Shown: positions 1 to 36,753 of the stretch, one piece after another | Layout of the letters: each line of letters starts with the position of its first letter | Numbering within the stretch: position 1 is the stretch's first letter | Source of the DNA: Parabacteroides sp. | Lineage (GTDB): Bacteria; Bacteroidota; Bacteroidia; Bacteroidales; Tannerellaceae | DNA length: 36,753 nucleotides | Direction of reading: 5' to 3' | Assembly: GCA_017937385.1 (NCBI GenBank) | Contig: JAGBDR010000073.1 | Coordinates: 1 to 36,753 of the forward strand | Program-made: the position numbers and the translations under genes | Notes under the pieces: model-generated | What the model saw: the letters and a program-made list of their open reading frames with translations, nothing else | What the model was told of the DNA's origin: nothing | The model's database searches: none

Positions 1-26
1 CCTGCGGAGGGAACGCCATGCGGCAA

Positions 27-46
27 GGGGCTGCGCAGTCAGCCCC
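27..46. other. GC-rich hairpin at window edge
   Basis: GGGGCTG at 27-33 pairs perfectly with CAGCCCC at 40-46 around a six-base loop. The first 60 bases are much more GC-rich than the AT-rich 60-340 stretch that follows. They may be the end of a gene or RNA lying mostly outside the window. No reading frame here looks like a known protein end, so the identity stays open. Confidence 0.35.
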
Positions 47-123
47 GACGAGCTTACAGGAGTGAGATAATTGCATATTTATGCAAATTATCATTAACCG
101 TATGCAGTTTTCTTATTATAGTT

Positions 124-143
124 CATTTCACAGCTGTGAAATG
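124..143. promoter_or_regulatory. Perfect 20-bp palindrome, operator candidate
   Basis: CATTTCACAGCTGTGAAATG is a perfect dyad with no spacer. A second, smaller dyad (TTGCATA-TT-TATGCAA, 71-86) lies about 40 bases upstream. Both are in an AT-rich stretch before a 31-codon reading frame. Perfect 20-bp dyads usually bind a dimeric regulator or a site-specific recombinase. I cannot name the protein. Confidence 0.4.
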
Positions 144-188
144 CAAAAATATAACAATTAAATATTATACAACAGAAAGAACACAACT

Positions 189-284
189 ATGAAACAAAAT
201 AAACAATCAGTTTCATCCTTTAAAAATAACGGTTATAGGAGCAAAACAGACCTTATATGGAGGATGAATAGGTTTTTGAAGTAA
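189..284 (+). CDS. Possible 31-aa leader or small peptide
   Basis: An ATG-TAA frame of 31 codons gives a basic peptide beginning MKQNKQSVSS and ending NRFLK. It sits just downstream of the 20-bp palindrome and runs away from the minus-strand hydrolase gene. No family is recognised and codon use is AT-rich. It may be a small regulated peptide, a decayed gene start or chance. The remaining bases of 1-346 show no other gene. Confidence 0.2.
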   Translation: MKQNKQSVSSFKNNGYRSKTDLIWRMNRFLK

Positions 285-346
285 TATTCGATGCGGTTGC
301 CCTATCTATTATCTCCCTCTTATTGCAGAACTCCGGACCCGGATTC

Positions 347-1366
347 TCATTTATACCAATAAACCTCTCCCCATGTCATCAAGCAATTGGGCCTTTTGAC
401 ATCTTCCAGTTTGATGAATGAGGTCCAATAGGATTCGCGATGATCGATCGTGTGTCCCAGTTCATTTTCATGCCCTGTAAGCACAAGTTTCGGGCTGAAG
501 CCTTCGATCGTATCGGACAAACGGTTCGCCCAACAGTTGATCAACAGAATATCCAATGCCGGGATCTGTTTCTTCACATCCAGCAACCAGACCAGGTCCT
601 CTTTATTGTATTGGTCGCCCGTTTGAGCGAAAGTAAAGCCTTCAGGAGTCGTCACCACATGGATATTGTTGATCAGTTCGCTCTGATGTCCCGGCAATAT
701 TTTCACATCCAACTTGCCCCCTTTAGTCTGGAATGTCTGATCGAGAATCTGTTCCGAACGGATATGAGTCACCGATTCATTCCCTATCAAGCTATTGCTC
801 GGAGCGACGACCTGTTTTCCCTGATCCGTAAACATCTTCACGACTACCGGATCGATATGGTCCGGATGATTGTGGGAAAGAAACATGATATCGCACTGCG
901 CGACAATGGCCTGCATCGTCTTATCGGAAATCAAAGCAGGAGAGGCTTTCATCACTTCTCCACGATACAAATCAAAAGCGACAGTAACGCTTTTTGTCTT
1001 CACGATGAATCCGTCATTATAAAGCTTATATACTTTCACTCCCTTTTTCAAGGGTTTCTGCAGGTCTTCCAAAAGCCTGCTCAAACGAGATTCCATAAAC
1101 CGCGAGAGTGCTTCACTGCCATCCAAACGTGTGTCATGAAACACCCCGTCCAACAATTGCAAGGCTGCTTTACGCGCCAATGCCGGCTTACCGGCAGAAG
1201 GCGGATTCTCTTTCAAAAGAGCCTCTACCACCTGAAACGTCTGTTCAGTCTGATTCATCAGATACACCTCTTGTTTCCCCCAAAAAGGCACTGTCTTTTC
1301 CTGTGCCTGCAACGGCATATACAATGAAAACAACAACAACGCCAACCCCAATACATGCTTTCTCAT
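347..1366 (-). CDS. Secreted metallo-beta-lactamase-fold hydrolase
   Basis: This 339-aa protein starts with a signal peptide (positive MRKH, hydrophobic core, ending near LQAQ at 22). It is therefore likely periplasmic or outer-membrane associated. The metal-binding HxHxDH motif of the MBL fold is seen as SHNHPDHID, with His165, His167, Asp169 and His170. The later GHQSE and TGDQ segments look like the next metal ligands, and TGHENELGH near the end resembles the UlaG/YcjG-like branch that uses an MBL fold on small phosphorylated or lipid substrates. The substrate is not readable from the sequence. It lies 26 bases downstream of the AraC remnant on the same strand, so the two were probably one transcript and the regulator may once have controlled it. 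Confidence 0.75.
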   Translation of the reverse strand: MRKHVLGLALLLFSLYMPLQAQEKTVPFWGKQEVYLMNQTEQTFQVVEALLKENPPSAGKPALARKAALQLLDGVFHDTRLDGSEALSRFMESRLSRLLEDLQKPLKKGVKVYKLYNDGFIVKTKSVTVAFDLYRGEVMKASPALISDKTMQAIVAQCDIMFLSHNHPDHIDPVVVKMFTDQGKQVVAPSNSLIGNESVTHIRSEQILDQTFQTKGGKLDVKILPGHQSELINNIHVVTTPEGFTFAQTGDQYNKEDLVWLLDVKKQIPALDILLINCWANRLSDTIEGFSPKLVLTGHENELGHTIDHRESYWTSFIKLEDVKRPNCLMTWGEVYWYK

Positions 1367-1392
1367 TTCGATAATTATTTAAAATGTTCCAT

Positions 1393-1728
1393 TTACAGAC
1401 TTTTATTTGACGACCGCCTATATTTAGAGGGCGACATCCCTATGTTTTTCGTGAATACCCGGACACGCCCCTCTTCATCGGCACTATCAGGCGCATATTT
1501 CCAACGATGAAGCATCGACGGCGGAATCAAAACCACATCACCCGCCGCAAAAGGCAGTAGCATATCACCTGCCGTACGATCGCCAGAACCATGAACGACA
1601 TAATACAGTTCCCATGCATCATGCCGATGCAGTTTGGCCTCCACGTCTGTTTCTATCCGCTGATCGATGAAGAAAAACGAATGGTTTTCCACTTCTGGCA
1701 GTTCATAAGGGATACCGGTTTCTTCCAT
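1393..1728 (-). pseudogene. AraC-family regulator with internal deletion
   Basis: The 111-residue product has a clear N-terminal cupin sensor of the AraC family. It shows HRHDAWELYYVVHGSG at 34-49 and the GDVVLIPPSMLHRW strand at 63-76. At about residue 90 (near base 1458) it jumps directly to FTKNIGMSPSKYRR, the last helix of an AraC DNA-binding domain. Intact members are near 280-300 aa, so about 170-190 residues, including both helix-turn-helix motifs, are missing with the frame kept. The start at 1728 is preferred because a Bacteroidetes -7 box (TATATTTG on the minus strand, 1756-1763) lies just upstream. An upstream ATG at 1905 would begin inside the nitroreductase gene. Without HTH motifs it should not bind DNA as a normal AraC. 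It is either dead or a small cupin protein. Confidence 0.75.
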
Positions 1729-1755
1729 AAACAAGGACTTGAATTGATTCAATGA

Positions 1756-1763
1756 CAAATATA
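1756..1763 (-). promoter_or_regulatory. -7 box of the AraC remnant
   Basis: Read on the minus strand the bases are TATATTTG, a perfect match to the Bacteroidetes TAnnTTTG element. It is about 28 bases upstream of the ATG at 1728. The promoter of the deleted regulator therefore looks intact. Confidence 0.5.
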
Positions 1764-1811
1764 CGACAAATACATGAAACAATAGAACAAATGCCAAGTA
1801 ACTGTACCCAG

Positions 1812-1819
1812 TAATTTTG
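1812..1819 (+). promoter_or_regulatory. -7 box for the nitroreductase gene
   Basis: TAATTTTG matches TAnnTTTG and lies 49 bases before the ATG at 1869. With the minus-strand box at 1756-1763 it forms a divergent pair. The old AraC protein may have regulated both sides. Confidence 0.5.
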
Positions 1820-1868
1820 TACCCGAAAACAGAAAAGAACAAGAAGTATAACTTAAAAGTATTGTGTA

Positions 1869-2570
1869 ATGGATTTGTATGAAGTATTGGAGAAACGCCG
1901 CACATACCGCGACTTCTCCGATCGCGAAGTAAGTGATGAGATTCTTGAAAAAATTGTCGGAGCGGCTTTCAAGGCGCCCACCAACGACCATCTGCGCCAA
2001 CTGGAGTTTATCGTAGTACGCGGACGTGAAAACATTGCAAAAGTAATTGCTCCGCTCTCAAAGAATATGGCAGCATTCAAAGAGCTTGTTTTTGAAGTAG
2101 ATGACTCAGGCGACAAAGACAAGATGGAAATGTTTACCGACGCATTGCCCAAACAACAGAAAATGCTAATGGATAGCGGATTGCTCATTCTGCCGTTCTT
2201 TCGCCAAAAACAAAGTCCGCTGCTGAAACCCGTGGAACAAAGTTCGCTCAACTATTTCGCTTCAGCCTGGTGCGCTTTGGAAAATATGCTGCTTGCCGCC
2301 ACTCATAAAGGACTGGGAGCCGTATTTCATATCCCCGTGAGCGACGAAGCCGATGCAATCAAGAAAATCGTAAACGCTCCCGAAGGATATGAATTCATCT
2401 GCTTGCTAACAATAGGCTATCCAGCAGAAAATGCTTTCCTCCCCCGGCAAAAGGAAATCCATGTCAAAGACAGAATACACACAAATGCCTGTTGGACAAA
2501 CGACGGTGTTCACTTCGACACCAACGCATTTCTTAGCCTCAGCGTTTCTCCGGTATCTTCCAATTCATAA
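1869..2570 (+). CDS. Nitroreductase-family FMN oxidoreductase
   Basis: This 233-aa cytoplasmic protein has the nitroreductase hallmarks. These are an N-terminal LEKRRTYRDFSDREVSDE segment whose Arg residues contact FMN phosphate, KAPTNDHLRQLEF at about 38-50, and the central SAWCALENMLLAATHKGLG helix. Near the end ICLLTIGYPAE matches the second FMN-contact strand. Such enzymes use NAD(P)H to reduce nitroaromatics, quinones or flavins; the natural substrate is unknown. The product is slightly long. After HTNACW the last 25 residues are polar and unlike the family, and a palindromic repeat element starts 10 bases after the stop, so the end may have been altered by nearby rearrangement. Neighbours are the divergent AraC remnant and a convergent GH78 gene. 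Confidence 0.85.
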   Translation: MDLYEVLEKRRTYRDFSDREVSDEILEKIVGAAFKAPTNDHLRQLEFIVVRGRENIAKVIAPLSKNMAAFKELVFEVDDSGDKDKMEMFTDALPKQQKMLMDSGLLILPFFRQKQSPLLKPVEQSSLNYFASAWCALENMLLAATHKGLGAVFHIPVSDEADAIKKIVNAPEGYEFICLLTIGYPAENAFLPRQKEIHVKDRIHTNACWTNDGVHFDTNAFLSLSVSPVSSNS

Positions 2571-2580
2571 ATATGACACT

Positions 2581-2809
2581 GTGTCGAAAAGCGCTGTAGG
2601 CGCTTCGCATAATAGCCCGGGGTTTCAACCCCGGGACGTTTATCCTCATCCCCATTAGTGCCCTGTAAGGGCACAGCTATACGTAAATTATTTATATTCA
2701 CATATATAGCGGCACCCTTACAGGGTGCAAACACAATGGGAGGAATACACCACCCCCCAGGTTTCAACCTGGGGCTATCATGCACGGCGCCTACAGCGCC
2801 TTTCGACAC
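2581..2809. repeat. Nested palindromic repeat element (MITE/REP-like)
   Basis: The ends are 23-bp inverted repeats differing at one base: GTGTCGAAAAGCGCTGTAGG plus CGC at 2581-2603, and its complement at 2787-2809. Inside are two GC-rich hairpins with TTTCAA centres, CCCGGGGTTTCAACCCCGGG at 2616-2635 and CCCCAGGTTTCAACCTGGGG at 2755-2774. A further inner pair is TGCCCTGTAAGGGCA (2659-2673) and its near complement (2711-2729). No protein is encoded. The layered symmetry is typical of non-autonomous elements moved by a transposase in trans, and elements of this look are common between Bacteroidales genes. It separates the convergent nitroreductase and GH78 genes and could also act as a bidirectional terminator. 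Confidence 0.75.
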
Positions 2810-2861
2810 GCCTCCATTTGCACACCTCCATTCGACATATCCTCTTTCCGAACCGAACGCT

Positions 2862-5066
2862 TCATTCATAAACAAATTCATACCTTCCGGCCTTTTTAAA
2901 GACCAGAGGTTTGTCGTGATTTCCCAGGCTCAAGGTAACGATACAGCCGTTCGGTATCTCCACATAGCTTGTACCGGTTTTATGAATGCAGAGCTTGATA
3001 GCTCCTTCTTTTAGCGGGATGCTGCCCTTTGCCCATTCCAGATTGAGCAATTCAGGTTTCAAATGGTACTCCGCAAGATGCTTATCCGACTGGGAGAAAC
3101 CCCAAATACCATGCAAAACAGCAACAACCGGGGGAGCTCCATTCGCACCGTGGCAAAGACTCAGCCCGAACGGCCGGTCATAAAAGACAAGCTGCCGCTT
3201 CAACGAGGCATCAGGGGAAAAGTTTTCCGGGAAACGGGTATTGCCTTGCCTTAACCAATCGCCCCAGACCCAATCGAGCAAAGAGAACATCTCTTTTACC
3301 TTGCCGGCCTTGGCATAAGCCAGAAATTCATATCCTTTTTCATAACTGATGTCCTCCTTATAATAAGGAATTTCCGGAAGGACCTTGTCAAACAGGTAGT
3401 CATAATATTTCTGCGGATACAAACCGGCAAGAATGGCCCAATACTGGGCATGGTGGGAAATGCGTGTATCCTTTTCCCCCTCTTTCGTGTATCCGTTAAT
3501 GAAAGCTTTCCGGTCTTCATCCCAGAAATGTTCCAGTATATGCTTGCCCAGCATTTCCGCTTTCTTTTCATATTTCTTCGCCAGCTTGCTTTCGTTCCAC
3601 AAACGGGCGAAATAAGCACCTATCACATAATTCTGGTATAACAAGATCTGTCCATAGGCCGGAATCCCTTGTCTGCCCGGTCCCATCTTTGTTGCCCATC
3701 CGGGAATAAAACCGGTGGTCGAATATCGGTCGGAGATAAAGCCGTTCTCATCCTGGAGAGATTCATACAGGGCAAGCATTTGGACGATCCGGTCTTTGAA
3801 CAGGAGGGAGGTTTGGATATTCCCATAGCGCATATAGTTCTGTTTGAAACCGATCAGTGCATGCAAAGGGTAATCTACGATACCCAAATCGGCCGTTTCC
3901 GGATTCGGCGGCATCAAAGCGACCGACAAGCCGTTTCTGGAAACCTGTTCATCTCCGAACAGATAATCTCCGGCGAAAGAACTCGCGATCGCATCCATTG
4001 CCCAAGGCAGATAATCCCGTTTGACACCATCCAGATAAAAGTTATGAAGGGATGTATGCAAGGTGGCAATCCCGGCATTCCACAGGTCGTTTATAGCCGG
4101 ATCATTACATTCAAACTGCATCTGGAACTCCACCGGCCAGACTTTGGCCTCCAAACAGGCAGAAGCAATCGAACAGGGCTGTTCACTCTCAATTCTCAAA
4201 TAGCGCAAAGCGCGTTCCGGCAACACGATCTCCTGTGTCTGTCCATTCAATGAAAAAGAGGGAATAGGCCGTTGCTCAAAATCTTTCAGATTGTCATTCA
4301 AGACCTCTTCCGGGCTTTCACCTACGAAAAAAGACAGCTTGCCGGAGCCTTTCACATGCAGCCTGATATTTCCTACCTCCAAATGGCGGAAGTCAATGAC
4401 AACCCGGGCATTCTTTCCTAACACCAACTCTCCGTCCCGGTCGGAGACGTTCCGTATGAACATATACTGATCCGGCAAAATACGGGTAACGATTTCCTGT
4501 TCGGCATCCGGCAATACAGACGGTTTATTATAGAAAGCATCCGTCTCCGGTTCATTCCAAGTTTCACCATCCAGGCTTACCTGCCATCCCTGCCTGTCGG
4601 AAACAGCTTCTCCCTTAACGATCAAACAAGGAAGGCGATCGGCCGACGACACCTCAAAGACAAGCGTATGCGTACCGGCTTTCAACGTATATCCCCGGAT
4701 GCTTCTATCTAATCTTTGTCCGTCAACCGAGCAAGCAATCGATTCCGGTCCCGCCCACTGAATGGCAGTTTCTTGTTTCAGCCGGACTTGCTTACGAAAG
4801 ATGGTATAAGAAGCATCCTTGTAAAATTTGCCGGGATATCCGACATACGTGCATCTTTCTTCCGACTTCCGTTTTTGCTGTTTCTGCATGTGGGCGCTCA
4901 ATTGTCCGGGATACCACATGTAAGAACTGTTCCATTTCTCCACATCCGCTTGCCTCACGATTTGACAGGCAGAATCCAATAAGGGATCAAATGCCGGGCT
5001 CTGTGCCTGCACACACAAACATGCAGTCCCTATAAATCCGATAGCCAATACTAAAAAATTTTTCAT
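2862..5066 (-). CDS. Secreted GH78-like alpha-L-rhamnosidase
   Basis: The 734-aa protein has a Sec signal peptide (MKNFLVLAIGFIG to about VQAQ at 22). It is probably exported to the periplasm or beyond. An N-terminal beta-sandwich region covers roughly residues 60-310 and is followed by an alpha-barrel catalytic region. There, DGVKRDYLPWAMDA (about 345-358) corresponds to the acidic substrate-binding motif that opens the six-hairpin domain of GH78 rhamnosidases. Trp- and acid-rich segments such as HFWDEDRKAF and ARLWNES further on fit an (alpha/alpha)6 barrel. GH78 enzymes release terminal L-rhamnose from plant or bacterial glycans. It stands alone, with no SusC/D pair beside it. Specificity is uncertain because this subgroup is diverse. 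Confidence 0.75.
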   Translation of the reverse strand: MKNFLVLAIGFIGTACLCVQAQSPAFDPLLDSACQIVRQADVEKWNSSYMWYPGQLSAHMQKQQKRKSEERCTYVGYPGKFYKDASYTIFRKQVRLKQETAIQWAGPESIACSVDGQRLDRSIRGYTLKAGTHTLVFEVSSADRLPCLIVKGEAVSDRQGWQVSLDGETWNEPETDAFYNKPSVLPDAEQEIVTRILPDQYMFIRNVSDRDGELVLGKNARVVIDFRHLEVGNIRLHVKGSGKLSFFVGESPEEVLNDNLKDFEQRPIPSFSLNGQTQEIVLPERALRYLRIESEQPCSIASACLEAKVWPVEFQMQFECNDPAINDLWNAGIATLHTSLHNFYLDGVKRDYLPWAMDAIASSFAGDYLFGDEQVSRNGLSVALMPPNPETADLGIVDYPLHALIGFKQNYMRYGNIQTSLLFKDRIVQMLALYESLQDENGFISDRYSTTGFIPGWATKMGPGRQGIPAYGQILLYQNYVIGAYFARLWNESKLAKKYEKKAEMLGKHILEHFWDEDRKAFINGYTKEGEKDTRISHHAQYWAILAGLYPQKYYDYLFDKVLPEIPYYKEDISYEKGYEFLAYAKAGKVKEMFSLLDWVWGDWLRQGNTRFPENFSPDASLKRQLVFYDRPFGLSLCHGANGAPPVVAVLHGIWGFSQSDKHLAEYHLKPELLNLEWAKGSIPLKEGAIKLCIHKTGTSYVEIPNGCIVTLSLGNHDKPLVFKKAGRYEFVYE

Positions 5067-5231
5067 GGGTATTATTCTTTAAAGTTTTAATAGCCGAGAA
5101 CCAAAAACACCTTTTGACACTTAACTGAAAAACAGTGGCAAGGTATCAAGAATATCGCAAAACCGCAAGAAACAAACAGGTACTATTAGATTTTATTAAA
5201 AACAAAGTAACACTATTTAATATCCTATTCC
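5067..5231. other. Upstream region of the GH78 gene
   Basis: This AT-rich spacer lies between the GH78 start and the small-RNA promoter. I looked for a minus-strand TAnnTTTG box and found no convincing match, so the GH78 promoter is not assigned. No gene is visible here. Confidence 0.3.
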
Positions 5232-5261
5232 TTGACAAATTCACCTAAATCCGTACCTTTG
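5232..5261 (+). promoter_or_regulatory. Strong promoter of the small RNA
   Basis: TTG at 5232-5234 and TACCTTTG at 5254-5261 are separated by 19 bases. This fits the Bacteroidetes -33 TTTG / -7 TAnnTTTG promoter well. No open reading frame follows, which points to an RNA product. Confidence 0.65.
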
Positions 5262-5266
5262 CATCG

Positions 5267-5346
5267 TGGTTTTTTCATAATAGTATTAGATTTAAGGTTA
5301 ACAAAGTTGGTTAGGGGTTGTCGTGAGACAGCCTTTAATTTTTTAT
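5267..5346 (+). ncRNA. Probable small RNA with terminator
   Basis: Starting about six bases after the -7 box, a transcript of roughly 80 nt is predicted. It runs through TAGTATTAGATTTAAGGTTA and ACAAAG and ends at a terminator hairpin. The hairpin is GGTTGTC (5316-5322), loop GTGA, GACAGCC (5327-5333), followed by a T-rich run to 5346. No start codon with a useful frame is present. I recall very similar promoter-to-hairpin segments in other Bacteroidales genomes, but this could not be checked. It is transcribed away from the GH78 gene and toward the tail of the FKBP gene. The function is unknown. Confidence 0.6.
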
Positions 5347-5374
5347 AGCGGTTCCTTTCCACTACAAGGACATG

Positions 5375-5414
5375 AAAAAAGGAGGCATCATATTTGGACA
5401 CCTCCTTTTCTTAT
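5375..5414. terminator. Bidirectional terminator after the FKBP gene
   Basis: AAAAGGAGG and CCTCCTTTT flank a 15-base loop. Read on the minus strand, the stem ends in six T residues, as expected for rho-independent termination of the FKBP/glyS transcript. On the plus strand it can back up the small-RNA terminator. Confidence 0.65.
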
Positions 5415-5435
5415 CAAACCAAGAACAATCTTAAC

Positions 5436-6005
5436 TTAACTTGGCTTCACTGCCTGTTCATCAACAGATACCAATTCAATTTCAAATATCAGAGTCGAAT
5501 AAGCCGGAATATCACCGCTACCGCTTGCGCCATAAGCTAACTGCTGCGGAATCCAAACTTCATATTTATCTCCCTCAACCATGTGTTGCAAAGCAACAGA
5601 CCAGCCGGATATGACAGAACCATATCCGTCCGGATTGTTATAGGACGAATAATTCGCATAATATGAACTGACCGTACACTTGAATGGTGCACCGTCCTCG
5701 AACAGCCGGGCATCAAACTCCGTCCCATCCGTCAAAGTACCTTTATAATATACGGATACACGGCTATTGAAATAGGTTTGCTTGCCATCTCCTTTTTGAA
5801 TCAGTTTGGCAAACACATAGCCGTCACCGGCCTCTGAAACCCATTTCTCAAAACCGGCTTCATTCGCCTTAGCCTGGAAAGCCATGTCCTGTTCCAACTT
5901 ATAGGCTTCTCTTTCAGCAGCTCCCGTATCCTCGTCGTCATCTTTACAGGAAGAGACAACCAGGACACACAACAACATCAACGCGATATGCAGGTATTTC
6001 TTCAT
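5436..6005 (-). CDS. FKBP-type peptidyl-prolyl isomerase lipoprotein
   Basis: This 189-aa protein has a lipoprotein signal, with a hydrophobic stretch ending in VVSSC and Cys20 as lipidation site. An acidic KDDDEDTG run follows, as in many Bacteroidetes surface lipoproteins. Residues about 75-185 form an FKBP domain. VYYKGTLTDGTEFDARLF carries the family's Tyr and Asp active-site positions. ISGWSVALQHMVEGDKYEVWIP is the central helix-strand, and QLAYGASGSGDIPAYSTLIFEIELV the closing strands. It should speed proline isomerisation during folding of exported proteins. The start lies four bases after the glyS stop, so the two are co-transcribed. There is an inserted YYANYSSYNNPDGYG loop before the central helix. 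Confidence 0.9.
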   Translation of the reverse strand: MKKYLHIALMLLCVLVVSSCKDDDEDTGAAEREAYKLEQDMAFQAKANEAGFEKWVSEAGDGYVFAKLIQKGDGKQTYFNSRVSVYYKGTLTDGTEFDARLFEDGAPFKCTVSSYYANYSSYNNPDGYGSVISGWSVALQHMVEGDKYEVWIPQQLAYGASGSGDIPAYSTLIFEIELVSVDEQAVKPS

Positions 6006-6009
6006 ACGC

Positions 6010-7554
6010 TTATTCCATTATCTTTTTTAATAAATTCTTCATGCTTACCTTTTCGGAGATAATGTCGTGCAGCTTGTCGATACTTACCCGTTCCTGTTCC
6101 ATCGTATCGCGGAAACGGATCGTGACGCAATTATCCTTCAAAGTATCATGGTCGACTGTAATACAGTACGGAGTTCCGATCGCATCCTGACGGCGATAAC
6201 GTTTGCCGATGGAATCTTTTTCATCATACTGGCAACGGAAATCGAAACGCAGCAACTTCATGATCTCTTCGGCCTTTTCAGGCAGACCGTCTTTCTTCAC
6301 CAACGGCAATACGGCAAGTTTGATAGGTGCCAACGCTGCGGGCAACTTCAACACGACACGTGTTTCGCCGTTTTCCAACGTCTCCTCGCAGTAAGAACCC
6401 GCCATCACACTCAGGAACACGCGGTCCACACCGATCGAGGTCTCGATTACATACGGAGTATAGCTCTGGTTCAGTTCGGGATCGAAATACTGGATCTTCT
6501 TGCCTGAGAACTTTTCATGCTGGCTCAAGTCGAAGTTGGTACGGCTGTGGATACCTTCCACTTCTTTGAAGCCGAACGGCATTTCAAACTCGATATCGGT
6601 AGCGGCATTGGCATAGTGGGCCAGCTTTTCGTGATCATGATAACGATACTTTTCATTGCCCAATCCCATAGCCTGATGCCATTTCAAGCGGGTAGCCTTC
6701 CATTGCTTGAACCATTCCATTTCTTCTCCCGGACGAACAAAGAACTGCATTTCCATCTGTTCGAACTCGCGCATACGGAAGATGAACTGGCGGGCAACGA
6801 TCTCGTTACGGAACGCCTTGCCGATCTGGGCAATACCGAAAGGCACTTTCATACGGCCGGTCTTCTGCACATTCAGGAAGTTGACGAAGATACCTTGTGC
6901 CGTTTCCGGACGCAGATAAACCTTCATGGCACCGTCGGCAGTCGATCCCATCTCCGTAGAGAACATCAGGTTGAACTGGCGGACATCGGTCCAGTTGCGG
7001 GTTCCGGAGATCGGGCAGACGATTTCGCAATCCAGAATCAACTGGCGCAGGTCTTCGAAATTGGAATCGTTCATGTCTTTCGAATAACGTTCATGGATTT
7101 CATTCCACTTCGCCTGATATTCCAGCACACGTCCGTTTGTTGCACGGAACTGGGCCTCATCGAAAGCTTCGCCGAACCGCTTGGCGGCTTTTGCCACCTC
7201 TTTATTTATTTTTTCTTCGATTTTAGCCAGATGATCTTCGATCAGCACATCGGCACGATACCGTTTTTTGGAATCTTTGTTGTCGATCAAAGGATCATTG
7301 AACGCATCGACATGGCCGGATGCTTTCCAGATAGTAGGGTGCATAAAGATAGCCGAATCGATACCGACTACATTTTCGTGCAACAACGTCATGCTGTCCC
7401 ACCAATATTTTTTTATGTTATTCTTCAACTCTACGCCATACTGTCCATAATCGTACACTGCACCTAACCCGTCATAAATTTCCGAAGAGGGAAATACGAA
7501 TCCATATTCTTTACAGTGCGAAACTAATTTCTTAAATACATCTTCTTGTGCCAT
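6010..7554 (-). CDS. glyS: Glycyl-tRNA synthetase (single-chain, class II)
   Basis: This 514-aa enzyme charges tRNA-Gly with glycine in the cytoplasm. It is the eukaryote/archaeon-like alpha2 type, a single gene rather than the glyQ/glyS alpha-beta pair. The N-terminus LVSHCKEYGFVFPSSEIYDG is typical. Class II motif 2 is seen in FRNEIVARQFIFRMREFEQ and motif 3 in SIGVDRVFLSVM. The C-terminal anticodon-binding domain begins near APIKLAVLPLVKK. I chose the second Met (7554) because the family begins MAQEDVFKKL; a start two codons earlier at 7560 is also open. The gene precedes the FKBP lipoprotein by four bases. A weak minus-strand -7 box (TTACTTTG, 7594-7601) sits upstream. Confidence 0.95.
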   Translation of the reverse strand: MAQEDVFKKLVSHCKEYGFVFPSSEIYDGLGAVYDYGQYGVELKNNIKKYWWDSMTLLHENVVGIDSAIFMHPTIWKASGHVDAFNDPLIDNKDSKKRYRADVLIEDHLAKIEEKINKEVAKAAKRFGEAFDEAQFRATNGRVLEYQAKWNEIHERYSKDMNDSNFEDLRQLILDCEIVCPISGTRNWTDVRQFNLMFSTEMGSTADGAMKVYLRPETAQGIFVNFLNVQKTGRMKVPFGIAQIGKAFRNEIVARQFIFRMREFEQMEMQFFVRPGEEMEWFKQWKATRLKWHQAMGLGNEKYRYHDHEKLAHYANAATDIEFEMPFGFKEVEGIHSRTNFDLSQHEKFSGKKIQYFDPELNQSYTPYVIETSIGVDRVFLSVMAGSYCEETLENGETRVVLKLPAALAPIKLAVLPLVKKDGLPEKAEEIMKLLRFDFRCQYDEKDSIGKRYRRQDAIGTPYCITVDHDTLKDNCVTIRFRDTMEQERVSIDKLHDIISEKVSMKNLLKKIME

Positions 7555-7706
7555 AATCACGCAGTAAATTATAATTTCTTGTCATTAAGGTTGCAAAGTA
7601 AATGATTTTTTCGGTAACCTGTAGTATTTTCAGCATCTTATCAAGATATTTTCAATCAACAACCCTCCGAAAACCCATTTTACAGTCCCTTTCAAATAAA
7701 AAAAGT

Positions 7707-7714
7707 TATATTTG
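7707..7714 (+). promoter_or_regulatory. -7 box of rpoN operon
   Basis: TATATTTG is a perfect TAnnTTTG match placed 54 bases before the ATG at 7769; the -33 element is weak. An ATG at 7712 overlaps this box and would lie before the expected transcript start. This supports the later start for rpoN. Confidence 0.55.
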
Positions 7715-7768
7715 CATGTTCTAACATGGGACGGTCCGGTGATTGTCCTTTCATTATTGGATTTGATT

Positions 7769-9238
7769 ATGTTAAAGCAACAGTTACAACAGAAGTTACA
7801 GCAAAAACTCTCTCCGCAACAGATTCAGTTGATCCGGCTTCTGGAACTACCCGCCATAGAGCTGGAAGAACGGGTCAAACATGAACTGGAAGACAATCCG
7901 GCTTTGGAAGAAGGAAAGGAATTAGCGGACGACTTCGACCCTGCTGACGAAGGGGGTGAAGAGTTGGCAGCTAACGAGATGGAGGGAGGAAACGATACGG
8001 ATACAGACCTTTCATTGGGTGATTATATGAATGAGGACGACATACCCGATTACAAACTGCGCGAGCTGAGCGAGCGGGCGGAAAAGAAAGAAGAGATCCC
8101 TTTCTCGGGCAGCGAATCCCTGAACGAACATCTTCTCCAACAACTCGGACTGCAGGATTTACCGGAGAAACAGGTAAAAATCGCCGAGTATATCATCGGA
8201 AACATAGACGATGACGGGTATTTGCGCCGTGACCTGTCTGCCATAGCCGACGATTTGATCTTTCAAGCGGGGCAAGAGGTGACAGAAAAAGAAATCGAGG
8301 CAGTCCTCACCCTCATACAGGATTTCGAACCGGCAGGAGTCGGAGCCCGTAATCTTCAGGAATGCTTGTTGCTCCAGTTGACCCACCGGGAAAAAACGCC
8401 GGAAACGGAACTCGCCATCCGGATCCTGACCGAGTTCTTCGAAGAGTTCACCCGCAAGCATTACGACAAAATCATGAAAGGGCTGGATATCGACGAGGCC
8501 ACCCTGAAAAGGACGATCCGTGAAATCACGACCCTCGACCCGAAGCCTTGCGCCAGTTGGGGCAGTTCCATGGAGACGGCTTTGAGCCAGGTCATTCCCG
8601 ATTTTGTGGTGGAAGCGGTAGGCGGCGAACTGATCCTGAGCATGAACAACCGGGGAATCCCTGAGATGCGCATCAACCGCGAATATGCGGAGATGTTTCA
8701 GGATTACGCGGGCAACAAAGCCAACCAGACCGCCCAAATGAAAGAAGCCGTCCAGTTTGTCAAACAGAAACTCGATTCCGCCCAATGGTTCATCGACGCC
8801 ATCAAGCAACGCCAGGAAACCCTGCAACGCACGATGGAAACCATCATCCTCCTGCAACGCGATTTCTTCCTGACCGGTGATGAAGCGACTTTGCGGCCCA
8901 TGATCCTCAAAGACGTGGCGGAACGGTCCGGATATGACATCTCGACGATTTCACGGGTGAGCAACAGCAAGTACGTGCAGACGAATTTCGGGATCTATCC
9001 GCTCAAATATTTCTTCTCCGAATCCATGCAAACCGATAGCGGTGAAGAAATCTCCACCCGGGAAGTGAAGAAAATCATGAAAGAGCATATCGACGGCGAG
9101 AACAAGCGCAAACCGCTTACCGACGAAGAGTTGGCTACTATCCTGAAAGAAAAAGGGTACATCATCGCCCGCCGCACGATTGCCAAATACCGCGAACAAT
9201 TGGACATTCCGGTTGCACGGCTCAGAAAAGAAATATAA
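7769..9238 (+). CDS. rpoN: RNA polymerase sigma-54 factor
   Basis: The 489-aa product shows the three regions of sigma-54. Gln/Leu-rich region I begins MLKQQLQQKLQQKLSPQQIQ and binds core polymerase and activators. An acidic region II follows (about 45-110), then the core-binding and DNA-binding region. The C-terminal RpoN box reads ARRTIAKYREQL and contacts the -24 promoter element. Sigma-54 needs an AAA+ activator, none of which is in this window. The start at 7769 is preferred over 7712 because region I normally opens the protein and the promoter box lies between. It heads a co-directional run with a PAP2-like protein (12-base gap), gcvH and purE. Confidence 0.95.
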   Translation: MLKQQLQQKLQQKLSPQQIQLIRLLELPAIELEERVKHELEDNPALEEGKELADDFDPADEGGEELAANEMEGGNDTDTDLSLGDYMNEDDIPDYKLRELSERAEKKEEIPFSGSESLNEHLLQQLGLQDLPEKQVKIAEYIIGNIDDDGYLRRDLSAIADDLIFQAGQEVTEKEIEAVLTLIQDFEPAGVGARNLQECLLLQLTHREKTPETELAIRILTEFFEEFTRKHYDKIMKGLDIDEATLKRTIREITTLDPKPCASWGSSMETALSQVIPDFVVEAVGGELILSMNNRGIPEMRINREYAEMFQDYAGNKANQTAQMKEAVQFVKQKLDSAQWFIDAIKQRQETLQRTMETIILLQRDFFLTGDEATLRPMILKDVAERSGYDISTISRVSNSKYVQTNFGIYPLKYFFSESMQTDSGEEISTREVKKIMKEHIDGENKRKPLTDEELATILKEKGYIIARRTIAKYREQLDIPVARLRKEI

Positions 9239-9250
9239 ATTTGGAGCGCT

Positions 9251-9871
9251 ATGAGGTTACTTTCAAATATCATATCCGGCATATTCCATCCGTTGCTGAT
9301 GGTGACATACGGAACCGTGCTGGCTCTCACTTTCACGTACCTGGCCATCTATCCGCCATCCATGAAACTGTTGCTCGCAGGCGGGACATTCCTGTCTACG
9401 GCGATTATCCCCGGAGCATTCATCTACATGATGGTTAAAAACGGGGCGGCGACCGATATGGATTTACCGGACAGACACGAGCGCGTGGTGCCGTACCTGA
9501 TTTTTATCACGTCGGTCATGGTCTGTGCCTTTTACATGTACAAAATGATGCTGCCGTTCTGGTTCATATCCCAACTGTTGGGCGCTTGTGTCGCATTGAT
9601 CCTGGCATTGCTCGTCAATTTTGCTTGGAAGATCAGTGCCCATACAATCGGAGTGGGCGGATTATTGGGCGGTATTATGGGGGTAGCACGAATCCACTTG
9701 ATAAACCCCTATTGGGCCTTTATCATCGTAATCCTGATAGCGGGGCTGGTCGGTACTTCGCGTATCTTTCTGAAAAAGCATACGCCCATGCAGGTATATG
9801 CCGGGTTTTGTCTCGGATTTATATGTACCTTTGTAGCCTCATTCTTGAGTTATATCTATTTATTCATCTAA
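9251..9871 (+). CDS. PAP2-like integral membrane phosphatase
   Basis: This 206-aa protein is mostly hydrophobic, with about six membrane segments. Three short polar motifs resemble the lipid phosphatase (PAP2) signature. They are a [12 protein letters not shown] segment near residue 75 in place of KxxxxxxRP, SAHT near 137 in place of PSGH, and [16 protein letters not shown] near 175, which matches SRxxxxxHxxxDVxxG except that Gln replaces Asp. The fold is therefore likely PAP2, while catalysis is less certain because the motifs deviate. A role in removing phosphate from a lipid such as undecaprenyl diphosphate or a phosphatidyl lipid is inferred only. It lies between rpoN and gcvH in the same run. 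Confidence 0.6.
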
Positions 9872-9887
9872 TAAAAACACTAAAATT

Positions 9888-10268
9888 ATGAATTTTCCTG
9901 CAGATGTAAAGTACACGAAGGATCATGAATGGATCCGTGTAGAGGGCGATGTAGCCTACGTTGGTATTACCGATTACGCTCAGAGCGAACTGGGTGAAAT
10001 CGTTTTCGTGGATATCACGACGGAAGGTGAAACAGTAGCCAAAGAGGAAGTTTTCGGAACCATCGAAGCTGTCAAGACAGTTTCCGATTTGTTTATGCCG
10101 GCAAGCGGCGAAGTACTTGAAGTGAACGCAGCATTGGAAGACCAACCCGAGCTGGTCAATGAAGATGCTTACGGAAAAGGTTGGATCATCAAAGTTTCCA
10201 TTTCCGATCCGGCCGAACTGTCTGAACTGATGTCTGCCGCCGAATATGAGCAAATGATTGCGAAATGA
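9888..10268 (+). CDS. gcvH: Glycine cleavage system H protein
   Basis: The 126-aa protein carries the lipoyl domain of the H protein, which shuttles the aminomethyl group between the P, T and L proteins of glycine cleavage. The lipoylation site is Lys63 in [15 protein letters not shown]-terminal [14 protein letters not shown] and the [16 protein letters not shown] stretch are diagnostic. The length fits the family. No gcvP or gcvT is nearby, so the rest of the system is encoded elsewhere. The stop overlaps the purE start by four bases (ATGA), which suggests translational coupling. Confidence 0.97.
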
Positions 10269-10771
10269 CACCTGTAGTAAGTATTATCATGGGCAGTACT
10301 TCGGACCTGCCCGTCATGGAAAAAGCGGCCAAGTTGCTCGACGAGATGGAAATCCCGTTTGAAATGCACGCCTTGTCCGCCCACCGTACGCCTGCCGAAG
10401 TGGAAACATTCGCCAAAGGAGCCAAAGGACGCGGTATCAAAGTGATTATTGCAGCTGCCGGCATGGCCGCCCATCTGTGTGGTGTAATCGCTTCGATGAC
10501 GACCGTCCCCGTGATCGGTGTGCCTATCAACTCGACGCTCGACGGGATGGATGCCTTGCTGGCCATCGTGCAGATGCCTCCGGGAATCCCGGTTGCCACG
10601 GTCGGTATCAACGGTGCGCTGAATGCCGGTATCCTGGCTGTCCAAATGCTTGCCGTCGGAGACGAACAACTCCAGGACAAGCTGGCTGCCTATAAGGAAG
10701 ACCTGAAGAAGAAAATCGTAAAAGCAAACGAAGAACTGGCCAAGGTCTCTTTTAAATACAAAACGAATTAA
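10265..10771 (+). CDS. purE: N5-carboxyaminoimidazole ribonucleotide mutase
   Basis: This 168-aa class I PurE converts N5-CAIR to CAIR in purine synthesis. The phosphate-binding start [18 protein letters not shown] and the catalytic ALSAHRTP loop (conserved His) are clear. [19 protein letters not shown] and [14 protein letters not shown] follow as expected. Class I enzymes act as octamers with the ATP-dependent PurK, which is not in the window. It overlaps gcvH by four bases and is followed by a CAATTG-rich repeat before ispG. Confidence 0.96.
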
Positions 10772-10937
10772 TTGACAATTGGCAATTGACAATTGACAAT
10801 TGGCGATCGACGATAAGACAATAAAAAGACAAAGACACGAAGCGCATACACCGCTTGCCGCCCTTGTCCCTTGTCAATTGTCCCTTGTCAATTATCAATT
10901 TTCAATTGTCAATTGTCCATTTTCAATTGTCAATTGA
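10770..10937. repeat. CAATTG-based inverted repeat cluster
   Basis: The purE-ispG spacer holds tandem ATTGACAATTG units at 10770-10803 and the complementary CAATTGTCAATTG units at 10864-10937. The two arms could fold into a long AT-rich hairpin just before the ispG start. Unit spacing is irregular. Arrays of this word are a familiar feature of Bacteroidales spacers; their role is unclear. Confidence 0.6.
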
Positions 10938-10941
10938 AAAA

Positions 10942-12783
10942 ATGGAAGATTTCTTTAACTACCGCCGCCGTAAATCGTCTGTCGTCCAGATCGGCAATAC
11001 CCCGTTAGGAGGTGATTATCCGATTCGCATCCAATCAATGGCCAACGTCTCCACTATGGATACAGAGGCCGCTGTCCAACAAGCGGTGCGGATGATTGAA
11101 GCGGGTGCGGAATATGTACGTTTCACCGCCCAGGGAGAACGTGAAGCCCGCAACTTAGGCGTAATCCGCAAGCAACTCCGCAAGGCCGGATACGCGACCC
11201 CGTTGGTCGCCGACATCCATTTCAACCCGCGTGCCGCCGATGCCGCAGCCGAAGAGGTGGAGAAAGTGCGCATCAACCCCGGAAACTATGTAGACAAAGT
11301 AAAGACATTCGACCTGTTGGAATATACCGATGAGGAATATGCCGCAGAGTTGCAGAAGATACGCGACCGTTTCATACCATTCCTTAACATCTGCAAAGCA
11401 CACGGAACCGCCATCCGCATTGGCGTGAACCACGGTTCGCTCTCCGACCGGATCATGAGCCGGTATGGCGACACGCCCGAAGGTATGGTGGCCTCCTGCA
11501 TGGAGTTCCTGCGTATCTGCCGGGAGGAGAACTTTCCCGATGTCGTGATTTCCATCAAAGCCTCCAACACGGTCGTTATGGTGAAAACCGTCCGCCTGCT
11601 GGTCCGAACGATGGAAGCCGAAGATATGCACTACCCGCTGCATCTCGGCGTGACGGAAGCCGGCGACGGCGAAGACGGCCGCATCAAAAGCGCCGTCGGC
11701 ATCGGTGCCTTGCTGTCCGACGGCATCGGCGATACGATCCGCGTCTCCCTGAGCGAAGATCCGGAAGCGGAAATTCCGGTTGCCCGCAAATTAGTCGATT
11801 ATATTCTCGAACGCGAAGGGCACGAACCGATAACTGCCACGCCGGCCCCGGGATATGACCCGGTTGCCGTCGAACGGCGTCGCAGCCGGCCGACGGAAGG
11901 AATCGGAGGCCATTTCCCGCCCATCGTCATTTCTGACCGTAGCAACGGTGATTTCGAATTCGATTATGCGTCCCGGCCGGACTATCTGTATATAGGAAAG
12001 GAAGACCCGGACAACCTGCCGGACAACTTCCGCCTTTTGGTAGACGCCCGTTTCTGGAAAGAGCGCCCGAACGCCTATCCTTTCTTTATCGCATCGGAAA
12101 TAGAGGAGCTGAAAGACTATTCCGCTCCCTTGAAATTTATCCGTCTCACCTATCGGGATTTGACAGATCGCGTAATCGAGGTCCTGAAAAAGGATGCTTC
12201 CGTAATCGTAATCCTGAGCACCCATCACCGAAACGGTATCGCCGCCGAACGTGCAGCCATGCACCGCCTGTTGGCAGCCGGTTGCGATGTGCCGGTCATC
12301 CTGCACCGCGACTACAAAGAGACGGATATCGAAGCGTTGCAACTGAAATCGGCCGCCGACTTCGGCACGTTGCTGTTAGACGGTTTCGGCGACGGGATCA
12401 TGTTGCACAACGAGGGTTGCAAAACAAAGGTCGCAGACAGTTGTATGTTCGGCATCCTGCAGGCGACCCGTACCCGCATCAGCAAGACAGAATACATCTC
12501 CTGCCCCAGTTGCGGACGTACCTTATATGACCTGCAAACGACAATCGCCCGTATCAAGGATGCCACATCGCATCTGAAAGGCTTGAAAATCGGCATCATG
12601 GGCTGCATCGTGAACGGTCCGGGCGAAATGGCGGATGCCGATTACGGCTATGTCGGTGCCGGAAAGAACCGGATCAGCCTGTATAAAGGCAAAACATGTG
12701 TCCTGAAAAACATCCCCGAGGAAGAAGCAGTCGAACGGCTGATCCAGCTTATCAAGGAAAACGGAGATTGGACGGACCTTTAA
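10942..12783 (+). CDS. ispG: 4-hydroxy-3-methylbut-2-enyl diphosphate synthase, long form
   Basis: The 613-aa IspG (GcpE) reduces methylerythritol cyclodiphosphate to HMBPP in the non-mevalonate isoprenoid pathway. It uses a [4Fe-4S] cluster. The N-terminal TIM barrel begins with RRRKSSVVQIGNTPLGG, and PIRIQSMANVSTMD is diagnostic. The C-terminal cluster domain shows SCPSCGRTLYDLQ and GCIVNGPGEMADADYGYVG, giving the three Cys ligands and a conserved Glu. An extra middle domain (about 260-480) makes this the large form found in Bacteroidetes, plants and chlamydiae, compared with about 370 aa in E. coli. The start at 10942 is preferred because upstream codons are repeat-derived. A strong hairpin follows the stop. 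Confidence 0.96.
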   Translation: MEDFFNYRRRKSSVVQIGNTPLGGDYPIRIQSMANVSTMDTEAAVQQAVRMIEAGAEYVRFTAQGEREARNLGVIRKQLRKAGYATPLVADIHFNPRAADAAAEEVEKVRINPGNYVDKVKTFDLLEYTDEEYAAELQKIRDRFIPFLNICKAHGTAIRIGVNHGSLSDRIMSRYGDTPEGMVASCMEFLRICREENFPDVVISIKASNTVVMVKTVRLLVRTMEAEDMHYPLHLGVTEAGDGEDGRIKSAVGIGALLSDGIGDTIRVSLSEDPEAEIPVARKLVDYILEREGHEPITATPAPGYDPVAVERRRSRPTEGIGGHFPPIVISDRSNGDFEFDYASRPDYLYIGKEDPDNLPDNFRLLVDARFWKERPNAYPFFIASEIEELKDYSAPLKFIRLTYRDLTDRVIEVLKKDASVIVILSTHHRNGIAAERAAMHRLLAAGCDVPVILHRDYKETDIEALQLKSAADFGTLLLDGFGDGIMLHNEGCKTKVADSCMFGILQATRTRISKTEYISCPSCGRTLYDLQTTIARIKDATSHLKGLKIGIMGCIVNGPGEMADADYGYVGAGKNRISLYKGKTCVLKNIPEEEAVERLIQLIKENGDWTDL

Positions 12784-12796
12784 CGCCCCCTCCCGG

Positions 12797-12834
12797 CATC
12801 TGCTGCAGCTCTATTCCGAGAGCTGCAGCAGATG
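12797..12834. terminator. 16-bp perfect hairpin after ispG
   Basis: CATCTGCTGCAGCTCT (12797-12812) pairs perfectly with AGAGCTGCAGCAGATG (12819-12834) around a six-base loop. It lies 14 bases after the ispG stop. There is no T-run, so it may stabilise the mRNA end or assist termination. Its right arm is the first unit of the 23-bp repeat array. Confidence 0.55.
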
Positions 12835-12925
12835 TCAATCGAGAGCTGCAGCAGGTGTCAAGGAAGAGCTGCGGCAGATGTCGGAAGAGAGCTGCAGCAG
12901 ATGTCAGAGAGGAACTGCGGCAGCT
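12818..12925. repeat. Five 23-bp tandem repeats
   Basis: The core (AGCTGC and variants) recurs at 12821, 12844, 12867, 12890 and 12913, an exact 23-base period. Each unit resembles GAGAGCTGCAGCAGATGTCA with a few changes, and divergence grows to the right. No spacers separate the units, so this is not a CRISPR array. The array fills the space between the convergent ispG and GH110 genes. Confidence 0.75.
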
Positions 12926-12975
12926 CCCGAAAGGGTATCTTTTCTATACGATTCGTATTTCCCCATCTTCCGTTT

Positions 12976-14784
12976 TTACTCTTCCCACCGGATATCTTTC
13001 TCTTCGTCAAAACCGCCGTCGAACCGGTTATCCTTGATCTCGGCATTCACGACACGCTGGAAAAAGAGACGGTGGTTGTTCCAGTGGAAAGCGGGATAAT
13101 CCTGGTTTTGTTTGATCACGTTGTTGCGGAAGACAAGGCCGTCTACCGATTTGGCATACAGGATCGGCTTGTCGAACGTCTCGAACTCGTTCTCCTCGAT
13201 CACGATTCCGCTATGGAAATATTTCTGTTGGCTTTTCAAGTCGGGTATCTCCGGATAGATGGAAATGACGGCGTTCGTAAACTGGAACTGGTTGGTCAAA
13301 GCGTTGATGAACGTGTTGTTCCGGATCAGCACGTCATGGCAGGCGCCCGTCTCGAACCACCCGTTGCAGTCGCCGCACAGGAGGATGGCCGTACCGGAAG
13401 TATGATCGAAAACGTTATGCTCGACCACCGTCTTTTTCGGAGTGCTGAACAAGGAACCGCGGGCACGGTTATTGCGGATCGTGTTATGGGCGAAGTAAAC
13501 CTCCGGTGTCCACTCCAAGTTCTCGATCCCGTAGGTACCGGCTTCGCTGATGGCAGGATCGACCGGTTTCTCGAAGGTGATGCGGAACTGTTTCGCGCCG
13601 TGGTCGTCCGGCTTGTCGGCCGCCTCGATCGCAGCCACCCGGTTCGGTTCGCCTAAAATCTCCATCGTTTTGGAATCGATAAACTGGACGACATCGCCCG
13701 GACGTCCCCATTCAAAGCCGTATGACTGGCCATGCATATACGCGCCGACCAAGGTCTTGTCGTCTATCCGCTTTTGTACTTTCAGATAAGTCCCGTGCAC
13801 GTTGATAGCATCATCCATCATCCCTTCATACAAGCCGCCGACCGAACGGATCAACCCTTTGCAGCCGGAAAAATGCGTCGCATCGGCCTGTGTCGTGAAA
13901 TAACGCGGATCATCTGCACCCCGCAGGCAGACCGAGAACCGGTCCAGCGTGATGTTCTCGCTCATCTGCGCCAGCAGGCCCATTCCTTCCGCATAGTGCA
14001 CCTGTATGTTTTCAAGCGTCGTATTCGTATCCTGATACAGGAAAACGCCCGGAGTCGGACGACCATGTCCACGGAAAGCAACGACCGTACCCGGTATCAG
14101 CTTCTTGTTCTTCCAGGGAGCGAGAATCTTGCGCGGCGCGATCTCGGCCACACGCCGGCTGCCCACCCGGATATCACTGGTCGTGTAGACCAATCGCTTC
14201 GTATCGCCTTCAAAAGCGATGCCCGAGGCAGGGATATGTTCCCACCCTTCCCCTTTGGCAACGAAATTGCTGTCGCGTATCTCATATTCCACCCAGGGAG
14301 CGACCTCGTAGGTAATCATACCGCCGACCGTGTCGTTCTCCAACACTTTCACCTGGCTGATATGCGGATTCTCAAAGTCGATGCTGAAATTCTTCAACGT
14401 GCAATTCTCCGACCCCACCAAAGAGACCGGAAGCATCCGCCCGTGGAAAACCAGTTCGGAACCTTGCCCGTCGAAAACCACGTTCTTCCAGTTTTCAAAG
14501 GCAAGCCCCACCTGTTTCGGGTTATCCTGGTCATGGTTGGAGATGAAATATTCGCGTTCCGAAGAACCCTCCGGATAAAAATCATACCGGCCTTTCGGCA
14601 AGAAAATCCGGACCGTGTCGGAGTTCGATTCCGCCGCTATTTGCTGAAAAGCCTTTGCGATCAAGGGAGATGCGTTTTCTCCGGTATCCGGTTTCAATCC
14701 ATAGGCGGACAGATCATACGTACCGCCTTTGCAAGCCGTAAGCAAGGCGATAAAGAAGCATGTCAAAACAGGGTTTAATTTCAT
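12976..14784 (-). CDS. GH110 alpha-1,3-galactosidase lipoprotein
   Basis: The 602-aa protein has a lipoprotein signal (hydrophobic core, LLTAC with Cys18). It is probably anchored at the periplasmic or outer face. The rest is a right-handed parallel beta-helix with repeated Asn/Val rungs such as NCTLKNFSIDFENPH, NTTLENIQVHYAEGMGLL and DVLIRNNTFINALTN. Sequence and length fit the Bacteroides GH110 alpha-1,3-galactosidases (GlaB type). These remove terminal alpha-1,3-linked galactose from blood-group B or linear Gal-alpha-Gal ends. Paired Asp324 and Asp325 in GMMDDAINVHG are candidate catalytic acids by analogy with GH110. It is divergent from cysS, sharing a symmetrical promoter region. Whether it is subtype A or B was not tested. 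Confidence 0.85.
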   Translation of the reverse strand: MKLNPVLTCFFIALLTACKGGTYDLSAYGLKPDTGENASPLIAKAFQQIAAESNSDTVRIFLPKGRYDFYPEGSSEREYFISNHDQDNPKQVGLAFENWKNVVFDGQGSELVFHGRMLPVSLVGSENCTLKNFSIDFENPHISQVKVLENDTVGGMITYEVAPWVEYEIRDSNFVAKGEGWEHIPASGIAFEGDTKRLVYTTSDIRVGSRRVAEIAPRKILAPWKNKKLIPGTVVAFRGHGRPTPGVFLYQDTNTTLENIQVHYAEGMGLLAQMSENITLDRFSVCLRGADDPRYFTTQADATHFSGCKGLIRSVGGLYEGMMDDAINVHGTYLKVQKRIDDKTLVGAYMHGQSYGFEWGRPGDVVQFIDSKTMEILGEPNRVAAIEAADKPDDHGAKQFRITFEKPVDPAISEAGTYGIENLEWTPEVYFAHNTIRNNRARGSLFSTPKKTVVEHNVFDHTSGTAILLCGDCNGWFETGACHDVLIRNNTFINALTNQFQFTNAVISIYPEIPDLKSQQKYFHSGIVIEENEFETFDKPILYAKSVDGLVFRNNVIKQNQDYPAFHWNNHRLFFQRVVNAEIKDNRFDGGFDEEKDIRWEE

Positions 14785-14820
14785 GGCTGAATCTTTCGTT
14801 GATTATATTTTTTAATTATT

Positions 14821-14869
14821 AGGGGCAAACTTACTCAAAATTATCCGATTTTATTGTAAGTTTGCCCCT
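14821..14869. promoter_or_regulatory. Mirror-image divergent promoters in a 14-bp inverted repeat
   Basis: AGGGGCAAACTTAC (14821-14834) and GTAAGTTTGCCCCT (14856-14869) are perfect inverted copies 21 bases apart. Each contains TAAGTTTG, a TAnnTTTG -7 box pointing outward. The plus-strand box at 14857-14864 serves cysS (ATG 14887). The minus-strand box at 14826-14833 serves the GH110 gene (start 14784). The boxes are too close for both promoters to be filled freely at once, so the two genes may compete for polymerase or share a dimeric regulator. Confidence 0.6.
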
Positions 14870-14886
14870 CTTAAATACAAATAGAT

Positions 14887-16365
14887 ATGGAACATCCATT
14901 AAGCATTTACAACACACTCACAAGAAAAAAGGAACCGTTCATCCCGCTGCACGAACCGCATGTGGGTATGTATGTTTGTGGTCCCACGGTTTATGGCGAT
15001 GCCCATCTGGGCCATGCGCGTCCGGCAATCACATTCGACTTGCTGTTCCGTTATCTGACCCATATAGGATACAAAGTACGCTATGTACGCAACATAACGG
15101 ATGTCGGCCACTTAGAACATGACGCAGACGACGGCGAAGACAAGATTGCCAAGAAAGCCCGACTCGAACAGCTCGAACCGATGGAGGTCGTGCAGTATTA
15201 CCTGAACCGCTACCATCATGCGATGGAAGCGCTCAACGTATTGCCGCCCAGCATCGAACCGCACGCTTCGGGCCATATCATCGAACAGATCGAACTGGTC
15301 AAGAAGATCTTGGACAACGGCTATGCCTACGAAAGCCAAGGTTCCGTCTACTTCGACGTGGAGAAATACAACAAGGAACATAACTACGGCGTCCTTTCCG
15401 GACGTAACATCGACGAGATGCTGAACACCACTCGGGCACTGGACGGACAGGAGGAGAAGCGGAACCCGATCGACTTCGCCCTTTGGAAATGTGCGCAGCC
15501 GGAACATATCATGCGCTGGCCCTCTCCGTGGAGCGACGGATTCCCCGGCTGGCATTGCGAATGTACGGCGATGGGCAAAAAATACTTGGGCGAGCATTTC
15601 GATATCCACGGCGGGGGCATGGACCTGATTTTCCCGCACCACGAATGCGAGATTGCACAGGCGGTCGCTTCCCAAGGTGAGGATATGGTACATTACTGGA
15701 TGCACAACAACATGATCACCATCAACGGGCAGAAGATGGGAAAATCGTTGGGCAACTTCATCACTTTGGACGAGTTCTTCACCGGCAACAACAAGGTGCT
15801 GAGCCAGGCCTATTCGCCGATGACCATCCGCTTCTTCATTCTCCAGGCCCATTACCGCAGTACGGTGGATTTCAGCAATGAAGCCCTGCAAGCCGCCGAA
15901 AAAGGGCTGGAACGTCTGATGGATGCCTACCACCACCTGATGAAGTTGAAAGCGGCCGACGCTTCAACCGTAGAGGTAAAGGATTTACGCCGCAAATGCT
16001 ACGATGCGATGAACGACGACCTGAACTCGCCGATCGTGATCGCCCATCTGTTCGACGCTGCCCGCGCCATCAACTCCGTCAAAGACGGCAAGGCGACGAT
16101 CTCGGCCGACGACCTGAAAGAGTTGCAGGACGTATTCCATACGTTCATCTTCGATATCCTCGGCATGAAAGACGAAAGGGCTTCAGCCGGAAACAACAGC
16201 CATGAGGCGTTCGGCAAGGCCATGGACTTGTTGCTGGCCATCCGCCAACAGGCAAAAGCCAACAAGGACTGGGCGACATCAGACAAGATCCGGAACGAAC
16301 TGACCGCTATCGGCTTCGAAATCAAAGATACGAAAGACGGGGCGGAGTGGAAATTGAGCAAATAA
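14887..16365 (+). CDS. cysS: Cysteinyl-tRNA synthetase
   Basis: This 492-aa class I synthetase charges tRNA-Cys. The Zn-binding and HIGH region is [19 protein letters not shown] (about 29-47). Further zinc ligands are seen in WHCECTAMG and [10 protein letters not shown]. The KMSKS loop reads KMGKS (about 283-287), a substitution I note without inferring loss of function. The ATG at 14887 lies 22 bases after its -7 box. It leads a three-gene unit with a thioesterase (8-base gap) and an ATPase. Confidence 0.96.
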
Positions 16366-16373
16366 GACAAATC

Positions 16374-16781
16374 ATGACAATCAATGAGTTTTTGCAGGGC
16401 GACAAGTTCGCCCTGCTTGCCGGCGTCGAGCTGTTGGAAACGGGCAATGGCTATGCAAAAGCCCGGATGGAAATCAAGCCGGAACATCTCAACGGAGGCG
16501 GTGTTTGCCAAGGTGGCGCCATCTTCACGCTGGCTGACCTGGCTTTTGCAGCCGCTACGAACAGCCATGCCCGCCTGACACTCTCCATCACGTCCAGCAT
16601 CAACTTCTTCAAAGCCGAAAGCAAAGGCTATCTTTATGCCGAAGCCCACGAAGCGTTCAGCCACAAACGGCTTGCCAATTGTGAAGTACGCATCACTAAC
16701 GAAGCCGGCGACCTGATCGCCACTTTCAACGGTACAGGCTACCGGAAAGACACGGAACTACCTTTCTCCCCCCTCGTATAA
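16374..16781 (+). CDS. PaaI-type hot-dog thioesterase
   Basis: The 135-aa product has the hot-dog fold signature of PaaI acyl-CoA thioesterases. HLNGGGVCQGGAIFTLADLAFAA carries the conserved Asn-Gly-Gly and Asp positions on the central helix. ITSSINFFKAESKGYLYAEA forms the following strands. Such enzymes release CoA from short or aromatic acyl-CoA; the substrate is unknown. The start at 16374 is chosen because the earlier ATG at 16347 lies inside cysS. The stop overlaps the next ATG by one base (TAATG). Confidence 0.85.
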   Translation: MTINEFLQGDKFALLAGVELLETGNGYAKARMEIKPEHLNGGGVCQGGAIFTLADLAFAAATNSHARLTLSITSSINFFKAESKGYLYAEAHEAFSHKRLANCEVRITNEAGDLIATFNGTGYRKDTELPFSPLV

Positions 16782-17548
16782 TGGTTTATCTGAAGCAAAT
16801 CGAACTCATCCATCCGGACGAGGTGTCGGGACCGGTAGAAGAGCTGAAATATCCGTACAAGGCAGCTGCCGTGCGGTATATGGACAAACTGGTATTCACA
16901 AAACCCGTCACGTTCTTGGTAGGAGAAAACGGAATGGGCAAATCGACCTTGTTGGAGGCCGTCATGTATAAATACGAAAAACGGGACGAAAACCGGCGAG
17001 GCATGCTGAACGACGGCGACGAAAGCCACAAAGGGCTTGCCAATGTCTTGCCCGACCAGATTCGTCTGGTGGAGGTACGCCGGCCGGACGATCATTTCTT
17101 TTTCCGGGCCGAAACCTTTTTCGACCACGCCCGCGAGATCGATGCCCGGTCGATGCGCGACATCCTCAACTACGGGCGCGACTACTCGATGGGACGTTAT
17201 GGAGGACGACGTTTGCTGGAACAGTCGCACGGCGAAAGTTTCCTCAGCACGTTCCTCAACTATGGAGAACGGAATATGCTCTACATCCTCGACGAACCGG
17301 AAGCTGCCCTTTCCCCTCAACGCCAGTTGTCATTGCTCGTACGGATAAAAGAGTTAGTGAATCAGGGATGCCAACTGATCATCTCCACCCACTCACCGAT
17401 CCTGATGGCCTATCCGGGAGCCGACATCTACCACATAGACGAAGCGGGCGCCCGCCTGACCTCTCTCGAGGAAACGGAACATTACCGACTGACGAAATAT
17501 TTCCTGACACATACGGAACAGATGCTACACGAATTGGGCATCGACTGA
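16781..17548 (+). CDS. AAA/ABC-type ATPase (predicted)
   Basis: This 255-aa soluble protein has a Walker A loop GENGMGKST (48-56) and an ABC-like signature SHGESFLSTFL. Its Walker B strand is MLYILDEPEAALSPQRQ, with catalytic Glu after Asp, and a switch His lies in IISTHSPILMAYP. This layout belongs to the stand-alone AAA_21-type ATPases related to SMC/RecF heads and OLD nucleases. No transmembrane part or nuclease domain is present. It is coupled to the thioesterase by a TAATG junction. The function is unknown; no toxin or nuclease partner lies downstream, so a defence role is not supported here. Confidence 0.75.
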   Translation: MVYLKQIELIHPDEVSGPVEELKYPYKAAAVRYMDKLVFTKPVTFLVGENGMGKSTLLEAVMYKYEKRDENRRGMLNDGDESHKGLANVLPDQIRLVEVRRPDDHFFFRAETFFDHAREIDARSMRDILNYGRDYSMGRYGGRRLLEQSHGESFLSTFLNYGERNMLYILDEPEAALSPQRQLSLLVRIKELVNQGCQLIISTHSPILMAYPGADIYHIDEAGARLTSLEETEHYRLTKYFLTHTEQMLHELGID

Positions 17549-17577
17549 ACCGGAGCTCCGTCGTCCATGCCGGGAGA

Positions 17578-18084
17578 TTATCTCTCCCAAGCATTCACGA
17601 TTTCCGCCACATAGACGTTATGCGGGTTTCCCGCCATTGCGCTGTACCACTTCTCATATAAAGCAGGATCGACAAAATGATTCTTATCCATCTTGGTCAC
17701 GTAAAGGGTTTTGCATTCAAGCGTCAAGCGCGATTCCTCGAAACAAGGATTCCCCAGATCGGTAAAGCAAGGCGTCAAACCTGTCGCTGCCACCTTGTCG
17801 ATCTCCCGTCCCGACTTCGAACCGCAAATCTTATGGGCAGCCTTATGTTCTTCCCCTAAGAAAGAAAGCGTGAAAGCACCTTTTGCATCGATAAATTCGC
17901 GCGTATAGCGTTCGGGGCGGACAAAAACAAATACGACCGGTTTGTTCCACAGGAAGCCGACGCCTCCCCAACTTGCCGTCATCATATTGAACTTATCCTT
18001 GTCGCCGGCACTCACTAACATCCACTCTTTTCCAATGATCTCGATAAAATTGTCTTTGATCAGACTCGGTTCTATTCCTTTCAT
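17578..18084 (-). CDS. Flavin reductase-like FMN-binding protein
   Basis: The 168-aa protein fits the flavin reductase-like (DIM6/NTAB) split-barrel family. Features are EWMLVSAGDKDKFNMMTASWGG at the start, where Thr/Ser contact FMN phosphate, VFVFVRPERYTREFI in the middle, and FTLSFLGEEHKAAHKICGSKSGRE after it. It probably binds FMN and moves electrons from NAD(P)H. The redox partner is not identifiable. It converges on the ATPase gene with a 29-base gap and diverges from leuS. Confidence 0.8.
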   Translation of the reverse strand: MKGIEPSLIKDNFIEIIGKEWMLVSAGDKDKFNMMTASWGGVGFLWNKPVVFVFVRPERYTREFIDAKGAFTLSFLGEEHKAAHKICGSKSGREIDKVAATGLTPCFTDLGNPCFEESRLTLECKTLYVTKMDKNHFVDPALYEKWYSAMAGNPHNVYVAEIVNAWER

Positions 18085-18111
18085 AATCTTCTATCTTAAT
18101 GTATTGCCTCC

Positions 18112-18119
18112 CAAAAATA
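18112..18119 (-). promoter_or_regulatory. -7 box of the flavin reductase gene
   Basis: The minus-strand reading is TATTTTTG, a TAnnTTTG match about 28 bases upstream of the start at 18084. Confidence 0.4.
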
Positions 18120-18215
18120 GACAAAAACATCCGATTTACATACAAGCCGAATAAAAAACCCGGATTGTTTCCCATACAACTACCGCTTCAAACCTTTCTG
18201 TATTACAAAATTCAC

Positions 18216-18223
18216 TAACTTTG
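18216..18223 (+). promoter_or_regulatory. -7 box of leuS
   Basis: TAACTTTG matches TAnnTTTG and lies 43 bases before the leuS ATG. A TTTCTG at 18195-18200 is a possible -33 element, with slightly short spacing. Confidence 0.5.
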
Positions 18224-18265
18224 TGGCTTTAAATAGAAAACGATAAAAATAAACGATAAACAATC

Positions 18266-21103
18266 ATGGAGTACAATTTCAGGGATATTGAGAAGAAGTG
18301 GCACGAATACTGGATTGCCAATAAGGTCTATAAGGTCGAAAAGAATACCGACAAGCCCAAATATTACGTCTTGGACATGTTCCCCTATCCGTCAGGAGCA
18401 GGACTGCATGTAGGCCACCCGCTCGGTTACATCGCTTCTGATATTTATTCCCGTTACAAACGCCTGCAGGGTTTCAATGTCCTGCATCCGATGGGTTACG
18501 ATTCCTATGGATTGCCGGCAGAACAATATGCCATCCAGACCGGACAACATCCTGAAGTAACGACAAAGAAAAACATCGCCCGTTATCGGGAACAGATGGA
18601 CAAAATAGGATTCAGCTACGACTGGAGCCGCGAGATCCGCACGTGCGATCCCGAATATTACAAATGGACGCAATGGGCATTTGTCCAGATGTTCAACAGC
18701 TACTACTGTAACGATGAAAAGCAAGCACGTCCCATCAGCGAACTGATTGCCGCTTTCGAACAGGTAGGAACGGAAGGACTGAATGTCGCCTGCGGCGAAG
18801 AGCTGCACTTCACAGCCGACGAATGGAAAGCCAAAAGCGAAAAGGAAAAACAGGAAATCCTGTTGAACTACCGGATCGCGTACCGGGGCGAAACAATGGT
18901 CAACTGGTGCGCCGCATTGGGTACCGTATTGGCCAATGACGAAGTCGTGAACGGTGTCTCCGAACGTGGTGGTTATCCGGTAGAACAAAAGATCATGCGC
19001 CAATGGTGCCTGCGCGTTTCCGCATACGCACAACGGCTTTTGGACGGACTGGACACGATCGACTGGACCGACTCGCTGAAAGAAACACAGCGTAACTGGA
19101 TCGGCCGGAGCGAAGGAGCCGAAATCCAGTTCAAAGTAAAAGACAGCGACCTCGAATTTACCATCTTTACCACCCGTGCCGACACCATGTTTGGCGTGAC
19201 GTTCATGGTCCTGGCACCTGAAAGCGAACTGGTCGCCCAACTGACGACTCCTCAGCAAAAACAGGAAGTCGACGCTTATCTGGACCGTACCAAGAAGCGT
19301 ACGGAACGCGAACGCATCGCCGACCGCTCCGTCACCGGCGTATTCAGCGGCTCGTATGCCGTCAATCCATTTACAGGTGACGCCGTGCCCATCTGGATCA
19401 GCGACTATGTATTGGCCGGCTACGGAACGGGAGCGATCATGGCTGTTCCGGCACACGACAGCCGCGACTACGCATTCGCCAAACATTTCAACTTGCCGAT
19501 TGTCCCGCTGATCGAAGGTTGCGACGTGAGTGAAGAAAGTTTCGATGCGAAAGAAGGAATTGTCTGCAACTCACCGAGACCGGACGTAACTCCTTATTGC
19601 GACCTGTCGCTGAACGGACTGACCGTAAAAGAGGCGATCGCCGCGACCAAGAAATATGTAGCCGAGCATCACTTAGGACGTGTCAAGGTGAACTATCGCC
19701 TGCGCGACGCGATCTTCAGCCGCCAGCGGTATTGGGGCGAACCGTTCCCGGTCTATTACGATGCAGACGGTATGCCTCAGATGTTGCCGGTAGATAAGTT
19801 GCCGTTAGAACTGCCCGAAGTAGACAAATTCCTGCCGACCGAAACGGGTGAACCGCCTTTAGGACACGCCGTCAGATGGGCTTGGGATACCGTCAAACAG
19901 GAAGTGACGGAAATTTCCCGAATAGACAATAAGACGATCTTCCCGCTGGAACTTTGCACGATGCCGGGATTTGCCGGTTCATCCGCCTATTACCTGCGCT
20001 ATATGGACCCGCGCAACGACCAGGCTTTGGTGGCAAAGGACGTAGACACATACTGGCGCAATGTAGACCTGTATATCGGAGGTACCGAACATGCTACCGG
20101 ACACTTGATCTACAGCCGTTTCTGGAACAAATTCCTGTTCGATTTGGGATTCGTCTGCGAAGAGGAACCGTTCAAGAAGCTGATCAACCAAGGTATGATC
20201 CAGGGACGTTCCAATTTCGTCTACCGTATCAACGGCACGAACAAGTTCGTATCACTGAACCTGAAAGACCAATATGAAGTCACACCGATCCACGTAGATG
20301 TGAACATCGTTTCAAACGACCTGTTGGATATCGAAGCCTTCAAAAATTGGCGTCCGGAATATAACGATGCGGAGTTCGTATTGGAAGACGGCAAGTATAT
20401 CTGCGGATGGGCGGTTGAAAAGATGTCGAAATCCATGTTCAACGTAGTCAACCCGGATATGATCGTCGAAAAATACGGTGCCGACACGCTCCGCCTGTAT
20501 GAAATGTTCTTAGGCCCGCTAGAACAATCCAAACCGTGGGATACAAACGGTATCGACGGCGTACATCGTTTCCTGAAAAAGCTCTGGGGACTGTTCTTCG
20601 GCAACACGGACAACTTGCAGCTCACCCAGGCGGAACCGACAGCCGACGAACTAAAATCGCTGCACAAGCTGATCAAGAAAGTGACCTACGACATCGAACA
20701 CTTCTCGTACAACACTTCCATCAGTGCCTTTATGATCTGTATCAACGAACTGAGCAGCCTGAAATGCAACAAGCAGGCGATCTTAGAACCGCTGATCGTC
20801 CTGTTGGCTCCGTTTGCCCCTCATATTGCCGAAGAATTGTGGCACACTTGCGGGCACGACACGACCGTATGCGATGCCGAATGGCCTGCCTACAACGAGG
20901 AATACCTGAAAGAAAAATCGCTGACTTACGCGATCTCTTTCAATGGAAAAGCCCGTTTCAGTCTGGAACTTCCGGCCGATATGCCACGCGAAGAGATCGA
21001 AAAAGCGGCTCTTTCCCACGAAAATTCCGCCAAGTGGATGGAGGGCAAGACGCCGAAAAAGATTATCGTTGTTCCCGGAAAGATTGTAAACATCGTAATC
21101 TGA
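18266..21103 (+). CDS. leuS: Leucyl-tRNA synthetase
   Basis: The 945-aa class I synthetase charges tRNA-Leu. The HIGH motif is in [19 protein letters not shown] (about 36-54). The KMSKS loop is [13 protein letters not shown] near residue 718. Between them is the editing (CP1) domain, with a [19 protein letters not shown]-like Thr-rich stretch (read here as [13 protein letters not shown]) and [19 protein letters not shown], whose Asp positions mischarged amino acids for hydrolysis. The catalytic domain resumes at [12 protein letters not shown]. The length is a little above the usual 860-880, as is common in Bacteroidetes. It is followed six bases later by a YitT-type membrane gene. Confidence 0.97.
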
Positions 21104-21109
21104 TTTTAT

Positions 21110-21988
21110 ATGAAGTTCACGAACAATAAAATTTACTTTGCCGTACAAGACTACCTGATGATCCTGTTGGGTACGCTTTTGTACGGCTTCGGCTTCAACG
21201 CTTTCATTCTTTCGAATGAAATCATCACCGGTGGAGTCAGTGGTATCTGTGCCTTGATCTTCTTTGCCAGCAACGAGCTTATCCCCGTTTCTGTGTCTTA
21301 CTTCGTGATCAACATCGTACTATTATTGGCCGCTTTAAAAATATTGGGATTCAAATTCCTGATAAAAACGATCTTCGGAGTCTTTTCCCTGTCGGCCTCC
21401 TTGTCGTTCTTCGAATGGCTTCTAAAAGGGCAACCGCTTCTGCACGACCAGCCGTTCATGTCCATCATGATCGGCGCGTTCCTTTGCGGAGCCGGCCTCG
21501 GACTTGTCTTTTCGGCAAACGGCAGTACGGGGGGAACGGATATCGTCGGAGCAATCGTCAACAAATACAAGAACATATCAATCGGCCGTGCCTTGCTGTT
21601 CTGCGATTTTATCATCATCGGTTCCTCGTTTTTCCTATTCCATGATGTCGAAAAAATCGTCTTCGGTTTCGTCGAAATGTTTGTAAGCAATTACATAATC
21701 GACGTCGTATTGAACGGAAACCGGCAATCGGTCCAGTTCTTGATCTTTTCCCAGAAATATGATGAGATTGCCGAACGGATCATCCATGACCTTGATCGTG
21801 GCTGCACCATCCTCGACGGTGTAGGCGGATATTCCCGCAAACCGGTCAAAGTCGTCGTATTGCTGGCCAAGCAATCGGAATCCGTCTCCATCTTCCGTCT
21901 GGTAAAACAGATCGACCACCAGGCGTTCATCTCGCAAAGCGTCGTCAGAGGCGTGTACGGGGAAGGATTTGACCAGATAAAAACATAA
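21110..21988 (+). CDS. YitT-family membrane protein (DUF2179)
   Basis: This 292-aa protein has about five or six membrane segments in the first 200 residues, with Gly-rich turns such as LSNEIITGGVSGICALI and ANGSTGGTDIVGAIVNKY typical of YitT. A soluble C-terminal DUF2179 domain follows (about 205-290), seen in the RGCTILDGVGGYSRKPVKVV stretch. The molecular role of the family is not established; transport is suspected. It is co-transcribed with leuS, and a strong terminator lies 23 bases past its stop. Confidence 0.85.
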   Translation: MKFTNNKIYFAVQDYLMILLGTLLYGFGFNAFILSNEIITGGVSGICALIFFASNELIPVSVSYFVINIVLLLAALKILGFKFLIKTIFGVFSLSASLSFFEWLLKGQPLLHDQPFMSIMIGAFLCGAGLGLVFSANGSTGGTDIVGAIVNKYKNISIGRALLFCDFIIIGSSFFLFHDVEKIVFGFVEMFVSNYIIDVVLNGNRQSVQFLIFSQKYDEIAERIIHDLDRGCTILDGVGGYSRKPVKVVVLLAKQSESVSIFRLVKQIDHQAFISQSVVRGVYGEGFDQIKT

Positions 21989-22010
21989 AACAGACATCCA
22001 AACAATTTAA

Positions 22011-22057
22011 AGCACTTCCATACGTTATTATATACATCGTATAGAAGTGCTTTTTTT
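22011..22057 (+). terminator. Terminator of the leuS-yitT transcript
   Basis: AGCACTTCCATACG (22011-22024) pairs with CGTATAGAAGTGC (22038-22050) with one mismatch. Seven T residues follow, a textbook rho-independent terminator. It also rules out a start for rdgB at 22047. Confidence 0.85.
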
Positions 22058-22073
22058 ATTTATACTCAAAATT

Positions 22074-22655
22074 ATGAAACTTGTATTCGCTACCAATAAC
22101 CAGCATAAGCTGGACGAGGTCCGGAAAATAACAGCCGGATACACGGAAATAGTCAACCTCTCGGACATCAATTGCCACGACGACATTCCCGAAAACGCCG
22201 ATACGCTGGAAGGAAATGCCCTCCAGAAAGCCCGTTATATCAAAGAACATTTCGGATACGATTGTTTCGCCGATGACACCGGACTGGAAGTGGAAGCCCT
22301 CGACAACGCTCCGGGCGTATACTCGGCCCGTTATGCCGGACCGGGACACGATTCAGAAGCCAACATGAACAAACTCCTCCACGAAATGGAAGGCCAGACA
22401 AACCGGAAAGCCCGTTTCCGGACAGTTATAGCCCTTATCCTGGACGGAAAGGAATATTTGTTCGAAGGAATCGTCAACGGCACGATCATCCAAGAGAAAC
22501 GAGGCGGAAGCGGCTTCGGATACGATCCTCTATTCGTGCCGGACAACTATTCGCAAACATTTGCCGAAATGGGAAATGACATCAAGAACCAGATCAGCCA
22601 TCGTGCCGAAGCGGTCAAGAAACTGACTGCCTTTCTATCCAACTACACGCTCTAA
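22074..22655 (+). CDS. rdgB: XTP/dITP diphosphatase (HAM1 family)
   Basis: The 193-aa enzyme hydrolyses non-canonical purine nucleotides (dITP, XTP) to the monophosphate and so keeps them out of DNA. Diagnostic motifs are [14 protein letters not shown] at the start, [23 protein letters not shown] with catalytic and metal-binding acids in the middle, and [14 protein letters not shown] with [10 protein letters not shown] near the end. I chose the ATG at 22074 because the earlier one lies in the terminator stem. PorZ-like gene starts 14 bases after the stop, so they are probably one transcript. Confidence 0.95.
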
Positions 22656-22669
22656 CAAAAAGATTTCTT

Positions 22670-24988
22670 ATGAAACATATATGGACTATCCTCCTGCTTT
22701 TCCTGCTCTCATCTTCCGCGTTGCCAACTCCTGACAACGCGCTCGGATGGAAAACATACCTTTCTTACAACAATACCAACCAGGTAGAAGAATCAGCCGA
22801 CCAGGTATTTGTCGTTGCGGAAGGCGCTCTCTACCTATATGGGAAAGAGGACAACAGCATCAAACCTTACTATAAGGGAAACGGACTGAACGACACGGAT
22901 ATACAATTCATATCCTACAACAAACAGACCCAATCCCTACTGATCGTCTACAAGAACGGCAACATCGACATCCTGCAGGGAAGTTCAGTCAAGAATATTC
23001 CCTATCTGTCCACGACGACCTCCATCCGGGAGAAAGAGGTCAATTCCGTCATGCTTCATAATGAATATGCTTACCTGTCCATCAAATCGGGCATAGTAGT
23101 CGTCAACATGAAGAAAAACGAAATAACCGATACCTACAACCTTTCTATGAATATCACTTCCTGTGCCATCCGGAACAACCAGATATATGCCTCCACAACC
23201 GAGTCTTCCCGCATCCTGTATGCCTCACTCAAAGACAATCTGTTAGACAAAGCGAACTGGAAACCCTATCCGATTTCCGGATTTCCGGCAGGCCAGTCTG
23301 TTGACAAAGTCGTCCTGTTCAACAACCAGTTGTTCTACTTGACTCGAAACAAAGGAGTCTACTACGAATCCAACGGTACAACCGCTACTTTGGCAAGTAA
23401 CGCCTCCATGAACAACCTGAAAGTCGTCGGTGACAAACTGGCCTGTATCGCCAATTCGCAAATCTATCTTTTCACCGACACAAAAACGTTCGACCGGATC
23501 AACAACCTGACCCTCAAAGATATCAGCACCTACCAGACCAACACCTACTGGATAGCCGAAGGCAGCAAAGGCCTGCGCTCCATCAAACGAACCGGCGCCA
23601 ACCAGTTCGAAGCGGTCAACGAGGCGATTGTATTGGATGGGCCTTACTCAAACAGTCCTTATAGAATTGTATGCAAAAACGACCATGTGTATATCATACC
23701 GGGAGGAAAAGACTTTACAAACGGTACTTGGTTCAACAAAGGAGGAGCAATCATGATATACGACTACGACAAATGGACCGTATTGGAACCTTCCGTCGTT
23801 CAAAGCAAACTTAAAGTATGGCCTAAAGACTATACAAGCATCGTTGTCACCTCCAATGACTCTGGAGAAGAAATCATCTACACCTCTTCTTTCGGTTATG
23901 GCCTTTTTCATTTCATAGAAAGAGAACCTTCTATCGTTTACGACAGAAGAAATAGTCCACTTGAAAACGCCAACAACAATGCAGGAAATTATTGCCGTAT
24001 AGACGGACTCGCTTTTGACAAAGAAGGGAACTTATGGATGACCAATTCCGAAGTAAGCAAGGCCATTAAAATTTTAGACAAGGAAGAGAAATGGCACAGC
24101 TTGTCCGTCGAATCGTTGAACGGCAAATACACGGTGAACGATATACTCATTACTTCCAACAATGACAAATGGATAAACATATCTCGTCCTACCGATCAAA
24201 TATGTCTGACAATGATAGCAAACAGCAACTCTTTGGATGAGGCGGATTCCTACTCTTTCAAAAGTTTTATCGACACGGACGGCAACGATTTCTCCCCCAG
24301 CAACTACACCTGCATGACGGAAGACAAGAACGGATATGTCTGGGTAGGAACCAACAAAGGAGCCATCTACTTTACCAATCCCCGACTGGCCACATCGGAA
24401 AACAGCTCCTCCATGCGCTGCACACGTGTGAAACTACTTAACGAAGACGACGAACCCTACTATTTCCTCGACAACACCATGATAACCTGTATCAAGGTTG
24501 ACCACGGCAACCGGAAATGGATCGGGACACAAAACAACGGTGTCTATGTTTTGAGTAGAGACAATCAAGAGATCGTCCATCAGTTCAACACCACAAACAG
24601 CCCGCTCCTCTCTGACCATATCTACTCGATAGATATCAACGAGAAAACAGGCGAAGTCTTCATCGGAACCGACAAAGGACTGGTTTCCTACCAAGGAGAA
24701 GCGACCGAAGGCAGAAGCGACTATTCCGACGTGTATACCTATCCCAATCCCGTACGACCCGAACACAGGGATAAAGTGACCATCACCGGATTGATGGACA
24801 ACTCGATCGTAAAGATCACCGACCTGAACGGAAACCTGATCTACCAAACCCAATCTTTAGGCGGACAAGCCATCTGGAACTGCCGGAACGCCAAAGGCGT
24901 CCGCGTCGCTTCCGGCATCTATCTTGTGCTTGCTGCCACCGAAGATTCACAAGAAAGTGTAGTTACTAAAATTGCAATTATTAAATAA
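22670..24988 (+). CDS. porZ: PorZ-like type IX secretion beta-propeller protein
   Basis: The 772-aa exported protein has a signal peptide (MKHIWTILLLFLLSSSA) and many blade-like repeats in two beta-propeller regions. Two-component-propeller-style blades such as NGYVWVGTNKGAIYF and NRKWIGTQNNGVYVLS lie in the second. The last 80 residues form a T9SS-type C-terminal domain (YPNPVRPEHRDKVTITGL to VTKIAIIK). Length and layout match PorZ, a member of the PorU-PorV-PorQ-PorZ cell-surface attachment complex in Porphyromonas. The name rests on architecture, not an alignment. It follows rdgB by 14 bases and is followed six bases later by a small Cys-rich gene. Confidence 0.7.
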   Translation: MKHIWTILLLFLLSSSALPTPDNALGWKTYLSYNNTNQVEESADQVFVVAEGALYLYGKEDNSIKPYYKGNGLNDTDIQFISYNKQTQSLLIVYKNGNIDILQGSSVKNIPYLSTTTSIREKEVNSVMLHNEYAYLSIKSGIVVVNMKKNEITDTYNLSMNITSCAIRNNQIYASTTESSRILYASLKDNLLDKANWKPYPISGFPAGQSVDKVVLFNNQLFYLTRNKGVYYESNGTTATLASNASMNNLKVVGDKLACIANSQIYLFTDTKTFDRINNLTLKDISTYQTNTYWIAEGSKGLRSIKRTGANQFEAVNEAIVLDGPYSNSPYRIVCKNDHVYIIPGGKDFTNGTWFNKGGAIMIYDYDKWTVLEPSVVQSKLKVWPKDYTSIVVTSNDSGEEIIYTSSFGYGLFHFIEREPSIVYDRRNSPLENANNNAGNYCRIDGLAFDKEGNLWMTNSEVSKAIKILDKEEKWHSLSVESLNGKYTVNDILITSNNDKWINISRPTDQICLTMIANSNSLDEADSYSFKSFIDTDGNDFSPSNYTCMTEDKNGYVWVGTNKGAIYFTNPRLATSENSSSMRCTRVKLLNEDDEPYYFLDNTMITCIKVDHGNRKWIGTQNNGVYVLSRDNQEIVHQFNTTNSPLLSDHIYSIDINEKTGEVFIGTDKGLVSYQGEATEGRSDYSDVYTYPNPVRPEHRDKVTITGLMDNSIVKITDLNGNLIYQTQSLGGQAIWNCRNAKGVRVASGIYLVLAATEDSQESVVTKIAIIK

Positions 24989-24994
24989 AGGAAG

Positions 24995-25429
24995 ATGCCC
25001 AAGATTCTCTATAAAGACATACCCGTAGACTTCGGAGTCTGCCAACATGAAGATTGTCCGCGTGCCGCAGCATGCCTGCACCAAATCGCCTACAAACCGT
25101 TATTGGAACAGTGTTACGTATTGCGTTTGATGAACCCCAACCGGTGCACGAAAGACGATCAATGCCCACACTATCGTTCCTCTGTTCCCATCACGTATGC
25201 CTGGGGATTCACCGGGATGCAGAAGCGGATGTTTCCCGGACAGTATTACACGTTCATGTCGATACTCAAAAACCAGTTCGGCCACAACCCTTATTACGAA
25301 CGTCGAAGAGGCGAGTTTGCCCTCCCGCCCCAAGAGCAGAAATTCATACTGGACGCTCTACGCCGGGCCGGTGTGACAGAGGAAATGAAATTCGACCGGT
25401 ATGAAGAATGTATCAACTGGTTTGACTAA
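24995..25429 (+). CDS. Small Cys-rich conserved protein
   Basis: The 144-aa protein has no signal peptide. Five Cys in the first half and one later pair are arranged as VCQHEDCPRAAACLHQ and RCTKDDQCPHYRSS, a pattern able to bind Zn or an Fe-S cluster. The second half is rich in Tyr/Phe/Arg (MFPGQYYTFMSILK, HNPYYERRRGEF). I think it belongs to a Bacteroidales-specific DUF (possibly DUF6078) but could not confirm it. It sits six bases after the PorZ-like gene and so may be expressed with it. No function is proposed. Confidence 0.65.
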   Translation: MPKILYKDIPVDFGVCQHEDCPRAAACLHQIAYKPLLEQCYVLRLMNPNRCTKDDQCPHYRSSVPITYAWGFTGMQKRMFPGQYYTFMSILKNQFGHNPYYERRRGEFALPPQEQKFILDALRRAGVTEEMKFDRYEECINWFD

Positions 25430-25449
25430 ACAAAATACTCCTGATGAAT

Positions 25450-25548
25450 ACAGCCGTACTTAGGCACAATACCGCAGTACTCTCGGCAAAGTATTCCAGT
25501 ACTTTGCCGGAAGTACTGGAATACTCCCGGCAAAGTACGAATGTACTG
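25450..25548. repeat. Overlapping GTACT/GGCAAAGTA inverted repeats
   Basis: Two alternative hairpins overlap. AGTATTCCAGTACT (25490-25503) pairs perfectly with AGTACTGGAATACT (25512-25525). GGCAAAGTA (25485-25493) pairs with TACTTTGCC (25500-25508). CGGCAAAGTA also recurs directly at 25484 and 25529. GTACT or ATACT occurs seven times in about 110 bases. The cluster lies between two convergent genes and has no T-run. Confidence 0.6.
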
Positions 25549-25564
25549 CCCCAAAATACTTAAC

Positions 25565-26551
25565 CTACAACCCTAACCTTGCCGAGATCTCCAACATCTT
25601 TTGGATCGGGCGGATGGCTTGTTTCTGCACCTCTTCGTCGACGAAGATTTCAGGGAGTTCGTATTTCAGGCAGTTGTAAAGTTTTTCCATTGTGTTCAGA
25701 CGCATGAAATTGCATTCGTTGCAAGCGCATGTACCGTCGGCAGGAGGAGCAGGGATGAATTCCTTGTCGGGGCTTTGCTTGCGCATTTCGTGAATAACGC
25801 CGCTTTCCGTCGCAACAATGAACTGCCGCTTGTCCGACTTGACCGTATGCTTCAGAAGGGCTGCGGTCGATCCTACGAAGTCGGAGACTTGTACAACGGG
25901 TTGCTTGCATTCCGGATGAGTGATCACTTCGGCTTCCGGATACTGTTTTTTCAATTCCAATATCTTTTCCAATGAGAACTGTTCGTGCACATGGCAAGCG
26001 CCGTCCCAAAGCAGCATCTTGCGTCCAGTGATGCTGTTTATGTAATTACCCAAGTTCCGGTCGGGCCCGAAGATGATCTTCGTGTCTTCCGGAAAACTTT
26101 CAACGATCTGGCGGGCGTTGGTTGAAGTCACCACGACATCCGTCACGGCCTTTACAGCCGCGGTCGTATTCACATACGAAATGACCACATGATCGGGATG
26201 TTGCTTGACAAATTCAGCAAAATCGGTGGCCGGACAGCTATCCGCCAGCGAGCAACCGGCATTCAGGTCCGGAACCAGCACTTTCTTGTCCGGGCACAAC
26301 ACCTTCGCCGTTTCCCCCATAAAATGAACGCCGCAGAAAACAATGATGTCGGCTGTCGTCTTGGCTGCCTGTTGCGCCAATGCCAAACTGTCTCCCACAA
26401 AATCCGCTATATCCTGAATATCGCCCGTCTGATAGTAATGAGCGAGGATAACAGCGTTCTTTTCTTTACGCATCTTGTTTATCTCTTCCTTCAGGTCCAC
26501 TCCTTTGGGAATGGGCGCGTCCATATATCCGATCGATTGGTTTGTCAACAT
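25565..26551 (-). CDS. nadA: Quinolinate synthase A
   Basis: The 328-aa iron-sulfur enzyme condenses iminoaspartate with dihydroxyacetone phosphate to give quinolinate, the NAD precursor. Three similar domains are visible from VILAHYYQTGDIQDIADFVG onward. The cluster Cys ligands lie in FCGVHFMGETAK, the CSLADSCP segment and GTCACNECNFMRLN. The ATG at 26551 is chosen because the family begins near the PIPKGVDLKEEI segment and the longer frame has unlike residues. nadB and nadC are not present. Its upstream region contains a perfect TTATCAAC dyad and is part of the candidate origin. Confidence 0.95.
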   Translation of the reverse strand: MLTNQSIGYMDAPIPKGVDLKEEINKMRKEKNAVILAHYYQTGDIQDIADFVGDSLALAQQAAKTTADIIVFCGVHFMGETAKVLCPDKKVLVPDLNAGCSLADSCPATDFAEFVKQHPDHVVISYVNTTAAVKAVTDVVVTSTNARQIVESFPEDTKIIFGPDRNLGNYINSITGRKMLLWDGACHVHEQFSLEKILELKKQYPEAEVITHPECKQPVVQVSDFVGSTAALLKHTVKSDKRQFIVATESGVIHEMRKQSPDKEFIPAPPADGTCACNECNFMRLNTMEKLYNCLKYELPEIFVDEEVQKQAIRPIQKMLEISARLGL

Positions 26552-26672
26552 TGTTACCTGTATTAAATGATTGTAAAATTCAATAACCACCCACGAGCAT
26601 AAACCGCTATTCACGGTCTATCAACAAAGTTATCATCATTTTTTATAACTGATAATCTTTGTCTTACTCCTT

Positions 26673-26693
26673 TTATCAACAAAGGGTTGATAA
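26673..26693. promoter_or_regulatory. TTATCAAC-GTTGATAA dyad by the nadA promoter
   Basis: TTATCAAC (26673-26680) and GTTGATAA (26686-26693) are perfect inverted copies around five bases. They sit at the predicted nadA start of transcription, just downstream of a minus-strand -7 box TATCTTTG (26698-26705). It could be an operator for a NAD-responsive repressor or a pair of DnaA-like sites; the sequence fits both. Confidence 0.45.
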
Positions 26694-26697
26694 CGCG

Positions 26698-26705
26698 CAA
26701 AGATA
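26698..26705 (-). promoter_or_regulatory. -7 box of nadA
   Basis: The minus-strand reading is TATCTTTG, matching TAnnTTTG. It predicts a leader of about 140 bases before the ATG at 26551, long for this genome. Confidence 0.4.
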
Positions 26706-27254
26706 AAGACTTTCTTGAATCCTGCATAAGAAATACATATAAAATGCGTTCAAATCCATCACACCCTCTCTAAAACCCATCCTCCTGCAAGGCCGTCCGA
26801 ATCCCTGAGTTTCCCCAGTTATCCACAATCCTTATATCATATTCCTATTTATTCTTTCTCTTTTAATTTTAGTAAGATGAATATAATGGCCTGTTGAAAT
26901 CGTTTATAGATTTTGGTCACAATACTTGTCCGATTCGTTATTAAACGGTGGAAACCATTTATGAAATAGATACTAACAGGTTATCCATCGCTTTATTTCC
27001 TGTTATTCTTTATTTTACAGACTTTATTCGTTTTCAGTTGAAAACTGTCTGTGTGTAAAAGTTTATAGCCGTCGGGGGCTGTTGATACGTGAATAACCCT
27101 TGTTGATAGGGCGTAACAAATAATCCGTTCTTTTTGTTGCATGATAAAAGTAAAAGGATGTATAACGGACTAATCGAGTAAAGCAAGCATTATTTTTCAT
27201 TTTGTGTCCACCACTTATCAATAGCTTTTCAACGACATATCCACATTAATTCAC

Positions 27255-27262
27255 TACTTTTG
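27255..27262 (+). promoter_or_regulatory. -7 box of the SpoU methyltransferase gene
   Basis: TACTTTTG matches TAnnTTTG and lies only 20 bases before the ATG at 27283, so the leader is very short. Confidence 0.45.
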
Positions 27263-27282
27263 CAAGCAAAGAAAAGATAGCT

Positions 27283-27813
27283 ATGCGCAAGTTGAAGATA
27301 ACAGAATTGAACCGTCTGACTCCGGAAGCATTCAAAGATAGTAAAAAAATCCCGTTGGTCGTTGTGCTCGACCATGTAAGAAGCTTGAACAATGTAGGAT
27401 CCGTGTTTCGTACGTCCGATGCGTTCCGGGTGGAAAGCATTTACCTGTGCGGCATCACGGCTTGTCCGCCTCATGCCGAGATCCACAAGACGGCTTTGGG
27501 AGCGGAAGAGACGGTTGACTGGAAGTATTTCGAGGATACGATGGAGGCTGTTGATAACTTGAAACGGCAAGGGTATACGGTCTGTGCGGTTGAACAGGCT
27601 GAAGGAAGTACGATGTTGGATAAGTTGCTGTTGGACAAGAATCAAAAGTATGCCGTTATCATGGGAAACGAAGTGAAAGGGGTTCAACAATGTGTCGTTG
27701 ATAACTGTGATATGTGTATTGAAATACCGCAATACGGGACCAAGCATTCGTTGAATGTTTCGGTGACGACCGGCATCATCATCTGGGATTTCTTCAAACA
27801 GTTGTCAGAGTAA
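27283..27813 (+). CDS. SpoU/TrmH-family RNA 2'-O-methyltransferase
   Basis: This 176-aa enzyme has a SPOUT knot fold and uses S-adenosylmethionine to methylate the ribose of tRNA or rRNA. Motif 1 is LDHVRSLNNVGSVFRTSDAF, with the conserved Asn and Arg. Motif 2 is YAVIMGNEVKGV. Motif 3 is IPQYGTKHSLNVSVTTGIIIW, which forms the knot. No extra N-terminal RNA-binding domain is present, as in the short tRNA-type members. The target nucleotide cannot be told. The last nine bases overlap the end of the opposite-strand DUF4294-like gene. It is the first gene right of the candidate origin. Confidence 0.88.
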   Translation: MRKLKITELNRLTPEAFKDSKKIPLVVVLDHVRSLNNVGSVFRTSDAFRVESIYLCGITACPPHAEIHKTALGAEETVDWKYFEDTMEAVDNLKRQGYTVCAVEQAEGSTMLDKLLLDKNQKYAVIMGNEVKGVQQCVVDNCDMCIEIPQYGTKHSLNVSVTTGIIIWDFFKQLSE

Positions 27814-28410
27814 GCCGTTTTCGACCAGTACGACCACCCGTTCCGTCATGGCGTCTTTTCCTTTGGGATCGTATTCGGTTTTCAGGCTGGCGCCGAACAT
27901 GCCGGCAAACAGGTTCCAGAAACCTGCCCGGAAACTGCCTAAGTAGGCTTTCAACAGGTTGTAACTCGATTGGTTGCATTCCCGGTCGATCAGTTTGATA
28001 AGTAGTTTGCCTTGTGAGAAAGTCAGCTTTTTCAACTGTGGTTTATATTCTTGGAAAAGTTCTTTTTCCATCCGTTTCAGGTGGGCCTGGCGGGATTTTT
28101 CGTCGGGAAGCGTTTCTATGTATTCGTAGGTTTCGATCAGGGTTTCATACACCATTTTGGCATACGGCAGTGTGCGTTTCACATCCCGGACCAGTTTGTT
28201 GTAGCGTGCCTGTTCACGTTGGTTCTTAAACTTTACCGGTGGATAAATGTAGATTTCCCGCAAGTGGACAATAGGGACCGTGTCCTTTCCATCCAGATAA
28301 GCCTTTTGCACTCCTTCGGGAACGGCCTTGATCTTCAATGTTTGCGTGTGAGCTCCCGCTGCACACAACATGAATGCTATCAATATTTTATACTTGCTTT
28401 TTCTCCACAT
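27805..28410 (-). CDS. DUF4294-like exported protein
   Basis: The 201-aa protein begins with a signal peptide (MWRKSKYKILIAFMLC, cut near AGAHTQ). The charged body has helix-forming stretches, including REQARYNKLVRDVKRTLPYAK and DEKSRQAHLKRMEKELFQEY. LPYAKMVYETLIETYEY and LLIKLIDRECNQSSYNLLKA resemble the Bacteroidetes-specific DUF4294 family, whose function is not known. A minus-strand -7 box (TACTTTTG, 28417-28424) lies so close that the message may have almost no leader. It overlaps the SpoU gene tail to tail. Confidence 0.65.
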   Translation of the reverse strand: MWRKSKYKILIAFMLCAAGAHTQTLKIKAVPEGVQKAYLDGKDTVPIVHLREIYIYPPVKFKNQREQARYNKLVRDVKRTLPYAKMVYETLIETYEYIETLPDEKSRQAHLKRMEKELFQEYKPQLKKLTFSQGKLLIKLIDRECNQSSYNLLKAYLGSFRAGFWNLFAGMFGASLKTEYDPKGKDAMTERVVVLVENGLL

Positions 28411-28507
28411 TGTTCACAAAAGTAATGGATTTGCGGATAGCATGAGACGGTTTTACAGAATTTGACTAAGAAAATCACGAATCTGTTGTGAGATGTATGG
28501 AAATCAT

Positions 28508-28515
28508 TATCTTTG
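28508..28515 (+). promoter_or_regulatory. -7 box of the dinD remnant
   Basis: TATCTTTG matches TAnnTTTG and lies 33 bases upstream of the ATG at 28549. The promoter of the damaged gene is therefore still present. Confidence 0.45.
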
Positions 28516-28548
28516 TGACTCTATATAAACAACTAAAATCAACAGACT

Positions 28549-28761
28549 ATGAAACACTTTTCTCTTCATTTCCTCACGAATATCAATCACTCTAAGTTGC
28601 AGCCGTTGTTGGGCTATGCGAAATGGGATAACTTTATTAACAATGTAGTGGTAAAGGCAAAGGAGGCTTGTTATCTGATTGCCCAAAACGGAGATAGTCG
28701 AAAACCTCAAATCGCTTTTGCCCAGACTTATTTTGCCGTACAAATGCATATCAATAATTGA
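28549..28761 (+). pseudogene. DinD-like gene remnant with internal deletion
   Basis: The 70-residue product joins two separate pieces of DinD (DNA-damage-inducible protein D, normally near 280 aa). [21 protein letters not shown] at 21-41 is the N-terminal conserved block. [20 protein letters not shown] (42-61) normally lies about 50 residues further on. In DinD the second block is preceded by YAC and the first ends with EAC, so the join may reflect recombination between short GCTTGT-like repeats at 28666-28671. The C-terminal half is also lost after FAVQ. The family identity comes from memory of these motifs. It may be expressed as a small protein but is unlikely to work as DinD. Confidence 0.7.
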
Positions 28762-28782
28762 CCATCTAAACGACACCTTGCT

Positions 28783-29589
28783 ATGAAACCAATCAGTTTA
28801 TTCATTTTGTTTTGGATATCTATCCACATCCAGGCTGTTGATAACCTTCGGATTTCGGATATCCGTAGTTTGGGAATGGGAGGAAACGGGGTTACGCAGT
28901 CGGTTTTGTTTAATCCGGCGCTGGTGACTTTGCATACGGATAAAATGCTTTATATCAACTATTTGAATCGGTATGGTGTAAAGGAGTTGGGAACGATGGG
29001 AATGGAATTTGTCTATCCGAATCCGTGGTTGTCGGCAGCTGTTGATATCTCTTCTTTCGGATACGACCGGTATAGGGAAACGCTTTTTCGTGTGTCGGTC
29101 GGGAAACGGTTGAACGATCGGTGGAAGATGGGGATCGGTTTTCAATATCAGATGTTGCAGACCGAGTTGTGGGAAGCGGTTCCGAAACGGCTTTCCACGG
29201 ATGTCGGTCTCTTGTTTACACCCATTGACAAGCTGTTGATTGGAATGTTGATAATGAATTTTCCTTCTGTTTCCATTTATAAGCATACTATTGAAACAAA
29301 CTGTTTTACCGGTTATTCTGTACAAATTGGTTTTCAATGGGAGATAATCAACAGCTTGTTGATAGTGGGAACTGTCGAGACTAATCAGGCACACACATGG
29401 GCCGGAAATGCGGGGATTGAGTATGTCCCGTTCAGAAACTTTCGTGTACGGGCGGGAGTACAGACCGTTCCTCTCCTGCCTACTTTGGGTATCGGGTATC
29501 GTTTGGCAAGATTTACAATCGATGTCGCGACTGTTTATCATCCGGTTTTGGGAGTCAGTTCCGGACTGGGTTTGAGTTATTCTTTTTAA
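28783..29589 (+). CDS. Outer-membrane beta-barrel protein, PorV/PorQ-like start
   Basis: The 268-aa protein has a signal peptide (MKPISLFILFWISIHIQA). Its first mature segment, DIRSLGMGGNGVTQSVLFNPALV, is like the N-plug of FadL/PorV/PorQ-type barrels, where Gly-Gly and Asn-Pro-Ala are conserved. The rest alternates aromatic and polar residues (LSAAVDISSFGYDRY, RVRAGVQTVPLLPTLGIGYRL) and ends in the aromatic SYSF expected of a barrel C-terminus. It is short for PorQ (about 340 aa), so I leave it unnamed. It is 12 bases before the HhH-barrel gene and likely works with it. Confidence 0.65.
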   Translation: MKPISLFILFWISIHIQAVDNLRISDIRSLGMGGNGVTQSVLFNPALVTLHTDKMLYINYLNRYGVKELGTMGMEFVYPNPWLSAAVDISSFGYDRYRETLFRVSVGKRLNDRWKMGIGFQYQMLQTELWEAVPKRLSTDVGLLFTPIDKLLIGMLIMNFPSVSIYKHTIETNCFTGYSVQIGFQWEIINSLLIVGTVETNQAHTWAGNAGIEYVPFRNFRVRAGVQTVPLLPTLGIGYRLARFTIDVATVYHPVLGVSSGLGLSYSF

Positions 29590-29601
29590 TCCGGATTGAC
29601 T

Positions 29602-31629
29602 ATGAAACGAATGTTTATAAACTTGTTGGTATTTCTGTTCATAAACAGTTATCAACTTAAAAGCCAGACACTCTATTCTGTTGATAAGTGGATGGAATAT
29701 ATAGAAGAGATGGCTTTGGAAACGGAAGATGAGGCGCGTATCGAGTCGCTTTATGCAGATCTTTCCTATCTGGTCGAGCACCCTTTCGAACTCAACACCG
29801 TGACGGAAGAACAGTTGAAACGTCTCCCTTTTTTGTCCGATTTGCAGATACGGGAACTGTTGGAATATCGTTCCCGTTATGGAAAAATGGTCACTCTTTA
29901 TGAACTTAAAAATGTGGAATCGTTCGATTTGGAAACGATTTCCTTGCTTGTCCCGTTTGTCTATATCGGTGAAAAGACGGTTGATAAACGTCCTATTACT
30001 GTGAAAAACCTGTTGAAGCAAGGTTCTAATGATTTGCAAATCAGATATGACCAATGTTTTCAACAAAAGAAAGGTTATTGTTCATATCCCGACAGCATCC
30101 TGCAACAGTATCCGAACCGGAAGTATTTGGGAGAGCCATTCTATCACTCTTTACGTTATTCGTATGCTTTCGATGAACGCATCCAGTTCGGGCTGGTCGC
30201 GGAAAAGGATGCGGGAGAACCTTTTTGGAACCGGTATCATAAAGGGTACGACTACTACTCGGTACATCTCTTTCTGAAAGAGATGAATACATGGTTGAAA
30301 AGTCTTGCTATAGGGGATTATAAAGTATCTTTCGGGCAAGGGTTGGTTGTCAGCCATGATTTTTCTCCCAGCCGGAACGTCCTTGTCTCGCAAGCGGAAA
30401 GGAGGACAAACGGATTCCGCCGTCATTTTTCAACCAATGAAAGCGACTTCTTCCGGGGAGTAGCCGCTACTGTCAACTGGAAAAAGTTCGATATCAGCCT
30501 GTTCTGTTCGTATCGGAAATTGGACGGCAGTACGGACAGTACAGTTGTCACTTCGTTCAAAACGGATGGTTTGCATCGCTTGGTGCGGGACAGGGAGAAA
30601 ATGCGCAACGTATCTATGTCGGTATATGGCGGGAATATACGATATGCGACTCCCGATGTCTGTGTCGGCCTGACCGCCCTCTCCTATTCTTTCGGGAACC
30701 ATTCGGTACAGCCGGATCCGAAGCCTTATAACTTTTTCTATTTTCGGGGCAACCGGAATTGGAATGCCAGTGTGGATTATCTGTTGAAAAATAGGTTGAT
30801 TAAGTTTTATGGCGAAACAGCTTTGAGTCGGAATGGAGCAGTTGCTTCCTTGAATGCCTTGCAGTTGACGCCGGCTTCTTATTTTTCTTTGTTGGTATTG
30901 TATCGGTATTATGACAAACGCTATCAGGCTTTTTTCGGAAATGCCTTTTCACAAAATTCGGCTGTCCGGAATGAACAGGGTGTGTATATGGGAATGCAAT
31001 GGACTCCTTTCAGCCATTGGAAATTATCCGCCTATGCCGATATATTCCGGTTTCCTTGGTTGAAATATGGGGTGGACGCACCATCGACAGGAAAAGAATA
31101 TATGTTGCAGCTTGATTATGCACCTAACCGGAACTTGTCTGTGTACGTCCGCTATAAACACAAACGAAAAGAAAATATAGAACCTGACCGTCAACAGCGT
31201 TTGCGGGTGCAAGCTTTGTATGCGGTCTCTTCGTCCGTTTCGTTACGGACATCCGCAGACGGCATCGGGTATACGGAAGCGGATGATAAGAGCAAAGGAT
31301 GGATGATTGCTCAAAGCGTAGGTTGGAAACCGGTTGATATCCCTGTTCAGGCAGATTTTTATGTGGCAGGGTTCCATACGGATAATTATCAAACCCGGCT
31401 TTCCTCCTACGAAAAGAATCTCTTGTATGCTTTCAATATGCCTTTCTTTTATGGAAAAGGGCTCCGGTTGGCGTTTTCTTTCCGGTGGAATATCGTGAAA
31501 CAGCTATCTTTTTCCGCTAAGTTGGGATATACCCGTTATGCGGACCGTGATGTAATCGGTACCGACTTGGAAGAGATTGCCGGAAAATCCAAAGCAGATG
31601 TATATACGTTGTTGCGTTGGAAATTCTGA
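29602..31629 (+). CDS. Outer-membrane barrel with N-terminal ComEA-like HhH domain
   Basis: The 675-aa protein has a signal peptide (MKRMFINLLVFLFINSYQLKSQ). A helix-hairpin-helix region follows at about 60-120. PFELNTVTEEQLKRLPFLSD and the following RELLEYRSRYGKMVTLYELKN match the ComEA layout of LNTAT, LPGIG and YRE-GPF-ELKN. Residues 150-675 look like a large beta-barrel ending in TLLRWKF, a typical C-terminal aromatic strand. HhH domains in ComEA bind double-stranded DNA during uptake. A DNA-related role here is inferred, not shown; HhH folds also bind protein. An ATG at 29602 is used instead of the TTG at 29596. It follows the smaller barrel gene. Confidence 0.7.
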   Translation: MKRMFINLLVFLFINSYQLKSQTLYSVDKWMEYIEEMALETEDEARIESLYADLSYLVEHPFELNTVTEEQLKRLPFLSDLQIRELLEYRSRYGKMVTLYELKNVESFDLETISLLVPFVYIGEKTVDKRPITVKNLLKQGSNDLQIRYDQCFQQKKGYCSYPDSILQQYPNRKYLGEPFYHSLRYSYAFDERIQFGLVAEKDAGEPFWNRYHKGYDYYSVHLFLKEMNTWLKSLAIGDYKVSFGQGLVVSHDFSPSRNVLVSQAERRTNGFRRHFSTNESDFFRGVAATVNWKKFDISLFCSYRKLDGSTDSTVVTSFKTDGLHRLVRDREKMRNVSMSVYGGNIRYATPDVCVGLTALSYSFGNHSVQPDPKPYNFFYFRGNRNWNASVDYLLKNRLIKFYGETALSRNGAVASLNALQLTPASYFSLLVLYRYYDKRYQAFFGNAFSQNSAVRNEQGVYMGMQWTPFSHWKLSAYADIFRFPWLKYGVDAPSTGKEYMLQLDYAPNRNLSVYVRYKHKRKENIEPDRQQRLRVQALYAVSSSVSLRTSADGIGYTEADDKSKGWMIAQSVGWKPVDIPVQADFYVAGFHTDNYQTRLSSYEKNLLYAFNMPFFYGKGLRLAFSFRWNIVKQLSFSAKLGYTRYADRDVIGTDLEEIAGKSKADVYTLLRWKF

Positions 31630-31638
31630 TAACTTTTG

Positions 31639-31646
31639 TAGCTTTG
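31639..31646 (+). promoter_or_regulatory. -7 box of the radical SAM gene
   Basis: TAGCTTTG matches TAnnTTTG and sits 20 bases before the ATG at 31666. The gene thus has its own promoter just after the HhH-barrel stop. Confidence 0.45.
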
Positions 31647-31665
31647 TAAACAAATATGAATCAAT

Positions 31666-32445
31666 ATGTCAACAATTCTTTTTGATAAAATCGTGTTCGG
31701 GCCGATACAGAGTCGTCGGTTGGGAGTTTCTTTGGGGGTAAATTTGTTACCTGCGGATGGGAAATTGTGTTCGTTCAACTGTATTTATTGCGAATGCGGG
31801 TTGAACGAAGAACGGCGTACGCACAGCAAATTGCCGTCTCGTGCGGAAGTAAAAGAGGCCCTGATACAAAAATTATCCGCCATGCAGGCGGAGGGAACGG
31901 CACCTGACGTCATCACCTTTGCCGGAAATGGTGAGCCGACCCTGCATCCGGAGTTTGCCGGCATCATCGACGATACGATCGAAGCACGCGATCGCTTTTT
32001 CCCGAAAGCCAAGATTGCCGTGCTTTCCAATTCGACCATGCTTCATAAGGAGGAGGTTTTCCAGGCGTTGAACAAGGTCGATGACAATATATTGAAATTC
32101 GATTCCGTCATGAGTTTCCGTATCAAGCAATTGAACGATCCGTGCTCCTTCTCTTTTTCTTTTGATTACCTGTTGAAACACCTTTGCCGTTTCAAGGGCA
32201 ACCTGATTATCCAAACGATGTTTCTGGAGGGAGAAAAGGATGGCCGAAGCGTGACCAATACGACTGACCCGGAAATATTCGGCTGGATAGAAGCTCTAAA
32301 GAAAATCAATCCCAAACAGGTCATGATCTATACCATCGACCGCGAAACGCCTGTCAAGAACCTGCGGAAAGTCTCAAAAGAGAAACTGGAGGAGATCGCT
32401 GGCCGTGCCCGCCGGGAAGGGTTTGAGGTGACGGTGGCGTATTGA
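31666..32445 (+). CDS. Radical SAM protein (COG0731-like)
   Basis: The 259-aa enzyme binds a [4Fe-4S] cluster through Cys35, Cys39 and Cys42 in LCSFNCIYCECG (CX3CX2C, with an extra Cys44). It would use SAM to make a 5'-deoxyadenosyl radical. FAGNGEPTLHPEF is the GGE-like SAM-contact strand and AVLSNSTML the next strand. The C-terminal VMIYTIDRETPVKNLRKVS segment resembles the wyosine-related COG0731 branch. The substrate is not known. A strong hairpin lies 41 bases past the stop. Confidence 0.8.
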   Translation: MSTILFDKIVFGPIQSRRLGVSLGVNLLPADGKLCSFNCIYCECGLNEERRTHSKLPSRAEVKEALIQKLSAMQAEGTAPDVITFAGNGEPTLHPEFAGIIDDTIEARDRFFPKAKIAVLSNSTMLHKEEVFQALNKVDDNILKFDSVMSFRIKQLNDPCSFSFSFDYLLKHLCRFKGNLIIQTMFLEGEKDGRSVTNTTDPEIFGWIEALKKINPKQVMIYTIDRETPVKNLRKVSKEKLEEIAGRARREGFEVTVAY

Positions 32446-32486
32446 TGGACAATGGATAAATAAAGGTTTCTAAATAGGTATATGAG

Positions 32487-32521
32487 AACGCCGATGACAT
32501 GGGTTCCGTGTCATCGGCGTT
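32487..32521. terminator. 13-bp perfect hairpin after the radical SAM gene
   Basis: AACGCCGATGACA (32487-32499) and TGTCATCGGCGTT (32509-32521) pair perfectly around nine bases. It separates the convergent radical SAM and GH89 genes. T-runs are weak on both sides, so termination is probable rather than certain. Confidence 0.6.
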
Positions 32522-32554
32522 CCATTCTCTATTCTGTATAGGATTATCTTGGGA

Positions 32555-34813
32555 CTATTCACCTAAGTTTTCAAAAATGTTACCTTCGTGGATCTCTTCC
32601 GCTTGGATTTCATCTTTGTAGTATTCAGCTGCAAGGCGTGTATATTTCTTGTACAACCGGGTAGCAACTTCCACTTCATCCCCTTGTGTGAGAGGAGTGC
32701 GGGTTTTGTTGGATGCGGAAACGAATTGAAGTTCCCAATCGGCCAAGTTGTTGTAAAACTCGTTGGCGCGGAACGATTCACGACCGTGTACCAACGGGAG
32801 TCCTTCTTCGTTGTAACTTGTCCCGGCATCCAGTTTTTCCTGCAACATGGTGTAGAACTTCTCCCAACGTTTCAGGTAATATCCTTCTATCAATCCTGTC
32901 CATTCGCGCCAGGAATAGTCGAATATGACCGGATCTCCATCGGCTCCCCAGATGGTGACAAGTGAGGTGGCATCTTTTTCAAACAGCTCTTTTTCCTCGT
33001 TGGTGTCTCCCCAGCTACGTGCTTGTGTCAGCCATTTGTCAAAATTAAACTCCGGACGGGTACGTAGCAATTCATCTGCGTCACGCAACATTTCAAGAAA
33101 ACGGGTACTATGCAAGGCAAACGCCTGTTTGTTTTTCTGACGGAAAGCTTCTGCGGCTTGTTTATGAATGGCTTGTCCGAGGTTGGACATCAACTGGCGT
33201 TGGATATCCACGATGTCGAAACGGTACGGCTTGGAATCTTTCAACTTGTTGGCATCTTCCAACAACATGCCTTCCGCCTGTAGAACCAAAAGCGGGGAAT
33301 AGGGAATGCCCAGGCCAGCGTTCGGACCGGATTTCTTTACGTCCACGGCAGGCCGGGCAGCTATGATGGAGCTGCGTTCTGTACCGTTGGTTCCTGGTCT
33401 GTAAGGACCTTCTAACAAGAATTTCCATGTTTGGCGGGCTTTTTCGGATGTTTTGCCATAACGGCGGTCCGCATATTGGTTGAGCCATTCTTCGATATCC
33501 ACCTCTTCCTTATGCAAGGGCATCTCAAATGCTAAATCGTAATAGACCGGGTTTTGTTCGATCGACTCCATGAAAAGCCCCGAACCACAAACATTGGGGT
33601 TCTTTTCTACTGCATTAGCATATTGGTTGGAAGCGAGCAGGCGCAGGTCTCCATGCAAATTGATTCGTCCTCCGAAATTATGCAGATTTCCAGCAACAAG
33701 CGGATACCCCCAACAAGCATCCTTTTGTTGGCTTCTGGCACCATTCAGGTCGAGAATCAGCAGGTTTTCTTTGGGAACGGCTTTTACGATTGGTTCGCGA
33801 AGGCTCCAAGCCTGCATGGCCCAGATGGAGTTCGGATCGAAATCTTCAAAGAGTTGGTGGATGGATTGGCCGACAGCATTCAAATATTCAGGCGTATCTA
33901 CCGGCGGACGGCTCTCATGAAACGGATCGGCCGCATAGACACCGTGTGCTCCGAAGAGTTTCTTTTCTTCTTCCAGGAAATCACGTCCGATCGCAGCAAA
34001 CAAAGGGTCGGTCGGGTCCAACTGGGCTGCACCGGTAAACCCGCACCAGGAAGGTTGCAATTGTATCTTGGCATCGGGATATTTGTCTTTTAGCTCACGT
34101 GGAACGTAACCGGAAAAACCTTGCTGGATCGGTTGCATCCCCAATTCCAATTCGCGGTCGATGATCTGTTTTCCTAAAACGATATGTTTGTCAATTCAAG
34201 ATTTTGGGAGCGGACCTCCGTAGCTTTGCAGGTTCTGCATCCATTGCCAGGCAAAATGTCCAGGACCCGCTAAGAAACGGCGGGCTTCTTCATCCGTAAA
34301 CTTATGTTTGAGTAACGTGTTGTACCAAACGGCTTCCAAACCAACGACCGTTAAAGGCATATTGATTGAATTCATCGCCATATAGTCGAGCTCCCGTTGC
34401 CAACGTTCCCAATCCCACCAGGCGGCCGAGTAGCTGACTGTGCAATAGTTCATATATACCCGGTATTTGCCGTTGATGGTGTTGCGGGTAGGTTCCGGCA
34501 TCGGCAATTGTTCCGGCAAGTCCAGCTGATCGCCAAACCAAGAAAGGTGTGCGTTGCAGGTATATTTCAAATACTGGTTAAAGGCTGTGGCCAACGAGAT
34601 CGTATTGTTTCCGCGCAGGATGACTTTCCCGTCTTCGGAGTCAATCTCGTAAGCATCCTGTCCATTGACAGGCTCTATCAATTCCAGTTTGAATTGTTTC
34701 CCGTAACCAGGAGTGACACGCTCAATCAAATCATAAGCAGCCTGTACCTGCGGCTCTTGTCTGCATCCGGTGCAAATCAAGATGAAAGTAAAAAGCAGTA
34801 ATTTCAGTTTCAT
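32555..34813 (-). pseudogene. GH89 alpha-N-acetylglucosaminidase broken by TGA
   Basis: One continuous reading frame of 753 codons is split by a TGA at codon 206 (34196-34198). Before it are a lipoprotein signal (ILICTGC, Cys17) and the NAGLU N-terminal domain. The catalytic start MNYCTVSYSAAWWDWERWQRELDYMAMNSIN is spread over residues about 122-152. After the stop the frame continues with IDKHIVLGKQIIDRELELGM, QPSWCGFTGAAQLDP and AMQAWSLREPIV. Family members read GPLPxSW at the break, so TGG (Trp) became TGA, a single G-to-A change. The downstream part lacks a signal and the first half of the barrel. The enzyme removes alpha-GlcNAc, for example from mucin or heparan-type chains. Sequencing error or read-through remain possible. 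Confidence 0.85.
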
Positions 34814-34900
34814 TTTATTGTTGTTTAAAATCAGTATGCATAATGTTTGCTCAAGTCCATGATATTAAAATTGAAAATGAGGGGTAAGCTACTGAACTTG

Positions 34901-34962
34901 AAAAAAACAGGAGCCAAAATAAATCATTTATTTAGCTCCTGTTTATATTTAGCTCCTGTTTA
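34901..34962 (-). terminator. Terminator of the SusD gene with duplicated left arm
   Basis: On the minus strand AACAGGAGC and GCTCCTGTT (34935-34943 and 34906-34914 on plus) form a stem extended by an AT helix. Seven T residues follow, so it terminates the SusD message. The left arm is repeated once more at 34952-34960, a 17-base tandem duplication that offers a second possible fold. Confidence 0.75.
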
Positions 34963-34980
34963 TAATGGAGTTATTTGTTG

Positions 34981-36613
34981 TTACAGACCGGCTTGTGGGT
35001 CGAAAGTACCGTTTTCCCAGCCTTTGGTTTGTTCCAAGTTGGGGTTGTTATTCATTTCGCCCCGTTTCATCGGAAGGAAATACATTTGTGCGTTTGTGAT
35101 CATCGGGGTGTTGTCACGGTCGAACAAATAGGTTTCATAGCTACCGTCGCCCTTTTGGGTCATTACCAATGCATGACGTTTTTCCTGGCCCGTCATGACT
35201 TTGTCGTAGATCATCCAACGACGCATATCCCACAAACGTTTTTGTTCGAACAACAATTCGATGAAACGTTCTTCACGTACAGCTTCACGCATTTCATTCT
35301 GGTTCATGTTCGGATTCAAACCGTAAAGCAATCCTTTCTTGTTCGGATCGGAACTGGTTTCATGGATGCCGGCACGTTTACGGATTTGTTTTAACATATT
35401 GAATGCTTCATCCAGTTTACCTACTTCGACAGCCGCTTCCGCGTAGTTCAACATGACTTCAGCCAAACGGATATCAATGTAGTCTGTTCCGGATTTCTGG
35501 CATTCGTCGATCGAGAGACTTTGGTTGATACCTTTTTTGGAATAATATCCGGTACTAGTACCCATGTTCTTTCCATACGCATAGTCGTTCTGGGCATCTT
35601 GGTTCAATTCCATGATTTCGTTGAAGTAGGTACTGCCTTGGTAAACGACGGTTGCATAGAAACGGTTGTCACGGTTTTCCCACAATTTGAAGACATCTCC
35701 GCTACCTTCTTTTTCCCAGTCGGCATAGGTATACGTACCTCCGTCGATGGTCGGGAAACGGTCGATGACTTCTTGTGTCGGATGATTTCCGCCAGTAGAA
35801 TTTTGCGAAAATTTGATTGGGCGAACCGCTGCATCACGGTTATGAGTTCGGGTCGGATTCTCATAACGGATGGCGAAGATGACTTCATCATTCATTTCTT
35901 TCAAGAACAGTTCGCCATAATCTTCATACAGGGCATGTCCCTGACCGATCAGGTAGTCCAATGTCGCCTTGTTGTGGTCGTATGCCGTTTGCCAATGTTC
36001 AGCCTGGTTGTTCGGGTTGAATTGAGGGCTGGCGCGGAACAACAATACACGTCCCAAAAATGCTTTGGTAGCTCCTTTGGTTACACGTCCCAAGTCGTTG
36101 GCTTCGTAGGTATCGGGTAAATTGTTGATACAAGTTTGTAATTCATCAATAATGAAATCAAAGCATTTTTTGGTTGAATTACGCTTGACGTACAGGTCAT
36201 CTGTTATCTCTTGGGGTACCGTAATCAGAGGTACGCCGCCATATCGTTTGACCATTTCAAAATAGAGGTATGCCCGGATGAAACGTGCTTCATGGATCAA
36301 GCGGTTAGCCAATTCGCGATTGATCGTGCAAACTTCCGGATTGGAGGCATTTTGAATGAAAATGTTGCAATTGCGAATGTTTGCATACGGCCAATACCAA
36401 ATCGGGCTATCTGCGGTAACGGTACCGTTTGTCCAGGAGCCGCCTCCGGTTGCTTCGTCGGAAGCGTCTGCTACAGAAGTGTCCCATCCAGGGATGGAGG
36501 CATATAATGCGTTCAGGAAAGAAGTTGTTAATGTTTTATCAACCCAAACTTGCTCTTCTGAGATAGAACTCAGGTCTTCCTTATCCAATACGCTGGAACA
36601 GGAAGTAGATAAA
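34981..36613 (-). pseudogene. SusD/RagB-like lipoprotein gene, 5' end lost to an IS
   Basis: The host-derived part covers about 544 codons. It has the SusD fold marks: YWPYANIRNCNIFIQNA near the start, RFIRAYLYFEMVKRYGGVPL, DEVIFAIRYENP, and the C-terminal ERFIELLFEQKRLWDMRRW. SusD proteins bind glycans at the surface with a SusC porin. The first host codons read LSTSCSSVLDKE, the lipobox with its Cys, but the hydrophobic leader that should precede it is missing. Insertion-sequence DNA takes its place from 36614. A GTG inside the IS (36637-36639) gives an open frame that would make a protein with no signal. Export and function are therefore probably lost. susC would lie beyond the IS. Confidence 0.8.
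36606..36613. repeat. Predicted 8-bp target duplication, one copy
   Basis: TAGATAAA lies directly against the IS end. ISL3-family elements usually duplicate 8 bp, so a second TAGATAAA is expected on the far side, outside the window. Only one copy can be seen. Confidence 0.3.
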
Positions 36614-36753
36614 GGCTCATCTGCAAATTTCCGTGGCACGAAAAGTCATCCTCAACCAAAGATAGTACAAAGTCGGTATAAGAAAAACGGTATATCCGCA
36701 ATTCCCCGCAGTTGCGCCCTAAAACCTTTAATCTTGGAATTAAGTGATTCAGC
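36614..36753 (-). mobile_element. ISL3-family insertion sequence (end only)
   Basis: The element begins at 36614 with GGCTCATCTGCAAATTTCCG, resembling ISL3-family terminal inverted repeats that start GGCTC. It runs off the window. Inside, the last codons of its transposase are readable. It interrupts the SusD gene at the lipobox, and its transposase reads in the same direction as susD. Confidence 0.75.
36652..36753 (-). CDS. ISL3-family transposase, C-terminal 33 codons
   Basis: The partial frame ends in TGA at 36652-36654. The visible end contains AESLNSKIKGFRAQLRG followed by IADIPFFLYRLCTIFG. This matches the C-terminal tail of ISL3-type DDE transposases, where ESxNxKIK and the PFFLxRL block are conserved. 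The rest of the gene, with the catalytic acids, lies beyond the window. It ends 38 bases before the IS tip, as is normal for such elements. Confidence 0.75.
   Translation of the reverse strand, partial: AESLNSKIKGFRAQLRGIADIPFFLYRLCTIFG

Follow-up and report, generated by a model that had tools for sequence, protein, structure and literature searches.

Chromosomal origins that lie apart from dnaA are already on record in the phylum of the bacterium treated here. In Prevotella intermedia OMA14, for example, the predicted oriC is located far from dnaA, an arrangement that is common in the phylum (PMC4755523). The basal origin element known as BUS is composed of a DnaA box followed by DnaA-trios, and the published mismatch limit for the box is two (PMC8287927, PMC10721633). 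In E. coli, DnaA boxes are enriched around oriC beyond what base composition would give, more so on the lagging strand, and the non-coding DnaA-box clusters datA and DARS lower or reset the amount of active DnaA (PMC12371093).

The DNA we analyzed, hereafter the window, is a stretch of 36,753 nucleotides that makes up one contig (C74) of a 128-contig draft genome of 3.73 Mb. We propose that the spacer between its divergent nadA and spoU-type genes is the chromosomal origin oriC, and from the sequence we put the probability of this at roughly 0.94. The spacer resembles the predicted P. intermedia OMA14 origin in its skew transition, its several DnaA boxes and the distant dnaA; unlike there, a conserved core can be defined here, the comparison of box positions covers 50 stretches and ten genera, and a profile of the core was tried on other genomes (PMC4755523). 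The literature found (subscription papers and DoriC lay outside the search) neither names the nadA-spoU spacer as oriC nor describes a one-sided intragenic box array in this phylum. The features of the spacer and its borders are as follows.

25568..26548, minus strand: nadA, quinolinate synthase (PF02445, E=1.7e-124)
26549..27282: spacer, putative oriC, 734 bases with the ATG taken as the start of nadA, between divergent nadA and the spoU-type methylase gene
26618..26626, plus strand: upstream DnaA-box-like site CTATCAACA, in the variable part of the spacer
26673..26681, plus strand: upstream DnaA-box-like site TTATCAACA, in the variable part of the spacer
26817..26921, plus strand: putative oriC core, match to profile R1 with 69.3 bits (the window is one of the 28 training rows)
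26818..26887: putative DNA unwinding element, with the lowest computed stability among all 70-bp stretches of the window
26819..26827, plus strand: box I, TTATCCACA, facing right
26870..26887, plus strand: six consecutive NAN triplets, DnaA-trio-like, read 3'-5' away from box II
26892..26900, minus strand: box II, ATTTCAACA, facing the AT-rich tract
27036..27044, minus strand: weak box TTTTCAACT; a number of relatives have TTATCAACA or TTTTCAACA nearby
27080..27088, minus strand: box GTATCAACA, position kept in close relatives
27101..27109, minus strand: box CTATCAACA, position kept in several relatives
27237..27245, plus strand: box ATATCCACA, position kept in close relatives
27283..27810, plus strand: SpoU-family RNA methylase gene (PF00588, E=1.2e-35)

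An initial annotation, made from the letters of the window, had read this spacer as a candidate origin away from dnaA, and its reading is supported both by the skew minimum within the spacer and by the boxes that relatives keep. The gene-free stretch it described is present, with 734 bases in place of 731; so are the perfect box at 26819 and all five further boxes it had named, at 26618, 26673, 27080, 27101 and 27237. The perfect box itself was dropped from the argument: TTATCCACA occurs 48 times in the genome and its reversed word 26 times, therefore a single perfect copy is little evidence. With at most one mismatch allowed, the word is found 16 times in the whole window against 7.9 expected, a count reached in 2 of 100 shuffles. 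For counting we used the motif TWTCMACA, which was picked after inspection of enriched words in relatives and the window (the word list mixed spacer and gene side, the flanks of 16 of the 28 loci having come from the wrong side of spoU). Seven copies are present in the spacer, while dinucleotide shuffles contain 0.26 on average and none of 100 reaches seven. Among 4740 overlapping 735-bp control windows from three relatives, the maximum is four, and seven copies are found in none.

The cluster is not peculiar to one genome. Of 50 family stretches, 34 (the window counted) have divergent nadA and spoU genes with a gap of 516-1204 bp, and these 34 nadA-bounded spacers were used for box counts. 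Together they contain 136 copies of TWTCMACA (shuffle mean 5.4, maximum 11). The initial annotation would have been contradicted by spacers of close relatives lacking boxes; at least one copy is present in 33 of the 34, again with the window counted, and the exception, L096 from genome G029, has no copy in its spacer yet gives a core profile match upstream of spoU. Relative to the spoU start, boxes recur at about -465 (+), -395 (-), -250 (-), -200 to -180 (-) and -45 (+). These places are filled by interchangeable box variants, so that letters change and the place stays. At the place of box I, for instance, relatives have TTATCCACA, TTATCAACA, TTTTCCACA or TTTTCAACA, and some are without a strict box. 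The positions are kept in most of the genera sampled (50 stretches, ten genera). All six stretches of genus g11 lack such a spacer and have a gene directly upstream of spoU; in L096, L110 and L230 no strict box is found upstream of spoU, and relaxed boxes are present. With respect to identity of the sampled relatives, one family-level stretch is identical to Massilibacteroides vaginae over 3725 bp, and L096, a genus-group relative, to Parabacteroides sp. An277 over 3525 bp; these identities point to a Parabacteroides-type bacterium of the Tannerellaceae as the probable source of the window.

Conservation among relatives is strongest around boxes I and II, and the interval between them has the properties predicted for an unwinding element. 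The AT-rich tract that the initial annotation had placed right after the 26819 box is real in the sense that 26818-26887, beside the boxes, has the lowest computed stability of any 70-bp stretch in the window, and both skew minima of the window (cumulative GC skew at 26860, keto skew at 26831) fall within it. At a scale of 50 bp, 26839-26888 ranks third, at most 0.4 kcal from the first. Toward box II, which has a weaker tandem repeat near 26902-26908, the tract ends in candidate DnaA-trios. For BUS, at least three NAN trios are expected within 16 bp of a DnaA box; here a run of six starts 4 bp from box II, compared with a shuffle mean of 1.65 (p=0.004). The anchor for this analysis was present in 32 of the 50 stretches. 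Over these 32 sequences NAN runs sum to 150 against 73 expected and the best triplet register is identical (offset 3) in 30, with a run of two or less in ten. As in BUS, the box adjoins triplets with a middle A and faces an AT-rich tract (PMC8287927, PMC10721633). Unlike in BUS, the adjacent box II, ATTTCAACA, has three mismatches to TTATCCACA, where the published limit is two (PMC8287927); it has one mismatch to the looser TTWTCMACA. Further differences are that only one of the six triplets reads 3'-GAT-5' and that the tract is flanked on its opposite side by a perfect box pointing toward it (PMC8287927, PMC10721633). On the side of box I, visual inspection suggests a mirror tract in which every third base is T. 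A weak second core match on the left side of the spacer, at 26620-26694, scores 7.2 bits, no more than chance would give, and was rejected.

We infer that DnaA binding and duplex opening take place at the core. DnaA would bind at 26819 (box I) and at 26892, where box II points the opposite way and has a weak tandem partner, and would then spread onto the tract with an A at every third base (26870-26887). The AT-rich duplex between the two boxes would open, helicases would be loaded at the opened duplex, and forks would depart to the left and to the right. The downstream boxes (27036-27245) might help in building the initiation complex.

The boxes do not end at the border of the spacer. They continue for about 4 kb rightward inside genes, and this continuation is the new element described here.

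27549..32178, boxes on both strands: one-sided array of 11 TWTCMACA inside five genes, right of the spacer
Starts of the array 8-mers, with strand: 27549 (-), 27949 (+), 28821 (+), 28836 (-), 29040 (-), 29246 (-), 29357 (-), 29679 (-), 30058 (+), 30782 (-), 32171 (-)

Counted over 5 kb rightward from the start of spoU, the window has 11 boxes, and 13, 12, 13, 13 and 11 are present in G025, G028, G019, G017 and G011, respectively. In 5-kb control windows the mean is 1.0-1.8, and the maxima are 5, 8 and 7 in G025, G028 and G019; in G011 the two control windows with the most boxes belong to its own origin region. On the left side, between -6000 and -1000, there is no box in the window and there are 2, 1, 3 and 5 in G025, G019, G017 and G011 (this stretch is incomplete in G028). 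The array is absent from G012, which has no boxes on the right side, and was not seen in G049. Among 18 named loci with spoU near nadA, where the counts cover 0.7-5.7 kb right of the spoU start, it is weak or absent in a number (6, 2, 0, 8, 5, 0, 1, 5, 6, 3, 5, 4, 4, 2, 0, 1, 1 and 10 boxes). Similarly to the E. coli enrichment with its lagging-strand preference, the boxes gather beside oriC beyond base composition, in our case on the right side and with 8 of 11 on the minus strand; the enrichment in E. coli is broad and takes up several percent of the chromosome, whereas here 11-13 boxes are packed into about 4-5 kb of mostly coding DNA on one side (PMC12371093).

Could the intragenic boxes be a by-product of amino acid and codon usage, or sites of gene control, and not a DnaA reservoir? 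We consider this a serious alternative, albeit one with somewhat less than an even chance. Synonymous shuffling of the five right-hand genes leaves room for it, as 2.8 boxes and not zero are expected, but none of 1000 shuffles reaches the 11 observed. In six Tannerellaceae relatives the own count was reached in 0 of 300 shuffles each, and in four Bacteroides-type loci, hand-picked for high counts, in 0 to 3 of 300 (the named loci in this test were L079, L017, L003, L008 and L021, all with at least five boxes). Taken gene by gene, only orf28783 is significant (5 boxes versus 0.65, p=0.001), and the p values of the other four genes, 0.12 to 0.43, speak for the by-product. Permuted motifs speak against it: 1 of 500 reaches the count of the window and 0 of 500 the pooled 49 of the window, G025, G019 and G017. 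The four highest pooled permuted motifs overlap the same word, TTATCAAC. Conservation is also higher for codons that carry boxes than for identical codons at other places in G025 (p=0.002), G028 (p=0.005) and G017 (p=0.0006); in G019 (p=0.096), G011 (p=0.20) and L079 (p=0.067) the direction is the same but the difference is not significant, which again leaves the by-product its place. Because the genomes compared are related, these tests of the array are not independent.

By these counts, the array is an excess of DnaA-type boxes beyond chance, codon use and motif composition, and a titration region would be expected to show an excess of this kind close to oriC, over what composition and coding require. 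The datA and DARS loci of E. coli lie away from oriC. Our array is like them a cluster of DnaA boxes, and unlike these non-coding loci it has its boxes in genes directly beside oriC (PMC12371093). By analogy with E. coli, titration of DnaA would be the likeliest use of the array. Its 11 boxes would be replicated in the first seconds after initiation and would take free DnaA out of circulation; each origin would thus carry its own brake on re-firing. For the array acting as such a reservoir we see about an even chance. Put together, oriC in Parabacteroides-type and some related Bacteroidales may be composed of the spacer and an arm that extends about 4 kb to one side; around ten boxes would be encoded there within protein-coding genes through synonymous choice and form a co-replicated reservoir that helps to time re-firing, a model that we would back at even odds. 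Recoding the intragenic arm with synonymous codons, at no change to the proteins, would open DnaA titration to testing in a lineage distant from E. coli.

The assignment of the spacer as oriC is carried further by strand composition. The initial annotation had asked where the skew minimum of the whole chromosome falls. The minimum of the window is inside the spacer, and in three complete chromosomes of the same genus (G025, G028 and G019, each a single contig) it is in the counterpart upstream of spoU: with twenty 20-kb samples per chromosome, the sampled minimum lies between the two stretches bracketing spoU in all three. Upstream of spoU, the distance from its start to the local GC-skew minimum is 232 bp in G025, 232 bp in G028 and 436 bp in G019, which places the minima inside the core or about 130 bp from it at most. 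In G025 the switch is still upstream of spoU, though nadA is 10 kb off on the other side of spoU. A skew minimum at the site, as is typical of DnaA-dependent origins, is therefore observed in the window and in three complete relatives. It is not sharp or not at the site in G017, G011, G210 and G049. G017 has its local GC minimum at a distance of 8 kb from the start of spoU and its keto minimum at 0.9 kb; G011, from another genus, has both core and array, yet its coarse and local skew minima are both elsewhere.

These data also bear on the possibility that the spacer is a DnaA-regulated promoter or a datA-like titration site and that replication starts elsewhere. DnaA is known to act at boxes close to promoters. 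The spacer is located between divergent genes and gives seven promoter-like matches compared with 3.5 in shuffles (terminator-like matches number 0 versus 0.7, and neither count is decisive), box clusters exist elsewhere, such as 8 in 5 kb at 445-450 kb of G028, and G011 has core and boxes without the skew minimum. Nevertheless, we regard this explanation as very unlikely, given that the skew flips in the core or within about 130 bp of it in the window, G025, G028, G019, G012 and G251, and that the sampled chromosome-wide minimum is also there in the three complete chromosomes. Initiation at dnaA, the usual bacterial arrangement (PMC10225481), was rejected with hardly any doubt left: in G025, G028 and G019 dnaA is found at about coordinate 380, 0.9-1.2 Mb on the circular map from the skew minimum, and the genome studied here has its single dnaA match on another contig (C9), in agreement with the initial annotation, which saw no dnaA in the window. 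The 20 kb that hold this dnaA have a skew near zero or negative with no switch and contain no R1 match at E<=0.1 (L083). As for a local switch that merely reflects gene direction, nadA and spoU do diverge at the spacer, but we can practically dismiss it since the third-position GC skew of the top strand, in which the reported change of codon choice at the spacer is confirmed, ranges from -0.45 to +0.01 in 15 of 15 genes on the left and from -0.00 to +0.35 in 8 of 8 on the right (23 genes hand-picked from the ORF list) and so tracks the side of the spacer and not the gene strand, and whole-chromosome samples show the switch as well.

With the spacer taken as oriC, its core was used as a search profile. 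R1 comprises 28 rows and 105 positions (30 core rows were available; L093 and L102 were left out). In the window, the score of the core is followed by 10.6 bits at the same site on the opposite strand, and the best value elsewhere is 7.9. At E<=0.01, R1 matches 53 of 63 genomes in the family (25 of 35 outside training) and 87 of 199 in the order (84 of 196 outside training). The Bacteroides-type loci L003, L008, L017 and L021 have a core match in the nadA-spoU spacer. Five untrained genomes were examined for skew, with exact agreement on both local measures in two, on a single measure in one, and weaker agreement in the other two; three of the five, G168, G210 and G251, are single-contig genomes among the matches listed, 92 genomes without a match being unlisted. 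In G012, where nadA and spoU are far apart and the match is near neither, the local GC and keto minima are both inside the R1 match, in a 20-kb stretch that was retrieved before the match was known; coarse skew of this genome is noisy, and its lowest sampled value comes after 3.74 Mb, compared with the match at 0.227 Mb, in a series that leaves out the last 1 Mb. In G251, from another family, the match lies between nadA and spoU and contains both the keto and a shallow GC minimum. The keto minimum of G168 is inside the match and its GC minimum 1.8 kb away, and no match to nadA or spoU is close by. G210 has its keto minimum some 320 bp from the match, and its GC skew does not reach a minimum within the stretch. 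For G049, the coarse bracket of 1.29-1.505 Mb agrees with the match at 1.421 Mb, without a local switch. The spacer offers a testable origin, with core sequence and search profile, for gut bacteria in which dnaA misleads origin finding, and read-depth estimates of growth in situ depend on the correct origin.

Several minor observations concern the neighborhood. The nadA next to the origin in L096, L097 and L239 (G029, G036 and G038) has 72-75% identity to that of the window, spoU 80-89%; replacement of the gene or a diverged lineage is possible. In G025 (C1, 3794742-3806646) spoU separates nadA from the origin, nadA being on the far side, which suggests a rearrangement at the origin. To the left of the origin there is a PorZ-type gene (22670-24985, plus strand), and to the right (28783-29586, plus strand) a weak PorV/PorQ-family match, with 31 bits against a curated cut-off of 90, so type IX secretion genes possibly flank the origin on both sides. 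The 677-amino-acid protein encoded at 29596-31626 (plus strand) has a helix-hairpin-helix domain (PF12836) as its sole match; a relative of it is encoded within 2 kb of the core in G012, although nadA and spoU are not there. An RNA element in the spacer was considered and rejected, as an Rfam scan at gathering thresholds gave two matches in the window, both outside the spacer: the Bacteroidetes sRNA FopS (RF04319, 60.9 bits, 5266-5347, plus strand) and Acido-Lenti-1 RNA (RF01687, 39.2 bits, 2590-2635, minus strand). Far from the origin, TWTCMACA occurs 8 times in 5 kb in L138 (G028:C1 445001-450000) and 7 times in 5 kb in L175 (G019:C1 4465001-4470000). Finally, G009, G010, G011, G023, G026, G041 and G049 match the core a second time, on the same strand and 0.5-2.6 kb away from the first match, which suggests duplicated or bipartite origins in some relatives.
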